A stretch of 64,000 bases of DNA from assembly GCF_041320705.1 (NCBI RefSeq), contig NZ_JBGGTQ010000004.1:372001-436000 (forward strand), written 5' to 3'. Of the stretch, positions 1-64,000 are shown piece after piece. The notes beneath the pieces were generated by a model that was given only the letters and a program-made list of their open reading frames with translations, was not told the DNA's origin and did not search any database. This stretch comes from Kineococcus mangrovi. GTDB taxonomy: Bacteria; Actinomycetota; Actinomycetes; Actinomycetales; Kineococcaceae. Numbering within the stretch: position 1 is the first letter of the stretch; each line of letters starts with the position of its first letter. Position numbers and translations under genes: made by a program.

Positions 1-1
1 T

Positions 2-76
2 CCGGACCTGGTGAGCGCCGCGACCGCCGCGGTGGGCGGGCTCCCGGCCCGCGGACGCGGACACCGCGGCGGGTGA
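2..76 (+). CDS. C-terminal end of an unidentified upstream gene (partial)
   Basis: An open frame enters from the left edge and ends at TGA 74-76, giving 24 residues rich in Ala, Gly and Arg. Third positions are almost all G or C, as in the neighbouring genes, but the piece is too short to recognise. It may also be chance open frame ahead of pcrA. Confidence 0.3.
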   Translation, partial: PDLVSAATAAVGGLPARGRGHRGG

Positions 77-110
77 GGCTCCGCGGCCCGGTCCTGTCCG
101 AGGTCGGGCC

Positions 111-116
111 TACCCT
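111..116 (+). promoter_or_regulatory. -10 element (TACCCT) of pcrA
   Basis: TACCCT lies 9 nt before the ATG of pcrA and there is no purine-rich ribosome-binding site in between, so the transcript is probably leaderless or nearly so. This matches the pattern at many other genes in the window. Confidence 0.5.
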
Positions 117-125
117 TGTCCCACG

Positions 126-2483
126 ATGAGCACTCTCTTCGACGACCTCCCCTTCGGCGGCTCCTCCGGCTCCGGCGGCGGGCGGGGTGACACGGGCCCC
201 GCGGTGCTGGCCGACGGCCCCGGGCGCCCGCACCGCGCGGGCCTCGATCCGGCGGCGCTCGTCGCGGGGCTCAACCCCCAGCAGCGCCAGGCCGTCGTGC
301 ACGCCGGGTCCCCGTTGCTCATCGTCGCCGGTGCCGGCTCCGGCAAGACGCGCGTCCTGACGCACCGCATCGCCCACCTGCTGGCGGAGGGGCGCGCCAC
401 GGCGGGCCAGGTCCTGGCCATCACGTTCACCAACAAGGCCGCCGCCGAGATGCGCGAGCGCGTCGCCGCCCTCGTCGGTGACGTCGTCGGCCCGGGCGCG
501 CGCAGCATGTGGGTCTCGACGTTCCACTCCGCGTGCGTGCGGATCCTGCGGCGCGAGGCGCAGCACCTGGGCATGCGCACGTCGTTCTCGATCTACGACT
601 CCGCCGACTCCCAGCGGCTCATGGCGATGGTCGGTCGCGAGCTGGAGCTGGACCCCAAGAAGCACGCCCCGCGCGCGATGTCGGCGATGGTCTCCAACCT
701 CAAGAACGAGCTCATCGACGAGGACGCCTTCTTCGACCGCGCCCACTCCGGGGACGGTACCGAGACCGAGCGGGTCCTGGCCCGCGCCTACCGCACGTAC
801 CAGCAGCGGCTGCGCCAGGCCAACGCGATGGACTTCGACGACCTCATCGGCTCGACCGTCCACCTCCTGCAGGCGTTCCCCGACGTGGCCGAGCACTACC
901 GCCGCCGGTTCCGGCACGTCCTGGTCGACGAGTACCAGGACACCAACCACGCCCAGTACGTCCTCGTGAAGGAGCTCGTCGGCACGGGGGAGGGGAACGT
1001 CCCGCGGGGCGAGCTGACGGTCGTCGGTGACGCCGACCAGTCGATCTACGCCTTCCGCGGCGCGACGATCCGCAACATCGTGGAGTTCGAGCAGGACTAC
1101 CCCGACGCCACGACGATCCTGCTGGAGCAGAACTACCGCTCGACGCAGAACATCCTCACCGCCGCCAACGAGGTCATCAAGGTCAACGAGGACCGCCGGC
1201 CGAAGAACCTGTGGACGGCCTCGGGGGCGGGGGAGCAGATCGTCGGCTACGTCGCCGACGACGAGCACGACGAGGCCGCGTTCGTCGCCGAGGAGGTCGA
1301 CCGCCTCCACGACCACGAGGACGTCACGTACAAGGACGTCGCGGTGTTCTACCGGACGAACGCGCAGTCCCGGTCGCTGGAGGAGGTGTTCATCCGCACC
1401 GGCCTGCCGTACAAGGTGGTGGGCGGTACGCGCTTCTACGAGCGCCGGGAGGTCAAGGACGCCGTCGCCTACCTGCGCGTCCTGGACAACCCCGACGACA
1501 CCGTCAACCTGCGCCGGGTGCTCAACACCCCCAAGCGCGGCATCGGTGAGCGGGCCGAGGCGAGCATCGTCGTCCTCGCCGAGCGCGAGCGCATCGGGTT
1601 CGGCGCGGCCCTCGAGCGCGCCGACGAGGCGATCGGGCTGGTCTCCCGCTCGCTCAACGCCATCAAGGGTTTCGCCCAGCTCATCGCGGACCTGCGCACG
1701 CTGGCCGAGTCGGGGGCGTCGCCGGCCGTGGTCCTGGAGGCCGTCCTGGAGCAGACGGGGTACCTCGCCGAACTGCGCGCCAGCGCCGACCCGCAGGACG
1801 AGTCCCGCGTGGAGAACCTCTCCGAGCTCGTCGCCGTCGCCGAGGAGTTCACCGAGGACAACCCCGAGGGCACGCTGTCGGACTTCCTCGAACGCGTCTC
1901 CCTCGTCGCCGACGCCGACCAGATCCCGGCCGGGGCCGAGGACGACGGCGTGGTGACGCTCATGACGCTGCACACGGCCAAGGGCCTGGAGTTCCCCGTC
2001 GTGTTCCTCACGGGGATGGAGGACGGGACGTTCCCGCACCAGCGCTCCCTGGGCGACCCCGACCAGCTCGCCGAGGAACGCCGGCTGGCCTACGTCGGGC
2101 TCACCCGGGCGCGCGAACGGCTCTACCTGTCCCGCTCCGCGGTGCGCAGCGCGTGGGGTGCACCGCAGCAGTACCCGCCGTCGCGGTTCCTCGACGAGGT
2201 GCCGCCGGCGCTGCTGGACTGGAAGCGCGGGGAGTCGACGTACCAGGGCACCGCCTCGCCGTCGGCCGCCTCCCGCGTCGCCGCGCGGCCGGGGGTGCGC
2301 TCGGCGGGCAACCGGCCCGTCATCGCCCTGAACCCGGGGGACCGGGTGACCCACGACTCCTTCGGCCTCGGCACCGTCGTGCGGGTCGAGGGCGAGGGGG
2401 ACAAGACCGTCGCCCACATCGACTTCCGCACCGAGGGCACCAAGCGGCTGCTGCTGCGCTACGCGCCCGTCGAGAAGCTCTGA
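126..2483 (+). CDS. pcrA: ATP-dependent DNA helicase PcrA/UvrD
   Basis: Superfamily 1A 3'-5' DNA helicase acting in nucleotide excision repair and in clearing recombination intermediates and stalled transcription. The 785 residues match the family length. Walker A (GAGSGKT) lies near residues 69-75, motif II (DEYQDT) near 267, the GDADQSIY motif near 300, and motif VI (GLTRARERLYLSRS) near 656. The last 50 residues form the small basic Tudor-like domain (PGDRV...FGLGTV) that contacts RNA polymerase in PcrA. The first 45 residues are a Gly/Ser-rich disordered extension typical of actinobacterial homologues. The last 25 bp overlap the end of the convergent hydrolase gene. Identification is secure; UvrD1-type and PcrA names are used interchangeably in this phylum. 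Confidence 0.96.
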   Translation: MSTLFDDLPFGGSSGSGGGRGDTGPAVLADGPGRPHRAGLDPAALVAGLNPQQRQAVVHAGSPLLIVAGAGSGKTRVLTHRIAHLLAEGRATAGQVLAITFTNKAAAEMRERVAALVGDVVGPGARSMWVSTFHSACVRILRREAQHLGMRTSFSIYDSADSQRLMAMVGRELELDPKKHAPRAMSAMVSNLKNELIDEDAFFDRAHSGDGTETERVLARAYRTYQQRLRQANAMDFDDLIGSTVHLLQAFPDVAEHYRRRFRHVLVDEYQDTNHAQYVLVKELVGTGEGNVPRGELTVVGDADQSIYAFRGATIRNIVEFEQDYPDATTILLEQNYRSTQNILTAANEVIKVNEDRRPKNLWTASGAGEQIVGYVADDEHDEAAFVAEEVDRLHDHEDVTYKDVAVFYRTNAQSRSLEEVFIRTGLPYKVVGGTRFYERREVKDAVAYLRVLDNPDDTVNLRRVLNTPKRGIGERAEASIVVLAERERIGFGAALERADEAIGLVSRSLNAIKGFAQLIADLRTLAESGASPAVVLEAVLEQTGYLAELRASADPQDESRVENLSELVAVAEEFTEDNPEGTLSDFLERVSLVADADQIPAGAEDDGVVTLMTLHTAKGLEFPVVFLTGMEDGTFPHQRSLGDPDQLAEERRLAYVGLTRARERLYLSRSAVRSAWGAPQQYPPSRFLDEVPPALLDWKRGESTYQGTASPSAASRVAARPGVRSAGNRPVIALNPGDRVTHDSFGLGTVVRVEGEGDKTVAHIDFRTEGTKRLLLRYAPVEKL

Positions 2484-3265
2484 CGGATCTCGGCCGCCAC
2501 CTCGGCGGGGCGTTCCAGCGGCAGCAGGTGGCCCGCCCCGTCGAGCGTGACGAACCGCGCGGCGGGGTAGACGGCGCCGTTGAGCTCGCGCTGCGCCTGC
2601 GGGCCCAGGTCCCCGTCGGCGCCCCCGGCCAGCACCAGCGCGGGAACGTCGAGCCTACCCACGCGGTCCGAGAGGTCCTCGCGGCTGCCGTGCTCCAGCC
2701 AGGCCCGCCACGCGGCCGGGTCGGTGCGGCGCAGATCCTCCCGGGCCGCGGCGTCGAGGGCGGGGTCGAGGGGGGCGCCGGTGTTCGCGTCGAGGAACTC
2801 CCCGGCGGCCGTCTCGTCGAGCGGGCCGTCCGCGACCCAGCCGAGCATCGTGCGCCGGCGCTCCTCGGCCATCGGTTCCGGTGACGGCGGCGAGGCCGCC
2901 AGCAGCACCACGCCCGCGGGGCGGTCGGCCGGGTCCAGCCCGGCGACCAGGGCGGTCGCGACCTTCCCGCCCATGCTGTGCCCGAGCAGGAGCCAGCGCC
3001 CCCGCACCCGGTCGCCCACCTGGCCGCGCACCCACGTCGCCATCGCCGCCACCGACGTGCCCGGGTCCACCGGGGCCCTGCCGAACCCCGGCAGGTCGAG
3101 CGCCAGGAGCTCGAGGTCGGGGGCGAGCTCACGAGCCAGCGGCCCGAAGGACCGTGAGCTCATCCCCAGGGCGTGCAGGCAGACGATCGTGGTGCTCACC
3201 GAGGTCGTCGCAGGGGTCGTCGCAGGGGTCGTCGCAGGGGTCGTCGCAGGGGTCACGGGGAGCAT
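2459..3265 (-). CDS. alpha/beta-fold hydrolase
   Basis: 268-residue alpha/beta hydrolase of unknown substrate. The nucleophile elbow GHSMGG places the catalytic Ser near residue 97, an acidic residue is available in GGADGDLG, and the catalytic His lies in GAGHLLPLE near residue 246. No signal peptide is evident, so it is probably cytoplasmic. ATG 3265 is chosen; it puts a four-copy PATT repeat (12-bp DNA unit) in front of the fold. GTG 3199 (VSTTIVCLHALG) would skip the repeat and is a real alternative, since neither start has a good ribosome-binding site. The gene diverges from the nitrilase gene 48 bp away and its 3' end overlaps pcrA. It resembles haloalkane dehalogenase, esterase and MenH-like hydrolases; the substrate cannot be told from sequence. 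Confidence 0.88.
   Translation of the reverse strand: MLPVTPATTPATTPATTPATTSVSTTIVCLHALGMSSRSFGPLARELAPDLELLALDLPGFGRAPVDPGTSVAAMATWVRGQVGDRVRGRWLLLGHSMGGKVATALVAGLDPADRPAGVVLLAASPPSPEPMAEERRRTMLGWVADGPLDETAAGEFLDANTGAPLDPALDAAAREDLRRTDPAAWRAWLEHGSREDLSDRVGRLDVPALVLAGGADGDLGPQAQRELNGAVYPAARFVTLDGAGHLLPLERPAEVAAEIRQSFSTGA
3203..3250 (+). repeat. 12-bp tandem repeat, 4 copies, inside the hydrolase N-terminus
   Basis: Four exact copies of GGTCGTCGCAGG (on the + strand) run head to tail at 3203-3214, 3215-3226, 3227-3238 and 3239-3250. They encode repeated Pro-Ala-Thr-Thr on the minus strand. The unit length is a multiple of three, so copy number can vary without a frameshift. Confidence 0.9.
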
Positions 3266-3313
3266 CGTCGCCGTTCCCGCCCGCCGCCGCCCGCGCTGCT
3301 GCATCCTGGGCCG

Positions 3314-4168
3314 GTGAGCACCCCGGGCACCCCGCCGCCGGAGGTCGGTGTCGCCGTCGCCCAGGTCGCCCTCGCCGTCGGCGACACCGACGGCAACCTC
3401 GCCCGCGCCGTCGCGGCCGTGCAGGAGGCGGCCCGGCGGGGCGCCCGGGTCGTCGTCCTGCCCGAGCTCCTGCGCAGCGGCTACGTCTTCGCCTCCGCCC
3501 GGGAGGCGCGCGGCCTGGCCGAACCCGCCGACGGCCCCACCGCGGCCGCCCTCACCGAGGTCGCGCGACGGCACGACCTCGTCGTCGCGGTCGGCGTGGC
3601 CGAGCGCGTCGCCGACGGGTCCCTGCGCAACTCCGCCCTCCTGCTGGACCGCAGCGGGATCCGGACCGTCTACCGCAAGGTGCACCTGTGGGACGCCGAG
3701 GCGGACGTGTTCGTCCCCGGCGACGAGCTGCCCGAGGTCGTCACCACGCCGTGGGGGCGGCTGGCGCTCGCCGTCTGCTACGACCTGGGGTTCGTGGAGT
3801 GGGTGCGGCTCATCGCCCTGGCCGGCGCCGACCTCGTGTGCGCGCCGACGAACTGGCCGGGTGCGCCCCGGACCACCGCCGAACGGCCGATGGAGGTCGT
3901 GCACGTGCAGGCGGCCGCGGCGGCGAACCGGGTGTTCGTCGCGGCCTGCGACCGGACCGGCCCCGAGCGCGGGGTCACCTGGGTGGGCGGGTCGGCGGTC
4001 GTCGGCCCCGACGGGCGGCCGCTCGCGGAGACGCCCGACGGGGCCGGGGAGCACGTCCTCGTGGCCCGCTGCCGCCTCGGGGACGCGCGGCGCAAGGCGA
4101 CCTCGGCGCGCAACGGCGTCCACGCCGACCGGCGCCCGGAGCTGTACGCCGGGCTGCTCACGCGCTGA
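3314..4168 (+). CDS. carbon-nitrogen hydrolase (nitrilase superfamily)
   Basis: 284-residue amidase or nitrilase-fold enzyme that hydrolyses a non-peptide C-N bond. The catalytic Glu-Lys-Cys triad is complete: E51 in VVLPELL, K near 122 in YRKVHLWD, and C near 155 in LAVCYDLG. The sequence fits the branch that includes carbamoylputrescine amidase, beta-ureidopropionase and omega-amidase; the exact substrate is open. The start is GTG 3314. A possible -10 (CATCCT, 3302-3307) lies 6 nt upstream, suggesting a leaderless transcript. Its stop codon region overlaps the end of the convergent fucosidase gene by 11 bp. Confidence 0.9.
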   Translation: MSTPGTPPPEVGVAVAQVALAVGDTDGNLARAVAAVQEAARRGARVVVLPELLRSGYVFASAREARGLAEPADGPTAAALTEVARRHDLVVAVGVAERVADGSLRNSALLLDRSGIRTVYRKVHLWDAEADVFVPGDELPEVVTTPWGRLALAVCYDLGFVEWVRLIALAGADLVCAPTNWPGAPRTTAERPMEVVHVQAAAAANRVFVAACDRTGPERGVTWVGGSAVVGPDGRPLAETPDGAGEHVLVARCRLGDARRKATSARNGVHADRRPELYAGLLTR

Positions 4169-5579
4169 CGACGCGGACCCCGAGCAGGGCCGGGCGCGCG
4201 CGGAACTCCTCGAGCACGACCTCGACGTGGTCGGCGACCACGTCCGGCACGTCGAGGATCCGCAGGTGCCCCACGACGCCCGCGCCCCCGCGCCAGACGA
4301 CCCGCCCGTCCAGGGACAGCGCGACGGAGAACGCCTCGATGCGCTGACCGCGGGCGATGTCCTCCCACAGGTCCACCGAGCGGACGGCGAGGGGTGAGCC
4401 GAACCGCAGGTCCAGGCGCGGGCGTCCGGCAGCGGGGGACCACGGCGCCCGGCCGGCGACGGGCGCGCCGGCCACGTCGACCGGCCCGTCCGCGTCCGTG
4501 ACGTCCGCCTCGGCGGCGCGGTCGCCCTCGACGTGCCGGCGCACCAGGTCGCCCAGCCCCGCGAGCGCGGCGACGTCGGGGGCGGCGATCCGGCCGGTGG
4601 CGGCCGGTGGCACGTTGAGCAGGAAGCAGGAGTTCCCGCCGACGGCCGCGCGCCACAGGTCGAACAGCTCGGCCGCCGACCGCACCCGGTCGTCCTCGGC
4701 GGGGTGGTGGAACCAGCCCGGCCGCACCGAGGTGTTCACCTCCGCGGGGTACCAGACGCACTCCCCGGCGTACCCGGCCAGGGCCGTGCGGCTGCCGAGG
4801 TCCTCCTGGTCGGAGGTCACCTTGCGGGAGAACTCCCCGTCGTCGGACTGCTGGGAACGGCTGGCCGTCCCCTCGGCGTCCCGCAGCTCGTGCGGGACGA
4901 CGCTCCACTCGTCGCGGCGGGTGTGGCCGGCCTCGTTCCCGCACCAGCGGACGTCCGGACCGCAGACGCTGACGACCGCGTCCGGTTGCAGCGCGCGGAC
5001 GACGCGCAGGTAGCGGTCCCAGTCGTACAGCTGGCGGCGGCCGTCCGGGCCCTCGCCGTTCGCCCCGTCGAGCCAGACGCAGAACACCTCGCCGTAACCG
5101 GTGAGCAGTTCGGTGAGCTGGGCGACGAAGTAGTCGTCGTAGGCGCGGCCGGTGCCGTAGCGGTGGTCGGTGCGGTCCCAGGGGGACAGGTAGACGCCGA
5201 ACGCCAGACCGGCGTCGGCGCAGGCCCGCGACACCTCCGCGACCAGGTCGCCGTTCCCGCCGCGCCAGGGGCTCGCGGCCACGGAGTGGCCGGTGTGCGC
5301 GCTGGGCCACAGGCAGAACCCGTCGTGGTGCTTGGCGGTGAGGACCACCCCGCGCATCCCGGCGGAGGCCATCGCCGCGACCCACTGCGCCGCGTCGACG
5401 TCCGGCGGGTCGAACGTGGCCGGATCCTCGTGGCCGGTGCCCCACTCCCGGTCGGTGACGGTGTTCACGCCGAAGTGGGCGAACCCGTAGAACTCCAGCG
5501 CCTGCCACCGCAGCTGCCGCGCCGACGGGCGCACGTTCGACAGGTACCGCAGGTCGGGTCCTGCGCTCTCGACGGTCAC
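4158..5579 (-). CDS. alpha-L-fucosidase (GH29)
   Basis: 473-residue glycoside hydrolase family 29 enzyme predicted to release alpha-linked L-fucose. The N-terminal half is the (beta/alpha)8 barrel with GFAHFGVNT, GVVLTAKHHDGFCLWPS and the nucleophile segment VWLDGANG (Asp near residue 170). The C-terminal third is a beta-sandwich. No signal peptide is visible, so the enzyme appears intracellular and would act on imported oligosaccharides. The start is GTG 5579, fixed by the 4-nt GTGA overlap with the stop of the MurR-family regulator upstream; the two are translationally coupled. The family assignment is firm; some GH29 enzymes act on fucoconjugates other than simple fucosides. Confidence 0.92.
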   Translation of the reverse strand: MTVESAGPDLRYLSNVRPSARQLRWQALEFYGFAHFGVNTVTDREWGTGHEDPATFDPPDVDAAQWVAAMASAGMRGVVLTAKHHDGFCLWPSAHTGHSVAASPWRGGNGDLVAEVSRACADAGLAFGVYLSPWDRTDHRYGTGRAYDDYFVAQLTELLTGYGEVFCVWLDGANGEGPDGRRQLYDWDRYLRVVRALQPDAVVSVCGPDVRWCGNEAGHTRRDEWSVVPHELRDAEGTASRSQQSDDGEFSRKVTSDQEDLGSRTALAGYAGECVWYPAEVNTSVRPGWFHHPAEDDRVRSAAELFDLWRAAVGGNSCFLLNVPPAATGRIAAPDVAALAGLGDLVRRHVEGDRAAEADVTDADGPVDVAGAPVAGRAPWSPAAGRPRLDLRFGSPLAVRSVDLWEDIARGQRIEAFSVALSLDGRVVWRGGAGVVGHLRILDVPDVVADHVEVVLEEFRARPALLGVRVVSA

Positions 5580-6490
5580 CGGGTCCGCCGCCGGGCCGGG
5601 CGGACGGCGTGCTGGGCGGGGATGTGGGCGGTCAGCGCGCGGGAGGCGCTGGCGCGGGCGAACGTCAGCTGCGCGACCCGCACGTAGAGGCAGTCGACGA
5701 CGAGCAGCTGCGCGTGCCGGGCCGCGAACGGTCCCTCCCGGTACGTCGTACCGCCGGGGGCCACCGTGAGGACGACGTCGGCGAGCTGGGCCAGCGCCGA
5801 CACCGGGTCGCCCGTCACGGCGACCGTCGTGGCGCCGCGCCGGGCGGCGAGCTCGGTGGGTTCGACGACCTCCCGGGTGGCGCCGGAGAACGAGATCGCG
5901 ATCGCGACGTCGGCGGGGGTGAGCAGCGCCGCGGACGTGCTCGCGTCGTGGACCTCCGTCCAGTTCCGCACCGGGACGCCGATGCCGAACAGGCGCGAGT
6001 CGGTCTCGGCGGCCATGACCGCGCTGCCGCCGACCCCGTAGACGTCCACGCGGTGCGCGCGCGCGACCGCCTGGGCGGCCCGTTCCAGGGCGTCCAGGTC
6101 GAGGCGCCGGGCGGTGTCCTGCAGGCTGCGGGCGTCCGCGGCGGCCACGACCGCGGCCACCCGGTCGAGGGCGTCGTCCGGGGTGATCTCGGGGCCGATC
6201 CCGGCCGTCTCCCAGGCCGAACCCCAGGCGGACCCGCCGCCGGCCTTGCGGCCCTGCTCGCGCGCCATCCAGCGCACCAGCCCCTGGTAGCCGTCGAGCC
6301 CGATGGTCTGGCAGAACCGCGTGACCGCGGCCTGCGACGTGCCGGCGCGACGGGCGAGCTCGGAGGCCGAGCACTCCTCGACGCTCTCGGGCGAGGCGAG
6401 GACGAAGTCGGCCACCTTGCGCAGGGAGGGAGGCAGGTCCGCCCGGACCGCCTCGATGTGCTGCGCCGGGTCGAGGGTTTCGACGCCCAT
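5576..6490 (-). CDS. MurR/RpiR family transcriptional regulator
   Basis: 304-residue regulator with an N-terminal RpiR-type helix-turn-helix (residues about 5-80; ELARRAGTSQAAVTRFCQ is the recognition segment) and a C-terminal SIS domain (about 130-265; VYGVGGSA and ISFSGATRE bind a phosphosugar). Such proteins sense a sugar phosphate and control its catabolic genes. ATG 6490 has a strong GGAGGAG site 6 nt upstream. It is the first gene of a two-gene operon with the fucosidase and faces the SIS/ABC/kinase operon across 224 bp, so it probably controls both directions. Confidence 0.93.
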   Translation of the reverse strand: MGVETLDPAQHIEAVRADLPPSLRKVADFVLASPESVEECSASELARRAGTSQAAVTRFCQTIGLDGYQGLVRWMAREQGRKAGGGSAWGSAWETAGIGPEITPDDALDRVAAVVAAADARSLQDTARRLDLDALERAAQAVARAHRVDVYGVGGSAVMAAETDSRLFGIGVPVRNWTEVHDASTSAALLTPADVAIAISFSGATREVVEPTELAARRGATTVAVTGDPVSALAQLADVVLTVAPGGTTYREGPFAARHAQLLVVDCLYVRVAQLTFARASASRALTAHIPAQHAVRPARRRTR

Positions 6491-6577
6491 CCGGACTCCT
6501 CCGTCAGAGTGGATGACTGATCCAGCGGACGAAGGTTAGCACTGTGACCGTGCGGTGGGAGGTTGTCCGCCCGGGGG

Positions 6578-6593
6578 GGCGAGTCGCCTCGCC
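6578..6593. promoter_or_regulatory. inverted repeat in the murR / sugar operon divergent region
   Basis: GGCGAG-TCGC-CTCGCC is a perfect 6-bp inverted repeat roughly midway between the two divergent starts. It is a candidate operator, but short GC-rich palindromes are common in this genome. Confidence 0.35.
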
Positions 6594-6603
6594 AGAGCAA
6601 CGA

Positions 6604-6625
6604 GAACGCAACACGAACGCAACAC
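6604..6625 (+). promoter_or_regulatory. 11-bp direct repeat upstream of the sugar operon promoter
   Basis: GAACGCAACAC occurs twice head to tail (6604-6614, 6615-6625), spacing the copies by one helical turn. The pair ends 9 bp before a consensus -35, the position expected for an activator or a MurR-family dimer. The repeat is also unusually A-rich for the region. Confidence 0.55.
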
Positions 6626-6634
6626 GGCGGGCCC

Positions 6635-6664
6635 TTGACAGGCTGAGGCGACCGAGTGAACCAT
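6635..6664 (+). promoter_or_regulatory. promoter of the sugar operon
   Basis: A consensus TTGACA at 6635-6640 is followed after 18 bp by AACCAT (6659-6664), a weak -10. It lies about 50 bp upstream of the first gene of the operon. Confidence 0.5.
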
Positions 6665-6714
6665 CCATGCAACCAGCAGTGACGCGGTGAATCGACGACT
6701 CAAGGAGAGATGCT

Positions 6715-7494
6715 GTGCCCCCGTTCGCCGACCGGTTCGCCGGCCACGTCGCCCAGTTCGGCACCGAGGTGCGGGACCGCCTCGACCGGCTCTCGACCCT
6801 CGCCACCTCCGGCGGCCTCGACGAGGCCGTCGGGCTGCTCGCGGACTGCGTCGCCGCCGGCGGGGTCGTCCAGGCGTTCGGCACCGGGCACTCGGAGGCC
6901 TTCGCCATGGAGGTCGCCGGCCGCGCCGGTGGGCTCATCCCCACGAACAAGGTCGCCCTGCGCGACGCCGCCCTCCTCGGCGAGCACCGGATCGCCGAGC
7001 TCACCGGCGAACCCCCGCTGGAGCGGGACCCGAACATCGCCCGCGACGTCTTCGGCACCGTCGTGCGCGACCCCCGGGACGTGTTCGTCATCGCCTCGAA
7101 CTCCGGCGTCAACGGGTCCGTCGTCGGCCTCGCCCTGCTGGCCAAGGAGCACGGCCACAAGGTGGTGGCGGTGACGAGCCTGGAGCACACGCGGGCGGTG
7201 GAACCGAAGCACCCCAGCGGCAAGCGGCTCTCCGAGATCGCCGACGTCGTCATCGACAACCTCGCCCCCTACGGCGACGCCACGCTGACCGACGTCTCCG
7301 ACGTCGCGGTCGGCTCCGTCTCGTCCCTGACGGCGGCCTACGTCGCCCAGCTGCTGACCATCGGCACCGTCACGGCCCTCGCCGAACGGGGTGAGGAGGC
7401 GCCGCTGTACGTGTCGGCCAACGTCCCCGGCGGCCACGACCGGAACAAGAGCATCGAAGCCCGCTACGGCGACCGCCTGCGCCGCAGCGCCTGA
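6715..7494 (+). CDS. SIS-domain phosphosugar-binding protein (sugar isomerase/etherase-like)
   Basis: 259-residue single SIS-domain protein. VVQAFGTGHSEAFAMEVAGRAGG (in part) and IASNSGVNGSVV are the phosphosugar-binding loops. It resembles the UPF0309 / sugar isomerase domain family and more distantly MurNAc-6-phosphate etherase. GTG 6715 follows an AAGGAG site by 7 nt. It opens an operon encoding a sugar ABC importer and an amino-sugar-type kinase, so it likely converts the phosphorylated product. Whether it is an isomerase or etherase cannot be decided here. Confidence 0.85.
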   Translation: MPPFADRFAGHVAQFGTEVRDRLDRLSTLATSGGLDEAVGLLADCVAAGGVVQAFGTGHSEAFAMEVAGRAGGLIPTNKVALRDAALLGEHRIAELTGEPPLERDPNIARDVFGTVVRDPRDVFVIASNSGVNGSVVGLALLAKEHGHKVVAVTSLEHTRAVEPKHPSGKRLSEIADVVIDNLAPYGDATLTDVSDVAVGSVSSLTAAYVAQLLTIGTVTALAERGEEAPLYVSANVPGGHDRNKSIEARYGDRLRRSA

Positions 7495-7549
7495 CCGCTC
7501 GAAGCACCGCGAAACCCCTGACAGTCCGCACTCCCCGGGAGGAACCACC

Positions 7550-8956
7550 GTGAGCGAGCCCACCACCCTGCAGCGTCGACGTTTCCTGGGACTGGCCCTG
7601 GCCGGCGCCCTCGTCCCCGCCGCCACCGCGGCCTGCGCCGCCTCCGGCGGGAACGAGGACTCCGGCGACTCCGGTCCCACCGGGGAGGTCAGCGAGCAGA
7701 ACCCCTTCGGCGTCGCCGAGGGTGCCGCCGTCGACGCCGTCATCTTCGACGGCGGCTACGGCACCGACTACGTCTCCTTCGTGGCGGCCAAGTACGCCGA
7801 CCTGCACGGCGGCGGGACGCTGACGGTGTCGCCCTCCACGCAGATCGCCCAGGAGCTGCAGCCGCGCTTCGTCGGTGGCAACCCGCCGGACCTGGTGGAC
7901 AACTCCGGCGCCAACGCCATCGGCCTGGCGACGATCGCCGCGCAGCTGGAGGACCTCACCCCGCTGACCGAGGCGAGGAACACCGACGGCGACGTCATCA
8001 AGGACACCCTCTACCCGGGGATGCTCGACGACGGCACCTACGACGGCCGCCTCGTGCAGTTGAACTACGTCCTCACCGTCTACGGCCTCTGGTACTCCAA
8101 GACCCTGTTCGACGCCAACGGCTGGACGGCGCCCGCGACCTGGGACGACGCGCTGGCCCTGGGGGCGTCGGCGCAGCAGCAGGGCAAGTACCTCTTCTGC
8201 TGGGGCAAGGAGGCCGCCTCCTACTACCTGACGCTGGCGGTCGACTCGGCCATCAAGGAAGGTGGCGACGAGGTGCGCATCGCGCTCGGCAACCTCGAGG
8301 CCGACGCCTGGAGCCACCCCGCCGTGCAGGCCGTGTTCGGCAAGATGGCGCAGGCCGTCGAGGCCGGCTACTTCCGGCCCGGCGGCGCCGGCACCCAGTT
8401 CACCGCGGCGCAGGCGCAGTGGAGCCAGGCCCAGGAGGCGATCCTCTACCCGTCGGGGTCCTGGATCGAGAACGAGATGAAGTCCCAGACGGCTCCCGAC
8501 TTCCAGATGACGGGCGCCCCGCCGCCCTCGGTCACCGCGAACGCGGCCATGCCCGCCGCGGCCTTCCACGCCAGCGCGGGGGAGCCGTTCATCGTGCCGA
8601 GCAGGGGCGCGAACAAGGCCGGCGGCATGGAGGTGCTGCGCCTCATGCTCTCCAAGGAGGCCGCGACGAACTTCGCCAAGACCAAGCTCTCCTCCACGGT
8701 CGTCAGGGACACGGTGCCCGCCGACGCGTTCGGGTCCACCGCCCTGGCCTCCCAGATCGCCATGCTCGACGCGGCCGGTGAGGACACCTACACGTTCAAC
8801 TTCAACGACGTCTACGGCTTCACCAGCCAGAACAACGTGCTCTGGAACGGGTTCCTGTCCGGTCAGCTCGACGTCGCCGGTCTCACCAGCGGCCTGCAGC
8901 AGCAGTTCGACCAGACCCGCGAGGACAGCAGCATCACCAAGGTCACGGTGTCGTGA
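7550..8956 (+). CDS. sugar ABC transporter substrate-binding lipoprotein (Tat-exported)
   Basis: 468-residue family 1 extracellular solute-binding protein. The N-terminus has a twin-arginine signal (QRRRFLGLALAG) and a lipobox ending at Cys near residue 25, so it is probably folded before export and lipid-anchored. GTG 7550 has GGGAGG 7 nt upstream. It is 55 bp downstream of the SIS gene and overlaps the first permease by the 4-nt GTGA. The ligand is unknown; context suggests an amino sugar or oligosaccharide. Confidence 0.9.
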   Translation: MSEPTTLQRRRFLGLALAGALVPAATAACAASGGNEDSGDSGPTGEVSEQNPFGVAEGAAVDAVIFDGGYGTDYVSFVAAKYADLHGGGTLTVSPSTQIAQELQPRFVGGNPPDLVDNSGANAIGLATIAAQLEDLTPLTEARNTDGDVIKDTLYPGMLDDGTYDGRLVQLNYVLTVYGLWYSKTLFDANGWTAPATWDDALALGASAQQQGKYLFCWGKEAASYYLTLAVDSAIKEGGDEVRIALGNLEADAWSHPAVQAVFGKMAQAVEAGYFRPGGAGTQFTAAQAQWSQAQEAILYPSGSWIENEMKSQTAPDFQMTGAPPPSVTANAAMPAAAFHASAGEPFIVPSRGANKAGGMEVLRLMLSKEAATNFAKTKLSSTVVRDTVPADAFGSTALASQIAMLDAAGEDTYTFNFNDVYGFTSQNNVLWNGFLSGQLDVAGLTSGLQQQFDQTREDSSITKVTVS

Positions 8957-9960
8957 GCGCCTTGCCCGGCGCCCCCGACCGCACCGCCGTCCGGGGTGGC
9001 CCCCGCCCCCCGGCGGCGAGGCGGAAGCGGTGGACCTTCGACCGGGTCAGCCTCGTGGTCGTCTTCCTCGGGGTCCCGCTCGCGCTCTACCTGGTGTTCG
9101 TGCTCTACCCCTTCACCCAGGCGGCCTGGTACTCGCTGACCTCCTGGTCGGGGTTCACCGCCACGCAGGAGTTCATCGGGCTGGAGAACTACCGGCGGCT
9201 GCTGAGCGACGGGTTGTTCCTCAAGGCCGTCGGCAACAGCCTCAGCCTGCTCGTGGTCGTCCCCGCCGTGACGCTGGTGCTGAGCTTCGCGCTGGCCTGC
9301 CTGCTGACGTTCGGCGGCTCCTCGACCGGGGCCGTGCGCGGCCTGGCCGGGTCGTCCTTCTACCGCGTCGTGTCGTTCTTCCCGTACGTGGTGCCGGCCA
9401 TCGTCGTCGGCATCATCTTCGGTCGCGTCTACGACCCCAGCGCCGGTCTGTTCAACGGTGTCCTCACCGGGGTCGGCCTGGACCGCTTCCGGGACTTCGC
9501 CTGGCTGGGGGAACCCTCGACGGCGATGTGGGCGGTCATCGTCGTCATCGTCTGGGCCTTCGTCGGCTTCTACATGGTCCTGTTCGTCGCCTCGATCCGG
9601 GCGATCCCGGCGGAGATCTTCGAGGCGGCCCGCATCGACGGGGCCGGCCGCTTCCGGACGGCGGTGTTCATCGCCGCCCCCGGGATCGCCGGGTCGCTGC
9701 GCACGGCCTACGTCTACCTGGGCATCTTCGCCCTCGACGCGTTCGTCTTCCTGGCGGCGATGAACCCCGACGGCGGCCCGGGCAACTCCACGCTCGTCAT
9801 CACCCAGCAGATCTTCTCCACCGCGTTCACGCAGGGGCGGTTCGGGCTGGCCTGCGCGATGGGCGTCGTGCTCGCCCTGCTGACGTTCGTCTTCACGGGG
9901 CTGGTGCTCGGCATCGGTCAGGCGCTGGCCCGCCGCGACGCGAAGGGGGCGCGGGCATGA
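8953..9960 (+). CDS. sugar ABC transporter permease (MalF/UgpA type)
   Basis: 335-residue inner-membrane permease with six predicted membrane segments. The EAA loop (EIFEAARIDGAGRFRT), which docks the ATPase, is well conserved near residue 215. Both ends are translationally coupled: GTGA with the binding protein upstream and ATGA with the second permease downstream. No ATPase gene is in the operon, as is common in actinobacteria where one MsiK-type ATPase serves several importers. Confidence 0.93.
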   Translation: MSALPGAPDRTAVRGGPRPPAARRKRWTFDRVSLVVVFLGVPLALYLVFVLYPFTQAAWYSLTSWSGFTATQEFIGLENYRRLLSDGLFLKAVGNSLSLLVVVPAVTLVLSFALACLLTFGGSSTGAVRGLAGSSFYRVVSFFPYVVPAIVVGIIFGRVYDPSAGLFNGVLTGVGLDRFRDFAWLGEPSTAMWAVIVVIVWAFVGFYMVLFVASIRAIPAEIFEAARIDGAGRFRTAVFIAAPGIAGSLRTAYVYLGIFALDAFVFLAAMNPDGGPGNSTLVITQQIFSTAFTQGRFGLACAMGVVLALLTFVFTGLVLGIGQALARRDAKGARA

Positions 9961-10847
9961 GCGCCGTGACGCGTGACCCGGAGGCCGCCGTCGCCGCCCG
10001 TCCCGGACGGCGGGGCCCGTCGGGGGAGCGCACGGTCGCGATCGGTTCGCACACCGTCCTGGTGGTCTGGTCGCTGATCGTCCTGCTGCCGTTCGCCTGG
10101 ACGGTCGTCTCGAGCTTCAAGACGAACCAGGAGATCTTCGCCTCGCCCTTCTCCCTGCCGCGGGAGTGGCGGTTCCAGAACTACGTCGACGCCTGGGAGA
10201 CCGCCGGGATCGGGTCGTACTTCTTCAACTCGGTGATCGTCGTCGCCTGCGCGCTGGTGCTGACGATGCTCATGGGGGCGATGTCGGCCTACGTCCTGGC
10301 CCGGTTCGACTTCCGCGGCCGCACCGTGCTGCGCTACCTCATCGTGGCCGGGCTCACGTTCCCGGTGTTCCTCGCCGTCGTGCCGCTGTTCTTCATCCTG
10401 CAGCAGCTCGGCGTCCTGAACTCCCTGCCCGGGCTGATCCTCAGCTACGCCGCCTACGCCTACCCGTTCACCGTCTTCTTCCTCCTCAGCTTCTTCGAGC
10501 AGCTGCCGGGGGAGATCGCCGAGGCCGCCTCGATCGACGGCGCGAGCGAGTGGCGGACCTTCTTCCAGGTCATGCTGCCCATGGCCGGCCCGGGCATGGC
10601 GGCCGTCGCCATCCTCAACTTCGTCGGGTTGTGGAACCAGTTCCTGCTGCCGGTGGTCCTGAACTCCGACCGCAGCAACTACGTCCTGACCCAGGGGTTG
10701 GCCGCCTTCGCCTCCCAGGCGGGGTACGACGTCAACTTCGGGGCGCTGTTCGCCGGTGCGGTGATGACGGTCGTGCCGGTGCTCGTCGTGTACCTGGTGT
10801 TCCAGCGGCGGCTGCAGGGTGCGGTCTCGGCCGGCGGGCTGAAGTGA
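9957..10847 (+). CDS. sugar ABC transporter permease (MalG/UgpE type)
   Basis: 296-residue second permease with six predicted membrane segments and an EAA loop (EIAEAASIDGASEWRT) near residue 190. The start ATG overlaps the stop of the first permease (ATGA) and its own stop overlaps the kinase start (GTGA). It forms the heterodimeric channel with the preceding protein. Confidence 0.93.
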   Translation: MSAVTRDPEAAVAARPGRRGPSGERTVAIGSHTVLVVWSLIVLLPFAWTVVSSFKTNQEIFASPFSLPREWRFQNYVDAWETAGIGSYFFNSVIVVACALVLTMLMGAMSAYVLARFDFRGRTVLRYLIVAGLTFPVFLAVVPLFFILQQLGVLNSLPGLILSYAAYAYPFTVFFLLSFFEQLPGEIAEAASIDGASEWRTFFQVMLPMAGPGMAAVAILNFVGLWNQFLLPVVLNSDRSNYVLTQGLAAFASQAGYDVNFGALFAGAVMTVVPVLVVYLVFQRRLQGAVSAGGLK

Positions 10848-11827
10848 CACCAGCGGCCTCCGGGGTGGTGCTGGCCCTCGACGCGGGCGGCAGCACCACC
10901 CGGGCGCTCGTGCTGGACCCGGCCGGGCGGCCGCTGGCCCGGGCCGCGGCCGGTCCGGGGAACCCATCGGCCGTGGGCGTCCAGACCGCGCTGGGGTCGT
11001 TGCGCGCCGCCGTGTCGCAGGCCCTCGCCGGCGCCGGTCGCGGCGGGCGGGAGGTGCGGTCCACCGTGCTGGCGACCGCCGGGTCGGACCGGCTGGTCTC
11101 GCCCGAGACCCTGGTCGAGCACCTCGGGCTCGACCCCGGGGTCCCGTTCCGCCGGGTCTCCGACCTCCTGGCCATGTTCCACTCGGCGGCCGAGGAGGAC
11201 ACCGGTGCCGCGCTCGTGGCGGGCACCGGCTCCGTCGCCGCCCGGGTGCGCGACGGCGCCCTGGAGCGCGTGGTCGGCGGGAACGGCTGGCTGCTCGGGG
11301 ACGCCGGGGCGGGGTTCTGGATCGGGCGCGAGGTCGCGCGCGCCGTCACGTCCGACCTCGACGGCACCGGCCCGGCCACCGCCCTGACCCCGGCGCTGCT
11401 GGCCGAGTTCGGTCTCGTCGACGACCGCCGTCCCCGGGAGGGCCGGGCGTTCGTGCTGGGGGAGATCGTCGACCTCGTCCACGCCGCCGCTCCCGTCCGG
11501 CTGGCCCGGCTGGCTCCGGCCTGCTTCGCCGTCGCGGACGCGGGCGACGCGGTCGCGACCGGGATCGTGGCGGCGGCCCAGGAGGAGCTGGCCACCCTCG
11601 TGCGCGCCGTCGCCGGGCCGGGGCCGCTCGTCGTCGGCGGCGGGGTGTGGCGGCGCGGGGCGGCCGGTGCCCTCGCCCCCGGGCTGCGGGAGGCCCTGGC
11701 GGGCCGGGACGTGCTGCCCGCCGCCGACGGCCTGCTCGGCGCCGCGTCCCTGGCCCTGCGCGCCCTCGGCCTGCCGACCACGCCCCTGCGCGCCCTGCGC
11801 GGGGCCGGGGCCGACCCGCCGTCCTGA
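10844..11827 (+). CDS. N-acetylglucosamine kinase-like ATPase (BadF/BadG/BcrA/BcrD family)
   Basis: 327-residue ASKHA-fold kinase. The phosphate-1 loop LALDAGGSTTRALVLD is at residues about 9-24, with VAGTGSVA and GDAGAGFWIG matching the phosphate-2 and adenosine motifs. Characterised relatives phosphorylate GlcNAc, glucosamine or MurNAc. It is the last gene of the operon and overlaps the permease by GTGA. The product would feed the SIS-domain protein. The stop codon abuts the end of the convergent LysE gene with no gap. Confidence 0.88.
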   Translation: MTPAASGVVLALDAGGSTTRALVLDPAGRPLARAAAGPGNPSAVGVQTALGSLRAAVSQALAGAGRGGREVRSTVLATAGSDRLVSPETLVEHLGLDPGVPFRRVSDLLAMFHSAAEEDTGAALVAGTGSVAARVRDGALERVVGGNGWLLGDAGAGFWIGREVARAVTSDLDGTGPATALTPALLAEFGLVDDRRPREGRAFVLGEIVDLVHAAAPVRLARLAPACFAVADAGDAVATGIVAAAQEELATLVRAVAGPGPLVVGGGVWRRGAAGALAPGLREALAGRDVLPAADGLLGAASLALRALGLPTTPLRALRGAGADPPS

Positions 11828-12430
11828 TCAGGGGCCCGCGACGAGCTGCACCGCGAGCACGACCATCACGACGGCGACGCCGACGTCGAGGACCCGCCAC
11901 GCCGCGGGCCGGGCGAACACGGGCCGCAGCAGGCGTGCCCCGTGCCCCAGGGCCGTGAACCACGCGACGCTGCCGAGGGCGGCGCCGAGCCCGAACCACC
12001 AGCGCTCGTCGCCGTGGGCCGCGGCGACCGACCCGAGCAGGACGACGGTGTCGAGGTAGACGTGCGGGTTGAGCCACGTCAGCGCGGCCGTGGTCGCCAC
12101 GACTGACGCCAGCGGGACCGCGGCACCCGAGGGGTCGGCCCGCAGCGCACCCGGCCGCCACGCGCGCCGCAGCGCGAGCGCGCCGTACCCGAGCAGGAAC
12201 GCCGCCCCCGCCAGGCGCAGCACCGTCACCAGACCCGGTGCCGCCGCGACCAGCGCGCCCGCCCCCGCCACCCCGACGCCGATGAGCAGGACGTCGCTGG
12301 CGATGCAGACCGCGACGACGGCACCCACGTGCTCGCCGCGGACCCCCTGCTGGATGACGAAGGTGTTCTGGGCGCCGATGGCGACGATGAGGGACAGGCC
12401 GAAGGCCAGCCCGGCGAGGACGGTGAGCAC
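11828..12430 (-). CDS. LysE/ArgO-type amino acid exporter
   Basis: 200-residue membrane protein with about six hydrophobic segments and the LysE family N-terminal signature (GLSLIVAIGAQNTFVIQQG), which fits basic amino acid exporters of the LysE/ArgO group. It is divergent from a LysR-type gene in the classical lysE-lysG arrangement, so its expression probably depends on that regulator. GTG 12430 has TACCGT (12443-12438) 7 nt upstream and no ribosome-binding site, so a leaderless mRNA is likely. Confidence 0.93.
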   Translation of the reverse strand: MLTVLAGLAFGLSLIVAIGAQNTFVIQQGVRGEHVGAVVAVCIASDVLLIGVGVAGAGALVAAAPGLVTVLRLAGAAFLLGYGALALRRAWRPGALRADPSGAAVPLASVVATTAALTWLNPHVYLDTVVLLGSVAAAHGDERWWFGLGAALGSVAWFTALGHGARLLRPVFARPAAWRVLDVGVAVVMVVLAVQLVAGP

Positions 12431-12437
12431 GCCGACG

Positions 12438-12494
12438 ACGGTAGGCAGCGGCCCGCCCCGGCTCCAGCTCAGGAAACTGATCCACCTTTAGCAT
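12438..12494. promoter_or_regulatory. divergent lysE / lysG-type promoter region
   Basis: Two leaderless -10 elements face outward: TACCGT on the minus strand (12443-12438) for the exporter and TAGCAT on the plus strand (12489-12494) for the regulator. The 44 bp between them would hold the LysR-type binding site. Confidence 0.6.
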
Positions 12495-12500
12495 CGCTTC

Positions 12501-13424
12501 ATGGGCGGGAGCGTCGACTGGGACCTGGCGCAGTTGCGCGCCCTCGCCGCCGTCGTCGCCGAGGGCTCGTTCGAGGCGGCCGCCCGGACGTTGCACGTCA
12601 CGCCGTCGGCGGTCAGCCAGCGGTTGCGCGCCCTCGAGACCGCCGCCGGACGGCCCCTGCTCGTCCGCAGCCGTCCGCCGCGTCCGACCCGGGCCGGCCG
12701 GTCCGTGCTCCGGTTCGCGCGTGAGGTGGAGCTCCTCGCGGCCGAGGCGGAACGGGCGGTCCGCCCCGCCGACGCGCTGCCCGTCCTGCCGGTCGCCGTC
12801 AACGCCGACTCCCTCGCGACGTGGTTCCTGCCCGCGCTCGCGCCGCTGGCGGCCGAGTTCTGCTTCGACCTGCGCCGCGAGGACCAGGAGCGGACCCACG
12901 AACTGCTGCGCTCCGGCAGCGTCGTCGCGGCGGTGACGACCGAGGCCGACCCGGTGCCCGGGTGCCGGGCGACGCGCCTCGGTGCCGTGCACTACCAGCC
13001 GTTCGCCACCGCGGCGTTCGTCCGGCGGTGGTTCCCCGACGGCGTCGGCCCGGACGCCCTCGCCCGGGCGCCCCTCGTGGTCTTCGACCGCGACGACGAC
13101 CTGCAGGACAGCTGGCTGCGCCGGCACGGCGGCGGGGGACCAGGGGCACCAGGGGGGCCAGGGGGGCCGCGGCACCACGTCCCCGCGACGGCCGACCACG
13201 GCGAGGCCGTCCGGCTGGGGTTCGGGTGGGGACTGCTGCTGCCGGAGCAGGTGGCGGGCGGGCGGGGGGACGGGCTCGTCGACCTCGACCCCGGCGGTGG
13301 GCTCGACGTCGACCTGCACTGGCAGCGGTGGAAGGTCGCCTCACCGGCCGTGGACCGGCTCAGCGGGGCCGTCCTGGCCGCGTGGCGCCCCGGTGGCGGG
13401 GACGGGACCGCGGGACGACCCTGA
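12501..13424 (+). CDS. LysR-type regulator, ArgP/LysG family
   Basis: 307-residue LysR-type regulator. The winged HTH is at residues 5-65 (AAARTLHVTPSAVSQRLRALE), the ligand domain follows. ArgP/LysG proteins activate the divergent exporter gene in response to Lys or Arg. ATG 12501 has TAGCAT 6 nt upstream and appears leaderless. Near residue 214 there is a Gly/Pro-rich insertion (GGGGPGAPGGPGGP) encoded by a G-tract-rich run at 13131-13170, which is not typical of the family and probably sits in a surface loop. Confidence 0.92.
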   Translation: MGGSVDWDLAQLRALAAVVAEGSFEAAARTLHVTPSAVSQRLRALETAAGRPLLVRSRPPRPTRAGRSVLRFAREVELLAAEAERAVRPADALPVLPVAVNADSLATWFLPALAPLAAEFCFDLRREDQERTHELLRSGSVVAAVTTEADPVPGCRATRLGAVHYQPFATAAFVRRWFPDGVGPDALARAPLVVFDRDDDLQDSWLRRHGGGGPGAPGGPGGPRHHVPATADHGEAVRLGFGWGLLLPEQVAGGRGDGLVDLDPGGGLDVDLHWQRWKVASPAVDRLSGAVLAAWRPGGGDGTAGRP

Positions 13425-13429
13425 CCTGC

Positions 13430-13918
13430 GTGAGCGAATCCTGCTGGGACTACCCGCGGCCGCCGCGGCTCGAACCCGCGCGCCGGCGGGTGCGGATCCA
13501 CGACCCCGAGGGCCGGCTGGTCGTCGACGTCCTCCCGGACGAACGGGTCCCGCGGGCCTGGCGCGTGCTGGAGACGTCGCACCCGCCGACGTACTACGTG
13601 GCGGCCGAGGCGGTGCTGCCCGGCGCGGTTCGGCCGGTCGAGGGGCGCAGTTGGTGCGAGTGGAAGGGGCAGGCGTCCTACGTCGACCTCGTGGCCGAGG
13701 ACGGTCGGGTGCTGCGCCCGCGGGCCGCCTGGTTCTACCGCGACCCGACGCCGGCGTACGCGGCGCTCACCGGGGCCCTGGCCTTCTACCCCTCGGGGGT
13801 GCGCTGCCTGCTCGACGAGGAGGAGGTCCAGGCGCAGGAGGGGGACTTCTACGGCGGGTGGATCAGTGCGGAGGTGACCGGGCCGTTCAAGGGAGCGCCG
13901 GGCACCCTGGGGTGGTGA
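13430..13918 (+). CDS. DUF427 domain-containing protein
   Basis: 162-residue protein of the DUF427 family, with the family features HPPTYYVAAEAVLPG, WCEWKGQASYVDL and an aromatic-rich C-terminus (EGDFYGGWI). The fold is small and beta-rich; no function is established. GTG 13430 begins 5 bp after the LysR stop, so the two may be co-transcribed. An unrelated insertion is not seen. Confidence 0.88.
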   Translation: MSESCWDYPRPPRLEPARRRVRIHDPEGRLVVDVLPDERVPRAWRVLETSHPPTYYVAAEAVLPGAVRPVEGRSWCEWKGQASYVDLVAEDGRVLRPRAAWFYRDPTPAYAALTGALAFYPSGVRCLLDEEEVQAQEGDFYGGWISAEVTGPFKGAPGTLGW

Positions 13919-13972
13919 GGGCCGCCGGTGCGAGGGCCGGAGACGGCGGTGCCGTCCCCGGCCGGGCCGCGC

Positions 13973-14242
13973 TCAGCGAGCGCGACCACCGCGCAGGGCT
14001 CCGACGATCGAGACGCCGATCGCGGCGATGACGACCTGGATGACCAGTTCGATCCAGTCGATGCCGGGGGTGTCGGAGACGCCGACGGCGGCGGCGATGG
14101 CCGTACCGATGAGGGCCGCGACGATGCCGACGAGGATCGTGAGCAGGATCGAGATGTTCTGCTTGCCGGGCAGCACCAGGCGCGCGAGGGCGCCGATGAT
14201 GAGCCCGACGATGATGGCGGTGATGATGCCGGTGACGGTCAC
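13973..14242 (-). CDS. GlsB/YeaQ/YmgE family stress-response membrane protein
   Basis: 89-residue very hydrophobic protein with three membrane segments and the family pattern IVGLIIGALARLVLPG near the N-terminus. Members are transglycosylase-associated stress proteins of unclear biochemistry. GTG 14242 has a strong GGAGGAA site 5 nt upstream. It is monocistronic; about 200 bp separate it from the lipoprotein gene upstream on the same strand. Confidence 0.9.
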   Translation of the reverse strand: MTVTGIITAIIVGLIIGALARLVLPGKQNISILLTILVGIVAALIGTAIAAAVGVSDTPGIDWIELVIQVVIAAIGVSIVGALRGGRAR

Positions 14243-14444
14243 GAGTTCCTCCAGTTATCCGGGACCCGGGGATCTGTGCGGGCCGCACCGGGTCCCTGCC
14301 GGTTCCCGGTGCGCCCGAAGGTTTCCACGGTTCGAATCACCGCGCGCGCTGGAAATCGGCCGGTCGCCTGGACGGCGGGCGGGGTGACCACACGCCGTCC
14401 GTGGCGCTCGACGCTGCGTGTCCTGGGGGACGTGCGGCGGCCGG

Positions 14445-15767
14445 TCAGGAACCGTTCGTGGCGTTCATGGCCTGGGCGAACTCCTCCGGCGTGATGGTCA
14501 GCCCGAACAGCTTCTCGATGTTCTCCAGCAGCGCCTCGGCCGCGGTGGGGGAGAGCGCCTGGTCCCAGGACTGCTGGAACGCGGGTGCCTCCGACGCCAG
14601 GTCGTAGACGAACGTCAGCCAGTCGGCGTCCTCGCTGCCGCCGAACTGCTCGTCGGCGCCCACGACCACCGGGACCGACCCGGCCTCGATCCAGGCCGTG
14701 GTCGTGGCCTCGGTCACCAGCCCGTCGGCGAAGAAGTCCATCGCCACCTGCTTGGCCTCGTCCGTGGCCTTGGCGGACATGGCGTAGTACCCCGCCGGGT
14801 TGCCGACGGCGTCGGCCATGTCGCCCTTCCCGCCGTCCACCGCCGGGAACCTGCTCCAGCCGAGGTTGCCGCCGGTCACGAAGTCGCCACCGTCGGTCTT
14901 CATGGAGCCGTAGACCCACGACCCGTGCAGCATCATGGCGGCCCTGCCGCTGTAGAGCAGCGCCTGGTCGGCGTTGGAGTCGGCCGTGATGGAGGCGAAG
15001 CCGTTGACGAACCCGCCGGCGCGCACGAGGTCCTGCACCTTGGTCAGGGCTTCGATCGACCCCGGCTGGGACCACCCGTCCGGCTGCCCCTCGTAGATGG
15101 ACGTGAACAGCTCCGGGCCGCCGATGCGGTCGTACAAGTACTCCAGCCACATCATGTTCGTCCACCGGGACTGCCCGCCGAGGGAGATCGGGGCCACCCC
15201 GGCGTCGTTGAAGACGGGGACCAGAGCCATCAGCTCGTCCCACGTCGTCGGCGGCTGCGCCCCGACCTGGTCGAACAACGCCTTGTTGTAGTACATGACG
15301 ATGGGCGAGACGACCTCGCACGGCATCGCGTAGATCCTGCCGTCGACCGTCGCCGCCCCGAACGCGCTGGCGAACAGCTCGTCCCGGAGGTCGGCGTGCT
15401 CGTCGAAGAACGGGGTGAGGTCCTCCACCTGGGAGCTCTTGACGTAGTCGCGCAACCCGCCGCCGCCCCAGGTCGGGATGATCGTCGGGGCCTGGTTCGC
15501 GCCGATGGCCGTGCGGATCTTGGCCTTGTAGGCGTCGTTCTGGAACGCGGACAGCGCGATCCGGCCGTCCTCGTGGCTGTCGTTGAAGGTCTCGACGGCG
15601 TCGGTGCGGATCCCCTCCGCGGGCTGGCCGGTGAGGATCCACATGGTGGCGCCGTCGCCGGCGGCCGCGCCGGGCCCGGAGTCGCCGCACCCGGCCAGCG
15701 TCGCGGCCAGGGGAGCGGCGCAGACCAGGGACAGGAAGGTGCGGCGGGCGGCGGTGGGGGACGTCAT
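14445..15767 (-). CDS. sugar ABC transporter substrate-binding lipoprotein (orphan)
   Basis: 440-residue family 1 solute-binding protein with a lipoprotein signal (lipobox LAGC, Cys near residue 27) and an ARR pair that may act as a Tat signal. ATG 15767 has GGGAGAG 4 nt upstream. It lies directly behind a LacI-type regulator with a palindromic operator candidate in its promoter, yet no permease or ATPase follows: the next gene downstream is the GlsB-like gene. It therefore must use permeases elsewhere or be a relict of a larger operon. Ligand unknown. Confidence 0.88.
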   Translation of the reverse strand: MTSPTAARRTFLSLVCAAPLAATLAGCGDSGPGAAAGDGATMWILTGQPAEGIRTDAVETFNDSHEDGRIALSAFQNDAYKAKIRTAIGANQAPTIIPTWGGGGLRDYVKSSQVEDLTPFFDEHADLRDELFASAFGAATVDGRIYAMPCEVVSPIVMYYNKALFDQVGAQPPTTWDELMALVPVFNDAGVAPISLGGQSRWTNMMWLEYLYDRIGGPELFTSIYEGQPDGWSQPGSIEALTKVQDLVRAGGFVNGFASITADSNADQALLYSGRAAMMLHGSWVYGSMKTDGGDFVTGGNLGWSRFPAVDGGKGDMADAVGNPAGYYAMSAKATDEAKQVAMDFFADGLVTEATTTAWIEAGSVPVVVGADEQFGGSEDADWLTFVYDLASEAPAFQQSWDQALSPTAAEALLENIEKLFGLTITPEEFAQAMNATNGS

Positions 15768-15846
15768 CGTTCTCTCCCGTTCGGACTGGTCCGGTGGGCG
15801 GCGGGGTGGTCCACCGGCGGGGCGGGACGCGGCGGTGCAGTCCCGT

Positions 15847-15856
15847 ATATCGATAT
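15847..15856. promoter_or_regulatory. LacI-type operator candidate (ATATCGATAT)
   Basis: A perfect 10-bp palindrome with a central CG, the hallmark of LacI/GalR operators, in an AT-rich island that stands out from the 74% GC background. It overlaps the likely -10 of the lipoprotein gene. Confidence 0.65.
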
Positions 15857-15885
15857 CATCGCCCCCGTCCGGCGGAGCCTGTCAA
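15855..15885 (-). promoter_or_regulatory. promoter of the orphan sugar-binding lipoprotein gene
   Basis: Consensus TTGACA (15885-15880, minus strand) overlaps the stop codon of the LacI gene. GATGAT (15860-15855) follows after 19 bp as a probable -10 and runs into the palindromic operator. Confidence 0.5.
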
Positions 15886-16898
15886 GGGCGGGCGGTCGAT
15901 TCCCGTTCGACCACCCGGAAGGACACGGTGACGTCCCGGGGCAGCTCCCCCGGGTTCGCGATCCGCCGCCCGAGCAGGTGGACCGTCTGGTCGACGAGGC
16001 CGTCGAGGTCGGGGGCCACCGACGTCAGCGAGGGGATGCGGAACCCGGAGTCCTCGACGTCGTCGAAGCCGACCACGAGGACGTCGTCCGGGACGCGGAC
16101 GCCGTGGTCGGCCAGCGCGCGCACGACGCCGAAGGCCAGGGTGTCGGTGACGCAGAAGATCCCGTCGGGGACCTCCCCCCGGGCGAGCAGGTCGCGGGCG
16201 CAGGCGGCGCCGGCGGCCTGCGTGACCCCTGCGTACGCCGCCGAGGCCCGCACCCCGCGTTCGCGGACCACCCGGGCGAACCCCTCGGCGCGCAGGACGA
16301 ACGCCGCCCCCTCGGGCAGGGTCACGTCCTGCAGGTCGGTCAGGGTCGGGAACCCCACGAGCGCGAGGTGGCGGCAGCCGCGGTCGAGCAGCAGGCGCGT
16401 GGCCGCCTCCGCGCCGGCGACGTTGGGCATGCTCACGTGGTCGACGGTCTGGTGCAGCTCCTGCTCCCCGAGCACGACGACGGGGACCTCGCGGCTGAGG
16501 GCGTTGAGCTCGCGCTCGGTGAGCCCGAGCGCGGCGATGACCAGGCCGTCGTAGGCGTTGAGCCGGGAGTCGCGGAACGCCGCGAGCTCGCCCTCGCGGC
16601 TGGCGTGCGTCTCCTCGACCACCGTCGCTCGCCCGGCCTGGGAGAAACCGAGGACTAGGCGGTGGGCGAGGCGGCTGTAGTAGTGGCTGTCGAGGGTGGG
16701 GACGGCGATGCCGACGACGCCCGTCCGTCCCTGCCGCAGGCTGCGGGCCGCGACGTTGACCTGGTACCCGAGCCGGTCGACCGCCTCGAGGACGACGCGA
16801 CGGGTCTCCTCGCTCACCGGGCGCCGGCCTGTCAGGGCGTTGGAGACGGTCATCGCCGAGACCCCGGCCTCCGCCGCGACGTCGCGCATCGTCACCAC
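15882..16898 (-). CDS. LacI family transcriptional regulator
   Basis: 338-residue repressor. The N-terminal LacI HTH (residues 4-50: MRDVAAEAGVSAMTVSNAL, then the hinge helix NVAARSLRQGRTGVVGI) precedes a periplasmic-binding-protein-like sugar domain. GTG 16898 (or GTG 16895, ATG 16889) follows AGGAGG by 8 nt. It most likely controls the downstream sugar-binding protein gene through the palindrome at 15847-15856 and perhaps remote permease genes. Confidence 0.93.
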   Translation of the reverse strand: MVTMRDVAAEAGVSAMTVSNALTGRRPVSEETRRVVLEAVDRLGYQVNVAARSLRQGRTGVVGIAVPTLDSHYYSRLAHRLVLGFSQAGRATVVEETHASREGELAAFRDSRLNAYDGLVIAALGLTERELNALSREVPVVVLGEQELHQTVDHVSMPNVAGAEAATRLLLDRGCRHLALVGFPTLTDLQDVTLPEGAAFVLRAEGFARVVRERGVRASAAYAGVTQAAGAACARDLLARGEVPDGIFCVTDTLAFGVVRALADHGVRVPDDVLVVGFDDVEDSGFRIPSLTSVAPDLDGLVDQTVHLLGRRIANPGELPRDVTVSFRVVERESTARP

Positions 16899-17038
16899 CG
16901 CCGTGTCCTCCTGTCCCGCCGGGCCGTTCCGGGGCAGAAACTACCGCCGTCGGTCCTCCCCGGACGGCGCGACGACCCGGGGACGCCCGCGACCCGGGCG
17001 TCGGGCCGTTCGCCCCCACCCCGCAAACCCCGGGTGGT

Positions 17039-17878
17039 TCAGAGGATCGGGTTGCCACCCGTCACCGCGACGCGCGCCCCGGAGACGTAGCTGCCGTCGT
17101 CGGAGGCGAGCAGCACGTAGACGGGGGCGAGCTCGCCCGGCTGACCCGGCCGGCCCAGCGGGACCTGCTGCCCGAAGCTCTCGACCTGCTCCGGCGGCAT
17201 CGTGGAGGGGATGAGCGGTGTCCACACCGGCCCCGGAGCGACGCTGTTCACGCGGATGCCGCGGTCGCCGACCAGTTGCGCCATCGAGGCGCACATGTTG
17301 GCGATGCCGGCCTTGGTCATCGAGTAGGGGATGAGCGTCGGCTTGGGGTTGTCCGAGTTCACCGAGCTGCTCCCGATGATGGACGAGCCCGGCCCCATGT
17401 GCGGCAGGGCGGCCTTCGACAACCAGAAGAACGCGCTGAGGTTGGTGTTCAGCGTGAACATCCACTCCTCGTCGGAGATCTCCTCCAGGGTCTCGTGACT
17501 CATCTGGTACGCGGCGTTGCTGACGAGCACGTCCACCTTCCCGAACTCCCGCACGCACGCGTCGACCACGGCGCGGCACTGCCCGGCCGTCGAGATGTCA
17601 CCGGCGACGAGCACCGCCCGCCGTCCGGCCTCCTCGACCCACCGCGCCGTCTCCTGCGCGTCCTCGTGCTCGGACAGGTAGCTGATGACGACGTCCGCCC
17701 CCTCGCGGGCGTACGCGATCGCGACCGCGCGGCCGATCCCGGAGTCGCCGCCGGTGACGATGGCCGCCTTGCCGGTGAGCTTGTCGTGGCCGACGTAGGA
17801 CGTCTCGCCGTGGTCGGGCGTCGGCCGCATCGCGCCGGTGGTGCCGGGGGGTTCCTGCTGCTGGCTGGGCTGGGACAC
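17039..17878 (-). CDS. SDR family oxidoreductase (YdaD/YghA-like)
   Basis: 279-residue classical short-chain dehydrogenase with a 35-residue N-terminal extension. The cofactor motif TGGDSGIG is at residues 42-49, the active-site Ser is in GSSSVN and YSMTK holds the catalytic Tyr near 185. The TGGDSGIG form and the extension match the general stress group (YdaD, YghA). GTG 17878 has a CAGGAG site 6 nt upstream. Substrate unknown, NADP(H) use likely. Confidence 0.92.
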   Translation of the reverse strand: MSQPSQQQEPPGTTGAMRPTPDHGETSYVGHDKLTGKAAIVTGGDSGIGRAVAIAYAREGADVVISYLSEHEDAQETARWVEEAGRRAVLVAGDISTAGQCRAVVDACVREFGKVDVLVSNAAYQMSHETLEEISDEEWMFTLNTNLSAFFWLSKAALPHMGPGSSIIGSSSVNSDNPKPTLIPYSMTKAGIANMCASMAQLVGDRGIRVNSVAPGPVWTPLIPSTMPPEQVESFGQQVPLGRPGQPGELAPVYVLLASDDGSYVSGARVAVTGGNPIL

Positions 17879-17946
17879 GGGGGCTCCTGCTCCGGGTGGG
17901 GTGGACGAATCGTGGTGGTCCTACCCGCCCACCCCGGCGCCAACCG

Positions 17947-18567
17947 TCACTCGAAGCGCGAGGGGTCCCCGGCGCCGACGCGGACGACCTCGGGGTAGCC
18001 CTGCGACCAGTCGACGACCGTCGTCGGTTCCGTGCCGCACTCCCCGGCGTCCACGACGGCGTCGACGACGTGGTCGAGCTCCTCCTTCACCGACCAGCCG
18101 TCGGTGAGGGGTTCGTCGTGGTCGGGCAGCAGCAGCGTGCTCGACAGCAGCGGTTCGCCGAGCTCGGACAGCAGCGCCCGCACGAACGGGTGGTCGGGGA
18201 TGCGGACCCCCACGGTCTTCTTCTTCGGGTGCGCGAACCGGCGGGGCACCTCCTTCGTGGCCGGGAGGATGAACGTGTACGGGTTGGGCGTCGCGGCCTT
18301 CACCGCCCGGAACTGCACGTTGTCGAGGTGCACGAACTGCCCGAGCTGGGCGAAGTCCGAGCACACGAGGGTGAAGTGGTGCCGGGCGTCGAGGTGGCGG
18401 ATGCGACGGATCCGGTCGGCGCCGGTGTGGCTGTCGAGGCGGCAGCCGAGGGCGTAGCAGGAGTCCGTCGGGTAGGCGATCAGCGCGTCCTCGCGCAGCA
18501 CCGCCGCGAGCTGGGCGACCGACCGCGGTTGCGGGTCCTGCGGGTGCACCTCGACGAAGCGGGCCAT
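17947..18567 (-). CDS. Sua5/YciO/YrdC-type L-threonylcarbamoyladenylate synthase family protein
   Basis: 206-residue YrdC-fold protein. YPTDSCYALGCRLDS and the basic stretch HPKKKTVGVRIPDHP (in part) are the nucleotide/tRNA-modification signatures, closest in style to the YciO branch. True Sua5/TsaC makes threonylcarbamoyl-AMP for tRNA t6A37; YciO relatives may have another role. ATG 18567 is preceded by TACAGT (18579-18574) 6 nt upstream, indicating a leaderless transcript. Confidence 0.88.
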   Translation of the reverse strand: MARFVEVHPQDPQPRSVAQLAAVLREDALIAYPTDSCYALGCRLDSHTGADRIRRIRHLDARHHFTLVCSDFAQLGQFVHLDNVQFRAVKAATPNPYTFILPATKEVPRRFAHPKKKTVGVRIPDHPFVRALLSELGEPLLSSTLLLPDHDEPLTDGWSVKEELDHVVDAVVDAGECGTEPTTVVDWSQGYPEVVRVGAGDPSRFE

Positions 18568-18745
18568 GGGGTCACTGTAGGACCGGGGTCCGCGCGGCGC
18601 CGCCGGTGCGCCGAAGACTTGTCCACGCTGGTTCGGAAACGTGGATCGGGTTGTCGTGCAGTCGATCCGCTGGAGCACCGCGAGTTCCCCCCGGTGGCTG
18701 CCCGTGGTTCCCTGGGCGCTGCTCCCAACGGAAGGCCGTCCCGCC

Positions 18746-19312
18746 GTGTCCCTGTGGACCCTGTTCGTCATCGCCGTCGGCGTCTCCGCCGACGCCTTCG
18801 CCGTCGCGCTCGGCAAGGGCCTGCACCTGCGGCGCCTCACCGTCCGCAGCACCGCCGCCCTCGCCCTCGCGTTCGGCCTCGCCCAGGCCCTCATGCCCGT
18901 CCTGGGCTGGGCGCTGGGCCGGCAGTTCCGCGGCTACGTCACCGCGGTCGACCACTGGGTCGCGTTCGGGCTGCTCACCCTCATCGGCGGCAAGATGCTG
19001 TGGGAGGCGTTCACGGGCGGGGCCGACGACGAGGAGGACAGCGACGGGATCCCGCTGCGGCAGCTGCTGCTCCTCGCCGTGGCGACGAGCATCGACGCCC
19101 TGGCGGTGGGCATCAGCTTCGCGTTCCTCGACGTCGCCATCGTCCCCGCCGCGGTGGCCATCGGGGTGACGACGGCCGCCCTCACCGCCGTGGGCGCGGT
19201 GGTGGGGCACCGGGCGGGCAGCCGGTTCGGCAAGCCCGCCGAAGTGCTCGGCGGGCTGATCCTCATCGCGATCGGCGTGAACATCGTGCTGGAGCACACC
19301 GGGGTCCTCTGA
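18746..19312 (+). CDS. mntP: manganese efflux pump MntP
   Basis: 188-residue membrane protein with six segments made of two homologous halves (VSADAFAVALGKG and TSIDALAVGISF); the paired Asp residues in these repeats are the Mn-binding sites of MntP. GTG 18746 gives the family length; GGAAGG lies about 10 nt upstream. About 180 bp of leader precede it, in which I cannot find a convincing yybP-ykoY manganese riboswitch. Confidence 0.92.
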   Translation: MSLWTLFVIAVGVSADAFAVALGKGLHLRRLTVRSTAALALAFGLAQALMPVLGWALGRQFRGYVTAVDHWVAFGLLTLIGGKMLWEAFTGGADDEEDSDGIPLRQLLLLAVATSIDALAVGISFAFLDVAIVPAAVAIGVTTAALTAVGAVVGHRAGSRFGKPAEVLGGLILIAIGVNIVLEHTGVL

Positions 19313-19450
19313 CGTCACGGCCGATCCGGGCGGTGTCGCAGGGACGTGCGCTCGCCCCGGGAGCACCCGGACCCGGTGATGACCCCGGCAACCGATCTCC
19401 CCCGGCCCCTCCGGTCGTCGTCGCCGCAGCGAGTCCGTCGCGGTTCCCGG

Positions 19451-20167
19451 TCAGGCCCGCGGCGTCTGGACGGCCGCGAAGTCCAGCGTGCGGCGCAGCC
19501 GGAACCCCAGGTGCTCGTAGAGCCCGATCGCGCCCGTGTTGTGCGCCGCCGCGTGCAGGAACGGCAGCTCGCCGCGCTCGCGGATGCCGTGCGCCACCGC
19601 CCGGAGCAGCGTCGTCGCCAGACCGCGCCCGCGGGCGGCGGGGTCGGTGCAGACCGCGCTGATCTCCGTCGCCCCGCCCAGGCGCAGGCGTTCCCCGGCC
19701 ATCGCGAGCAGGCGGCCGTCCTCGCGGATCCCGAGGTAGCGGCCCAGCAGGCGCGTGCGGCGGCCGAACGGGCCCGGTCGGGTGCGCTCGACGAGGTCGA
19801 GCGCGTCGTCGACGTCGTCCTCCCCGAGCTCGAGAACCCCGGGGACCCCGGGGACACCTCCGTCCGGGTGGGAGGCGAAGGCGTCGGTCGCCACGAGCTG
19901 CACACCCGGCAGCGCCCAGAGCAGCTCGAACCCGGCGGGGGGAGCGGTGGCCAGGGCCGGGACGACGACCGTCGCCCCGGGGCCGGCGGCCGCCGCGAGG
20001 TCCGCCCACGCGGCCGGGTCCGCCTGGTCGGCCAGACCGCCGAAGGGGGAGACGTCCCCGGGGTAGCGGCGGGCCGCTCCCGCGCCGAGGGCCAGGTGCG
20101 CGTGGACCCCCGTCAGCGCGGTCCACACGGGGTTGTCCAGGCGGCTCTCGAGGAGGGGGTCGGGCAC
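19451..20167 (-). CDS. GNAT family N-acetyltransferase (FR47-like)
   Basis: 238-residue acetyltransferase. The GNAT core is in the C-terminal half: [21 protein letters not shown] carries the acetyl-CoA pyrophosphate loop (R-x-x-G-x-A), followed by [13 protein letters not shown]. The N-terminal half is a divergent domain as in FR47 proteins. GTG 20167 is chosen; CACGAT lies 6 nt upstream, a weak leaderless -10. The acceptor substrate is unknown. The gene diverges from the chemoreceptor gene. Confidence 0.87.
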
Positions 20168-20253
20168 GGGGGCATCGTGGCAGACCCCGCGGTGGGGGCG
20201 GCGCCGGCCGTGATCCAGGACCCGGGTCTCAGGTGCGTGAGGCGCGGGTCGAT

Positions 20254-20286
20254 GGACGACTGCGGGCGCCGTGCCCGTAGTCGTCC
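20254..20286 (+). promoter_or_regulatory. hairpin in the leader of the chemoreceptor gene
   Basis: A 14-bp stem with one mismatch (GGACGACTGCGGGC / GCCCGTAGTCGTCC) and a 5-nt loop ends 22 nt before the GTG of the chemoreceptor gene, just ahead of its ribosome-binding site. It is not a terminator of an upstream gene, because the neighbour is divergent. Confidence 0.5.
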
Positions 20287-20308
20287 AACCAGAGGCGAGG
20301 GTGTCGTC

Positions 20309-21892
20309 GTGTCCTTCTTGCGGAACCTGCGGGTCGCGTCGAAGCTGATCGTCGGGTTCGGGCTGGTGACGCTGCTGCTCGTGGCCTCGATCCTCGTCGG
20401 GGTGGTGCGGCTCCACCAGGCGCAGGGCAACCTGACGAACCTCGCCCGGTCGGGGATGGTCTCGGTGCAGACCGTGGAGGAGACCAAGACCGCGCTCCTG
20501 AAGGTGCGCTCGGACGTCCTCGCCATCGCGGTCTCCTCGACGGAGGACGAGAAAGCGTCCTCCCAGCAGGAGCTGGCGGCCGACGACGAGGCCCTCGACG
20601 ACTCCTTCACCGCCTACCTGGCCTCGAGCCCGAGCAGCACGGCCGCCCAGCGCGACGCCTACGCGACCGCCCTGGCGAGCTACCGCACGGTCCGCCAGGA
20701 ACTCGTCGGCTACGCCGTCGCCGGTGACGTGGACTCCTTCGACACCCTGCGCCAGGGGACGGCCACGCCCGCTGCGAACGAGGTGCTCGACGCCCTCACC
20801 GTGCTCGTGACGGCGGAGACGGAGGCGGCCGGGCAGCAGGTCGCCCAGGGCACGTCGGCCTACCGCACCTCGGTCCTGACCCTGGTCCTCGTCGGAGCGC
20901 TCAGCATCGCCGTCGCCGTCGTGGCCACCGTCGTCATCACGCGTTCGATCGTCCGTCCCCTCGGCCAGACGCTGCGCCTCGTGGAGGGGCTGGCCGACGG
21001 CCGCCTCGACCAGCGCGTCGAGTACACCGCCCGCGACGAGATGGGTCAGCTCGCCACCGCGCTCAACACCTCGACCGGCAAGCTCGCCGGTGTCGTCCGC
21101 GAGGTCACCCGCCACGCCGGGGACCTGTCGGCGTCCTCGCGGCAGCTGACCTCGGTCGCCGGAACCCTGTCCGCCGGTGCGGCGCAGTCCGCCTCGCAGT
21201 CGCAGGTGGTCTCGGTCGCGACCGGGGAGATCAGCGCGAACATCGGGACCGTCGCGGCGGCCGGGGAGGAGATGACCTCGGCGATCCGGGAGATCGCGTC
21301 CTCGACCGCGGCGGCCTCGCAGACGGCGGCCACGGCGGTGGCTGCGGCGGCCGACGCCGAGGCGACCATCTCCCGGTTGGGGGCTTCGAGCCGGGAGATC
21401 GGTGAGGTGGTCAAGCTGATCACCTCGATCGCGGAGCAGACGAACCTGCTGGCGTTGAACGCCACGATCGAGGCGGCGCGGGCCGGGGATGCGGGCAAGG
21501 GGTTCGCGGTGGTGGCCGGTGAGGTGAAGGAGCTGGCGCAGCAGACGGCGCGGGCGACGGAGGAGATCGTGGCGAGGGTGAACGCCACGCAGGCCGATGC
21601 GGGGGCTGCGACGGGGGTGATCGGGCAGATCGCGGAGGTGATCGGGCAGATCGACGGGTTGCAGGCCACGATCGCGGCGGCGGTGGAGGAGCAGTCGGCG
21701 ACGACGAGTGAGATGGTGCGCAACGTGACGGAGGTCTCGGGCGGGTCGCAGGAGATCGCGGCGAGCATCACCGGTATCGCGCAGGCGGCGGGTCAGACGA
21801 CCGAGAGCGCGTCGGTGACCGCGGCCACGGCTGAGGAGGTCTCCCGCGCGGCGCACCGGCTGGGCGAACTGGTCGCGGGTTTCCGCGTCTGA
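20309..21892 (+). CDS. methyl-accepting chemotaxis protein
   Basis: 527-residue transmembrane chemoreceptor. Membrane segment 1 (residues about 15-35), an extracellular four-helix-bundle type sensor (about 36-190), segment 2 (about 192-212), HAMP (213-265) and the cytoplasmic signalling domain with the hairpin tip [18 protein letters not shown] (in part). GTG 20309 follows GCGAGG by 8 nt. Codons in the signalling hairpin (about 21380-21880) switch from C-ending to G-ending, unlike the sensor half. No other chemotaxis or flagellar gene is in the window. Ligand unknown. Confidence 0.95.
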
Positions 21893-21916
21893 CGCCTCGC
21901 GTCCGGGGACCGTGGT

Positions 21917-22876
21917 TCAGGGGCGGGGGAGCAGTCCCATCGCCTCCACGGCCGCCCGCACGGCGTCCAGCGACGTCCCCGGCGCGTAGCCGAGGAGTTC
22001 CCGCGCTTTCCGGGTGCTCGCGGAGTGGCTGCGGGACAGGTGCTCCCAGCTCGCCTCGGCGTGCTCCCCGGCGGCGGCGCGGAACTCCTCCCACGTGACC
22101 GACCGCAGGTTCGCCTCCTTCCCCCACCAGGCCGCGGCCGCCCGGGCGAAACCCCGCACGGTGAGGGCGCGGTCGGAGACGGCGTGGAAGCTCTCGCCCG
22201 CCGACACGTCCGGCCGGGCGAGCGCGAGCTCGAAGAGCTGCGCGACGTCGTCGGCGTGGACGTGGTGCATCGTCTCCAGCCCCAGCCCCGGCACCAGCAG
22301 TTCACCGCCGCTGGACAGCGCCTCCCAGACGCCGGGGTCGAGGTTCCCCAGGGGGGTGATGACGGGCCAGCCGGGACCGCTGATGTGCCCGGGGTGCACG
22401 ACCGTGCTGCGCAGTCCACCGGACCGCGTCTCGGCGTGCAGGAACTCCTCGATCTCGGCCTTCTGCGTGCCGTACGGCCCGAACGGCTCCCGCGGGTCGT
22501 CCTCGCGCAACGGGGACGCGGCCGCGGGCCCGTGCACCCAGATCGTCCCGCAGTGCGCGTGGAACGCACCGGTCGGTCGCAGCGCCTCGACGAGTTCCCG
22601 CGCCTGGTCGAGCGTGAAGCAGACGAGGTCGACGACGGCGTCCGGGCGCAGTTCGGCGATGCGCGTCCCGAAGGTGCCGGCGGCGGCCTCGGCCTCCCGG
22701 TCGGCGACGACCCGCTCGGCCCGGTCCCAGGCCGGGTCGGCGTGGTACGGCTCCCGGGTGCCGCGGCTCACGGCGCTCACGCGGTGGCCCGCGCGCACCA
22801 GCCGCGGGACGAGGAAGCTGCCGACGTGGCCCGTCGCGCCGACGACGACGACGTGCTGCTGCTGCGTTTCGCTCAC
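21917..22876 (-). CDS. NAD-dependent epimerase/dehydratase family protein
   Basis: 319-residue extended SDR. The dinucleotide-binding GATGHVGSF is at residues about 13-21, and YGTQKAEIE in the middle supplies the Tyr-x-x-x-Lys pair. GTG 22876 overlaps the stop of the aldehyde dehydrogenase upstream (GTGA), so the two are coupled. Substrate unknown; similar proteins reduce or epimerise nucleotide sugars or aldehyde precursors. Confidence 0.9.
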   Translation of the reverse strand: MSETQQQHVVVVGATGHVGSFLVPRLVRAGHRVSAVSRGTREPYHADPAWDRAERVVADREAEAAAGTFGTRIAELRPDAVVDLVCFTLDQARELVEALRPTGAFHAHCGTIWVHGPAAASPLREDDPREPFGPYGTQKAEIEEFLHAETRSGGLRSTVVHPGHISGPGWPVITPLGNLDPGVWEALSSGGELLVPGLGLETMHHVHADDVAQLFELALARPDVSAGESFHAVSDRALTVRGFARAAAAWWGKEANLRSVTWEEFRAAAGEHAEASWEHLSRSHSASTRKARELLGYAPGTSLDAVRAAVEAMGLLPRP

Positions 22877-24318
22877 GGGGTCCGGTCCTTCAGCTCGTCG
22901 GGCAGGGCGGTGGCGGGGAAACCCTGGAACGCCACCGGACGCTGCCACCGGGTGATCGCGGCCGTGCCCACGGAGGTCGTCGTGGGCGTCGTCGTGGCGG
23001 GCCAGGGGCCGCCGTGCTGCTGGGCCGCCGAGACGGTGACCCCCGTCGGCCAGTCGTTCCAGACCACGCGGCCGACGTGCTCGGCCAGCAGGGCCGCGAC
23101 CTCCGCGGCCAGCGGGTCGTCCGCCCCCGCCTGCACGGTCCCGGTCAACTGCCCGGGCAGGACGTCGAGGACGTCGCGCAGCTCGTCCTCGCCGGAGTAG
23201 CCGACGACGAGCCCGGCCGGCCCGAACGCCTCCAGCTCCAGCAGGTGCGGGTTCGCCACGACGTCGGCGGCGGACACCGCGAACACCTGGGCGGCGACCC
23301 CGTCGGGACCGGCCGCGCCCTCGACGGCGGTCCGCACACCGGGCTGGGACCCCAGGTCCGACGTCGCGGCCCCGAACCCCTCGACGATGCCCGGGTGCAG
23401 CATCGGCCCGGGGACGGGCAGCTCGACGGCCGAGGTGAACGCGTCCACGTCGGGGACGAGGACGACGCCGGGGTTCGTGCAGAACTGCCCCGCACCCAGC
23501 GTCAGCGACCCCACCCAGCCGGTCGCGACGTCCGCGCCGCGCTCGGCCCAAGCGGCGGGCGTCACGACGACGGGGTTCACGCTGCCGAGCTCGCCGTGGA
23601 AGGGGATGGGGTCCGGGCGGGAGACGGCCAGGTCGAACAGCGCCCGGCCGCCGTGCACCGAACCCGTGAACCCGGCCGCGCGGACCCGCCGGTCGGTCAG
23701 CGCGGTCTTCGACGCCTCCACGCCCTCGATGAGGGCGAACGCCCCCTCGGGCAGCCCGACCGCGGCCAGCGCGGCCGTCACCTGCCGGGCCGTCGCCAGG
23801 GACAGCCGCGGGTGGCCCGGGTGGGCCTTGACCACGACGGGGCAGCCGGCGGCCAGGGCCGAGACGGAGTCGCCGCCGAAGACGCTGAAGGCGAAGGGGA
23901 AGTTGCTGGCCGCGAACACCAGCACCGGCCCGATCGGGACGACGGTGCGCCGCAGGTCCGGGCGCGGGCCCATGCCCCAGTCGGGGTCGGCGTGGTCGAC
24001 GCGCGTCGGCAGCAGCGACCCGTCCCGCAGCCCCGCCGCGAACAACCGGGCCTGGAAGACCGTCCGCGTCAACTCGCCCTCGAGCCGGGCCTGCGGCAGG
24101 TGGGTCTCCTCGGCGGCCAGGGCCACGAGGTCGGCGCGCGCCCCCTCCAGGGCCCGGGCCACCGCCTCCAGGGCGTCGGCCCGTTCGCCGGGCGCGGTGC
24201 GGGCCAGCGGCCGGGCCGCGGCGTGCGCGGCGGCGAGGACCGCGTCGAGGTCGGCCCGGGTGGTGTCCTGGTGGGTGTCCTGGTGGGTGTCCTGGGTGGT
24301 GTCCTCGGTGGCATCCAT
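22873..24318 (-). CDS. aldehyde dehydrogenase (NADP+), alpha-ketoglutarate-semialdehyde dehydrogenase type
   Basis: 481-residue aldehyde dehydrogenase. The catalytic Cys lies in GQFCTNPG (near residue 280) and the general-base Glu in [10 protein letters not shown] (near 242). The [10 protein letters not shown] and [12 protein letters not shown] forms are typical of the 2,5-dioxovalerate / fatty aldehyde group that ends sugar-acid or hydroxyproline oxidation. ATG 24318 is chosen (GTG 24324 is two codons upstream). Residues 5-18 are a QDTH repeat from a 12-bp DNA repeat. It is coupled to the epimerase gene by GTGA. Confidence 0.9.
24263..24310 (+). repeat. 12-bp tandem repeat, 4 copies, inside the aldehyde dehydrogenase N-terminus
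   Basis: Four units of the form GTGTCCTGGTGG (24263-24274, 24275-24286, 24287-24298, 24299-24310; the last two diverge slightly) encode repeated (Q/E)DT(H/T) on the minus strand. Same unit size and copy number as the repeat at 3203-3250. Confidence 0.85.
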
Positions 24319-24411
24319 GGTCACCCCATCCTGGCCCGCCCGTCCGGACCCCGCGAGCCGGGTGTGACGGGCGTCTCCACACCTGGCCGGACGTCCGCGC
24401 GGCAGCGGGAC

Positions 24412-24417
24412 TAGGGT
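24412..24417 (+). promoter_or_regulatory. -10 element (TAGGGT) of sucCD
   Basis: TAGGGT lies about 80 bp ahead of the sucC start, implying a leader of roughly 74 nt. No clear -35 is seen. Confidence 0.45.
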
Positions 24418-24497
24418 GCTGGACGCCCGTTGGACTGGTGCCGAAGCCGGCACGGACAGTCACTTCCGACCGAGGACGAGGAAGACGAGGAACTCCG

Positions 24498-25676
24498 GTG
24501 GACCTCTTCGAGTACCAGGCGCGCGACCTGTTCGCCGCGCACGGCGTACCCGTGCTGGACGGCAGGGTCGCGACCACCCCCGAGGAGGCCCGGGCGGCCG
24601 CCGAGGACATGGGTGGCGGGACGGTCGTCGTCAAGGCGCAGGTCAAGACGGGCGGCCGCGGCAAGGCCGGCGGCGTCAAGGTCGCGCACTCCCCCGAGGA
24701 GGTGCAGCAGCGCGCGGGCGAGATCCTGGGCATGGACATCAAGGGCCACACCGTCCACCAGGTGATGATCGCCCAGGGCGCGAAGATCGCCGAGGAGTAC
24801 TACTTCTCGGTCCTGCTCGACCGCTCCCACCGCACCTACCTGGCCATGGCCAGCGTCGAGGGCGGCGTGGAGATCGAGCAGCTCGCCGTCGAGCGCCCCG
24901 AGGCCCTCGCCCGCGTCCCCGTGGACGCCCTCGTCGGCATCGACGCCGCCAAGGGCGCCGAGATCGCGCGGGCCGCCGGGTTCGCCCCCGAGCTGCAGGA
25001 CGCCGTGGCCGACGTGTTCGTCAAGCTCTGGAGGGTCTTCGCCGCCGAGGACGCGACGCTCGTCGAGGTGAACCCGCTGGTGCGCACCGAGTCCGGTGAC
25101 GTCGTCGCCCTCGACGGCAAGGTGACGCTGGACGAGAACGCCGACTTCCGGCACCCCGCGCACGCCGACCTCGTCGACGCGGCGGCTGCGGACCCGCTCG
25201 AGGCCAAGGCCAAGGAGCTGCACCTCAACTACGTCAAGCTCGACGGCGAGGTCGGCATCATCGGCAACGGTGCGGGCCTGGTGATGTCGACCCTCGACGT
25301 CGTCGCGTACGCGGGGGAGAAGCACGGCGGCACCAAGCCGGCCAACTTCCTCGACATCGGTGGTGGCGCCTCCGCGCAGGTCATGGCCAACGGCCTCGAC
25401 GTCATCCTCGGCGACCCGCAGGTCAAGAGCGTGTTCGTCAACGTCTTCGGCGGCATCACCGCCTGCGACGAGGTCGCCAAGGGCATCGTCTCCGCGCTCG
25501 GGATCCTCGGCGACGAGGCGACCAAGCCGCTCGTCGTGCGCCTGGACGGCAACAACGTCGAGGAGGGGCGCCGCATCCTCGCCGAGGCCGCGCACCCGCT
25601 CGTGACGGTCGTGGACACCATGGACGGGGCGGCCGACAAGGCCGCCGAGCTCGCCAACACCGCTGGGAAGGCCTGA
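24498..25676 (+). CDS. sucC: succinate-CoA ligase (ADP-forming) subunit beta
   Basis: 392-residue beta subunit of succinyl-CoA synthetase, which couples succinyl-CoA cleavage to nucleotide phosphorylation in the TCA cycle. The ATP-grasp domain opens the protein ([36 protein letters not shown] in part) and the CoA-ligase domain with [12 protein letters not shown] and [14 protein letters not shown] closes it. GTG 24498 has GAGGA 5-6 nt upstream. sucD follows after 3 bp. Confidence 0.97.
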
Positions 25677-25679
25677 GCG

Positions 25680-26579
25680 ATGTCGATCTTCATCAACTCC
25701 GACAGCAAGGTCCTCGTCCAGGGGATGACGGGCTCGGAGGGACGCAAGCACACCCAGCGCATGCTGGCCTCCGGCACCCGGATCGTCGGCGGGGTGACCC
25801 CCGGCAAGGGCGGGCAGTCCGTCGACTTCACCGGCGCCGACGGCTCCCCCCTCGCGGTCCCGGTGTTCTCCTCCGTGGGCGAGGCCCGCGAGGCGACCGG
25901 CGCCGACGTCTCGGTGATCTTCGTCCCGGCGAAGTTCACCAGGGGCGCCGTCGTGGAGGCCATCGAGGCCGCCACCCCGCTCGTCGTCGTCATCACCGAG
26001 GGCGTCCCGGTCCACGACACCGCCGAGTTCTACGCGATGGCCGCCGCCTCGGGCACCACGCGCCTGGTCGGCCCCAACTGCCCCGGCCTCATCAGCCCCG
26101 GCCAGTCCAACGTCGGGATCATCCCCGCCGACATCACCGAGTCCGGCCGCATCGGCCTGGTCTCGAAGTCGGGCACGCTGACCTACCAGATGATGTACGA
26201 GCTGCGGGACATCGGGTTCTCCTCCGCCGTCGGCATCGGTGGGGACCCGGTCATCGGGACCACGCACATCGACGCCCTGCAGGCGTTCCAGGACGACCCG
26301 GACACCGACGTCATCGTGATGATCGGGGAGATCGGCGGTGACGCCGAGGAGCGCGCGGCGAAGTTCATCGAGGCCAACGTGACCAAGCCGGTCGTCGGCT
26401 ACGTCGCCGGCTTCACCGCCCCCGAGGGCAAGACGATGGGCCACGCCGGGGCCATCGTCTCCGGCTCGGCGGGCACCGCGCAGGCCAAGAAGGACGCCCT
26501 CGAGGCGGCCGGGGTCAAGGTCGGCAAGACGCCGTCCGAGACCGCCAGGCTGGCGCGGGAGATCTTCCAGAGCCTCTGA
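25680..26579 (+). CDS. sucD: succinate-CoA ligase subunit alpha
   Basis: 299-residue alpha subunit. The CoA-binding Rossmann domain ([16 protein letters not shown]) is N-terminal and the phosphohistidine is in [10 protein letters not shown] at about residue 255. It forms the active heteromer with SucC; the ATG lies 3 bp behind the sucC stop and a GGAAGG site sits inside the sucC end. A strong hairpin terminates the operon. Confidence 0.97.
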
Positions 26580-26599
26580 CCCGGGGGGTTCGACCGTCG

Positions 26600-26633
26600 G
26601 CCCTGCGCTCCCGGTCCACCGGGAGCGCAGGGC
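26600..26633 (+). terminator. terminator hairpin of sucCD
   Basis: A perfect 15-bp GC-rich stem (26600-26614 with 26619-26633) closes a TCCA loop 20 bp after sucD. There is no T-tract, as usual in this GC-rich phylum. Confidence 0.75.
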
Positions 26634-26714
26634 ACCCCGGCGTCCGCGGGCCCGACGCGCGTCCGGGCGGGTGTCGGTGCCGCCCGTTCGGGCCCGGACG
26701 GGGCAGCATCGACG

Positions 26715-27962
26715 GTGATGTCCACACCCACCGACCGCCCCGCCCGCCAGGCCCGCCGCGCCCGCCCCGCCGCGGCCGACCTCGCGCCCCTGTTCCCCGC
26801 CGCCGTCCGCGCGGTCCTCACCGTGCTCGTGCCCCTGGTCGTGCTGTGCGTCGTCGGCTGGATCGCCTCGGTCCGCTCCACGTCGTCGCTGGCCGCGGTC
26901 GCGCGCGTGGGCGCCGACCTGTGGCTGCTCGCGCACGGCAGCACCGTCGCGATCGTCGGCGGCGACGTCGGTCTCGCCCCGCTCGGGCTGACGCTGCTGG
27001 CGGGGTCGTCCGCGCGCCGCGCGGTGCGGATGTGGCACCGCGACCAGGTGGCCGCCGAGCGCGAGGTCCCCTTCGGCCGTGCCCTCGGCGTCTTCACCGC
27101 CTGCTACGGCCTCCTCGTCCTGTTCGTGGCGCTGGTCTCGCGCAGCGGCGTCGGCGCGGCCGGGCTGCTGCCCTCGCTCCTGGGGGGCTGCCTCGTCGGG
27201 GGTGTCGGCGCGCTGACCGTGCTGTGGCCGCACCGGCCGCGCGTGCCGGAGTTCGCCGCGGCCGCCGCGCGCCCGGCGCTCACCGCGACGCTCGCCCTCA
27301 CCGGTGCCGGTTCCCTCCTGACCCTCGCCGCCCTCGTCCACGGCCGCGACGACGTGCTGGCCCTGCACCGGGCCCTCGACCCGGGGGTCGTCGGCGGGCT
27401 CCTGCTGACCCTCGGGCAGGCGCTGCTGCTGCCGACGTTCGCCGTGTGGGCGCTGGCGTGGGCGAGCGGGACCGGTTTCGCCGTCGGGACGGGGACGTCC
27501 GTCGCCCCCGGGGGGACGTCGCTGGAGGTCCTGCCGACGCTGCCCGTCCTCGGTGCGCTGCCCGCGCCCGGACCGACCCCGGCTCTGGCGTGGGCGGCGA
27601 TCGCGCTGCCCGTCGTCGCGGGGGCCGCCGCCTGGTGGCTGCACACCCGGCGCGGGCCCGAGGTCGCCGGGTTGCTGCACCGGTGCGGGGCCGCGCTGCT
27701 GTCCGGTCTGGGCGCCGGGCTCGCGGTGGCCGTGCTCGCGGCCTTCGCCGCCGGCCCGCTCGGCCACGGCCGGATGAGCGAGGTCGGTCCCGACGCCCTG
27801 CTGACCGGCGTCGTGGTGGCCGGGGAGGTCGGCGCCGGGGCCGTGCTCGCGGTGCTGCTGGGCCGGGCCTGGCGGGCCCGGCGCGGGACGAAGCTGGTCG
27901 TGACGCTGCCCGACACCGGTGCCGGGCAGGGGCGGGAGCCGCGCAAGCTGCTGGGGGAGTGA
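26715..27962 (+). CDS. DUF6350 family membrane protein
   Basis: 415-residue polytopic membrane protein with about ten hydrophobic segments. The order sucCD - this gene - purNH is typical of actinobacteria, where DUF6350 proteins occupy this spot. The cell-envelope role is unknown. Start is GTG 26715 or ATG 26718; CAGCAT (26704-26709) just upstream is a weak leaderless -10. GTS-rich loops near residue 255 are probably extracytoplasmic. Confidence 0.85.
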   Translation: MMSTPTDRPARQARRARPAAADLAPLFPAAVRAVLTVLVPLVVLCVVGWIASVRSTSSLAAVARVGADLWLLAHGSTVAIVGGDVGLAPLGLTLLAGSSARRAVRMWHRDQVAAEREVPFGRALGVFTACYGLLVLFVALVSRSGVGAAGLLPSLLGGCLVGGVGALTVLWPHRPRVPEFAAAAARPALTATLALTGAGSLLTLAALVHGRDDVLALHRALDPGVVGGLLLTLGQALLLPTFAVWALAWASGTGFAVGTGTSVAPGGTSLEVLPTLPVLGALPAPGPTPALAWAAIALPVVAGAAAWWLHTRRGPEVAGLLHRCGAALLSGLGAGLAVAVLAAFAAGPLGHGRMSEVGPDALLTGVVVAGEVGAGAVLAVLLGRAWRARRGTKLVVTLPDTGAGQGREPRKLLGE

Positions 27963-27986
27963 GGGCCGACGCCTCGGGGGGAGGAC

Positions 27987-28433
27987 TCAACGCTGCGCGC
28001 CGGACCCTTCGAGCAGTTCGAGCAGCAGCCGAGGCAGGGGGGCGAAGCAGTCCTGCGCGGGTGACCCGGTCAGAGCTGCGGCCCGCCCGGCGGCCACGGT
28101 CAGGCCGAGGCCGGCGAGCACCACGTCCAGGTCGTCGCCCTCCACGCCGACACCGGTCACCCGCCACTCGTCCCCGGCGGCGGCCAGGTCGACGACGACG
28201 TCGGTGCACCTGGTCCCCCACCCGTCGAGCGGCTCCCGGCTGCTCGGCAGTCCCGGGAACCGCGCCGCGAGGTCGGCAGCGGCCGCGCACCAGAGGATCT
28301 GCCGTCGCCCGTCGCAGACACCAACCCCTCCGGCGGCGAACCCGCGGGGGACCAGGACGGCATCGACGCCTTCCCGCAGCCGGTCGACGGTGCTCGGCTG
28401 CTCCGGGTGGGACACGGGGTGAGTGTCCCGCAC
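27987..28433 (-). CDS. hypothetical protein
   Basis: 148-residue soluble protein that I do not recognise; no signal peptide or membrane segment. It is rich in Ala, Leu and Val with two internal GVGV/GGVGV stretches and looks like a compact alpha/beta domain. Codon use is less extreme than in neighbours (GAA, GAT, GTT, GGT occur in the first third), which hints at a newer or weakly expressed gene. GTG 28433 or GTG 28415 could start it. It runs convergent to the DUF6350 gene and directly behind VanZ on the same strand. Confidence 0.6.
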   Translation of the reverse strand: MRDTHPVSHPEQPSTVDRLREGVDAVLVPRGFAAGGVGVCDGRRQILWCAAAADLAARFPGLPSSREPLDGWGTRCTDVVVDLAAAGDEWRVTGVGVEGDDLDVVLAGLGLTVAAGRAAALTGSPAQDCFAPLPRLLLELLEGSGAQR

Positions 28434-28453
28434 GTCCCCGGTCCTCGAGGTCC

Positions 28454-29032
28454 TCAGCGAGCCGGGGGACCTTCCTGCCAGCGGAAGCGGTCCACCACCG
28501 CGCGGACGGCTGGGACCCGGTCGAGGAGGGCCAGCAGGCCGAAGCCAAGGAGACCACCGACGGCGTTGGACAACAGGTCGTTAACGTCGGCCACGTGACC
28601 TCCGCCCAGGGTGCCGCCGGTGACGAACTGGGTGACCTCGATGGTCGCGCTGACGGCCGCTGAGACGACCAGCACGCGCACCCACGAGGGACGGGTCACC
28701 ACCAGGGCCACCAGGACCCCCAGCGGGACGAAGACGGCGACGTTCATCGCGAAGTCGGCCGGTTCGTACCCCACCACGGGGACGAGGTTCAGGAGGTCCG
28801 ACCACGGTCCGGTGCCCGTGGGCTTGTCGAGGTAGATCGGGAAGACGGTGTTGGCGACGATGCCGGCGAGGTAGACGCACAGGGCGGCGGCCACGGCGGC
28901 CCGCGGCAGCGACAGGCGGTCACGTCGGCGCAGCGACCAGAGCAGCCCCAGGAAGGCCGCTGCGGCGATCGGGACCACGACGGGGAGGACAGGTACCTGG
29001 CGGAACAACGTCTGGGCTCCTGGTGCGGGCAC
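28454..29032 (-). CDS. VanZ family protein
   Basis: 192-residue membrane protein of the VanZ-like family: five hydrophobic segments, LNLVPVVGY in the first loop, ATIEVTQFVTGG near residue 140 and DVNDLLSNAVGGLLGFGL at the end, which is the VanZ core (LxPF... E..Q...R..D..D...N..G). Enterococcal VanZ gives low teicoplanin resistance; actinobacterial members have no set role. GTG 29032 assumed; no strong ribosome-binding site. The hypothetical gene begins 20 bp downstream. Confidence 0.88.
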   Translation of the reverse strand: MPAPGAQTLFRQVPVLPVVVPIAAAAFLGLLWSLRRRDRLSLPRAAVAAALCVYLAGIVANTVFPIYLDKPTGTGPWSDLLNLVPVVGYEPADFAMNVAVFVPLGVLVALVVTRPSWVRVLVVSAAVSATIEVTQFVTGGTLGGGHVADVNDLLSNAVGGLLGFGLLALLDRVPAVRAVVDRFRWQEGPPAR

Positions 29033-29191
29033 CGCCGTGCCGGCGGTGGGGGGCGGGTGGGGTCGTGATCATCGCAGGGGCCGGGCGGTGCGCCGCGTTC
29101 CAGCGGTCCGCGCGGCCCGGGAGGTGCCGGAACGTCACGCACCGCCCCTGCGCGCCCGCCGTGGTGGTTCGGGAGCCGGGGCGCCGGCGGC

Positions 29192-29197
29192 TAGAGT
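29192..29197 (+). promoter_or_regulatory. -10 element (TAGAGT) of purN-purH
   Basis: TAGAGT ends 8 nt before the purN GTG, with no ribosome-binding site between, indicating a leaderless purNH transcript. Confidence 0.6.
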
Positions 29198-29205
29198 CCG
29201 TGCAC

Positions 29206-29865
29206 GTGCCTGCCGGTGACACCGTTCCCGAGTCCGCAGCCCCCGCGTCCACGGCTCCCGTGCGGGTGGTCGTGCTCGCGTCCGGGTCCGGCTCGACGCT
29301 GCAGGCCCTGCTCGACTCCCCGGACCGCGGCGCGCTGTGGGAGGTCGTGGCCGTCGGCTCCGACAAGCCCGGGGTGAGCGCCCTCGACCGCGCCGCCCGC
29401 GCCGGGGTCCCGACCTTCACCGTGGCGCCCGCCGACCACGCCGACCGGCCCGCCTGGGACGCCGCCCTCGCCGCCGAGGTCGCCCGCCACGAGCCCGGCC
29501 TCGTCGTCCTCGCCGGGTTCATGCGCATCCTCGGGGCCCCCCTCGTGGAGGCGTGCGCCGGGCGGATGGTCAACACGCACCCGGCGCTGCTGCCGTCCTT
29601 CCCCGGCGCCCACGGCGTGCGCGACGCCCTCGCCCACGGCGTGAAGGTCACCGGCTGCACCGTCCACCTCGTCGACGCCGGGGTCGACACCGGCCCGATC
29701 CTCGACCAGTCCGCCGTGCGGGTCCTGCCCGGCGACGACGAGGCGACCCTGCACGAACGCATCAAGACCGCCGAGCGCGACCTGCTCGCCCACGTCGTGA
29801 GCCGGCTGGCCCGCGAGAGCACCCACCCCACGAGCACCCACCCCGAGAGGACGGCACCCCGCTGA
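29206..29865 (+). CDS. purN: phosphoribosylglycinamide formyltransferase
   Basis: 219-residue GAR transformylase (third step of purine synthesis, formyl from 10-formyl-THF). The nucleotide loop [15 protein letters not shown] is at residues about 21-35, and the catalytic Asn-His...Asp set is in [12 protein letters not shown] and the [10 protein letters not shown] loop. GTG 29206 has TAGAGT (29192-29197) 8 nt upstream and no ribosome-binding site (leaderless); GTG 29200 is the alternative. The stop overlaps the purH start. Confidence 0.95.
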
Positions 29866-31436
29866 TGGACCCCCAGGCCACGAAGGTCCCCGTGAAGCGC
29901 GCGCTGGTCAGCGTCTACGACAAGACCGGTCTGGAGGAGCTCGCGCAGGGCCTGCACGCCGCGGGCGTCGCGCTCGTGTCCACCGGCTCCACCGCGACCC
30001 GCATCGCCGCCGCGGGGGTGCCCGTGACGCCCGTGGAGGAGCTCACCGGGTTCCCCGAGTGCCTCGACGGCCGGGTCAAGACGCTGCACCCGCGCGTGCA
30101 CGCCGGGATCCTCGCCGACCGCCGGCTGCCCGACCACGTCCGCCAGCTCGCCGAGCTCGACGTCGAGCCGTTCGACCTCGTCGTCGTCAACCTCTACCCG
30201 TTCGCCGCCACCGTCGCCTCCGGCGCCGCGTACGACGAGGTCGTCGAGCAGATCGACATCGGGGGCCCCTCCATGGTCCGCGCCGCCGCCAAGAACCACC
30301 CGAGCGTGGCCGTCGTCGTCGACCCCGCCCGCTACGACGACGTCCTGGCCGCCGTCGGCGACGGCGGGTTCGACCTGACCTCTCGCCGCCGCCTGGCCGC
30401 CGCCGCGTTCGCGCACACCGCGGCCTACGACACCGCGGTCGCGACGTGGTTCGCCGAGCAGACCCTCGACACCGACGACGAGGGCTGGCCCGCCGTGACC
30501 GGCCTCGCCCTCGAGCGGACCGCCGTCCTGCGCTACGGCGAGAACCCGCACCAGCGGGCCGCCGTCTACGCCGACCCGACCGCGGCCCCCGGCATCGCCC
30601 AGGCCGTCCAGCTGCACGGGAAAGCCATGTCCTACAACAACTACGTCGACGCCGACGCCGCCCTGCGCGCCGCGTACGACCTGTCGGGCCCGGCCGTCGC
30701 CGTCATCAAGCACGCCAACCCGTGCGGCATCGCGACCGGCACCGACGTCGCCGCCGCCCACGCGCAGGCGCACGCGTGCGACCCCGTCTCCGCCTACGGC
30801 GGGGTCATCGCCGCCAACCGGGTCGTGACCCGGGCCATGGCCGAGCAGGTCGCCCCCGTCTTCACCGAGGTCGTCATCGCCCCCGGGTTCGAGCCGGAGG
30901 CGCTGGAGGTGCTGCAGGAGAAGAAGAACATCCGCCTGCTGCAGCTGCCCGAGGGGTACGGGCGCAACGCGCAGGAGTGGCGCCACGTCTCCGGCGGCGT
31001 CCTCGTCCAGACCCTCGACGCGGTCGACGCCGACGGGGACGACCCGTCGGCCTGGACCCTCGCGGCGGGGGAGGCGGCCTCCCCGGAGGTGCTGGCCGAC
31101 CTCGAGTTCGCCTGGCGCGCCGTCCGCTCGGTGCGGTCCAACGCGATCCTGCTGGCCAAGGACGGCGCCTCGGTCGGCGTCGGCATGGGCCAGGTCAACC
31201 GCGTCGACTCCTGCCGCCTCGCCGTCGATCGCGCCGGGGCCGAGCGCGCCGCCGGTTCGGTCGCGGCCTCCGACGCGTTCTTCCCCTTCGCCGACGGCGC
31301 GCAGATCCTGTTCGACGCCGGGGTGCGGGCCGTCGTCCAGCCGGGCGGGTCGATCCGGGACGCCGAGGTCGTCGAGGCCGCGACGGCGGCGGGCGTGACG
31401 ATGTACTTCACCGGCGCGCGGCACTTCGCCCACTGA
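29865..31436 (+). CDS. purH: bifunctional AICAR formyltransferase / IMP cyclohydrolase
   Basis: 523-residue two-domain enzyme for the last two steps of IMP synthesis. The N-terminal cyclohydrolase domain has [15 protein letters not shown] and [15 protein letters not shown]; the C-terminal formyltransferase has [20 protein letters not shown] and [16 protein letters not shown] 29865 shares one base with the purN stop (TGATG), so the genes are coupled. Both PurN and PurH use 10-formyl-THF, linking them to folD and glyA in this window. Confidence 0.97.
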
Positions 31437-31449
31437 CCGGGGCACGGAC

Positions 31450-31731
31450 GTGGCCGGTCCCGAGCGCGTGCCCGCACCGGGCAACGCCGTCCTGCTGACC
31501 CTCGTCGGCGGGATCGTCGTGGCCCTGGGGCTGACCCTGCTCGCCGGTCCGGTCGCCGGCGGGCTCCTGCTCGGGGCCGACCTCGCGGTGGCCGCGGTCC
31601 TGCGGCTGGTGCTGCCGGTGCGGATCGCGGGGGCGCTCGCCGTCCGCTCCCGCGGGATCGACGTCGCGATGCTGCTGGTGCTGGCCGCGTCCTGCCTCGT
31701 GCTGGCCGGGGTCGTCCCCACCCCCGTCTGA
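31450..31731 (+). CDS. DUF3017 domain-containing membrane protein
   Basis: 93-residue small membrane protein with three hydrophobic segments and a conserved RSRGID motif between the second and third. DUF3017 genes commonly sit beside purH/folD in actinobacteria; function unknown. GTG 31450 lies 13 bp behind the purH stop, so it should be co-transcribed with purNH. A 21-bp perfect hairpin starts at its stop codon. Confidence 0.85.
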   Translation: MAGPERVPAPGNAVLLTLVGGIVVALGLTLLAGPVAGGLLLGADLAVAAVLRLVLPVRIAGALAVRSRGIDVAMLLVLAASCLVLAGVVPTPV

Positions 31732-31780
31732 GGACGGCCGGACGCCCCCTGCGGGGTGGAGGGGGCGTCCGGCCGTCCTC
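31730..31780. terminator. bidirectional terminator between DUF3017 and metQ
   Basis: A perfect 21-bp inverted repeat (31730-31750 with 31760-31780) and a 9-nt loop. The first arm starts inside the stop codon of the DUF3017 gene, and the far side ends 9 bp from the end of the convergent metQ gene, so one hairpin can terminate both. Confidence 0.85.
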
Positions 31781-31789
31781 AGCGGGGGG

Positions 31790-32698
31790 TCAGCGCGCGT
31801 CGAGCGGGAGCAGGACGTCCTTCACCTCGGGGTCGGTGGCCAGGTACTCCTGCACCGCCGGGTCCTGGAACGTCGCGACGAGGGCCTCGATGTTGTCGGT
31901 GTCCTTCCAGCGCGAGCCGATCGTGAGCTGGCCGGCGAACTCGTCGGGGGCGGTCGGGGCGAAGATCTGCTGCTCGATCGGGACCTTCGCGGCGAGGTAG
32001 TACTCGGTGTACCCGACGGCCGCGTCCAGGTCCGGCAGCGCGCGGGACTGCGCGCCGAAGTCCAGCAGCGTGAACTTCAGGTCCTTGGGGTTCTGGGCGA
32101 TGTCGTCCACCGTCGCCGATCCGACGTCCGTGCCCTCCTTCAGCGTGATGAGACCGGCCTCCTGCAGCACGAACAACCCCTGCGACTCGTTGGCCGGGTC
32201 GGAGTACAACGAGACGGTCCCGCCCTGCGGGATCTGCTCGGGGCTGCCCCACTTCGCCGACCACAGGCCGAAACCCCACCGGAACACCGGGGTCGCGGCC
32301 TCCTCCCGGAAGTCGGGGTTGGCCTGCAGGACCTGGCCGAGCCACAACCGGTGCTGGTAGATGGTGCCGGCCACCTCGCCGTCGCTCACGGCCCGGTTGA
32401 TGGTGTTGGAGTCGGCCAGCGCCTTGAACGCGACGGTGATGCCGTGCTTGGGGGCGACCTCCTTCGCGACGTACTCGATGAGGGCCTGCTCCCGGGCGTT
32501 GCCCTCCGCGGTCGCGACGTACAGGGTCGCCCCCGCCTGCGTGTTCGCGGTGCTCTCCCCGCCCAGGCGGGGCACGACGATCGCGGCGGCGACGCCGAGC
32601 AGGACGACGGCCCCGCCCGCGACGAACGGCCAGCGCCGTCGCGTCCGGAGTTCGAAACCGTGGTCGTCGGTGGTGTGTTCGCGGGTCTCAGCGGACAA
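31790..32698 (-). CDS. metQ: MetQ/NlpA-family methionine-binding protein without lipobox
   Basis: 302-residue substrate-binding component of a D/L-methionine importer (NlpA family; ATVYVATAEGNAREQ-like start and LDFGAQSRALPDLDAAVGYTEYY in part). Residues about 21-45 form one hydrophobic segment behind RTRRRWPF. The protein contains no Cys at all, so it cannot be a lipoprotein; a membrane anchor is the likely solution. The start is TTG 32698, supported by AGGAGA 7 nt upstream; it overlaps the MetI end by 11 bp. Last gene of metNIQ. Confidence 0.88.
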   Translation of the reverse strand: MSAETREHTTDDHGFELRTRRRWPFVAGGAVVLLGVAAAIVVPRLGGESTANTQAGATLYVATAEGNAREQALIEYVAKEVAPKHGITVAFKALADSNTINRAVSDGEVAGTIYQHRLWLGQVLQANPDFREEAATPVFRWGFGLWSAKWGSPEQIPQGGTVSLYSDPANESQGLFVLQEAGLITLKEGTDVGSATVDDIAQNPKDLKFTLLDFGAQSRALPDLDAAVGYTEYYLAAKVPIEQQIFAPTAPDEFAGQLTIGSRWKDTDNIEALVATFQDPAVQEYLATDPEVKDVLLPLDAR

Positions 32699-33419
32699 GG
32701 GTCGTCTCCTGCGTCGGGGTGGGGGTGGGGCGGTTCCTGGTGCGGGGGCGGCGACGGGTGCGCGGATCGGCCGCGCGGGCCAGGGCGTCACCGGTGAGCT
32801 GGACGAGGGCGACCAGCGCGACGAGGACGACGATCGTGGCGATCATCACGGCGTGGTCGAAGCGCTGGTACCCGTAGGTGACCGCGACGTAGCCGATCCC
32901 GCCGGCGCCGATGGTCCCGGCGATCGCGGAGTACTCGATCATCGCGATGGTGTTGATGGTGAACCCGCCGATGATCGAGGGGGTGGCCTCGGCCAGTTGC
33001 ACCGTCGTGATGACCTGCAGCGGTGAGGCTCCCGAGGCCTGGGCGACCGCCACGAGGTTCGGCGGCACCGACCGCAGGGAGTTCTCCACGATGCGGGCGA
33101 AGAACGCGGTGCCCGCCAGGACCATCGGCACGACGGCCGCGCGGATGCCGATGTTCGTGCCGGTGACGAACCGGGTGAACGGGACGAGCGCGGCCATGAG
33201 GACGAGGAACGGCAGCGAGCGACCGGTGCTGACGACCCAGGACAGGACGGTGTGCGCGGGGCGGTTCTCCAGCAGTCCGCCGGGGGCCAGGTTGTGCACG
33301 AGGACGCCGATGGGCACCCCGAGCAGGACGACGATCGTCATGACGATGCCGACCATGAGCAGCGTGTCCAGCAGCGCCGGGGCGATGAGCGCGGGGATCT
33401 GCGCGAGCGGGGTGTTCAC
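32688..33419 (-). CDS. metI: methionine ABC transporter permease
   Basis: 243-residue MetI-type permease with five membrane segments. The EAA-like docking loop (VAVAQASGASPLQVITTVQL in part) sits near residue 130, followed by ATPSIIGGFTINTIAMIEYSA. GTG 33419 overlaps the metN stop (GTGA). The C-terminus has a basic Pro/Thr-rich tail of about 30 residues not seen in enterobacterial MetI. Confidence 0.93.
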   Translation of the reverse strand: MNTPLAQIPALIAPALLDTLLMVGIVMTIVVLLGVPIGVLVHNLAPGGLLENRPAHTVLSWVVSTGRSLPFLVLMAALVPFTRFVTGTNIGIRAAVVPMVLAGTAFFARIVENSLRSVPPNLVAVAQASGASPLQVITTVQLAEATPSIIGGFTINTIAMIEYSAIAGTIGAGGIGYVAVTYGYQRFDHAVMIATIVVLVALVALVQLTGDALARAADPRTRRRPRTRNRPTPTPTQETTLVR

Positions 33420-34420
33420 ACGAGGTCCAGTTCCCGCGGGACGGCGGGGACCTGCGCGTGCAGCCCCCGGCGGTCCAGGGCGGTGGTGAGGGCGGTGGGG
33501 TCGACGCCGCCGGGGACCCCGAGGGTGGCGTGCCCGACGGTGCGGCCGGCGACGGTCCCGACCGAGGCCCCGAGCAGGGCGAGGTCGTGACCCAGTTCGC
33601 GGGACGTCGTGGTCAGCCAGTCGGCGGGCACGTCGTCACCGCGGTAGTGCACCTCCCAGACCGCCAGACCGCCCGCGTCGCCCACGCCGCGGCGGGGCAG
33701 CAGGGCCGCCCCGACGGGCGAGGCCGGGTCCCGCAGCACGTCCAGGAGCGGGGCCGCCTCGACGATCCGTCCGTGCTCCAGGCGGGCGACGGCGTCGGCC
33801 ACGTCGACGACGGTGTCCATCTCGTGGGTGATGAACAGGATGGCCAGCCCGAGGTCGTCGCGCAGTTCCCGCAGCAGGCCGGTGATCGAGGCCGTGGCTT
33901 GCGGGTCCAGCCCCGAGGTGGCCTCGTCCGACAGCAGGACGCCGGGGCGCAGGGCCAGGGCGCGGGCGATGCCGACGCGCTGGCGCTGACCACCGGACAG
34001 CTCGTGCGGGTAGCGGTCGGCGAGCCCGGTCAGCCCGACCCGTTCGAGCAGTTCGGCCACGCGCCGCTGCCGGTCGCGGGCCACGACGCCGAGGTAGCGC
34101 AGCGGGAGCTCGACGTTCTGCGCGGCCGTGCGGCGCGTCTGCAGGCCGTCGGACTGGAAGATCGTCCCGATGCGGCGCCGCGCCTCGCGCAGCCGCCCCG
34201 CACCCAGCCGGGTGAGGTCCTGGCCGCCCACGACGACGGACCCCGACGTCGGGCGGGTCAACAGCGTCACGCACTGCGCGAGCGTGCTCTTGCCCGCGCC
34301 GCTGGGGCCCACGACGGCGGTGATGCTGCCGTCGGGGACGGTGAGGTCGAGGTGGTCCAGGACCGTCGTGGCGTGCGGGGGGTCCCCGTAGGTCTTGGTG
34401 AGGTGGCGCAGTTCGATCAC
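33416..34420 (-). CDS. metN: methionine ABC transporter ATP-binding protein
   Basis: 334-residue ATPase of the methionine importer. Walker A GPSGAGKST (residues about 38-46), signature LSGGQRQR, Walker B VLLSDEATSGLDP, then the C-terminal NIL domain (residues about 255-330) that binds methionine and gives transinhibition. GTG 34420 has AGGAGA 6 nt upstream. First gene of metNIQ, behind a SAM-IV riboswitch. Confidence 0.95.
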   Translation of the reverse strand: MIELRHLTKTYGDPPHATTVLDHLDLTVPDGSITAVVGPSGAGKSTLAQCVTLLTRPTSGSVVVGGQDLTRLGAGRLREARRRIGTIFQSDGLQTRRTAAQNVELPLRYLGVVARDRQRRVAELLERVGLTGLADRYPHELSGGQRQRVGIARALALRPGVLLSDEATSGLDPQATASITGLLRELRDDLGLAILFITHEMDTVVDVADAVARLEHGRIVEAAPLLDVLRDPASPVGAALLPRRGVGDAGGLAVWEVHYRGDDVPADWLTTTSRELGHDLALLGASVGTVAGRTVGHATLGVPGGVDPTALTTALDRRGLHAQVPAVPRELDLV

Positions 34421-34460
34421 GTCGTCTCCTGGGCGGCGTCCGGGCAGGGGAGGTCGCGGG

Positions 34461-34477
34461 CCCGGCGCGACGCCGGG
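34461..34477 (-). terminator. possible attenuator hairpin of the metNIQ leader
   Basis: A perfect 7-bp stem CCCGGCG-CGA-CGCCGGG (+ strand) between the SAM-IV aptamer and the metN ribosome-binding site. It may be the expression platform, but there is no T-tract. Confidence 0.4.
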
Positions 34478-34544
34478 TCCGGTGGGGAGGGGGAGCAGAG
34501 GGTGCGCTCAGCGGGAGCGGCGACAGTCCTTCGACACGGGAACT

Positions 34545-34657
34545 CCTGGTTCGTCCTTGCCCGCAACTCCTGCGGACCTGGTCCTCACCCGGAGCACCCC
34601 GTGACGAACCAGGGTTGCCGGCCAGCGAGCCGGGGCTTGACGCTGGCGCTCATGACC
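34545..34657 (-). promoter_or_regulatory. SAM-IV riboswitch of metNIQ
   Basis: The minus strand carries, in order, GTCATGAGCGCCAGCG, TCAAGCCCCGGCTCGCTGG, CCGGCAACCC, GGGGTGCTCCGGGTGAGGA and CCAGG: the conserved core of the SAM-IV family, which is found in actinobacteria. The 3' end carries GACGAACCAGG, which is fully complementary to the internal CCTGGTTCGTC loop (34603-34613 with 34545-34555), giving the family pseudoknot. It sits in the leader of metN, so SAM should shut off methionine uptake. Confidence 0.9.
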
Positions 34658-34664
34658 TGCCTCG

Positions 34665-34694
34665 ACTGTGGCAGCCGCCGCAGACCCCCGTCAA
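34665..34694 (-). promoter_or_regulatory. promoter of the SAM-IV leader and metNIQ
   Basis: TTGACG (34694-34689) and CACAGT (34670-34665) with an 18-bp spacer on the minus strand. Predicted initiation falls at about 34658, exactly where the SAM-IV aptamer begins. Confidence 0.55.
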
Positions 34695-34800
34695 GCGGTT
34701 CCGGGACGTCCGGAGTCGGAGAGGGGTCTCCGACATGCGTTGCGGGACAACGTCGTACCGGTCCCGAAAAGAGCCGGGAGCATCGGTCCGCCGGAGGGGG

Positions 34801-34806
34801 TACGCT
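34801..34806 (+). promoter_or_regulatory. -10 element (TACGCT) of the sfnG leader
   Basis: TACGCT lies about 8-10 bp ahead of the SAM-I aptamer on the plus strand, placing initiation at the aptamer's 5' end. Confidence 0.5.
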
Positions 34807-34813
34807 GCGGGGG

Positions 34814-34895
34814 AACCCATCCAGAGCGGCTGAGAGACCTGGCTCGACGACGCCGCAGCAACCCACGGGGGTGCTACCGCCAGGACCGATGGAGG
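34814..34895 (+). promoter_or_regulatory. S-box (SAM-I type) riboswitch of the sfnG-like gene
   Basis: The plus strand has CCATCCAGAG, GGCTGAGAGACCTGG, GCAACCC, GGTGCTACC and GATGGAG, in the order of the S-box aptamer. P1 is CCATC (34817-34821) with GATGG (34888-34892). The ribosome-binding site GGAGGA (34891-34896) shares two bases with the 3' strand of P1, so SAM binding should hide it: translational control of the monooxygenase ATG at 34906. Confidence 0.85.
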
Positions 34896-34905
34896 ACGTT
34901 TCGCG

Positions 34906-36051
34906 ATGCCCCTGCACGAGCCCCTGAAGTTCGCCTACTGGGTCCCCAACGTCTCCGGCGGTCTCGTCGTCTCGACGATCGAGCAGCGCACCAGCCACGA
35001 CCCGGCCTACAACGTCGAGGTGGCCAAGGCCGCCGAACGCGTCGGTTTCGAGTACGCACTGACCCAGGTGCGCTACCTCGCCTCCTACGGCGCCGACGCC
35101 CAGCACGAGTCCACCTCGTTCTCCCTGGCCCTGCTGCTGGCCACCGAGCGGCTCAAGGTGATCGCCGCCGTCCACCCCTTCTTCTGGCACCCCGGTGTGC
35201 TCGCCAAGTTCGCCGCGACCGCGCAGGAACTCACCCAGAACCGCCTCGCGCTGAACATCGTGTCCGGCTGGTTCAAGAACGAGGCGACACAGCTCGGGGT
35301 CACCTGGCACGAGCACGACGACCGCTACAAGCAGTCCGAGGAGTTCATCGAGCTCCTGCGCGGGGTCTGGGGCGAGGACGGCTACAGCCAGTCCGGGGAC
35401 TTCTTCAACGCCTCCGACATCACGTTCCGCCCGCAGCCCGCGGTCACCCCGGAGCTCTTCCAGGGCGGCAACTCCTCCGCCGCGCAGGCCATGGCCGGCC
35501 GCGTCAGCGACTGGTACTTCATGAACGGCAAGTCGATCGCGGGGGCCGCCCAGGGCGTCCGCGAGGTCTCCGCCCTCGCCGCGGAGAACGGGCGCACCGT
35601 CCGGTTCGGGCTCAACGGCTTCGCCCTCGTCCGCGACACCCGCGAGGAGGCCGAGGCCGTCCTGGAGGAGATCATCGCCAAGGCCGACCGCACCAAGGTC
35701 GAGGGCTTCGGCGCCGCCGTCCAGGAGGCGGGCAACTCCACCGGGGACGGCAAGGGCATGTGGGCGGACAGCGAGTTCCGCGACCTCGTGCAGTACAACG
35801 ACGGGTTCCGCACCGGGCTCGTCGGCACCCCCGACGAGGTGGCGCGCCGCGTCCTGGCGTACCGGCTCGTCGGCGTCGACCTGCTGCTCCTCGGGTTCCT
35901 GCACGTCAAGGAGGAGGTCGAGGCGTTCGGCGAGCTCGTCATCCCGCGCGTGCGCGAGCTCGAGGCGCGCCTGGCCGCCGGTGAGGACCTGCAGCTCGGC
36001 GCCGAGCTCGACGAGGCCGTCGTCGCCGCGACCCAGCCCGTCCCGGCCTGA
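34906..36051 (+). CDS. sfnG: FMNH2-dependent dimethyl sulfone monooxygenase SfnG-like (LLM family)
   Basis: 381-residue luciferase-like monooxygenase. LKFAYWVPNVSGGLVVS near the start, QHESTSFSLALL, NIVSGWFKNEATQLG, LFQGGNSSAAQAMAGRVSDWYF and DLVQYNDGFRTGLVGTP (in part) all match my recollection of SfnG, which cleaves dimethyl sulfone to methanesulfinate to scavenge sulfur. The start ATG is set by GGAGGA 9 nt upstream inside the SAM riboswitch. No flavin reductase or other ssu/sfn gene is adjacent. Other LLM sulfonate enzymes (SsuD, MsuD) are the alternatives. Confidence 0.85.
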   Translation: MPLHEPLKFAYWVPNVSGGLVVSTIEQRTSHDPAYNVEVAKAAERVGFEYALTQVRYLASYGADAQHESTSFSLALLLATERLKVIAAVHPFFWHPGVLAKFAATAQELTQNRLALNIVSGWFKNEATQLGVTWHEHDDRYKQSEEFIELLRGVWGEDGYSQSGDFFNASDITFRPQPAVTPELFQGGNSSAAQAMAGRVSDWYFMNGKSIAGAAQGVREVSALAAENGRTVRFGLNGFALVRDTREEAEAVLEEIIAKADRTKVEGFGAAVQEAGNSTGDGKGMWADSEFRDLVQYNDGFRTGLVGTPDEVARRVLAYRLVGVDLLLLGFLHVKEEVEAFGELVIPRVRELEARLAAGEDLQLGAELDEAVVAATQPVPA

Positions 36052-36075
36052 GCCGGGGCAGGGTGGCCGGGGTGT

Positions 36076-36134
36076 CCCGGTGGTCCCCGCCCGCGCGGTC
36101 CTGACCGCCGGCGGGACGGCGACGGACCACCGGG
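36076..36134 (+). terminator. terminator-like hairpin after sfnG
   Basis: CCCGGTGGTCC (36076-36086) and GGACCACCGGG (36124-36134) pair perfectly over 11 bp around an inner GCGGT-ACCGC hairpin. It sits 24 bp after the sfnG stop and ahead of the idi promoter. Confidence 0.6.
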
Positions 36135-36219
36135 GGACCACGGGGGACCCTCCTGCCCGGGGTCGCGGCCGCGGCGCGCGTGTCGGCGTCGCGTGCTCGC
36201 CGTGCGCCGCCGAACGGCT

Positions 36220-36225
36220 TACGGT
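36220..36225 (+). promoter_or_regulatory. -10 element (TACGGT) of idi
   Basis: TACGGT ends 6 nt before the GTG of idi; no ribosome-binding site intervenes, so the mRNA should be leaderless. Confidence 0.6.
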
Positions 36226-36231
36226 GCGGGG

Positions 36232-36762
36232 GTGACCCTCGCCCCCGCCGACCCCACCGTCGAACTGGTCGTCCTGCTGACCGACGACGGCACGCCCTGC
36301 GGCACGGCGCCGAAGGCCGACGTGCACCACACGAGCACCCCGCTCCACCTCGCGTTCTCCTGCTGGATCGTCGACGGGGCCGGTCGCACGCTGCTGACCC
36401 GGCGCGCAGCGGTCAAGCGGACGTGGCCGGGGGCGTGGACGAACTCCTTCTGCGGTCACCCCGGGCCCGGTGAGGACCCCGCCGACGCCGTGGCCCGGCG
36501 CTCGGTGCAGGAGCTCGGCGCGCCCGTCGCCGACGTGCAGCCGCTGCTGCCGGCGTTCCGGTACCGCGCGGTCATGGCCGACGGCACGGTCGAGAACGAG
36601 ATCTGCCCCGTCTTCACGGCCCGCCTCGCCGGTGAGCTGGCCCTGGACCCGGCGGAGGCCGACGCCCACCGCTGGGTGGACCTGACCGACCTGCGCGCCG
36701 AGGTCGCGGCCGGGCCCGGCCCGTTCAGCCCGTGGATGCGGCTGCAGCTGCAGGAGTTCTGA
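36232..36762 (+). CDS. idi: isopentenyl-diphosphate delta-isomerase type 1
   Basis: 176-residue type 1 (Nudix) IPP isomerase interconverting IPP and DMAPP for isoprenoid (menaquinone, carotenoid) synthesis. The catalytic Cys lies in WTNSFCGHP and the second acid Glu in VENEICPVF; metal ligands come from the HPGPGEDPADAVAR Nudix segment. GTG 36232 is leaderless. The gene ends 27 bp before the convergent YhaN-like gene. Confidence 0.95.
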   Translation: MTLAPADPTVELVVLLTDDGTPCGTAPKADVHHTSTPLHLAFSCWIVDGAGRTLLTRRAAVKRTWPGAWTNSFCGHPGPGEDPADAVARRSVQELGAPVADVQPLLPAFRYRAVMADGTVENEICPVFTARLAGELALDPAEADAHRWVDLTDLRAEVAAGPGPFSPWMRLQLQEF

Positions 36763-36789
36763 GCCCCACCCGTCCCCGCTGGACCGGTG

Positions 36790-39700
36790 TCACCCGGTGC
36801 CCTCGCCGTCGTGGGCGGCGAGGTCGTGAGCCGCGAGGTCGTGAGCGGCCAGGTACTCCTGGACCAGCTGCTCGCTCACCCGCCCCCGGTCGGCGACGGC
36901 GCGCCCCTCCTCCCGCGCCCACGCCCGCACCAGTTGCGGGTCGACACCGCTGCGTCCCCGCCGATCGGCGCCCCGGGCGGGTGGGGTCCCGGGGTCCGGG
37001 AGCGCCGACGGGTCGGGCAGCCGGGTCACGGTCACCGCCGCCCCCGTCCCGGCCAGCTCCCCGGCCAGTTCCGCCGCCTGCGCGGCCACGTCGGCGTGGT
37101 GGGTCAGCAGCACCACCTGCACGTCACGGGCGAGCTCGGCCAGCGCCTCCAGCGCGGCGCGGGTGCGGACCTCGTCGAAGGTCATCAGCACGTCGTCCAG
37201 CACCACGGGCAGCGGGCCCTGGCCCGAGGCGACGAGGTCGCGGTGCTGGGCGGCCACCGCCGCCAGTCGCAACGCCAGGAAGACCTGGTCCGCGGTCCCC
37301 TCGCTGAGCCCGCCGGCCCCGTCGAGGAGTTCCCCGTCGGCCCGGCGCACCGCCAGGCGCCGGTCCCCGCCGTCGTCGAGGGCCACCAGACCGGTCCAGC
37401 GCCCCCCGGTCAGGAGCGTCAGCACCTCACCGGCCTCGGCCAGCAGCGGGTTGGCGCGGGCGGCCGAGAATTCCTCGAGCTGGCGACGCAGGACCGTGCG
37501 CTGCACGTCCACCACGACGTAGCGCTCGGTGTCGGCCTGCAACCCGGCCAGCGCCTCCGCGCGCTGGGCGGCCAGCACGTTCGCGTCGACGCCGGAGGTC
37601 AGCCGTTCCACCTCCACCTCGGCCCGGGCGAGGTCCTGGTGGGCCCGGGCCCAGACCTCGTGGGCCTCCTCGTCGGCCAGCGCCGCCGCCTCCTCGTCGG
37701 TCCGCAGGTCGGCGTCGGAGCGCCCACCGGTCTGCTCCAGCAGCGCCGGCACGTCCCCGGCGAGGCCCACCTCGGCGTCGAGGGCGGCGGTCTCGTCGCG
37801 TTCGCGGTCCTGCAGGTCCAGCAGGTCCCGGCTCCGGCGGGCGCGCCCGGCCAGGGCGGTCAGGTCCTCCCCCCCGGTCGCCAGGGCGGTCAGCCTCGCC
37901 TCGGCGCGCTCGCCGCGGGCGCGTCCGGCCGCGGCGGCGTCCGCCACCTCCTGCGCCTGCCGGTCCAGGTCGGTCGCGGTCCGCTCGTCGGCGCGGCTGC
38001 GGCCCAAGCGGTCCTGCACCGCCGCCAGGGCCACCTCGACCTGGTCGGGACGTCCGGTCCGGCCGGCGTCCCCCAGCCGTGCGGTGAGGTCGGCGACCTC
38101 GCGGGCGTGGGCCGCCACCCGGTCCTCCCGCTCCCGGGCGCGGTCCTGCTCGCGGCGGGCGACCGCGGCGGCGTCGGCCGCGGTCCGCAGGACCCGGGCG
38201 CGTTCGGCCCACCCGGCGGGCCCGAGGTCGGCGGGCAGACCGGCGGCCGCGACCGCCGCCCGGAAGGCCTCCTCGGCCCGGGCGGCGCCTCGTCGCAGGT
38301 CCTCGCAGCGGTGCGCGGCGAGCTGCGCGGCCCGGTCGTGCTCGGCGTCCAGGGCGCGCTGCACGGCGGCGGCCTCGGCGGTGGCGATGAGGGCGCGGGC
38401 GGTCTCCAGCCCCACGTCGAGACCGGCCTGCGGGTCGGCCGGGGCGACGGCCTGCGCGTCGGTGCTCCCGGCGCACCGGGACAGCACCACCGTGAGGGCG
38501 TCGAGCTGGGCCTGCACCTGCGTGCTCAGCTCGCGGGCCCGCCGGTCGTGGATCCCGACCGCGGCGCGTTCGGCGTCCAGCCGGCCCAGGGCCGCCAGCG
38601 CCGGCGCGGGGGCGCCGTCGGGAACCCGCAGGCCGGCCGCGGTGAAGGCCGCGGCGTACGCCTCCTGCACCGCCTCGGCCGCGGTCGCGGTGCTCCGCGC
38701 CCGCTCGCCGGCGGTCGCGGCCGCCTCGGCGGCCCGGTCGGCGGCCCGGCGCAGTTCCCGCAGCCGGGCGGTGGCCTCGGCGTGGTCGAGCAGTGCGTCG
38801 GCGGCGGCGTCGGCGCGGGCCACCGCGGCCAGCGCAGCGGGGCCGTCGACGTGGACACCGTTCTCGCGCAGCGGTTCCAGCAGCTCGTCCCGGACCGCGC
38901 GGGCGGCGCGCAGCGCCTCCTCGTCCGCGCCGCCGGTGCCCTCCTGAGCCTGCCCGAGCTCGTCCGAGCTCGTCCGCGCCGCGTCCGCGCACCGGTCGTG
39001 CTCGGCGGCGGCGCGGTCGTGCTCCTCCCGGGCCCGGACCAGGGTCTCGTGGGCGGCCCGGACGGTGGCGGGGTCCAGGGCGGGTGGTTCGTCGGCCGCC
39101 GCGTCGGGGTCGAGCGCCCCGGCCGCCACGGCCTCCGCGCGGGCAGCCGCCCACCGCTCGTCGCGCGCGGCCAGGGTGGCGCGCCGCTCCCGGGCCGCGG
39201 ACCCGTCCCGGCCGGCGGCGGCCACCACCGCCCGCAGGGCCGCGACGTCCTCGTCCGCGATCTCCTGCAGGGGGTCACGACCCGCCGTGGCCTCCCGGGC
39301 CCGGTCGAGCTCCGAGGCCGCGCGCGCGGCCTCGGCAGCCACCTCGGTGTGCGCCGCGGCCAGCTCGGACAGGTCGGCGGCCCGGTCGGCGGGGACGTGC
39401 CAGCGGGAGAGCAGGTCGGGGACGACCTCGGCGGCCGGTCCCTCGGGCACCGGGCCCAGGGCGGCCAGCGCCTGCCGGGCGGTGTGCCAGGACTCGTCGG
39501 CGCTCGCGCGCGCCCGCAGCGCCTCGGCGGCGTCCTGCGCCCGGGCCTGGCGAGCCCCGGTGAGCGCGTCGATCCGCGCCCCGGCCGCCAGGACGTCGGC
39601 CTCGACCGTGCAGCGCGCGCGGCTGTCCGCCAGGACCGCGGCGCGCTCGGTCAGCTCGTCGACGGCGCTCGCGGCCGCGGCCAGCTCGGCGGCCGCCGCG

Positions 39701-40506
39701 TCGTGGTCGGCCACGTCGGCCGGTCCGAGGACCCCGCCGAGCCCGGTGAGGTCCGCGGTGGCGGCCGCGACCTGCTCGCGGGTGCGCAGCAGGGCCCGGG
39801 CCCGGGGCGCCAGCCGCAGGCGCAGCGTCGCCTCCTCGTGCCGGGCGCGCACGGTCCGCAGCCGCGCCTGGGCGCGCTCGGCCTCCTCCCGCGCGGTCCC
39901 GGCGGCGGCCCGGGCCGCCTCCACCAGCCCGGCGCGGGTCGCGGTGCCCGCCAGCTGCTCGTCGAGCGCCCGGACGTCCGCGACGCCGTCCTTGACCGCC
40001 GAGCGCCCCCGCGGGCGCCACAGGCGTTCGGCCTCGGCCTCCAGGGCGGCGAGCAGGTCCTGCGCCCCGCTGCCGTGGTGGGCGCTGAAGACGAGGCCGG
40101 CGAGGTCGCCCTCCCCCCGCAGGACCCGGCGCCCACCGGCGCGCAGCTGCTCGTGGTCCAGGCCCAGCCGGCTCGTCCAGGCCGCCCGGTCCCAGCCGTC
40201 CTGGGCCCACGGGGCGGGGACCGGCTCGTCGTCGCGCAGCAGGCCCCGGGAGGAGCGGACCAGCTCGTGCCCGCCGGAACCGCCGGGGCCGGGCTGCCAC
40301 CGGGCCCCCACCCGCAGGCGGGCCCGGGCGTGGACGAAGGCGTAGCGCGGGCTCCTCTCGAAACCCCACAGCAGGTCGCCGACGGCGGCCAGCAGGGTCG
40401 ACTTGCCCGACTCGTTGGGCCCGAGGACGACGGTCAGGCCCTCCCCGAGCTCGACCGCCGCGCTCTCGAAGGCGCCGTAGGGCGCGAGGGTCACCGCGCG
40501 CAGCAT
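36790..40506 (-). CDS. YhaN-like SMC/Rad50-type ATPase
   Basis: 1238-residue protein of the AAA_27/YhaN type. Walker A GPNESGKST lies at about residues 29-37; two very long Ala/Arg/Glu-rich coiled-coil arms fill the middle; Walker B (VVLDDVLMTFDE) and SEGTADQVFLAL lie near the C-terminus. This is the architecture of SbcC/Rad50 and fits a partner of the adjacent metallophosphoesterase nuclease. ATG 40506 overlaps the stop of that gene by one base. The C-terminus ends in three AAHDL repeats (15-bp DNA unit). Confidence 0.88.
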   Translation of the reverse strand: MLRAVTLAPYGAFESAAVELGEGLTVVLGPNESGKSTLLAAVGDLLWGFERSPRYAFVHARARLRVGARWQPGPGGSGGHELVRSSRGLLRDDEPVPAPWAQDGWDRAAWTSRLGLDHEQLRAGGRRVLRGEGDLAGLVFSAHHGSGAQDLLAALEAEAERLWRPRGRSAVKDGVADVRALDEQLAGTATRAGLVEAARAAAGTAREEAERAQARLRTVRARHEEATLRLRLAPRARALLRTREQVAAATADLTGLGGVLGPADVADHDAAAAELAAAASAVDELTERAAVLADSRARCTVEADVLAAGARIDALTGARQARAQDAAEALRARASADESWHTARQALAALGPVPEGPAAEVVPDLLSRWHVPADRAADLSELAAAHTEVAAEAARAASELDRAREATAGRDPLQEIADEDVAALRAVVAAAGRDGSAARERRATLAARDERWAAARAEAVAAGALDPDAAADEPPALDPATVRAAHETLVRAREEHDRAAAEHDRCADAARTSSDELGQAQEGTGGADEEALRAARAVRDELLEPLRENGVHVDGPAALAAVARADAAADALLDHAEATARLRELRRAADRAAEAAATAGERARSTATAAEAVQEAYAAAFTAAGLRVPDGAPAPALAALGRLDAERAAVGIHDRRARELSTQVQAQLDALTVVLSRCAGSTDAQAVAPADPQAGLDVGLETARALIATAEAAAVQRALDAEHDRAAQLAAHRCEDLRRGAARAEEAFRAAVAAAGLPADLGPAGWAERARVLRTAADAAAVARREQDRAREREDRVAAHAREVADLTARLGDAGRTGRPDQVEVALAAVQDRLGRSRADERTATDLDRQAQEVADAAAAGRARGERAEARLTALATGGEDLTALAGRARRSRDLLDLQDRERDETAALDAEVGLAGDVPALLEQTGGRSDADLRTDEEAAALADEEAHEVWARAHQDLARAEVEVERLTSGVDANVLAAQRAEALAGLQADTERYVVVDVQRTVLRRQLEEFSAARANPLLAEAGEVLTLLTGGRWTGLVALDDGGDRRLAVRRADGELLDGAGGLSEGTADQVFLALRLAAVAAQHRDLVASGQGPLPVVLDDVLMTFDEVRTRAALEALAELARDVQVVLLTHHADVAAQAAELAGELAGTGAAVTVTRLPDPSALPDPGTPPARGADRRGRSGVDPQLVRAWAREEGRAVADRGRVSEQLVQEYLAAHDLAAHDLAAHDGEGTG
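36811..36855 (+). repeat. 15-bp tandem repeat, 3 copies, at the YhaN-like C-terminus
   Basis: Three near-identical 15-bp units (36811-36825, 36826-36840, 36841-36855) encode repeated Ala-Ala-His-Asp-Leu at the extreme C-terminus. Confidence 0.8.
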
Positions 40507-41765
40507 CAGCGGCCCCCCAGCCGGGTCGAGAGGTCGTCGGCGGCCCGGCGCGCGAGCGCGCCCACCGTCCGGGGGTCGCCCAGGTCGAGCAGCCCGGCGT
40601 CGGACAGCAGCCGCCCGACCTCCCCGCGCACCCCCCGCAGCGCCTGGGTCAGCGCCGGGTCCCGGGCCAGGGCGTCGGCGGCCGCCCGGACCGCCGCGAC
40701 CAGCTCCGGGTCGTCCTCGCCCCCCGCGCTCGGGAGCCGGGCGTGCGACCGGACCCTCTCGAGGACGACGCCGGCGGCCTCGGCCGCCTGCTCGGCCTCC
40801 TGGCGCAGGCGTTCGGCGTCGGCCAGGTCGGCCGCCGCGGCCGTCGGACCGGACAGCACCGCCCGGACCACGAGGGGGCGGTCCCCGGCGTCGCGGCGCG
40901 TGCGCAGCATCCGGTCCCGCAGCGCACCCATCACCTCGGCGACGTCGACGGCGCCGGTGACGTCGACGTCCAGGGACTCCCAGCGGGCCACGTCCAGGGC
41001 GTGGAAGGTCAGCCGGGCCTGCTCGCCGGGCACGAGGTCGACGACGTAGGCGCCCTTGGCCCCGGTCTCCCGGGGGTGCCGGCCCTGCAGGTTGCCCGAG
41101 TAGGCGACCGTCGTCGCGCCGGTGGCCAGGACCTCGCGCGCGTGCACGTGCCCGAGGGCGACGTACTCGTACCCCAGCGCGGTCAGGTCGTCGATCGAGC
41201 AGGGCGCGTACCGCTCGTGCTCGCCGCCGCTGCGGCTGCCGTCGACGGTGGCGTGCAGCAGACCGACGTTGACCACGCCCGGTACGCGGCGGGGGTAGCC
41301 GGCGGCGAGGTTGGAGGACACCGCCCGGGTCCGGTACCCCTGGCCGTGCACGGCCAGCCCCAGGTCCTCGTCCACCACGGTGCCGGGGGAGTCCACCCCG
41401 AACCGGTGCGCGTTCGGCGGGAGGGTGAGGGAGTGGGTGATCTGGCTCTCCGCGTCGTGGTTGCCCGACACGATGAACACCGCGATCCCCGAGTCGGCCA
41501 GGCGCTGCACCTGCCGGGTGAAGAACCGGCCGGTGGCGTAGTCGTGCCAGGTGCCGTCGTAGAGGTCCCCGGCCAGCACCAGCGCGTCGGCCCGCTGCGT
41601 CTCGCACAGGGCGACCAGGGCCTCCAGCGCCCCGCGGGTGGCGGCGCGCAGGGTGTCGGCGACGGCGTCGTCACCGAGCCGGCGCAGCCCGCGCAACGGG
41701 GAGTCCAGGTGCACGTCCGCGGCGTGGACGACGCGGACCGCGTCCGCGGGGCGGTCGGTCACCAC
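40506..41765 (-). CDS. DNA repair exonuclease, YhaO/SbcD-like metallophosphoesterase
   Basis: 419-residue calcineurin-like phosphoesterase. Metal-binding motifs appear in order: HAADVHLDS (residues about 14-22), AGDLYDG, SGNHDAES and LGHVHAREV (about 205). This is the SbcD/Mre11/YhaO nuclease domain, followed by an about 170-residue C-terminal region. GTG 41765 starts it; coupled one-base overlap (TGATG) with the ATPase gene indicates a nuclease-ATPase complex that processes DNA ends. Confidence 0.9.
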   Translation of the reverse strand: MVTDRPADAVRVVHAADVHLDSPLRGLRRLGDDAVADTLRAATRGALEALVALCETQRADALVLAGDLYDGTWHDYATGRFFTRQVQRLADSGIAVFIVSGNHDAESQITHSLTLPPNAHRFGVDSPGTVVDEDLGLAVHGQGYRTRAVSSNLAAGYPRRVPGVVNVGLLHATVDGSRSGGEHERYAPCSIDDLTALGYEYVALGHVHAREVLATGATTVAYSGNLQGRHPRETGAKGAYVVDLVPGEQARLTFHALDVARWESLDVDVTGAVDVAEVMGALRDRMLRTRRDAGDRPLVVRAVLSGPTAAAADLADAERLRQEAEQAAEAAGVVLERVRSHARLPSAGGEDDPELVAAVRAAADALARDPALTQALRGVRGEVGRLLSDAGLLDLGDPRTVGALARRAADDLSTRLGGR

Positions 41766-41847
41766 GAGGAGCCCCGGCTGCGCGTCACGTCCTCGACCGT
41801 AGGCGAGCCCGGCGACACGGTCCCGCCGACGCGCCGCGGGGGGAGCC

Positions 41848-42093
41848 TCAGCGGGGCAGGGCGCTCGCGCGCCAGGACCCCTGCCCGGGGGCGGGGGGCA
41901 GGCCGAGCGCGTGCCGCCGGTCCGCCCACCGCGACCGCGGCGCCGGCACGTCCGCCACCTGCGGGGCGCGCTCGCGCAGCCGGGAGGTCAGGACGACCGT
42001 CAGGGCGGCCAGCTCCTCCGGGGCGGGGTTGCCCCGCTCGATGCGCAGCGACCTCAGCAGGTGCCCGACCGCGGCCTCGTCCCCGGTGCTCAC
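41848..42093 (-). CDS. acyl-CoA carboxylase epsilon subunit
   Basis: 81-residue small protein: [20 protein letters not shown] is the hallmark of actinobacterial acyl-CoA carboxylase epsilon subunits (AccE/PccE), which bind and activate the beta subunit. GTG 42093 overlaps the stop of the beta-subunit gene (GTGA). The C-terminus ([17 protein letters not shown]) is also family-like. Too short to be picked up by length, but context makes it secure. Confidence 0.9.
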
Positions 42094-43712
42094 AGCGGGA
42101 TGTTCCCGTGCTTCTTGGCGGGCAGCGTGGCCCGCTTCGTGGCCAGCGCCCGCAGCGCGCGCGCCACCTGCACGCGCGTCTGGCTGGGGGCGATGACGGC
42201 GTCCACGAACCCGCGCTCGGCCGCGACGTAGGGGTTCGCGAGCTGCAGCTCGTAGTCGTCGACGAGGTCGCGCCGGGTGGCCTCGACGTCCTCGCCGTTC
42301 TCCGCAGCGGCCTTCAAGGCGTTGCGCTGCAAGATGTTCACCGCGCCCTGGGCCCCCATGACGGCGATCTGCGCGCTCGGCCAGGCCAGGCACACGTCGG
42401 CACCCATCTCCTTGCTGCCCATGACGATGTAGGCCCCGCCGTAGGCCTTGCGCGTGATGACCGTGACGAGCGGGACGGTGGCCTCGGCGTAGGCGTAGAG
42501 CAGTTTCGCCCCGCGCCGGATGATGCCGTTCCACTCCTGGTCGGTGCCGGGCAGGAACCCCGGCACGTCGACGAACGTGAGGACCGGGACGTTGAAGGCG
42601 TCGCAGAGGCGGACGAAGCGGGCCGCCTTCTCGGAGGCGTCGATGTCGAGGGTCCCGGCCAGCTGCTGCGGCTGGTTCGCCACGACCCCCACGGGGCGGC
42701 CCTCGACGCGGCCGAAACCCGTCAGGACGTTGGGGGCGAACAGCTCGTGGACCTGCAGGAACACCTCGTCGTCCAGGACGGCGCCGATCACGGCGGCCAT
42801 GTCGTAGGGCTGGTTCGCCGAGTCCGGGACGATGGTGTCGAGCACCAGGTCGTCCTCGTCGACGAGCAGGTCGCGCTCGTCCTCCGGCGGCAGCAGGGGC
42901 GCCTCGGACAGGTTGTTCGAGGGCAGGAACGACAGCAGCTCGCGGACGTACTCGATGGCGTCGTCCTCGCTCTCGGCGAGGTGGTGCGCCACGCCGGAAC
43001 GGGTGGCGTGGGTGCGCCCGCCGCCGAGCTCCTCGAAGCCGACGTCCTCGCCGGTGACGGTCCGGATGACGTCCGGGCCCGTGACGAACATGTGCGAGGT
43101 CTCCTCGACCATGACCGTGATGTCGGTCAGGGCGGGGGAGTAGACCGCCCCGCCGGCCGAGGGGCCCAGGATCAGGGAGATCTGCGGGACGACGCCGGAG
43201 GCGTGCACGTTGCGGCGGAAGATGCGCGCGTACTGCACCAGGGAGGCGACGCCCTCCTGGATGCGCGCGCCGCCGCCGTCGTTGATGCCGACGACCGGGC
43301 AGCCCGTGGTGGCCGCGAAGTCCTGCAGCTCGGCGATCTTGGCGCCGTGCTCCTCGCCGAGGGAACCGCCGAAGGCCGTGAAGTCCTGGGCGTACACGCA
43401 CACCGGGCGCCCGTCCACCGTGGCGTAGCCGGTGACGACGCCGTCACCGTCGACGTGCTTGGCGGCCATCCCGAAGGCGGTGGCGCGGCTGCGGACCAGG
43501 CCGCCGCGCTCGACGAAGGAGTCCTCGTCGACGAGGGCCGCGATGCGCTCGCGGGCCGTCTTCTTCCCGCGCGGGTGCTGCTTGGCGGCGGCGCGCTCGT
43601 CGGCGGCCCGGACGGCCCCGTCGGCCCGGGCGTGCAGCCCCGCGAGCTGGCCCGCGGTGGACCGGGGGTCGGGCCGGGGGTCGAGCTGCTGAGACGTCTC
43701 GGGACTGCTCAC
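42090..43712 (-). CDS. acyl-CoA/propionyl-CoA carboxylase beta subunit
   Basis: 540-residue carboxyltransferase (AccD/PccB type) transferring CO2 from carboxybiotin to acetyl- or propionyl-CoA. The first crotonase half has [14 protein letters not shown], the second [15 protein letters not shown]. Expected length. GTG 43712 is preceded by TACGCT (43726-43721) 8 nt upstream, a leaderless signature. Coupled to the epsilon subunit; the biotinylated alpha subunit is not in the window. Substrate (acetyl, propionyl or longer) cannot be decided here. Confidence 0.94.
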
Positions 43713-43720
43713 GGGGCCGC

Positions 43721-43726
43721 AGCGTA
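43721..43726 (-). promoter_or_regulatory. -10 element (TACGCT) of the carboxylase genes
   Basis: TACGCT on the minus strand ends 8 nt before the GTG of the beta-subunit gene, in the leaderless position. Confidence 0.55.
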
Positions 43727-43823
43727 CGGGACGCCGCGACCCCCGCGGTGACGGCGCGAGGAGGCGGGAGCGGTAGCTTGACGTCGAGAGAGAGCCGTCA
43801 GTGGAGTCGGAGGGGACAGCACA

Positions 43824-45038
43824 GTGGCCAAGATCAAGGTTCAGGGTCCGGTCGTCGAGCTCGACGGCGACGAGATGACCCGGATCATCTGGCAGTTCAT
43901 CAAGGACCGCCTGATCCACCCGTACCTCGACGTCGACCTGGAGTACTACGACCTGGGCGTCGAGCACCGCGACGCCACCGACGACCAGGTGACGATCGAC
44001 GCGGCGCACGCCATCCAGAAGGCCGGCGTCGGCGTGAAGTGCGCCACCATCACCCCGGACGAGGCGCGCGTCGAGGAGTTCGGCCTCAAGAAGATGTGGC
44101 GGTCCCCGAACGGGACGATCCGCAACATCCTCGGCGGCGTGATCTTCCGCGAGCCGATCATCATCGACAACATCCCGCGCCTGGTGCCGGGCTGGACGAA
44201 GCCGATCATCGTCGGCCGCCACGCCTACGGCGACCAGTACCGCGCGACGGACTTCACGTTCCCCGGCGAGGGGACGCTGACCGTCACCTTCACCCCGAAG
44301 GACGGCGGCGAGCCGATCGAGCACGAGGTCTTCCAGGCCCCCGGCGCCGGTGTGTCGCTGTCGATGTACAACCTCGACAGCTCCATCGTCGACTTCGCCC
44401 GCGCGTCGCTGAACTACGGCCTGGCGCGGAACTACCCGGTGTACCTGTCGACGAAGAACACGATCCTGAAGGCCTACGACGGCCGGTTCAAGGACATCTT
44501 CGAAGAGGTGTTCCAGAACGAGTTCAAGGACAAGTTCGCACAGGCCGGGATCACGTACGAGCACCGCCTCATCGACGACATGGTCGCGGCGTCCCTGAAG
44601 TGGGAGGGCGGCTACGTCTGGGCCTGCAAGAACTACGACGGCGACGTCCAGTCCGACACCGTCGCCCAGGGCTTCGGCTCGCTCGGGCTCATGACGTCGG
44701 TGCTGTCCACCCCGGACGGCTCGGTCGTCGAGGCGGAGGCCGCGCACGGCACCGTGACCCGCCACTACCGCCAGCACCAGCAGGGCAAGCCGACCTCGAC
44801 GAACCCCATCGCGTCGATCTACGCGTGGACCCGGGGCCTGGCCCACCGCGGCAAGCTGGACTCCACCCCCGAGGTCACCGGTTTCGCCGAGACCCTCGAG
44901 GACGTCGTCATCAAGACCGTCGAGAGCGGCAAGATGACGAAGGACCTCGCGCTGCTCGTCGGGCCGGACCAGGCCTGGCAGACCACCGAGGAGTTCCTCG
45001 GCACGCTCGACGAGAACCTCGCCGCCCGCCTGGGCTGA
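43824..45038 (+). CDS. icd: NADP-dependent isocitrate dehydrogenase
   Basis: 404-residue homodimeric NADP-IDH of the eukaryote-like subfamily II ([21 protein letters not shown] at the start, in part). Substrate residues lie in [19 protein letters not shown] and the metal aspartates in the IDDMVA stretch. It makes 2-oxoglutarate and NADPH in the TCA cycle. GTG 43824 has GGAGGGG about 9 nt upstream. A strong terminator follows. sucCD in the same window covers the next TCA steps. Confidence 0.96.
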
Positions 45039-45049
45039 GGACTCCCCGG

Positions 45050-45083
45050 GAGGGGGCCGTTCGCCGCGGGCGACGGCCCCCTC
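45050..45083 (+). terminator. terminator hairpin after icd
   Basis: GAGGGGGCCGT (45050-45060) pairs with ACGGCCCCCTC (45073-45083); four further pairs extend inward around one bulged T. It lies 12 bp after the icd stop and could also serve the convergent peptidase gene. Confidence 0.7.
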
Positions 45084-45101
45084 CTCGCGTCCGGGGGTCT
45101 C

Positions 45102-45143
45102 TAGAGGGACTGGGCTAGAGGGACTGGGTTAGAGGGACTGGGT
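45102..45143 (+). repeat. 14-bp tandem repeat, 3 copies, across the peptidase stop codon
   Basis: TAGAGGGACTGGGY occurs three times head to tail (45102-45115, 45116-45129, 45130-45143). The first unit in the peptidase reading direction contains its last codons and stop; the other two are copies of the gene's end behind the stop. Confidence 0.85.
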
Positions 45144-46031
45144 CGCGAACGTGTCGCACTGGCGCGGGTCACCCGTCCGCAAACCCTGCGTGAACCAGCG
45201 CTGGCGCTGCTGCGACGTCCCGTGCGAGTAGCTGGCGGGGTCCGCGCTGCCGTCCCCGAGGGTGGTCTGGATGAAGTCGTCGCCGATGCGGGCCGCGTCG
45301 TCCAGGGCGCGGTCGACGTCGTCCTGGGTGAGCTCGGCGATGAGCGGGGCTCCGGAGTCGTCCGGCACCGTCGTCGCGTGGTTCGCCCACGCGCCCGCGT
45401 AGCAGTCGGCCTGCAGCTCCAGCCGCACGCTGCCGCTCGTCGGGCCCGTCTCGCCGGGCTGGACCCGGTCGGTCGTCCCGAGCAGGTGCTGGACGTGGTG
45501 GCCGTACTCGTGGGCGACGACGTAGGCGTCGACGAACGTGCCGCCCTGCGCCCCGAACCGTTCCCGCAGCTCCTCGAAGAACGACAGGTCCAGGTAGACC
45601 CGCTCGTCGGCCGGGCAGTAGAACGGTCCGGTCCCCGACGAGGCCGCGCCGCACCCGGTCCGCGTCGCCCCGGAGAAGTAGACCGTCCGCGTGGGGACGT
45701 ACCCGTCGCCGAGGACGCCGCCCCAGTAGTCCTGGATCGACTCGATGTCGGCGACGACGGCGCACTCGCGCCGGGCGTTCGCGTCGGCCCCCGTGCGGCA
45801 CTCCTGAGCGAGCTGGCCGTCGTCGATCGTCTGGCCCGCACCGAGCTGGTCGAGGCTCGACCCGGCCTGCTGCGTCGGGTCGCTGCCGCCGAGGACCTGG
45901 AACAGCACGAGGACGAGGACCCCCACGAGCCCGAGCCCCCCGCCGCCGATCGCGACGGTCCGCCCGCCCCCGCCGCGCCGGCGGTCCTCCACGCCGCTCG
46001 CGTCCAGGCTGGCGTCGTCCCGGTACCTCAT
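45129..46031 (-). CDS. YpfJ-type neutral zinc metallopeptidase
   Basis: 300-residue membrane-anchored zinc peptidase (neutral zinc metallopeptidase / YpfJ family). An N-terminal RYRDDASLD leader precedes a membrane segment (residues about 30-52), and HEYGHHVQH near residue 178 is the zinc motif; LELQADCYAGAW further on matches the family. Four Cys are present for extracytoplasmic disulfides. ATG 46031; CAGGCT 7 nt upstream is a weak leaderless -10. The stop lies inside a 14-bp tandem repeat. Physiological substrate unknown. Confidence 0.9.
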   Translation of the reverse strand: MRYRDDASLDASGVEDRRRGGGGRTVAIGGGGLGLVGVLVLVLFQVLGGSDPTQQAGSSLDQLGAGQTIDDGQLAQECRTGADANARRECAVVADIESIQDYWGGVLGDGYVPTRTVYFSGATRTGCGAASSGTGPFYCPADERVYLDLSFFEELRERFGAQGGTFVDAYVVAHEYGHHVQHLLGTTDRVQPGETGPTSGSVRLELQADCYAGAWANHATTVPDDSGAPLIAELTQDDVDRALDDAARIGDDFIQTTLGDGSADPASYSHGTSQQRQRWFTQGLRTGDPRQCDTFATQSL

Positions 46032-46079
46032 GCGGCACAGCCTGTCGGCACGCCCGGCCGGTCGCCACCGGACGGTCCC

Positions 46080-46085
46080 TAGGGT
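46080..46085 (+). promoter_or_regulatory. -10 element (TAGGGT) of the nucleoside hydrolase gene
   Basis: TAGGGT ends 7 nt before GTG 46093 with no ribosome-binding site between; leaderless pattern. Confidence 0.6.
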
Positions 46086-46092
46086 GGGGCCC

Positions 46093-47082
46093 GTGACCGA
46101 CACCCCCCGCCGCCAGGTGGTCGTGGACACCGACACCGGCCTCGACGACGCCCTCGCCCTGCTCCTGCTCGCCGGCTCCCCGCACGCCGACGTCGCCGCC
46201 GTCACCACCGTCTACGGCAACTGCGTCGTGGAGGACTCCCTGCGCAACGCCGCGCACGTCCTGCGGCTGGCCGGCCTGGACGACGTGCCCCTGACGCGCG
46301 GGGCGGCCGGCCCCCTCGTGGGCCAGGCCCACATCGCCGGCTACGTCCACGGCAGCGACGGGCTCGGTGACCTCGGCCTGGACCGGCCCGACCCGCGGAC
46401 CACCCCCGACTCCGCGGCCGAACGCCTCGTGGCGCTCGCGGACGCCGAGCCCGGCCGCTACGACGTCCTCGCGCTCGGGCCGCTCACGAACATCGCCCTC
46501 GCCCTGCGGCTGGACCCGCGGTTCCTGTTCAAGGTGCGGTCCCTGACGCTCATGGGCGGCTCCGGCCCGTACCAGCCGCTGGGACGTTCGCTCATGGTCG
46601 ACGCGAACGTCCAGAACGACCCCGACGCCGCGCACGAGGTCTTCGCCGCCGACCGCCCCGCCGACGACACCGTGACCATGGTCGGCGTCGACGTCACCGG
46701 GACGGTCGTCCTCGACGAGGCCATGACGTCCTCGCTGCGGCACGCCGGGACCGCCTGGGGCACCTTCGCCGCCGACGTCCTGGACGCCTACCACCGGTTC
46801 TACGTCCACGAGTGGGGCCGCGACGTCGCGCCCGTGCACGACCCGCTGGCCGCGGCCGTCGTCGCCGACCCCTCCCTCGTCCTGCGGCGGGTCAGCGCCC
46901 CGGCCGCGGTGACGACGAACGGGTTCGCGACGCGCGCCCGGCTGCTGGAACTGCCCGACGGGACACCGGCCGCGCTGCCGCAGGAGATCGCGCTGCGCCC
47001 CGCGACAGCGGTCGTGGAGGTGGACCGGGCGCGGTTCCTCGCCGGGTTCGTCCGGACCCTGGCCGAGGGGCGGACCCGGTGA
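46093..47082 (+). CDS. inosine/uridine-preferring nucleoside hydrolase family protein
   Basis: 329-residue N-ribohydrolase. VDTDTGLDDALAL near residues 11-23 supplies the calcium-binding Asp cluster; LTLMGGSGP and the VAPVHDPLAAAVV His-Asp pair near residue 255 complete the active site. It cleaves ribonucleosides to base and ribose for salvage. GTG 46093 is leaderless. The stop overlaps the phosphatase start (GTGA). Confidence 0.92.
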   Translation: MTDTPRRQVVVDTDTGLDDALALLLLAGSPHADVAAVTTVYGNCVVEDSLRNAAHVLRLAGLDDVPLTRGAAGPLVGQAHIAGYVHGSDGLGDLGLDRPDPRTTPDSAAERLVALADAEPGRYDVLALGPLTNIALALRLDPRFLFKVRSLTLMGGSGPYQPLGRSLMVDANVQNDPDAAHEVFAADRPADDTVTMVGVDVTGTVVLDEAMTSSLRHAGTAWGTFAADVLDAYHRFYVHEWGRDVAPVHDPLAAAVVADPSLVLRRVSAPAAVTTNGFATRARLLELPDGTPAALPQEIALRPATAVVEVDRARFLAGFVRTLAEGRTR

Positions 47083-47783
47083 GCGACGAACCCCTGGACC
47101 AGGTGGCGAACCTGCGCGACGTCGCCCACACCGATCCGCGGCTGCGGCCCGGCGTCCTGTGGCGCAGCGCCCAGCCCCACGCCGGCGACGGGACGCCGCG
47201 GGAGGTCGACGCCTGGCCGCCCGCCACCGTCGTGGACCTGCGCTCGGCGGCCGAGGTGCCCGGGGCCGGCCACCCCTTGCGGCTGCCCGGCACGCAGGTG
47301 CACTCCGTCCCGCTGCTGGACCACGCGGGGGACCCGGCAGCCCTGGAGCAGCGGCGCCGGACGCTCGTCGAGGTGTACCTGGCGATGCTGGAACCGGGGA
47401 CGGGCCTGCTGCGGGCCGTGGAGCTCGTCGCGACCTCGCCCGCCCCGGTCCTCGTGCACTGCGCCGCGGGCAAGGACCGCACCGGTCTCGTCGTCGCCCT
47501 CGTCCTGCGCCTCGTGGGGGTCTCCCGCGAGGCCGTGCTCGCGGACTTCGCCCTGACCACCGCCGCGATGCCCGACGTGGTGCGGCGCCTGCTCGCCACC
47601 TCGCCGCTGCCCCCGGGGGCGGACCTGTCGACGCTGCCGGCCGAGTACTTCACGGCCCCGGCCGAGACGCTCGCCGCGGTGCTCGACGTGTGGGACGCCC
47701 ACGACGGGGGCACGCAGGGGTGGGCCCTCGCCCACGGCGGCGCCCCCGACCTCGTCGACCGGCTGCGCGCGCAGCTGCTGTGA
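47079..47783 (+). CDS. tyrosine-protein phosphatase family protein
   Basis: 234-residue dual-specificity/lipid phosphatase-like enzyme (Tyr_phosphatase3 type). The P-loop HCAAGKDRTG lies at residues about 127-136 with the catalytic Cys and Arg; ANLRDVAHTDPRLRPGVLWRS (in part) is the family N-terminal motif. GTG 47079 overlaps the nucleoside hydrolase stop. It may dephosphorylate phosphotyrosine or phosphoinositides; not resolved. Confidence 0.9.
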   Translation: MSDEPLDQVANLRDVAHTDPRLRPGVLWRSAQPHAGDGTPREVDAWPPATVVDLRSAAEVPGAGHPLRLPGTQVHSVPLLDHAGDPAALEQRRRTLVEVYLAMLEPGTGLLRAVELVATSPAPVLVHCAAGKDRTGLVVALVLRLVGVSREAVLADFALTTAAMPDVVRRLLATSPLPPGADLSTLPAEYFTAPAETLAAVLDVWDAHDGGTQGWALAHGGAPDLVDRLRAQLL

Positions 47784-47786
47784 CCC

Positions 47787-48806
47787 TCAGCCGAGGGCGC
47801 GTTCCAGCTCCTCCAGGACGACCCGCGCGGCCGTCGGCCCGGTGTTGAGGAAGAACGCGTCGTCGTCGACCTGGACGGCCCGGCCCGCCCGGACGGCGCC
47901 GAGGTCGTCCCACGTGGGCAGCGACGTGAGCTCGGCGGCGTCGCCGCCCTGCACGCCGAAGAACAACCGGTCGCCGTCGGCGAGGTCGAGCTGCTCGAGG
48001 CTGAGGTCGCGGGAGGTGTCGTCGGTGAAGCTCTGGGCCGCCGGCCGGGCCAGGCCGGCGTCCTCGGCGACCGACCCGCTGAACGAGGCGACGCCGAAGA
48101 CGCGGACGCGGTCGCCGTTGCGGCGCAGGAAGGACACCGTGGGGGAGGGGCTGGGCGCCAGCGCCGCCGCGCGCGCGTGGTGCTCGTCCAGCCACGCCTG
48201 CGCGCGCTGCCGCAGCCCGAGGCCGTCGGCCAGCAGCAGCAGGTCCTGCTTCCAGCGCAGACCGGTGCCCTGGGTGACGACGGTCGGCGCGATCGCCTGC
48301 AGCGCACCGAGGACGTCACCGTCCTTCGCGGTGGCGTTGACGAGCACGAGGTCCGGGGCGAGGGCCGCGACGGCCTCCAGGTTCGGCTGGGAGCGGGTCC
48401 CGAGGTCGGCGACGGCGTCCAGGGCGGCGGCGTCGCCGGGGAACCGCTCGCGCAGGTAGTCCGGGACGCGACCCGCCCCCTCGCCCGCGGTCGCCCCCAC
48501 CGGGACGACGCCGAGGGTCAGGGCCGCGTCCATCTGCCCCGTCGAGACGACGACCACCCGCGCGGGAGGCGCGGGGACCCTCGTCGAGCCCGCGGCGTGC
48601 ACCACCGTCCGCGGGAAGACGCCGTCGTCCTGGCCGCTGCCCCAGCCGGCCGGCAGCTCCCGGGGCGTCACCCAGGCGCTCGCGGTCGTCGGGGCGCTGG
48701 ACGTCGCGGGGGCGGGGGTGCCCCCGGTGGACGTGCCGGAGCACCCGGCGAGCAGGAGACCGGCCCCGGCCCCGAGGAACAGACGACGGTCGAGACGAGC
48801 GGTCAC
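47787..48806 (-). CDS. Fe(III)-siderophore ABC transporter substrate-binding lipoprotein
   Basis: 339-residue FecB/FhuD-type binding protein. A lipobox LLLAGCSG places the lipid Cys near residue 22 behind DRRLFLG. Two lobes follow with a Ser/Thr-rich spacer. No permease genes are adjacent. GTG 48806 has TATCCT (48819-48814) 7 nt upstream, and an IdeR-like box covers this -10. Import of a siderophore under iron limitation is the likely role. Confidence 0.9.
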   Translation of the reverse strand: MTARLDRRLFLGAGAGLLLAGCSGTSTGGTPAPATSSAPTTASAWVTPRELPAGWGSGQDDGVFPRTVVHAAGSTRVPAPPARVVVVSTGQMDAALTLGVVPVGATAGEGAGRVPDYLRERFPGDAAALDAVADLGTRSQPNLEAVAALAPDLVLVNATAKDGDVLGALQAIAPTVVTQGTGLRWKQDLLLLADGLGLRQRAQAWLDEHHARAAALAPSPSPTVSFLRRNGDRVRVFGVASFSGSVAEDAGLARPAAQSFTDDTSRDLSLEQLDLADGDRLFFGVQGGDAAELTSLPTWDDLGAVRAGRAVQVDDDAFFLNTGPTAARVVLEELERALG

Positions 48807-48811
48807 GGGGG

Positions 48812-48830
48812 CGAGGATAGCCTCACCGAA
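48812..48830 (-). promoter_or_regulatory. IdeR/DtxR-like iron box over the siderophore-binding protein promoter
   Basis: The minus strand reads TTCGGTGAGGCTATCCTCG, 14 of 19 matches to the IdeR consensus TTAGGTTAGGCTAACCTAA. It covers the -10 (TATCCT) of the lipoprotein gene, so iron-loaded IdeR would block transcription. Confidence 0.75.
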
Positions 48831-48925
48831 CTCGAGGGGGTCGCTGGAGGGAGCGGGGCACGGGGCAGACTGTCCACGCGCCCCGCGCGAGCTGGACGCA
48901 GCAGCACCCCCGAGGAGGTTCCCCC

Positions 48926-50053
48926 GTGCCCCGACGTCGTCTCCCGCTGCCGTCGAGGGGGCGTCGCGGGATGGCCCCCTCCCGCAACCTCGCCCAGGAC
49001 GGGGCGATCCCCGCGGTGGCGGCCGCCCGGGGCAGCAGCCTCGTCGACAGCGGCGTCTACGCCGGCGGGCACCGGGTCGTCTCGCCCGGCGACCTCGTGA
49101 GCACCGTCGCCGCGCTGCGTCAGGAGGAGGGGCGCGTCGCGTGGATGGGCCTCTACCGCCCCGCCGAGGAGGAGCTGAACTCCCTCGCCGCCGAGTTCGG
49201 CCTGCACGAGCTGGCCGTCGAGGACGCGGTGCTGGCCCACCAGCGGCCCAAGCTCGAACGCTACGGCTCCACGTTGTTCGTCGTGCTGCGCGCCGCCCGG
49301 TACGTCGACGAGACCGAGGAGGTGGAGTTCGGTGAGCTGCACCTGTTCATCGGCGCCGACTTCGTCCTCACCGTGCGGCACGCCGAGTCCCCGAGCCTGG
49401 CCGAGGTGCGCAAGCGGCTGGAGGCCGACCCCGACCTGCTGCGGCTGGGCACCGAGGCGATCCTCTACGCCATCCTCGACGCCGTGGTCGACGGGTACGG
49501 GCCGGTCCTGAAGGGCCTGGAGAACGACATCGACGAGATCGAGACGCAGGTCTTCACCGGCGACCCGACCGTCTCGCGGCGCATCTACGAGCTGTCCCAG
49601 GAGGTCGTGGACTTCCAGCGGGCCGTCACGCCGCTGACGCCGATCCTCGCCGGGCTCACCGGCGGGTTCCAGAAGTACCGCGTCGACGAGGAGCTGCAGC
49701 GCTACCTGCGCGACGTCGCCGACCACGTCACCGTGGCCGTCGAGCGCATCGAGAACTACCGCAACCAGCTGCGCGACATCCTCACCGTCAACGCGACCCT
49801 CGTGGGGCAGCGGCAGAACGAGGAGATGAAGGCCATGACCGAGGCCAGCTTCGCCCAGAGCGAGGAGGTCAAGAAGATCTCCTCCTGGGCGGCGATCCTC
49901 TTCGCGCCCAGCCTCGTCGGCGGCGTCTACGGCATGAACTTCCGGCACGTGCCGGAACTCGCGTGGAGGTTCGGGTACCCGCTGGCGCTGCTGCTCATGC
50001 TGGGCCTGAGCCTCACGCTGTACGTCGTCTTCAAGCGCCGCGGGTGGCTGTAG
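48926..50053 (+). CDS. corA: magnesium/cobalt transporter CorA
   Basis: 375-residue CorA channel. A large cytoplasmic N-terminal domain ends in two membrane helices; the YGMNF selectivity loop (GMN, residues about 336-338) lies between them. GTG 48926 follows GAGGAGG by 7 nt. The first 45 residues are basic and probably disordered. Confidence 0.94.
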   Translation: MPRRRLPLPSRGRRGMAPSRNLAQDGAIPAVAAARGSSLVDSGVYAGGHRVVSPGDLVSTVAALRQEEGRVAWMGLYRPAEEELNSLAAEFGLHELAVEDAVLAHQRPKLERYGSTLFVVLRAARYVDETEEVEFGELHLFIGADFVLTVRHAESPSLAEVRKRLEADPDLLRLGTEAILYAILDAVVDGYGPVLKGLENDIDEIETQVFTGDPTVSRRIYELSQEVVDFQRAVTPLTPILAGLTGGFQKYRVDEELQRYLRDVADHVTVAVERIENYRNQLRDILTVNATLVGQRQNEEMKAMTEASFAQSEEVKKISSWAAILFAPSLVGGVYGMNFRHVPELAWRFGYPLALLLMLGLSLTLYVVFKRRGWL

Positions 50054-50067
50054 GCCCGGCCCGTGCC

Positions 50068-50073
50068 TAGCGT
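50068..50073 (+). promoter_or_regulatory. -10 element (TAGCGT) of the YidD-like gene
   Basis: TAGCGT ends 6 nt before ATG 50080; it lies just behind the corA stop, so the small gene has its own leaderless promoter. Confidence 0.55.
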
Positions 50074-50079
50074 GAGGCG

Positions 50080-50376
50080 ATGAGGAGTCCCGCCGCCCGC
50101 GTCGTCGAGGCCGCCATCGCCGGGTACCAGCAGCGGCTCTCGCCGCGGAAGGGGTGGTCGTGCGCGCACCGCCTGGCCCACGGCGGGGACTCCTGCTCGG
50201 GCGCCGTGCGGGGGGAGGTGCACCGTCGCGGCGTCGTGCGGGCCGTCCTGCCGAGCGCGGCGCGGTTCCTCGCCTGCCACCGGGCGGCGGTGCTGCTGTC
50301 CCCGCTGCAGGTGCAGGGGTTCTGCTGCCTCGGGGGCATCCCGATCCCGTTCCGCTTCGGCGGTCGCCGCCCCTGA
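50080..50376 (+). CDS. YidD-like membrane protein insertion efficiency factor
   Basis: 98-residue small amphipathic protein. GYQQRLSPRKGWSC, SCSGAV near the middle and FLACH align with the YidD pattern (YQ..LSP..G..C, TCS.Y, KCHP), though the Pro-Thr before Cys and the final Pro are missing. It is longer than typical YidD at the C-terminus, with a hydrophobic CCLGGIPIPF tail. ATG 50080 is leaderless. A divergent branch of the family is likely; the rpmH-rnpA-yidC context of true YidD is absent. Confidence 0.7.
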   Translation: MRSPAARVVEAAIAGYQQRLSPRKGWSCAHRLAHGGDSCSGAVRGEVHRRGVVRAVLPSAARFLACHRAAVLLSPLQVQGFCCLGGIPIPFRFGGRRP

Positions 50377-50379
50377 GGC

Positions 50380-50411
50380 GGCCCCGGGGACGACGATCCG
50401 GACCCCGGGCC
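50380..50411 (+). terminator. possible terminator between the YidD-like gene and purU
   Basis: GGCCCCGGGG (50380-50389) pairs with CCCCGGGCC (50403-50411) with one bulge, between two convergent genes. Modest stem, no T-tract. Confidence 0.4.
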
Positions 50412-50429
50412 CGCGAGCGGCGACGCAGG

Positions 50430-51287
50430 TCAGCGGAAGACGACGGTCCGGTTCCCGTCGAGCAGCACCCGCTGCTCGGCGTGCCAGCGCACGGCCCGGG
50501 CCAGCGTCCGCGCCTCGACGTCCTGCCCCAGGCGCACGAGCTCGGACGCCGTCGCGCGGTGGTCGACGCGCTCGATCTCCTGCTCGATGATCGGCCCCTC
50601 GTCGAGGTCACCCGTCACGTAGTGCGCCGTCGCGCCGATGATCTTCACCCCACGCGCGTGCGCCTGGTGGTAGGGGCGAGCGCCCTTGAAGCTCGGCAGG
50701 AACGAGTGGTGGATGTTGATGGCGCGCCCGGACAGGCTGCGGCACAGGTCGTCCGAGAGCACCTGCATGTACCGCGCGAGGACGACGAGCTCGGCGCCGT
50801 GCTCGTCGACGAGTTCGAGCAGCCGGGCCTCGGCCGCCGCCTTCGACGCCGCGTCGCCCGTCGTGACGGGCACGTGGACGAAGGGGATGCCGTAGAACTG
50901 CGCCAGCGGCGCCAGGTCGGTGTGGTTGGACACGACGGCCCGGACGTCGACGGGCAGGTGCCCCGAGCGGTGCCGGAACAGCAGGTCGTTGAGGCAGTGG
51001 CCCTGCCGGGAGCACATCACCAGCGTCGGCAGCGGCTCGTCGGCCGCCGACAGCGTCCACACCAGGTCGAAGCGGTGGGCCACGACCTCGAGGTTCGCGC
51101 GCAGCGCCTCCTCGCTCGCGGTCGCGTCGAAGGCGACCCGCATGGTGAACAGCCCCGTGTCCGGGTCGCCGTACTGCTGGCTCTCGGTGATGTTCGCGTC
51201 GAGCGCGACGAGGGCTCCCGTCACGGCGTGGACGATGCCGGGACGGTCGGGGCAGGACAGGGTCAGGACCCTCGGGCGCGTGCTCAC
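50430..51287 (-). CDS. purU: formyltetrahydrofolate deformylase
   Basis: 285-residue PurU, which hydrolyses 10-formyl-THF to THF and formate and balances one-carbon pools. An N-terminal ACT domain (LTLSCPDRPGIVHAVTGAL in part, residues about 7-80) precedes the formyltransferase-like domain with INIHHSFLPSFKGARPYHQA in part (the HHSFLPSF catalytic stretch). GTG 51287 has TAGGCT (51300-51295) 7 nt upstream. Only 23 bp separate it from the divergent isochorismate synthase start. Confidence 0.95.
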   Translation of the reverse strand: MSTRPRVLTLSCPDRPGIVHAVTGALVALDANITESQQYGDPDTGLFTMRVAFDATASEEALRANLEVVAHRFDLVWTLSAADEPLPTLVMCSRQGHCLNDLLFRHRSGHLPVDVRAVVSNHTDLAPLAQFYGIPFVHVPVTTGDAASKAAAEARLLELVDEHGAELVVLARYMQVLSDDLCRSLSGRAINIHHSFLPSFKGARPYHQAHARGVKIIGATAHYVTGDLDEGPIIEQEIERVDHRATASELVRLGQDVEARTLARAVRWHAEQRVLLDGNRTVVFR

Positions 51288-51294
51288 ACCGGGA

Positions 51295-51304
51295 AGCCTA
51301 GGGT
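51295..51304. promoter_or_regulatory. overlapping divergent promoters of purU and isochorismate synthase
   Basis: AGCCTAGGGT contains TAGGCT on the minus strand (51300-51295, 7 nt before the purU GTG) and TAGGGT on the plus strand (51299-51304, 6 nt before the synthase GTG). The two -10 hexamers share the TA at 51299-51300, so the two genes cannot be initiated at the same time. Confidence 0.7.
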
Positions 51305-51310
51305 GGCGCC

Positions 51311-52444
51311 GTGGCAGAACCCGAAGCGGTAGCGCTGGCCGTGCGCGCGGGCGCCACCGTGTTCTCCGGGGAGAAGGCGACCCTCGTGCAGACCGGTCCG
51401 CGCCCCCTCGTGCCCGGCGGGTCCGGTCTGGAGCAGCTGCGGCGCACCACCGCCGCCCTCGACGGCGCCGAGCCCGGCGTCATCGCCGCGGGCGCGGTCC
51501 CCTTTGACCTGTCCACCCCGGGGGCCCTGCGGCTCGGGCCCGCCGAGACGATCCCCGGACCCCTGGTGGTGCCGCTGGCCGGCCCGGTCCGCCGCGCCAC
51601 CGTCGCCCGCAGCCGCCCCGCCCCCGCCCCCGAGGGGTACGCCGCCGCCGTCCGCGCCGCCCTCGCGCGCATCCGCGCCGGTGACGTGCAGAAGGTCGTC
51701 CTGGCCCGCACCCTGCAGCTGGAGGCCCTGGACGACTGGTCGGTGCCGGACCTGCTCGCCGAGCTCGTCAGCCGCAACCCGACCGCGACGGCGCTCGCCG
51801 TCCCCCTCGACGACCCGGCCGACGCCGGCGCCCGCTGGCTCGTGGGCGCGAGCCCGGAGCTGCTGCTGCGCCGCCGCGGGCCGAGCGTGCTGCTGCGACC
51901 GCTGGCCGGCTCCATCCCGCGCTCGCCGGAGCCGGACGAGGACATGCGGCGCGCGGACGCCCTCATGTCCTCCGACAAGGACCGCCGCGAGCACCGCTTC
52001 GTCGTCGAGGCCGTCGTCGAGGCGCTGGCCCCGTTCTGCCGCACCGTGAACGCCCCCGAGCCCGAGCTCGTGGCGACCCCCGCGGTCTGGCACCTCGCGA
52101 CGCGCATCAGCGCGCTGCTCAGCGACACCGACACCACCTCCGTCGACCTCGTCGCGGCGCTGCACCCGACCCCGGCCGTCGGCGGTTCGCCGCGCCGCGC
52201 CGCGCTGGAGGTGATCCGCGAGGTCGAGGGCCTGGACCGCGGCTGCTACGCCGGGGCGGTCGGCTGGCAGGACGTGCACGGCGACGGGGAGTGGGTGGTC
52301 GCCGTCCGGTGCGCGGAGGTGCAGCGCCGCACGCTGCGGATCTTCGCCGGGGCTGGGATCGTCGACGGTTCCGACCCCGGCGCCGAGGTCGCCGAGACCG
52401 GGGCCAAGATGCGCACCGTCCTGGACGCGGCCATCGTCCGGTGA
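51311..52444 (+). CDS. isochorismate synthase
   Basis: 377-residue chorismate-utilising enzyme of the MenF/EntC/DhbC group, converting chorismate to isochorismate. The anthranilate-synthase-like core has [37 protein letters not shown] and [10 protein letters not shown], the last typical for isochorismate synthases. GTG 51311 is leaderless behind TAGGGT. It could feed menaquinone or a catecholate/salicylate siderophore; no entB/E or menD gene is adjacent. Confidence 0.93.
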
Positions 52445-52482
52445 CCGAGCCGGTGGCATCGCCCGCCGGCCCTCCTCTGGGC

Positions 52483-52488
52483 TAGCCT
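52483..52488 (+). promoter_or_regulatory. -10 element (TAGCCT) of glyA-folD
   Basis: TAGCCT lies about 8-10 bp ahead of the ZTP aptamer, placing initiation near 52495. Confidence 0.5.
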
Positions 52489-52495
52489 GGGCGCG

Positions 52496-52590
52496 CCGCG
52501 ACTGGCGTCGGAGGTGGGTCACCACCGGGGAGCGGCAACGGGTCCCGCGCGTCGGGGTCCGCCGTTCACGGGGTCGTCCGCCTGGGCTCC
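52496..52590 (+). promoter_or_regulatory. ZTP (pfl motif) riboswitch of glyA-folD
   Basis: The conserved core of the pfl motif is present in order: ACTGGCG (52501-52507), GGAGGTGGGTCACCACCGGG, GGGAGCG, a variable linker, then CCGCCTGGGC (52578-52587). This aptamer binds the purine alarmone ZTP/ZMP, which accumulates when 10-formyl-THF is short. It should switch on glyA and folD to raise one-carbon supply. The linker (about 45 nt) between the two halves is long, as seen in the family. Confidence 0.92.
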
Positions 52591-52626
52591 GCGTCGCCAC
52601 CACCGCCCGCCGCACGAGGAGCGACC

Positions 52627-53934
52627 GTGACCGACGTCCAGTCCACCCCCAGCACCGGCACGTCCGGTGTCACCGACCGTCCCCTCTCCGAGGTGGACCC
52701 CGAGATCGCCGCCGTCCTCGACGCCGAGCTCGGCCGTCAGCGCGACACCCTCGAGATGATCGCGAGCGAGAACTTCGCGCCGCGCTCGGTCCTGGAGGCC
52801 CAGGGGTCGGTCCTGACGAACAAGTACGCCGAGGGCTACCCCGGCAAGCGCTACTACGGCGGCTGCGAGCACGTCGACGTGGCCGAGGAGCTGGCCCGCG
52901 ACCGGGCCAAGGCCCTGTTCGGCGCCGAGCACGCCAACGTCCAGCCGCACTCGGGCGCCTCCGCCAACGCGGCCGCGATGCACGCCTTCATCCGCGGCGG
53001 CGACGGGATCCTGGGCCTGGAGCTGGCCCACGGCGGCCACCTCACGCACGGCATGAAGATCAACTTCTCCGGGCGCATGTACGACGTGTCGTCCTACGGC
53101 GTGGACCCGCAGACGTTCCGCGTCGACATGGACGTCGTGCGCGCCACGGCGCTGCAGGCCCGGCCCAAGCTCGTCATCGCCGGCTGGTCGGCCTACCCCC
53201 GCCAGCTCGACTTCGCCGCGTTCCGCGAGATCGCCGACGAGGTCGGCGCGCACCTCATGGTCGACATGGCCCACTTCGCCGGCCTCGTCGCCGCGGGCCT
53301 GCACCCCTCGCCCGTCCCGCACGCGCACGTCGTGACCTCCACGGTCCACAAGACGCTCGCCGGGCCGCGCTCGGGTCTCATCCTCACCCGCGAGGAGTTC
53401 GCCAAGAAGGTCGACTCGGCGGTGTTCCCGGGCCAGCAGGGCGGCCCGCTCATGCACGTCGTCGCCGCCAAGGCCGTCGCGTTCAAGGTGGCCGGCTCGG
53501 AGGAGTTCGCCGAGCGCCAGCGCCGCACCCTCGAGGGCGCGCAGATCGTCGCCGAGCGCCTCACCGCACCCGACGTCGCCGAGGCCGGCGTGTCCGTCCT
53601 CACCGGCGGCACCGACGTCCACCTCGTCCTGGTCGACCTGCGCGACAGCAAGCTCGACGGGAAGCAGGCCGAGGACCGCCTGCACGAGGTCGGCATCACG
53701 GTGAACCGCAACGCCGTCCCGTTCGACCCGCGCCCGCCGATGGTCACCTCCGGTCTGCGCATCGGGACCCCGGCCCTGGCCACCCGCGGTTTCGGCGCGG
53801 CCGAGTTCAGCGAGGTCGCCGACGTCATCGCCCAGGCGCTCAAGCCGGAGTTCGACGCGGACGCCCTGCGCGCCCGCGTCGCGAAGCTGACGGCGCAGTT
53901 CCCGCTGTACCCCTCGAACGGCGGTGTCCGGTGA
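52627..53934 (+). CDS. glyA: serine hydroxymethyltransferase
   Basis: 435-residue PLP enzyme transferring the serine hydroxymethyl group to THF. The PLP Lys is in [13 protein letters not shown] near residue 242; [15 protein letters not shown] and the SGASAN loop are conserved. About 20 Ser/Thr-rich residues precede the fold. GTG 52627 has GAGGAG 6 nt upstream. It is behind a ZTP riboswitch and overlaps folD (GTGA), so both respond to the one-carbon state. Confidence 0.97.
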
Positions 53935-54818
53935 GCGCGGTCGTCCTCGACGGCAGGGCCGCCGCCGCGGCGGTGAAGGCCGACCTCACCGAGCGCGTGA
54001 CCGCGCTGCGCGCGAAGGGCGTCGTCCCCGGCCTCGGCACGGTGCTCGTGGGGGAGGACCCGGGGTCGGCCAGCTACGTGCGCGGCAAGCACCGCGACTG
54101 CGCCGAGGTGGGGATCGAGTCGATCCGCGTCGAGCTGCCCGCCACGGCGACGCAGGCCGAGATCGAGTCCGAGATCGACCGGCTCAACGCTGACCCCGCC
54201 TGCACCGGGTTCATCGTCCAGCTCCCGCTGCCGTCGGGGATCGACGCGAACCGCGTGCTGGAGGCTGTCGCGCCCGACAAGGACGCCGACGGGCTGCACC
54301 CGACGAACCTGGGGCGCCTCGTGCTGCGGGTGCGCGAGGAGATCACCTCCCCGCTGCCGTGCACGCCGCGCGGGGTCATCGACCTGCTGCTGCGGCACGA
54401 CGTCCCGCTCGACGGGGCCGAGGTCGTCGTCGTCGGGCGCGGGGTGACGGTGGGCCGGCCGATCGGCCTGCTGCTCACCCGGCGCCACCCGAACGCCACG
54501 GTCACGTTGTGCCACACGGGGACGAAGGACCTGTCCGAGCACCTGCGGCGGGCCGACGTGATCGTCGCCGCCGCGGGGGTTCCCGGGATCGTGACGCGCC
54601 AGGACGTCAAACCGGGTGCCGCGGTGCTCGACGTCGGCGTCTCGCGGGTGTTCGACGAGGCCACGGGCAAGAACGAGCTCACCGGTGACGTCGCCCTCGA
54701 CGTGGCCGAGGTCGCGGGGTTCATGGCACCCAACCCCGGCGGTGTGGGGCCCATGACGCGCGCGTTGCTGCTGACGAACGTCGTGGAGTCCGCCGAACGC
54801 GCCGCGGGCCTGCGCTGA
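53931..54818 (+). CDS. folD: methylenetetrahydrofolate dehydrogenase / cyclohydrolase
   Basis: 295-residue bifunctional FolD, converting 5,10-methylene-THF to 10-formyl-THF. [15 protein letters not shown] holds the catalytic Lys, [10 protein letters not shown] and [12 protein letters not shown] the folate site, and [14 protein letters not shown] the NADP loop. GTG 53931 overlaps the glyA stop. The 10-formyl-THF made here feeds PurN and PurH (29-31 kb) and is drained by PurU. Confidence 0.97.
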
Positions 54819-54852
54819 CCCGCCCCCCGGCCCCCCGTCCGGGGGGTCGGGT
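54818..54852 (+). terminator. terminator of glyA-folD overlapping the xth promoter
   Basis: ACCCGCCCCCCGG (54818-54830) pairs with CCGGGGGGTCGGGT (54839-54852) with one bulge; loop of 8 nt. The far arm ends in the first base of the xth -10 element (TAGCGT). Confidence 0.6.
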
Positions 54853-54864
54853 AGCGTCCGGCGC

Positions 54865-55689
54865 GTGGCCAGGACGCAGGAGAAGCTGACCGTCGCGACC
54901 GTGAACGTCAACGGCGTGCGCGCCGCCGTCCGCCGCGGGATGCAACCGTGGCTCGACGGCCGCGACCCCGACGTCCTGCTGCTGCAGGAGGTCCGCGCCC
55001 CGGACGCCGAACTGCGCAAGGCGCTGCCGGGGTACGTCCACGTCGCGCACACCGAGGCCGCCGCGAAGGGCCGCGCCGGGGTCGCCGTCGCGGCGAAGGC
55101 GGAGTTCTCGGCCGTGCGGATCGGGTTCGCCCACGACCCGCACTTCGAGACCTCCGGCCGCTGGGTGGAGGTCGACGTCGACACGGCCGTGGGCCCGATG
55201 ACGTTCGTCAGCGCCTACGTGCACTCCGGTGAGGTCGGCACCCCGCAGCAGGACGACAAGTACCGGTTCCTCGACGCGATGGACGTGCGGCTGGCCGAAC
55301 TCGGCGAGGCCGCGCGGGACACCGGCCGCGAGGCCCTCGTCGCCGGCGACCTGAACATCGGGCACACCCAGCGCGACATCAAGAACTGGAAGGGCAACCG
55401 CGGCAAGGCGGGTTTCCTCGAGGACGAACGCGCCCACCTCGACCACTGGTTCGACGAGCTCGGCTGGGTCGACACCCAGCGGACGGTCGCCGGCGACGTC
55501 GACGGACCCTTCGCCTGGTGGTCCTGGCGCGGGCAGGCGTTCGACAACGACACCGGCTGGCGCATCGACTACCAGCTCGTGACCCCGGGGCTCGCGCAGC
55601 GGGTGCGGACGGTCGAGACCGACCGCGCCCCCAGCTACGCCGAGCGGTTCTCCGACCACGCCCCGGTCGTGGCGGTCTACTCCGCCTGA
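54865..55689 (+). CDS. xth: exodeoxyribonuclease III
   Basis: 274-residue ExoIII/AP endonuclease-type nuclease for abasic-site repair. TVATVNVNGVRAA at the start, LLLQEV (metal Glu), AGDLNIGHT (Asp-Asn), and SDHAPVVA (catalytic Asp-His) near the C-terminus are all intact. GTG 54865 lies 7 nt behind TAGCGT (54852-54857), leaderless. Confidence 0.95.
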   Translation: MARTQEKLTVATVNVNGVRAAVRRGMQPWLDGRDPDVLLLQEVRAPDAELRKALPGYVHVAHTEAAAKGRAGVAVAAKAEFSAVRIGFAHDPHFETSGRWVEVDVDTAVGPMTFVSAYVHSGEVGTPQQDDKYRFLDAMDVRLAELGEAARDTGREALVAGDLNIGHTQRDIKNWKGNRGKAGFLEDERAHLDHWFDELGWVDTQRTVAGDVDGPFAWWSWRGQAFDNDTGWRIDYQLVTPGLAQRVRTVETDRAPSYAERFSDHAPVVAVYSA

Positions 55690-55711
55690 CCGGCGACCGC
55701 CGCACAGCCCG

Positions 55712-55764
55712 ACCGGTACGTCCCGACCCGTTCGCGACGTCCGGGAGGGGCGGGACGTACCGGT
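55712..55764. terminator. bidirectional terminator between xth and the flavoprotein gene
   Basis: ACCGGTACGTCCCG (55712-55725) and CGGGACGTACCGGT (55751-55764) form a perfect 14-bp stem around a 25-nt loop, between two convergent genes. Confidence 0.75.
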
Positions 55765-55779
55765 TCCACGCGACGACGG

Positions 55780-57111
55780 TCAGGGTGCAGACGCCCCGTG
55801 CAACTCCTCCAGCGCGGGGAAGATCGCCTCCGACCACGTGGGGAACGCCCGCACGTGGTGCCACAGGAGGTCCACGTCGAGGCGGGCTCGCACGGCGAGG
55901 GCGAGCTCGGCACCCCAGGAGTCGGCGTCCGGGCCCACGCACGCGGCCCCCACGAGAACTCCCGCGTCGTCGACGAACAGTTCCACGGCCCCGGTGACCT
56001 CGCGGCGGCGCGACAGCTCGACCAGGTCCGCGCGCTCGACCTGCCGGACCTCGAACCGGGCCGACCGGGCACCGGAGGTGGCGCCGACGCAGAACACGGT
56101 CGGGTCGGTGTAGACGGCGCGGGGGATCGCGGAGTAGTCCGCGTCCCGGCCGCGGCCCAGCAGTTCGGCGACGACGGTGCGGGCCTGGTGGTTGGCGGTG
56201 TGGGTGTAGTCGGAGACGCCCGTGACGTCGCCCACGGCGAACAGCCCCTCGACCGGGCCATCGTCGCCGACGACGCGGCACCGGGCGTCGGTGCGCAGCG
56301 CCCCGGCCTCGGTGAGCCAGTCGTCGGGAAACCCGAACCCGCCGGTGACCGGTGCGCGGCCCGTCGCCAGCAGCAACCGGTCGAAGCCGAGCACGGCCCC
56401 GGACTCCAACCGCAACCCCCCGTCCACGACCTCGACCGCCGGATCCCCGGTCCGCACGTCCACGCCGTCCGCGGTCAGCGCGTCGGCCAGCACGCCGCCG
56501 ACCCACGACGGTTCGCGCGAGAGGAGGTGCGGACCGCGTTGCACGAGGGTGACCTCGCTGCCCAGACCCCGGTACGCCTGCGCGAGCTCCACGGCCACGG
56601 GACCGCCGCCGAGGACGACGAGCCGGTCCGGCAGGTCCGCGGCGGACAGCGCCTCCTCCGACGTCCACGTCGCGGCACCGTCGAGACCGGGCAGGGGCGG
56701 GCGGACCGAGGCGCTGCCCGTGCCGACGACGACGTGCGCGGCCTCCACCACCCGGTGGCCGCCGGAGTGCAGGTCGACCTCCACCACCCCCGGGGCGACG
56801 CGGGTCGCACTGCCGCGGACCACCTCCACCCCGTCCCCGCTGAGCTGCGCGGCGGCCCCGGAGTCGTCGCGGTGGGAGGCGGCCTCGTCCCGGACCGCGC
56901 GGGCGGCCACCCAGGACAGCTCGGCGCGCGCCGACAGCAGGAGGGACTTGGCCGGGACGCAGGCCAGGAACGGGCAGAAACCGCCGACGTACCCGCGCTC
57001 GACGAGCACGACGCGGCGGCCGGCCCCCGCCAGCTGCTGGGCGACCATCTTCCCGCCGGAACCGGACCCCACGACCACGACGTCGACCGCTGCTCGGGTG
57101 GGTGTGGTCAC
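55780..57111 (-). CDS. FAD-dependent pyridine nucleotide-disulfide oxidoreductase with variant active site
   Basis: 443-residue flavoprotein of the dihydrolipoamide/mercuric/mycothione reductase family. FAD motif VVVGSGSGGKMVA is at residues about 11-23; the redox Cys pair is present as GGFCPFLACVPAK (C-x4-C); the NAD loop is VVLGGGPVAVELAQ. The C-terminal dimer domain has FPTWSE where the family has HPTxSE, so the catalytic His is replaced by Phe while Glu stays. GTG 57111 is the start used. Its substrate is therefore uncertain. Confidence 0.9.
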   Translation of the reverse strand: MTTPTRAAVDVVVVGSGSGGKMVAQQLAGAGRRVVLVERGYVGGFCPFLACVPAKSLLLSARAELSWVAARAVRDEAASHRDDSGAAAQLSGDGVEVVRGSATRVAPGVVEVDLHSGGHRVVEAAHVVVGTGSASVRPPLPGLDGAATWTSEEALSAADLPDRLVVLGGGPVAVELAQAYRGLGSEVTLVQRGPHLLSREPSWVGGVLADALTADGVDVRTGDPAVEVVDGGLRLESGAVLGFDRLLLATGRAPVTGGFGFPDDWLTEAGALRTDARCRVVGDDGPVEGLFAVGDVTGVSDYTHTANHQARTVVAELLGRGRDADYSAIPRAVYTDPTVFCVGATSGARSARFEVRQVERADLVELSRRREVTGAVELFVDDAGVLVGAACVGPDADSWGAELALAVRARLDVDLLWHHVRAFPTWSEAIFPALEELHGASAP

Positions 57112-57193
57112 ACCGCGATGGTTCCCGAAGGACGGACGCGCCGCGCGTCGAAGGAGGGACGCCCCCGGCAGCCGGGAGTGCTCTGATGGTCGC

Positions 57194-58147
57194 GTGGATG
57201 GAGCTGACGGGTTGAGACCCCCGGTCCTCGAGTGCGTCGACGTCGCCAAGCGCTTCGGCGCGGTGCAGGCGCTCGACGGTCTGACGATGTCGCTCGACGC
57301 GCCCGCGACCGGCCTGCTCGGCGCCAACGGCGCGGGGAAGTCGACGCTGCTGCGCACGGCGCTGGGCCTGACCCGGCCCGACCGCGGCAGCGTGCGGATC
57401 CTCGGCCTGGACACCGTCCGCGGACGCTCCGAGGTGCGGCGCCGGGTGGGTTTCATGCCCGAGCACCCGTGCCTGCCGAACGACATGTCGGCCCAGGACG
57501 TCTGCGTCTCCCTCGCCCGGATGCGCGGGCTCGGCCACCGGGACGCGGTGCGCCGCACCAGCGAGGTGCTGTTCGCGGTGGGGCTGGAGGAGGAACGCCG
57601 CCGCCCCGTCGGCAGCTACTCCCTCGGGATGCAGCAGCGCACGAAGCTCGCCCAGGCCCTCGTCCACGGACCCGACGTCGTCCTCCTCGACGAACCCACC
57701 TCGGGGCTGGACCCGGCGGGCCGGGAGGAGATGCTCGCGATCGTCCGCCGGCTGTCCACCGAGCTCGGCATCCGCGTCGTCGCCAGTTCCCACGTCCTCG
57801 ACGACATCGAACGCACCTGCGACGAGGTCGTCGTCCTGCGCTCGGGGACCCTCGCCGCCCAGCGCGCCGTCCTCGTCGGCCACGACCCCTCGGGCCCGGC
57901 GGAACTGCGCGTGAACGGTGACGTCGGCGCGTTCGCCGCGGCGCTGGAACCGCGGGTCGCGCCGTTCGGGGTGTCGCTGACCCCCACGGCCGCCGGGGAC
58001 ATCGGCCTGAGCGCCAGCCTGGACGCCGCTCTGGACGCCGTCCGCGACCTCGCCGCCGAACGGGGGGTGGGGGTCGAGCGGCTCGCCCCCGCGGCCCGCG
58101 GGCTCGAGGACGTCGTCGTCGACGCGATGGCGGGAGGAACCCGGTGA
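57194..58147 (+). CDS. ABC transporter ATP-binding protein (exporter type)
   Basis: 317-residue ATPase. Walker A GANGAGKST near residue 37, signature SLGMQQR, Walker B VVLLDEPTSGLDPA, and a C-terminal about 90-residue extension typical of CcmA-type drug/lipid ABC exporters. GTG 57194 is used; TTG 57212 with GGAG 8 nt upstream is a real alternative. The stop overlaps the permease start (GTGA). It begins a four-gene tandem of two ATPase-permease pairs. Confidence 0.9.
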   Translation: MDGADGLRPPVLECVDVAKRFGAVQALDGLTMSLDAPATGLLGANGAGKSTLLRTALGLTRPDRGSVRILGLDTVRGRSEVRRRVGFMPEHPCLPNDMSAQDVCVSLARMRGLGHRDAVRRTSEVLFAVGLEEERRRPVGSYSLGMQQRTKLAQALVHGPDVVLLDEPTSGLDPAGREEMLAIVRRLSTELGIRVVASSHVLDDIERTCDEVVVLRSGTLAAQRAVLVGHDPSGPAELRVNGDVGAFAAALEPRVAPFGVSLTPTAAGDIGLSASLDAALDAVRDLAAERGVGVERLAPAARGLEDVVVDAMAGGTR

Positions 58148-59013
58148 CCGACCAGAACTCCCCGCGCGCCGTCCTGCACGACATCCGCTACTCCCGGTTC
58201 GCCGGGCGGTTGCGGCCCCGCCGTGCGGCCGTCGGGTCCTTCGTGGCGAGCGGGATCCGTCGCCCGCTCGGTCTGCGCCGCAGCGCCGGTGCCAAGGTCT
58301 GGCCGTTCCTGCTGCTGGCCGCGGCCTACCTGCCGGCGCTCGCGGTCGTGGCCGTCCCGCTGCTCGTACCGGCGGTGCAGGTGCAGCCGACGGACCTCAT
58401 CGGCTACCCGCAACTGCTGACGACGAACTCGGTCGTGCTGCTCGCGTTCGTCGCGACGTCGATCCCGTCGATGCTCACCCGCGACCGGCGCGACCGCGTC
58501 CTGTCGCTGTACTTCGCCACGGCGCTGTCGTGGGCCGAGTACGTCGCGGGGGTCGTGCTCGCCGCGGTCGCGCTGCTGGCCCTCATCGTGCTCGGGCCGA
58601 TGCTCGTGCTGTTCGTCGGGTCCATCGCGACGGCCGACGCCCCCGGCACCTGGTTCACCGACAACGTCGGCGACCTGCCGCGCATCGTGGGGGCCGCCGC
58701 GCTCGTGGTGCTGTTCCACGCGGCGCTGGCGCTGGCCATCGGGTCCCTCACCGCGAAACGGGTGTTCGCCGTCGGCGGCTACCTCGCGGTCGTGCTCGTC
58801 GGCCCGGCCCTGACCGGGGTCGTCGCGGCCGTCACGGGCGCCGACTGGCCCCTCTCGCTGGACCCCTCCAGCGGTCCCGTCCGGCTCGCCACGACGTTCA
58901 TCGGCGGCGGGCTCGGGAACCCGGGCGCCCTGGCCTGGCTCGTGTGGGGGGTGGTCGTCGTCGGGGGGTTCGGCGTCCTGGCCGGCCGGTACGCGAAGGG
59001 GGGCGACGCGTGA
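58144..59013 (+). CDS. ABC transporter permease
   Basis: 289-residue ABC-2 type permease with about six membrane segments, partner of the ATPase before it. It carries a cytoplasmic basic N-terminus (about 45 residues). GTG 58144 and the next gene's GTG 59010 are both in 4-nt overlaps, so translation of the module is coupled. Substrate unknown. Confidence 0.88.
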   Translation: MTDQNSPRAVLHDIRYSRFAGRLRPRRAAVGSFVASGIRRPLGLRRSAGAKVWPFLLLAAAYLPALAVVAVPLLVPAVQVQPTDLIGYPQLLTTNSVVLLAFVATSIPSMLTRDRRDRVLSLYFATALSWAEYVAGVVLAAVALLALIVLGPMLVLFVGSIATADAPGTWFTDNVGDLPRIVGAAALVVLFHAALALAIGSLTAKRVFAVGGYLAVVLVGPALTGVVAAVTGADWPLSLDPSSGPVRLATTFIGGGLGNPGALAWLVWGVVVVGGFGVLAGRYAKGGDA

Positions 59014-59948
59014 GCACCGTCGAGCTGACCGGGGTCAGCAAGTGGTTCGCCGACACCGTCGCGCTCTCGGACGTGGGTTTCGCCCTCGAAGCGGGGGTGA
59101 CGGGGCTGCTGGGGCACAACGGGGCCGGGAAGTCCACGGCCCTGCAACTGCTGGCCGGGGCGACGCGTCCCAGCCAGGGCACGGTGCGGGTGCTCGGCCT
59201 CGACCCGCACGCCGACCCCGCCGTGCACCGGGGCCTGGGGATCGTGGCCGACGGCGAGGCGACGTGGGCGCACGCCACGGCCCGCACGCAGGTCGAGTTC
59301 CTCGCCCGCCAGCGCGGGGTCGCCGACCACCGGCGCGCCGCGGCCGCCGTCCTGGACCGGGTCGGGCTCACCGCCGCCGTGGACCGCCGCGTCGGCGGGT
59401 TCTCCAAGGGCATGCGCCAGCGGGTCAAGCTCGCCCAGGCCCTCGTCCACGACCCGCAGGTGCTGCTGCTCGACGAGCCGCTCAACGGGCTCGACCCGGC
59501 CCAGCGGCGCGCCGACGTGGACCTGCTCGCCGCGCTGGGCCGGGAGGGGCGGACGGTCCTGGTGAGTTCGCACGTCCTGTCCGAGGTCGAGCGGATGGCC
59601 CAGCGGGTCCTCGTCGTCGTCAACGGCCGGCTCGTCGCCGAGGGCGAACCGGCCGGCATCCGCGAACTGCTCGTCGACCGGCCGCGCACCGTGCGGCTGG
59701 AGGGTGAGCGCGTGCTGGAACTGGCGGGCACCCTGCTGGCCGAAGGGCTCGTGGAGTCGGTCCGGCGCGAGGGCGGCGGCCGGCCCGGCGTCCTCGTCGA
59801 GGCCCCGCGGGCCGTCGCCCTCGCCGAGGCCGTGCCGCGCCTGGCGCGCACCTGCGGGACGACGCTGCGGCGCGTCGAGGGTGTCGGGGAGGACCTGGAG
59901 AGCGTGTTCGCCCACCTGGTGCGGGCGGCGAGGGGAGCGGGACGATGA
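59010..59948 (+). CDS. ABC transporter ATP-binding protein (second copy)
   Basis: 312-residue ATPase. Walker A GHNGAGKST, signature SKGMRQR, Walker B LLLDEPLNGLDPA. It is related to the first ATPase of the cluster but not a recent duplicate: motif residues differ (GANGAGKST against GHNGAGKST, SLGMQQR against SKGMRQR). GTG 59010 overlaps the previous stop. The C-terminus ends in a family extension with an RRVEGVGEDLESVF motif. Confidence 0.9.
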   Translation: MSTVELTGVSKWFADTVALSDVGFALEAGVTGLLGHNGAGKSTALQLLAGATRPSQGTVRVLGLDPHADPAVHRGLGIVADGEATWAHATARTQVEFLARQRGVADHRRAAAAVLDRVGLTAAVDRRVGGFSKGMRQRVKLAQALVHDPQVLLLDEPLNGLDPAQRRADVDLLAALGREGRTVLVSSHVLSEVERMAQRVLVVVNGRLVAEGEPAGIRELLVDRPRTVRLEGERVLELAGTLLAEGLVESVRREGGGRPGVLVEAPRAVALAEAVPRLARTCGTTLRRVEGVGEDLESVFAHLVRAARGAGR

Positions 59949-60673
59949 GCACCACCCTCTACGGGTTCTCGTTGCGGGGGATCCTGTTCCGCGGCCGGAC
60001 GGCGGGTTTCGCGGCGTTGCCGCTGGCCGTGGCGGTCGTCGTCGGCGTCGTCATCGCCATCACGAGCGTGCCCAGCCGGTACGGCGTGCAGAACACGTTC
60101 ACTGGCAACCTCCTGACCGGGCTCGTCGTGCCGATCGTCGCCCTCGTCCTGGCCATCGGGGCGTTCGGCGACGAGCGCGACGCCCGCACGCTGCCGCTGC
60201 TGCGGGCCGTGGCCCGGCCCCGCTGGCACACCGCGCTCGCGCGGTTCGCGGCGGCGTGGACCGCCACGGTGGTCGTGGTGCTGCCCGCCGCGGTGGCGTG
60301 CGCGGTGCTGGGCGTCTCGGTGAACCAGCCCGCGGGCCGGGTCGTCGGCGGGGTCGCGCTCGCGACCGTCCTCACGGCGGGGGCGTACTGCGCCGTGTTC
60401 GTGCTGCTGTCGCTGCTGACCCGTCGCGGGCTGCTGGCCGGGCTCGCGTACGTCGTGCTGTGGGAGACGTTCCTGGCCGGGCTGGCCCCGGCGCTGCGCG
60501 GGCTCTCGATCGGCTCCTACGGCCGCCGGGTCGCCTCGCTCGCGATCCCCGGCGACGTCCCGCTCGGCACGGTGTCCTCCCTCGGAGTGCCCGGAGCGGC
60601 CGTGGTCCTGGTCGGGACCACGGTGGTCGCAGTGGCGTTGTCGGCGGTCCGGTTGCAGCGCATGGACGTGTGA
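59945..60673 (+). CDS. ABC transporter permease (second copy)
   Basis: 242-residue ABC-2 type permease with six membrane segments, smaller than the first permease of the cluster. ATG 59945 overlaps the ATPase stop (ATGA). The four genes probably form one or two exporters. The DUF1453-like gene is convergent after 3 bp. Confidence 0.88.
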   Translation: MSTTLYGFSLRGILFRGRTAGFAALPLAVAVVVGVVIAITSVPSRYGVQNTFTGNLLTGLVVPIVALVLAIGAFGDERDARTLPLLRAVARPRWHTALARFAAAWTATVVVVLPAAVACAVLGVSVNQPAGRVVGGVALATVLTAGAYCAVFVLLSLLTRRGLLAGLAYVVLWETFLAGLAPALRGLSIGSYGRRVASLAIPGDVPLGTVSSLGVPGAAVVLVGTTVVAVALSAVRLQRMDV

Positions 60674-60676
60674 GTT

Positions 60677-61135
60677 TCAGCGGACGGCGAGCGGGCGGCC
60701 CGTGCGGACCGCGACGACCGCGGACTCGGCGAGCAGGCTGAACCCGAGGGCCAACAGCACCGACCGCCCGACGGTGTGCGAGGCCACGCCCAGGGACACG
60801 GCGCCGGCGTCCAGGCCGAGGCGCGCCGCGACGAGCAGGGCCATGAGCCCGAAGCAGGCCGGGCCCCAGCTCGTCACGAGCCGGCCGCCGGCGTGCCCCA
60901 CCCGGACCAGGGCCCCGCGGGCGGCGCCCAGTCCGAGGGCGACGCACCCGGTGAGGACGAGGAACGCGGCCGCGGGGGCGTCCAGGACGACGTCGTGCAG
61001 CAGGAACAACCCCACGACGACCAGGACCAGTGGCGTGCGGGAGGACTCCTCGGCCACGGGGCGGGGCCGGGCCCGGCGGACCACGAGGAGCGCGACGACG
61101 ACGAGGGCGGCGAGGACGGGGACGAGGGTGGTCAC
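60677..61135 (-). CDS. small membrane protein (DUF1453/CcdC-like)
   Basis: 152-residue membrane protein with four or five hydrophobic segments (LVPVLAALVVVALLVV at the start). It resembles the DUF1453 (CcdC-like) group of actinobacterial membrane proteins; I am not certain of the family. GTG 61135 has CAGGGT 7 nt upstream, a weak leaderless -10; GTG 61144 is an alternative. It diverges from the histidine kinase gene. Confidence 0.65.
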   Translation of the reverse strand: MTTLVPVLAALVVVALLVVRRARPRPVAEESSRTPLVLVVVGLFLLHDVVLDAPAAAFLVLTGCVALGLGAARGALVRVGHAGGRLVTSWGPACFGLMALLVAARLGLDAGAVSLGVASHTVGRSVLLALGFSLLAESAVVAVRTGRPLAVR

Positions 61136-61254
61136 GGCGACCACCCTGCGCCGGGGGCACCCCCGTCCGGATCGGCCCGCGGGTCGGTCCCGGGTGGAGA
61201 GCGGGTGGAGCCGCCCTCGTGCCCGGGGTCGACGACGGGCCGCGGGACGCGGCC

Positions 61255-61260
61255 TAGGGT
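61255..61260 (+). promoter_or_regulatory. -10 element (TAGGGT) of the two-component system
   Basis: TAGGGT ends 7 nt before GTG 61268; leaderless position. Confidence 0.6.
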
Positions 61261-61267
61261 TCCGGAC

Positions 61268-62446
61268 GTGCCGGAGCGAGGAGTGGAACGCCTGCGCCAC
61301 GAGTGGCGACGCACGACCGTGCCGTTGCGCCTCGTCGAGCTGCTCGTCGCGATGGTGCTGCTGCCGCTCCCGTGGGGGCGAGCGGTCCTGCCGTGGTGGC
61401 CGGTGCTCCTGGTCGTGGCGGCCGCCTGGGTGGCGTGGACGGTCCTCGACCCGCTGTCGACGCGCCGCCCGGGAGCCCTCCCCGGGCGGCGGCGCGTCGC
61501 GGTGGTCACGCTCCTGGCCGTCGTCGCCTGCGGCGCCTCGTTCGTCGCAGCCCGCACCGAGGTCGGCTGGGTGTTCGCGCTCGCCGTGATCGCCGCCGTC
61601 GCCGCGGGCCGGGACGCCGGGATCGCGGGCGGCCTCGCCGTGTTCCTCGCCGGGACCGCCGGGGTGCAGCTCGGCCTGCTCGCCGCCGGCGTCACGTCGT
61701 GGTCGGCCGTGCTGGGCTACCCGGCGGGCCTGCTGTCCGCCGTCCTCGTCGGGGTGCTGCGCGCCACGCGCCGCGAGCGCGAGGAGCAGTCCCGCCGGCT
61801 GCTCACCGAGCAGGCACGGGGCGCGGCGCTGGCCGAGCGGTCGCGCATCGCGCGGGAGGTCCACGACGTCCTGGCCCACTCCCTGGGCGGGCTCGCGATC
61901 CAGCTGGAGGTGGCCGACGCCCTGTTGTCGGGCGACGGGGACCTCGACGCCGGCGCGCGGGCGGCCGTGCGGCAGCGCGTCCGGACCGCCCACGACCTCG
62001 CCACGGCCGGGCTGGAGGACACCCGCCGCGCCGTGCACGCGCTGCGGGTGGACACCCCGCCGCTGCCGGACTCCCTCGCCGCGCTGGCCGCGGGGGCGGG
62101 GGGGAGCGGGACGGAGGTGAGCCTGCGCGTGGCGGGCCGACCGCGGCCGCTGGGAGCGGGGGAGGTGGCCCTGCTCCGGACCGCGCAGGAAGCGGTCGTC
62201 AACGCGGGCAAGCACGCTCCCGGCTCACCCGTCGCCGTCGAGCTGAGCTACCGGGACACCGACACCGAGCTCGTCGTCACCGACACCGGGACCCGGTGCA
62301 CCACCTCCGCGGCCGCCGCGCTGCGCACGGTCGACGGCGGCTACGGTCTGGCCGGGCTGCGCGAACGCCTGGAACTGGCCGGGGGCTCGCTCGCGGCGGG
62401 CCCGCACGGGGCGGGCTGGCGCGTCACCGCCCGGGTGCCGGCGTGA
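61268..62446 (+). CDS. sensor histidine kinase (NarL-type partner)
   Basis: 392-residue membrane histidine kinase with about five N-terminal hydrophobic segments and hardly any extracytoplasmic loop, as in intramembrane-sensing kinases. HisKA_3 (RIAREVHDVLAHSLGG, phospho-His near residue 198) and a HATPase with TAQEAVVNAGKHA and DTGT...GYGLAGLRERLE follow. The stop overlaps the response regulator start (GTGA). Confidence 0.93.
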   Translation: MPERGVERLRHEWRRTTVPLRLVELLVAMVLLPLPWGRAVLPWWPVLLVVAAAWVAWTVLDPLSTRRPGALPGRRRVAVVTLLAVVACGASFVAARTEVGWVFALAVIAAVAAGRDAGIAGGLAVFLAGTAGVQLGLLAAGVTSWSAVLGYPAGLLSAVLVGVLRATRREREEQSRRLLTEQARGAALAERSRIAREVHDVLAHSLGGLAIQLEVADALLSGDGDLDAGARAAVRQRVRTAHDLATAGLEDTRRAVHALRVDTPPLPDSLAALAAGAGGSGTEVSLRVAGRPRPLGAGEVALLRTAQEAVVNAGKHAPGSPVAVELSYRDTDTELVVTDTGTRCTTSAAAALRTVDGGYGLAGLRERLELAGGSLAAGPHGAGWRVTARVPA

Positions 62447-63138
62447 ACGGGCCGGTGCGGCAGGATCCGTCCGTGACCGCCCCGGACGTGCTGCGCGTGC
62501 TCGTGGCCGACGACCAGACGATCGTCCGCGACGGTCTCGTGGCCCTGCTGGACCTCATGCCGGAGTTCGAGGTCGTCGGCACCGCCGGCGACGGGGCGCA
62601 GGCCGTCGCGCGCGTGGCCGACCTCGCCCCCGACGTCGTCCTCATGGACCTCGGGATGCCCGGCGTCGACGGCGTCGAGGCCACCCGCCGGGTGAGCGCG
62701 GAGCACCCGCAGACGGCCGTGGTCGTCCTCACGACGTACGCCGACGACGCCTCGATCCTCGGTGCGCTGCAGGCGGGTGCGCGCGGCTACCTCACCAAGA
62801 GCGCCGGGCGGGCCGACATCGCCCGCGCGCTGCAGGCGGCGGTCTCACGCCAGGTCGTGCTCGACGCCGACGTGCAGGCCCGGCTCCTGCGGGCCGCGGG
62901 CACCCCGGTGCCCCCGCCGCCGGTCGAGCTCCCGGACGGTCTCACCGAGCGCGAGGCCGAGGTGCTGCGCCTCATCGCCCGCGGGTCGTCCAACCAGGAG
63001 ATCGCGCGGGAACTGTTCGTCTCCGTCGCGACCGTCAAGACGCACGTCAACCACCTGTTCGCCAAGACCGGCTCGCGCGACCGGGCGCAGGCCGTCGCGT
63101 ACGCGCACGCGCACGGTCTGGTGCCACGTCACGGGTGA
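62443..63138 (+). CDS. LuxR/NarL-family response regulator
   Basis: 231-residue response regulator. Receiver domain with the acidic pair near residue 22 (VADDQTIVRDGL), phospho-Asp in VVLMDLGMPG near 69 and Lys in YLTKSAG; the LuxR HTH (LTEREAEVLRLIARGSSNQEIARELFVS in part) is at about 165-225. GTG 62443 overlaps the kinase stop; GTG 62473 (VTAPDVL) would shorten it by 10 residues. Likely targets are the neighbouring exporter genes. Confidence 0.93.
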   Translation: MNGPVRQDPSVTAPDVLRVLVADDQTIVRDGLVALLDLMPEFEVVGTAGDGAQAVARVADLAPDVVLMDLGMPGVDGVEATRRVSAEHPQTAVVVLTTYADDASILGALQAGARGYLTKSAGRADIARALQAAVSRQVVLDADVQARLLRAAGTPVPPPPVELPDGLTEREAEVLRLIARGSSNQEIARELFVSVATVKTHVNHLFAKTGSRDRAQAVAYAHAHGLVPRHG

Positions 63139-63343
63139 AGGTCCCGGCGGGCGACAGGTCCGGGGTGAGCACGAGGCGCCACGCGGGCGGGTCGGGCGGC
63201 GGCGGGCCGGGGTCGACGGCGTGCGCCAGGAGCCAGCGCCGCGACCGGGCCTGCTCGGCCCGCCACAGCGCGCGGTGCCGACGCCACGTCCCGGCGACCA
63301 CCCCGACCGACGCGAGGACCCCCAGCACCACGTACCCGAGCAC
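63047..63343 (-). CDS. hypothetical small membrane protein
   Basis: 98-residue open frame with one hydrophobic segment at the start (VLGYVVLGVLASVGVVAG), then a basic stretch (WRRHRALWRAEQARSRRW) and a Pro-rich linker. GC3 stays near 100% to about 63145 and falls where the frame runs antisense to the response regulator end, so the true end may be nearer 63130, perhaps via a frameshift. Start GTG 63343; no clear promoter. Unrecognised family. Confidence 0.4.
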   Translation of the reverse strand: MLGYVVLGVLASVGVVAGTWRRHRALWRAEQARSRRWLLAHAVDPGPPPPDPPAWRLVLTPDLSPAGTFTRDVAPDRARARTRRPAPGRASRSWRTGG

Positions 63344-63440
63344 CCGAGCAGGCTCGCGGTCCCGCCCCGCCGTCCGGTGAACCCACCCTGAACGGCGCCC
63401 GACCTGCCGCGGAAGACACCGTTCCTCCGTGGAGCCGGTG

Positions 63441-64000
63441 TCAGAGGTCGCGGGCGGCGCCTTCCGAGGGCAGGGCGGACAGGAACCGGGGGGCGCGCAG
63501 GCCCCGCTCGGCGAAGGCGGCGGCGACCGCGACCGCGACCTCCTCGACGCGCTCGGCGGCGACGAGGGCGATCGCCGACCCGCCGAACCCGCCACCCGTC
63601 ATCCGGGCGCCGAGCGCCCCGTGCGCCCGCGCGGTGTCGACCGTGAGGTCGAGCTCGGTGCAGGAGACCTCGTAGTCCTCGCGCAGGGAGTCGTGCGAGG
63701 CGTCGAGCAGCGGCCCGACCTCACCCGCTCGCCCGGCCCGCAGGAGGTCGGCGGTGCGCCGGACCCGGTCGATCTCGGTGACGGCGTGCCGGACCCGGCG
63801 GACCAGCACGTCCCCGTCCGGCCCGGCGCCCACGCGCTCGAGCACGGAGTCGAGGTCGGCGGGGTCCACGGCCCGCAGGTTCGGGACCTCGAGCACCTCC
63901 GCGGCGCGTTCGACGTCCGCGCGCCGCTTGCCGTACTCCCCGCCGGCGTGGGAGTGCTCGGCGCGGGTGTCCACGACGAGCAGCGCGAGCCCGGCCCCGG
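63441..64000 (-). CDS. galK: galactokinase (partial, N-terminus outside window)
   Basis: The frame is open to the right edge, giving about 186 C-terminal residues of a GHMP-family kinase. MTGGGFGGSAIALV is the third GHMP motif of galactokinase, and LDASHDSLREDYEVSCTELD is the GalK-type segment before it. It phosphorylates galactose for the Leloir pathway. The sequence stops at the window end, so the start and first two motifs cannot be seen. Confidence 0.9.
   Translation of the reverse strand, partial: GAGLALLVVDTRAEHSHAGGEYGKRRADVERAAEVLEVPNLRAVDPADLDSVLERVGAGPDGDVLVRRVRHAVTEIDRVRRTADLLRAGRAGEVGPLLDASHDSLREDYEVSCTELDLTVDTARAHGALGARMTGGGFGGSAIALVAAERVEEVAVAVAAAFAERGLRAPRFLSALPSEGAARDL

Follow-up and report, generated by a model that had tools for sequence, protein, structure and literature searches.

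The window, by which is meant the whole 64-kb stretch of DNA analysed, contains exactly two matches when scanned in full with cmscan at the Rfam gathering thresholds: SAM-IV (RF00634) and SAM, the SAM-I class (RF00162). Both cover the full length of their models and face outward with 156 bp between them, inside a 485-bp intergenic gap that runs from the start of a metN-like gene (34420) to that of sfnG (34906). The genes, aptamers and putative promoters are arranged as follows.

31790-32791, minus strand: metQ/NlpA-family substrate-binding protein, start codon uncertain (TIGR00363, 81.5 bits, below cutoff)
32688-33419, minus strand: metI-like permease (best match NF008049, 170.8 bits, below cutoff)
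33416-34420, minus strand: metN-like ABC ATPase (best NCBIfam match TIGR02314, 240.7 bits, below cutoff)
34548-34657, minus strand: SAM-IV aptamer (RF00634, 93.3 bits, cutoff 38, E 1.3e-15), 5' of the metNIQ-like genes
34665-34694, minus strand: probable SAM-IV promoter, with -35 TTGACG (34694-34689), an 18-bp spacer and -10 CACAGT (34670-34665)
34801-34806, plus strand: probable -10 TACGCT of the sfnG promoter, from aligned regions
34814-34895, plus strand: SAM-I-type aptamer without P4, 82 nt (RF00162, 50.8 bits, cutoff 44.4, E 1e-8)
34906-36051, plus strand: sfnG, dimethylsulfone monooxygenase, 381 aa (TIGR04021, 591.8 bits)

SfnG lies well above the TIGR04021 equivalog cutoff (382.95 bits), and its nearest named relatives among the matches listed are those of Kineococcus vitellinus (89% identity), K. 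indalonis (88%) and K. siccus (86%). The best NCBIfam models for the minus-strand trio are MetN, MetI and MetQ/NlpA, with every score under the curated cutoff. A first-pass annotation of this DNA had described two SAM riboswitch classes, expected to share one ligand, between divergent sulfur-acquisition genes; cmscan and the gene models bear this out, the two matches in the window being of different classes, with the qualification that the SAM-I match before sfnG is an aptamer lacking P4. The further claim that the classes are structurally distinct stands insofar as they form separate Rfam families, but both belong to one clan, CL00012, and are not unrelated folds. Over the whole genome, 8 matches to SAM-I and 4 to SAM-IV pass the cutoff, and the SAM-I/IV model (RF01725) gives none at E <= 10.

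Across five aligned Kineococcus regions the spacer has diverged, while the two aptamers, the letters of the -10 and -35 elements and a short open reading frame (ORF) behind the SAM-IV aptamer are conserved. The sfnG -10 reads TACGCT in four regions and TACAGT in one, and by eye the SAM-IV promoter letters are TTGACG and CAnnGT in 5/5. A palindrome, CGTTG-N5-CAACG, lies between the two promoters (34738-34752) and recurs by eye at the aligned place in all five regions with at most one mismatch. It might serve as a protein operator; such a pattern is not rare in itself (4 matches with at most one mismatch vs 1.97 expected).

The aptamer upstream of sfnG

The plus-strand RNA can be divided into these parts.

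34817-34821, plus strand: P1 5' strand CCATC, pairing with 34888-34892 and present in the minimum-energy fold
34826-34856, plus strand: P2, made up of P2a GCGGC/GCCGC (34826-34830/34852-34856) and P2b GAG/CTC (34834-34836/34843-34845)
34838-34842, plus strand: PK-1 5' strand CCTGG, pairing with CCAGG at 34880-34884 (5 bp)
34858-34874, plus strand: P3 with the SAM-pocket motif GCAACC...GGTGC
34875-34887, plus strand: P3-to-P1 linker of 13 nt, TACCGCCAGGACC, in the usual place of the SAM-I P4
34888-34892, plus strand: P1 3' strand GATGG, whose final GG opens the sfnG Shine-Dalgarno (SD) sequence
34891-34895, plus strand: sfnG SD GGAGG, 10 nt ahead of the ATG at 34906

SAM-I is told apart from SAM-IV by its P4 hairpin, a P2 kink-turn, a particular U and the lack of a second pseudoknot (PMC7270179, partial text). 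The RNA passes the SAM-I gathering score and has the pocket motif, the P1-P2-P3 core, PK-1 and a P2 kink-turn, with G.A and A.G positions between P2a and P2b. The P4 hairpin is missing: the linker contains the PK-1 strand CCAGG and no hairpin. The minimum-energy fold of the sfnG leader contains P1, P2 and P3 and leaves the linker with a 2-bp pairing only. The leader is not unusually stable (z = +1.70; 193/200 shuffles fold at least as well). An upstream repeat, CATCGGTCC (34781-34789), is complementary to GGACCGATG at the 3' end of the aptamer; this is taken as chance, because the repeat lies 5' of the probable -10 and is missing from the four orthologous regions.

A covariance model, R1, was built from 31 P4-less sequences, among them the window copy (locus L008), which it scores at 95.8 bits. 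The covariation set comprises 94 aligned P4-less matches (90 distinct) picked by R1, a model that favours P4-less RNAs by construction, so these sequences do not give the share of SAM-I copies without P4. Over the 90 distinct sequences 99.2% of cells are paired, and both sides change in 13/22 pairs. Cells changed on both sides number 115, against 14.7 in shuffles (0/500 shuffles reach the observed value), and pairing falls to 26.5-50.6% once partners are slid. The alignment was fitted on P1-P3 and PK-1 was left out of the aligning model; PK-1 nevertheless covaries in 4/5 pairs with 99.3% of its cells paired, as in CCTGG/CCAGG, CTTGG/CCAAG, TCTGG/CCAGA, ACTAG/CTAGT and CGTGG/CCACG. The P3-P1 linker measures 11-14 nt in all 94 R1-selected matches. 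Pocket positions, which we take to be the bases contacting SAM, are invariant in 31/31 P4-less sequences and in 92-94 of the 94. At the level of sequence, the kink-turn positions G, A / G, A are kept in 92, 94, 94 and 94 of 94, and next to them most copies have C or T facing a C; for SAM-I, a change from G-A to C-C at this position has been reported (PMC2258182).

Does this RNA have the second pseudoknot of SAM-IV? P3 loops are 3-5 nt when folded in 73/86 distinct P4-less hairpins, and P3 is more complementary than expected to the 60 nt that follow (p < 0.05) in 1/86, by a weak test that detects just 3/15 SAM-IV controls. The P4-less RNA thus likely lacks PK-2. Judged from its sequence, the plus-strand RNA departs from the standard SAM-I: pocket, P2 kink-turn and PK-1 are kept, with no P4 and no visible P5 or PK-2.

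Proposed control of the two leaders

Ribosome-site control through P1 is a known mode of SAM-I riboswitches. The proposal that the sfnG ribosome site is masked agrees with the layout here, in that the SD begins inside the P1 3' strand, and the distance from P1 to the sfnG start is 13 nt. Of 75 distinct P4-less copies, 62 have an SD-like stretch of purines that starts at the G of GATG in the 3' strand of P1. SAM would enter the conserved pocket of this SAM-I-core aptamer, with the 5-bp PK-1 and kinked P2 keeping a compact fold in the absence of P4, and the stabilized P1 would close over the sfnG ribosome site; since the first two G's of the SD are the last bases of P1, 30S loading at sfnG would be blocked. 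Such direct occlusion would make a separate expression platform unnecessary, and one 5' G of the ribosome-binding site may suffice for it (PMC10907184, partial text). The direct-occlusion riboswitches (SAM-II/V, SAM-III, SAM-SAH and some preQ1) also hold ribosome-site bases inside the aptamer, but they are H-type pseudoknots or other folds, whereas here the core is that of SAM-I. In one further locus, L286 (G604), a P4-less aptamer precedes a hairpin that, with its run of T's, looks like a terminator, so ribosome-site occlusion need not apply to every P4-less copy.

The minus-strand aptamer is a regular SAM-IV, with P1, P2a/b, P3 and P5 present and no P4. Two more features belong to its leader.

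34548-34555, minus strand: PK-2 3' strand GACGAACC, 8 bp with GGTTCGTC of the P3 loop (34603-34610)
34508-34537, minus strand: upstream ORF (uORF) GTG..TGA, encoding VSKDCRRSR, with SD AGGAG at 34543-34547

The PK-2 pairing GGTTCGTC/GACGAACC was found by reading, and the genome's other SAM-IV copies have different letters there. The idea that this aptamer drives metNIQ fares less simply than that of sfnG masking: the SAM-IV assignment is firm at 93.3 bits, but the first ribosome site behind the aptamer serves a uORF of 8-9 codons and not metN. AGGAG directly 3' of the aptamer end, followed by such an ORF, is common to 5/5 orthologous regions, the equivalents in the other four genomes being VSKACPRSR, VPKACRRSR, VTKACRRSR and VSHQTCRR. 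SAM-IV would most likely govern translation of this Cys-Arg-containing uORF, which would in turn govern metNIQ.

In the ligand-free fold of the SAM-IV leader taken alone, the uORF SD and start are paired with P3/J3-1. This pairing would mask the SD when SAM is absent and release it when SAM is present, a control of opposite sign. SAM-IV would then be an ON switch for the uORF, whose translation would repress metNIQ. This is a doubtful reading, consistent with a minimum-energy fold that pairs SD GGAG and the GTG start with CUCC/CACGGG of P3-J3/1, strands that serve P3 and PK-1 in the aptamer, and with conservation of the uORF in 5/5; it is weakened by the fact that, by eye, only the GGAG/CUCC part is retained in all five orthologs, and that the CUCC strand is fixed by the aptamer anyway.

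Each putative promoter appears to initiate transcription at the 5' end of its aptamer. Taken together, the 485-bp region is probably a divergent pair of SAM-repressed leaders that would shut two sulfur-scavenging operons when SAM is plentiful, assuming that both RNAs bind SAM and that control runs in this direction, an assumption made above all for SAM-IV.

Divergent pairing of SAM-I and SAM-IV

Streptomyces lividans was already known as one actinobacterium with both SAM and SAM-IV riboswitches (PMC8079986, partial text). In the window's own genome 2/4 SAM-IV copies stand in a divergent pair with SAM-I, the second pair sitting between metF-metE-like genes and a cysteine desulfurase-like gene. 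The 12 genomes of the window's family hold 90 SAM-I and 46 SAM-IV matches. The arrangement had looked unusual, but it is no isolated case: 15 divergent I/IV pairs, with gaps of 65-169 bp, occur in 7/12 family genomes, against 0.011 expected at random placement under a null that ignores both sulfur-gene clustering and common descent. Reading covered the sfnG/metN pair of 5 genomes; beside the pair in the other four Kineococcus regions stand metN homologues 82-92% identical to that of the window. Further Kineococcus partners include a peptide-type binding protein opposite a luciferase-like monooxygenase, and an FAD-linked oxidase opposite a riboflavin-kinase-domain protein. Outside the family, SAM-IV precedes a class-V aminotransferase and a P4-less SAM-I a 2OG-oxygenase-like gene in G042; in G355 SAM-IV precedes a luciferase-like monooxygenase and a P4-less SAM-I a nitrate/sulfonate-type ABC ATPase.

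Carried over to relatives, the covariance-model comparison holds in part. I/IV pairs recur, but the named Kineococcus sfnG loci L169-L171 have a SAM-I-type RNA with neither SAM-IV (by cmscan) nor metN in the 1.1-2.6 kb upstream, and same-class pairs exist in G006, G057 and G363. The IV/IV pairs lie at G006 C31:54637-55046 and G057 C16:1956-2291; the I/I pair, P4-less, is at G363 C30:25479-25780, between metN-like and flavin reductase-like genes. Divergent I/IV pairing is recurrent, neither unique nor universal.

Does the pairing itself have a function? There is about an even chance that the two leaders are independent neighbours brought together by sulfur-gene clustering, the divergent pairing being functionless. 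Most family matches lie outside I/IV pairs (75/90 SAM-I, 31/46 SAM-IV), and the same-class pairs and the SAM-I-only sfnG loci L169-L171 point the same way; against this, pairs are found at several locus types with gaps of 65-169 bp and also in two other families (G042, G355). A different idea, that mixed classes were chosen to avoid a long inverted repeat, was hinted at by the counts within 250 bp in the 12 family genomes (15 I/IV, 1 IV/IV, 0 I/I). It is unsupported, given the P4-less I/I pair of G363, the IV/IV pair of G057 and the shared descent of the pairs. A division of labour by class, with SAM-I for scavenging and SAM-IV for methionine genes, was likewise rejected, since SAM-I stands before metF-metE-like and metY-like genes and SAM-IV before cysteine desulfurase-like and sfnB-like genes.

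No description of divergent SAM-I/SAM-IV pairs was found in the literature searched, which did not extend to the class-founding papers; a survey of contiguous riboswitches published in 2025 uses neither "divergent" nor "opposite strand" in its available part (PMC12452182).

The P4-less form across Actinomycetota

All SAM-I copies read within the family are P4-less (8/8 in the window's own genome and 27/27 loci in other family genomes), a reading that covers 35/90 SAM-I matches. A survey of 148 genomes of the class found mostly the usual P4-bearing SAM-I. It gave 119 matches by count, 111 of them outside the own genome; 84 were chosen for reading, short ones deliberately, and 78 parsed, the six others being 4 empty extractions and 2 aberrant copies. 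Linkers are 22-55 nt in 70/78, a few canonical lengths being too high because the pattern matched a GGCGC within P3, and 12-13 nt in 6 P4-less copies (G013, G036, G042, G066, G076, G127). Two linkers of 15 nt (G051, G085) are a pattern artefact, and both copies carry P4 by eye.

Over 394 genomes of the class, R1 finds 37 matches of at least 65 bits in 21 genomes and 10 families. Reading one copy from each of these genomes except the own gave 20/20 P4-less, while 9/9 copies read at <=56.4 bits within the class carry P4. Over 296 genomes of the phylum at E <= 1e-12, R1 matches fall in 18 genomes; the 15 genomes outside the class score 60-70 bits, and 15/15 are P4-less on reading. A single score cut between P4-less and P4-bearing copies therefore fits the class (>=65 / <=56.4 bits) but fails outside it. 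Among the best 80 of 591 confirmed stretches around SfnG relatives, R1 gives 18 matches of at least 72 bits and one degenerate match of 39 bits; only 9/18 reach the RF00162 cutoff and the other 9 are missed, a blind spot of the Rfam SAM model for P4-less copies near sfnG relatives. The P4-less type is patchy yet spread through the phylum Actinomycetota. No description of it was found in the literature searched, and as the search lacked the class-founding papers an earlier description is possible.

Several variants were seen along the way. Arthrobacter-type P4-less copies (L215:1576-1734, L218:1640-1788, L238:1601-1739, L229:1586-1724, L217:1607-1734 and L090, of G013) have the loop CTGGATC, one lost P2b pair and a long P3 insert with a conserved GGTGACGTGAGACGACCATTCCCACG-like sequence; the five named copies and that of G013 fall under the Rfam SAM cutoff. 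P4-less L278 (G465) has pocket letters CACCAACC...GGTGG instead of GCAACC...GGTGC and might sense another ligand. In a metY-like copy, L019:6927-7033 (G000 C10), a second GATGG-like end lies 14 nt 3', GATGGGAGAGGACCACCGATGGAGC, owing to which the Rfam match extends beyond the first P1. The SAM-I copies of L087, L088 and L089 (G143, G111, G122) either look truncated in P3 or contain a very long insert there, with spans of 62-242 nt.

P4-less copies precede nitrate/sulfonate-type ABC ATPases, metN-like genes, sfnG and methylenetetrahydrofolate reductase-like genes, as well as genes for sulfite/nitrite reductase-, rhodanese- and flavin reductase-domain proteins and peptide-type binding proteins, several targets being assigned as the first ORF of at least 150 aa, up to ~320 nt from the aptamer. 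Some neighbours are not sulfur genes, among them those for a GNAT acetyltransferase (L154) and for an acyl-CoA ligase (L249). Short ORFs often lie 3' of P4-less copies, for example MRSPLFLTTRRHVDLLRQSSALPPRR, which matches the leader-peptide model NF042934 (30.9 bits, cutoff 27); among seven peptides scanned, one exceeded that cutoff, four had only sub-cutoff matches to leader models and two had none. Such LTRRxHVDLxR..CR-like ORFs resemble the actinobacterial Cys leader peptides (NF042934, Ms4527A, Ms5788A) and trail some P4-less copies, but in these loci the short ORF stands behind a SAM aptamer, and sfnG of the window has none.

How does the form relate to the known classes? With SAM-I it shares P1, kinked P2, P3, PK-1, the GCAACC...GGUGC pocket and an AUC/GAU P1, and it differs in lacking P4 and in a PK-1 of mostly 5 bp rather than 3-4 bp. 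SAM-IV has no P4 and a PK-1 strand of 5 nt (PMC6890682, partial text), so the P4-less RNA is SAM-IV-like at the junction and SAM-I-like in P2 and P1; SAM-IV however has P5, PK-2 and a four-nucleotide turn, whereas in the P4-less RNA the kink-turn is of the SAM-I type and neither P5 nor PK-2 is evident. SAM-I/IV (RF01725), a class with PK-2, shares the binding core but is described as having P4 and neither PK-1 nor the P2 internal loop (PMC6890682, PMC2864571, partial texts), the reverse of the P4-less RNA as regards PK-1 and P4.

It could be argued that this is an ordinary SAM-I in which P4 has only become shorter, perhaps on many occasions, and that nothing about it is structurally distinct: the window copy exceeds the Rfam SAM cutoff, its P1, P2 kink-turn and pocket are all SAM-I-like, and the Rfam alignment simply omits the P4 columns. 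This appears improbable, for the linker lengths of the class survey are bimodal and not graded (12-13 nt vs at least 22), and the form is found in 10 families within the class as well as in 15 genomes outside it. PK-1 is at least 5 bp in 85/94 P4-less matches (4 bp in 7, 3 bp in 2) against 3-4 bp in 65/67 canonical rows (4 bp in 41, 3 bp in 24, 5 bp in 1, none in 1), of which at least one (G030) is mis-parsed. G127 and G066 each have both types.

More speculative is the suggestion, tentative at best, that the P4-less RNA represents a fourth SAM-clan architecture, with PK-1 only and without P4, P5 or PK-2, across Actinomycetota and an evolutionary bridge from SAM-I to SAM-IV, in which P4 would have been lost and PK-1 lengthened before P5 and PK-2 were gained. 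If so, a genome that has both this form and SAM-IV, such as the present one, would preserve the two ends of the path together. A recurring form with no P4, a longer PK-1 and no evident P5 or PK-2 offers a concrete, testable intermediate and may show how little periphery the SAM core needs. For the bacteria themselves, the genes behind these leaders suggest that these actinobacteria adjust their scavenging of dimethylsulfone and sulfonates to SAM.
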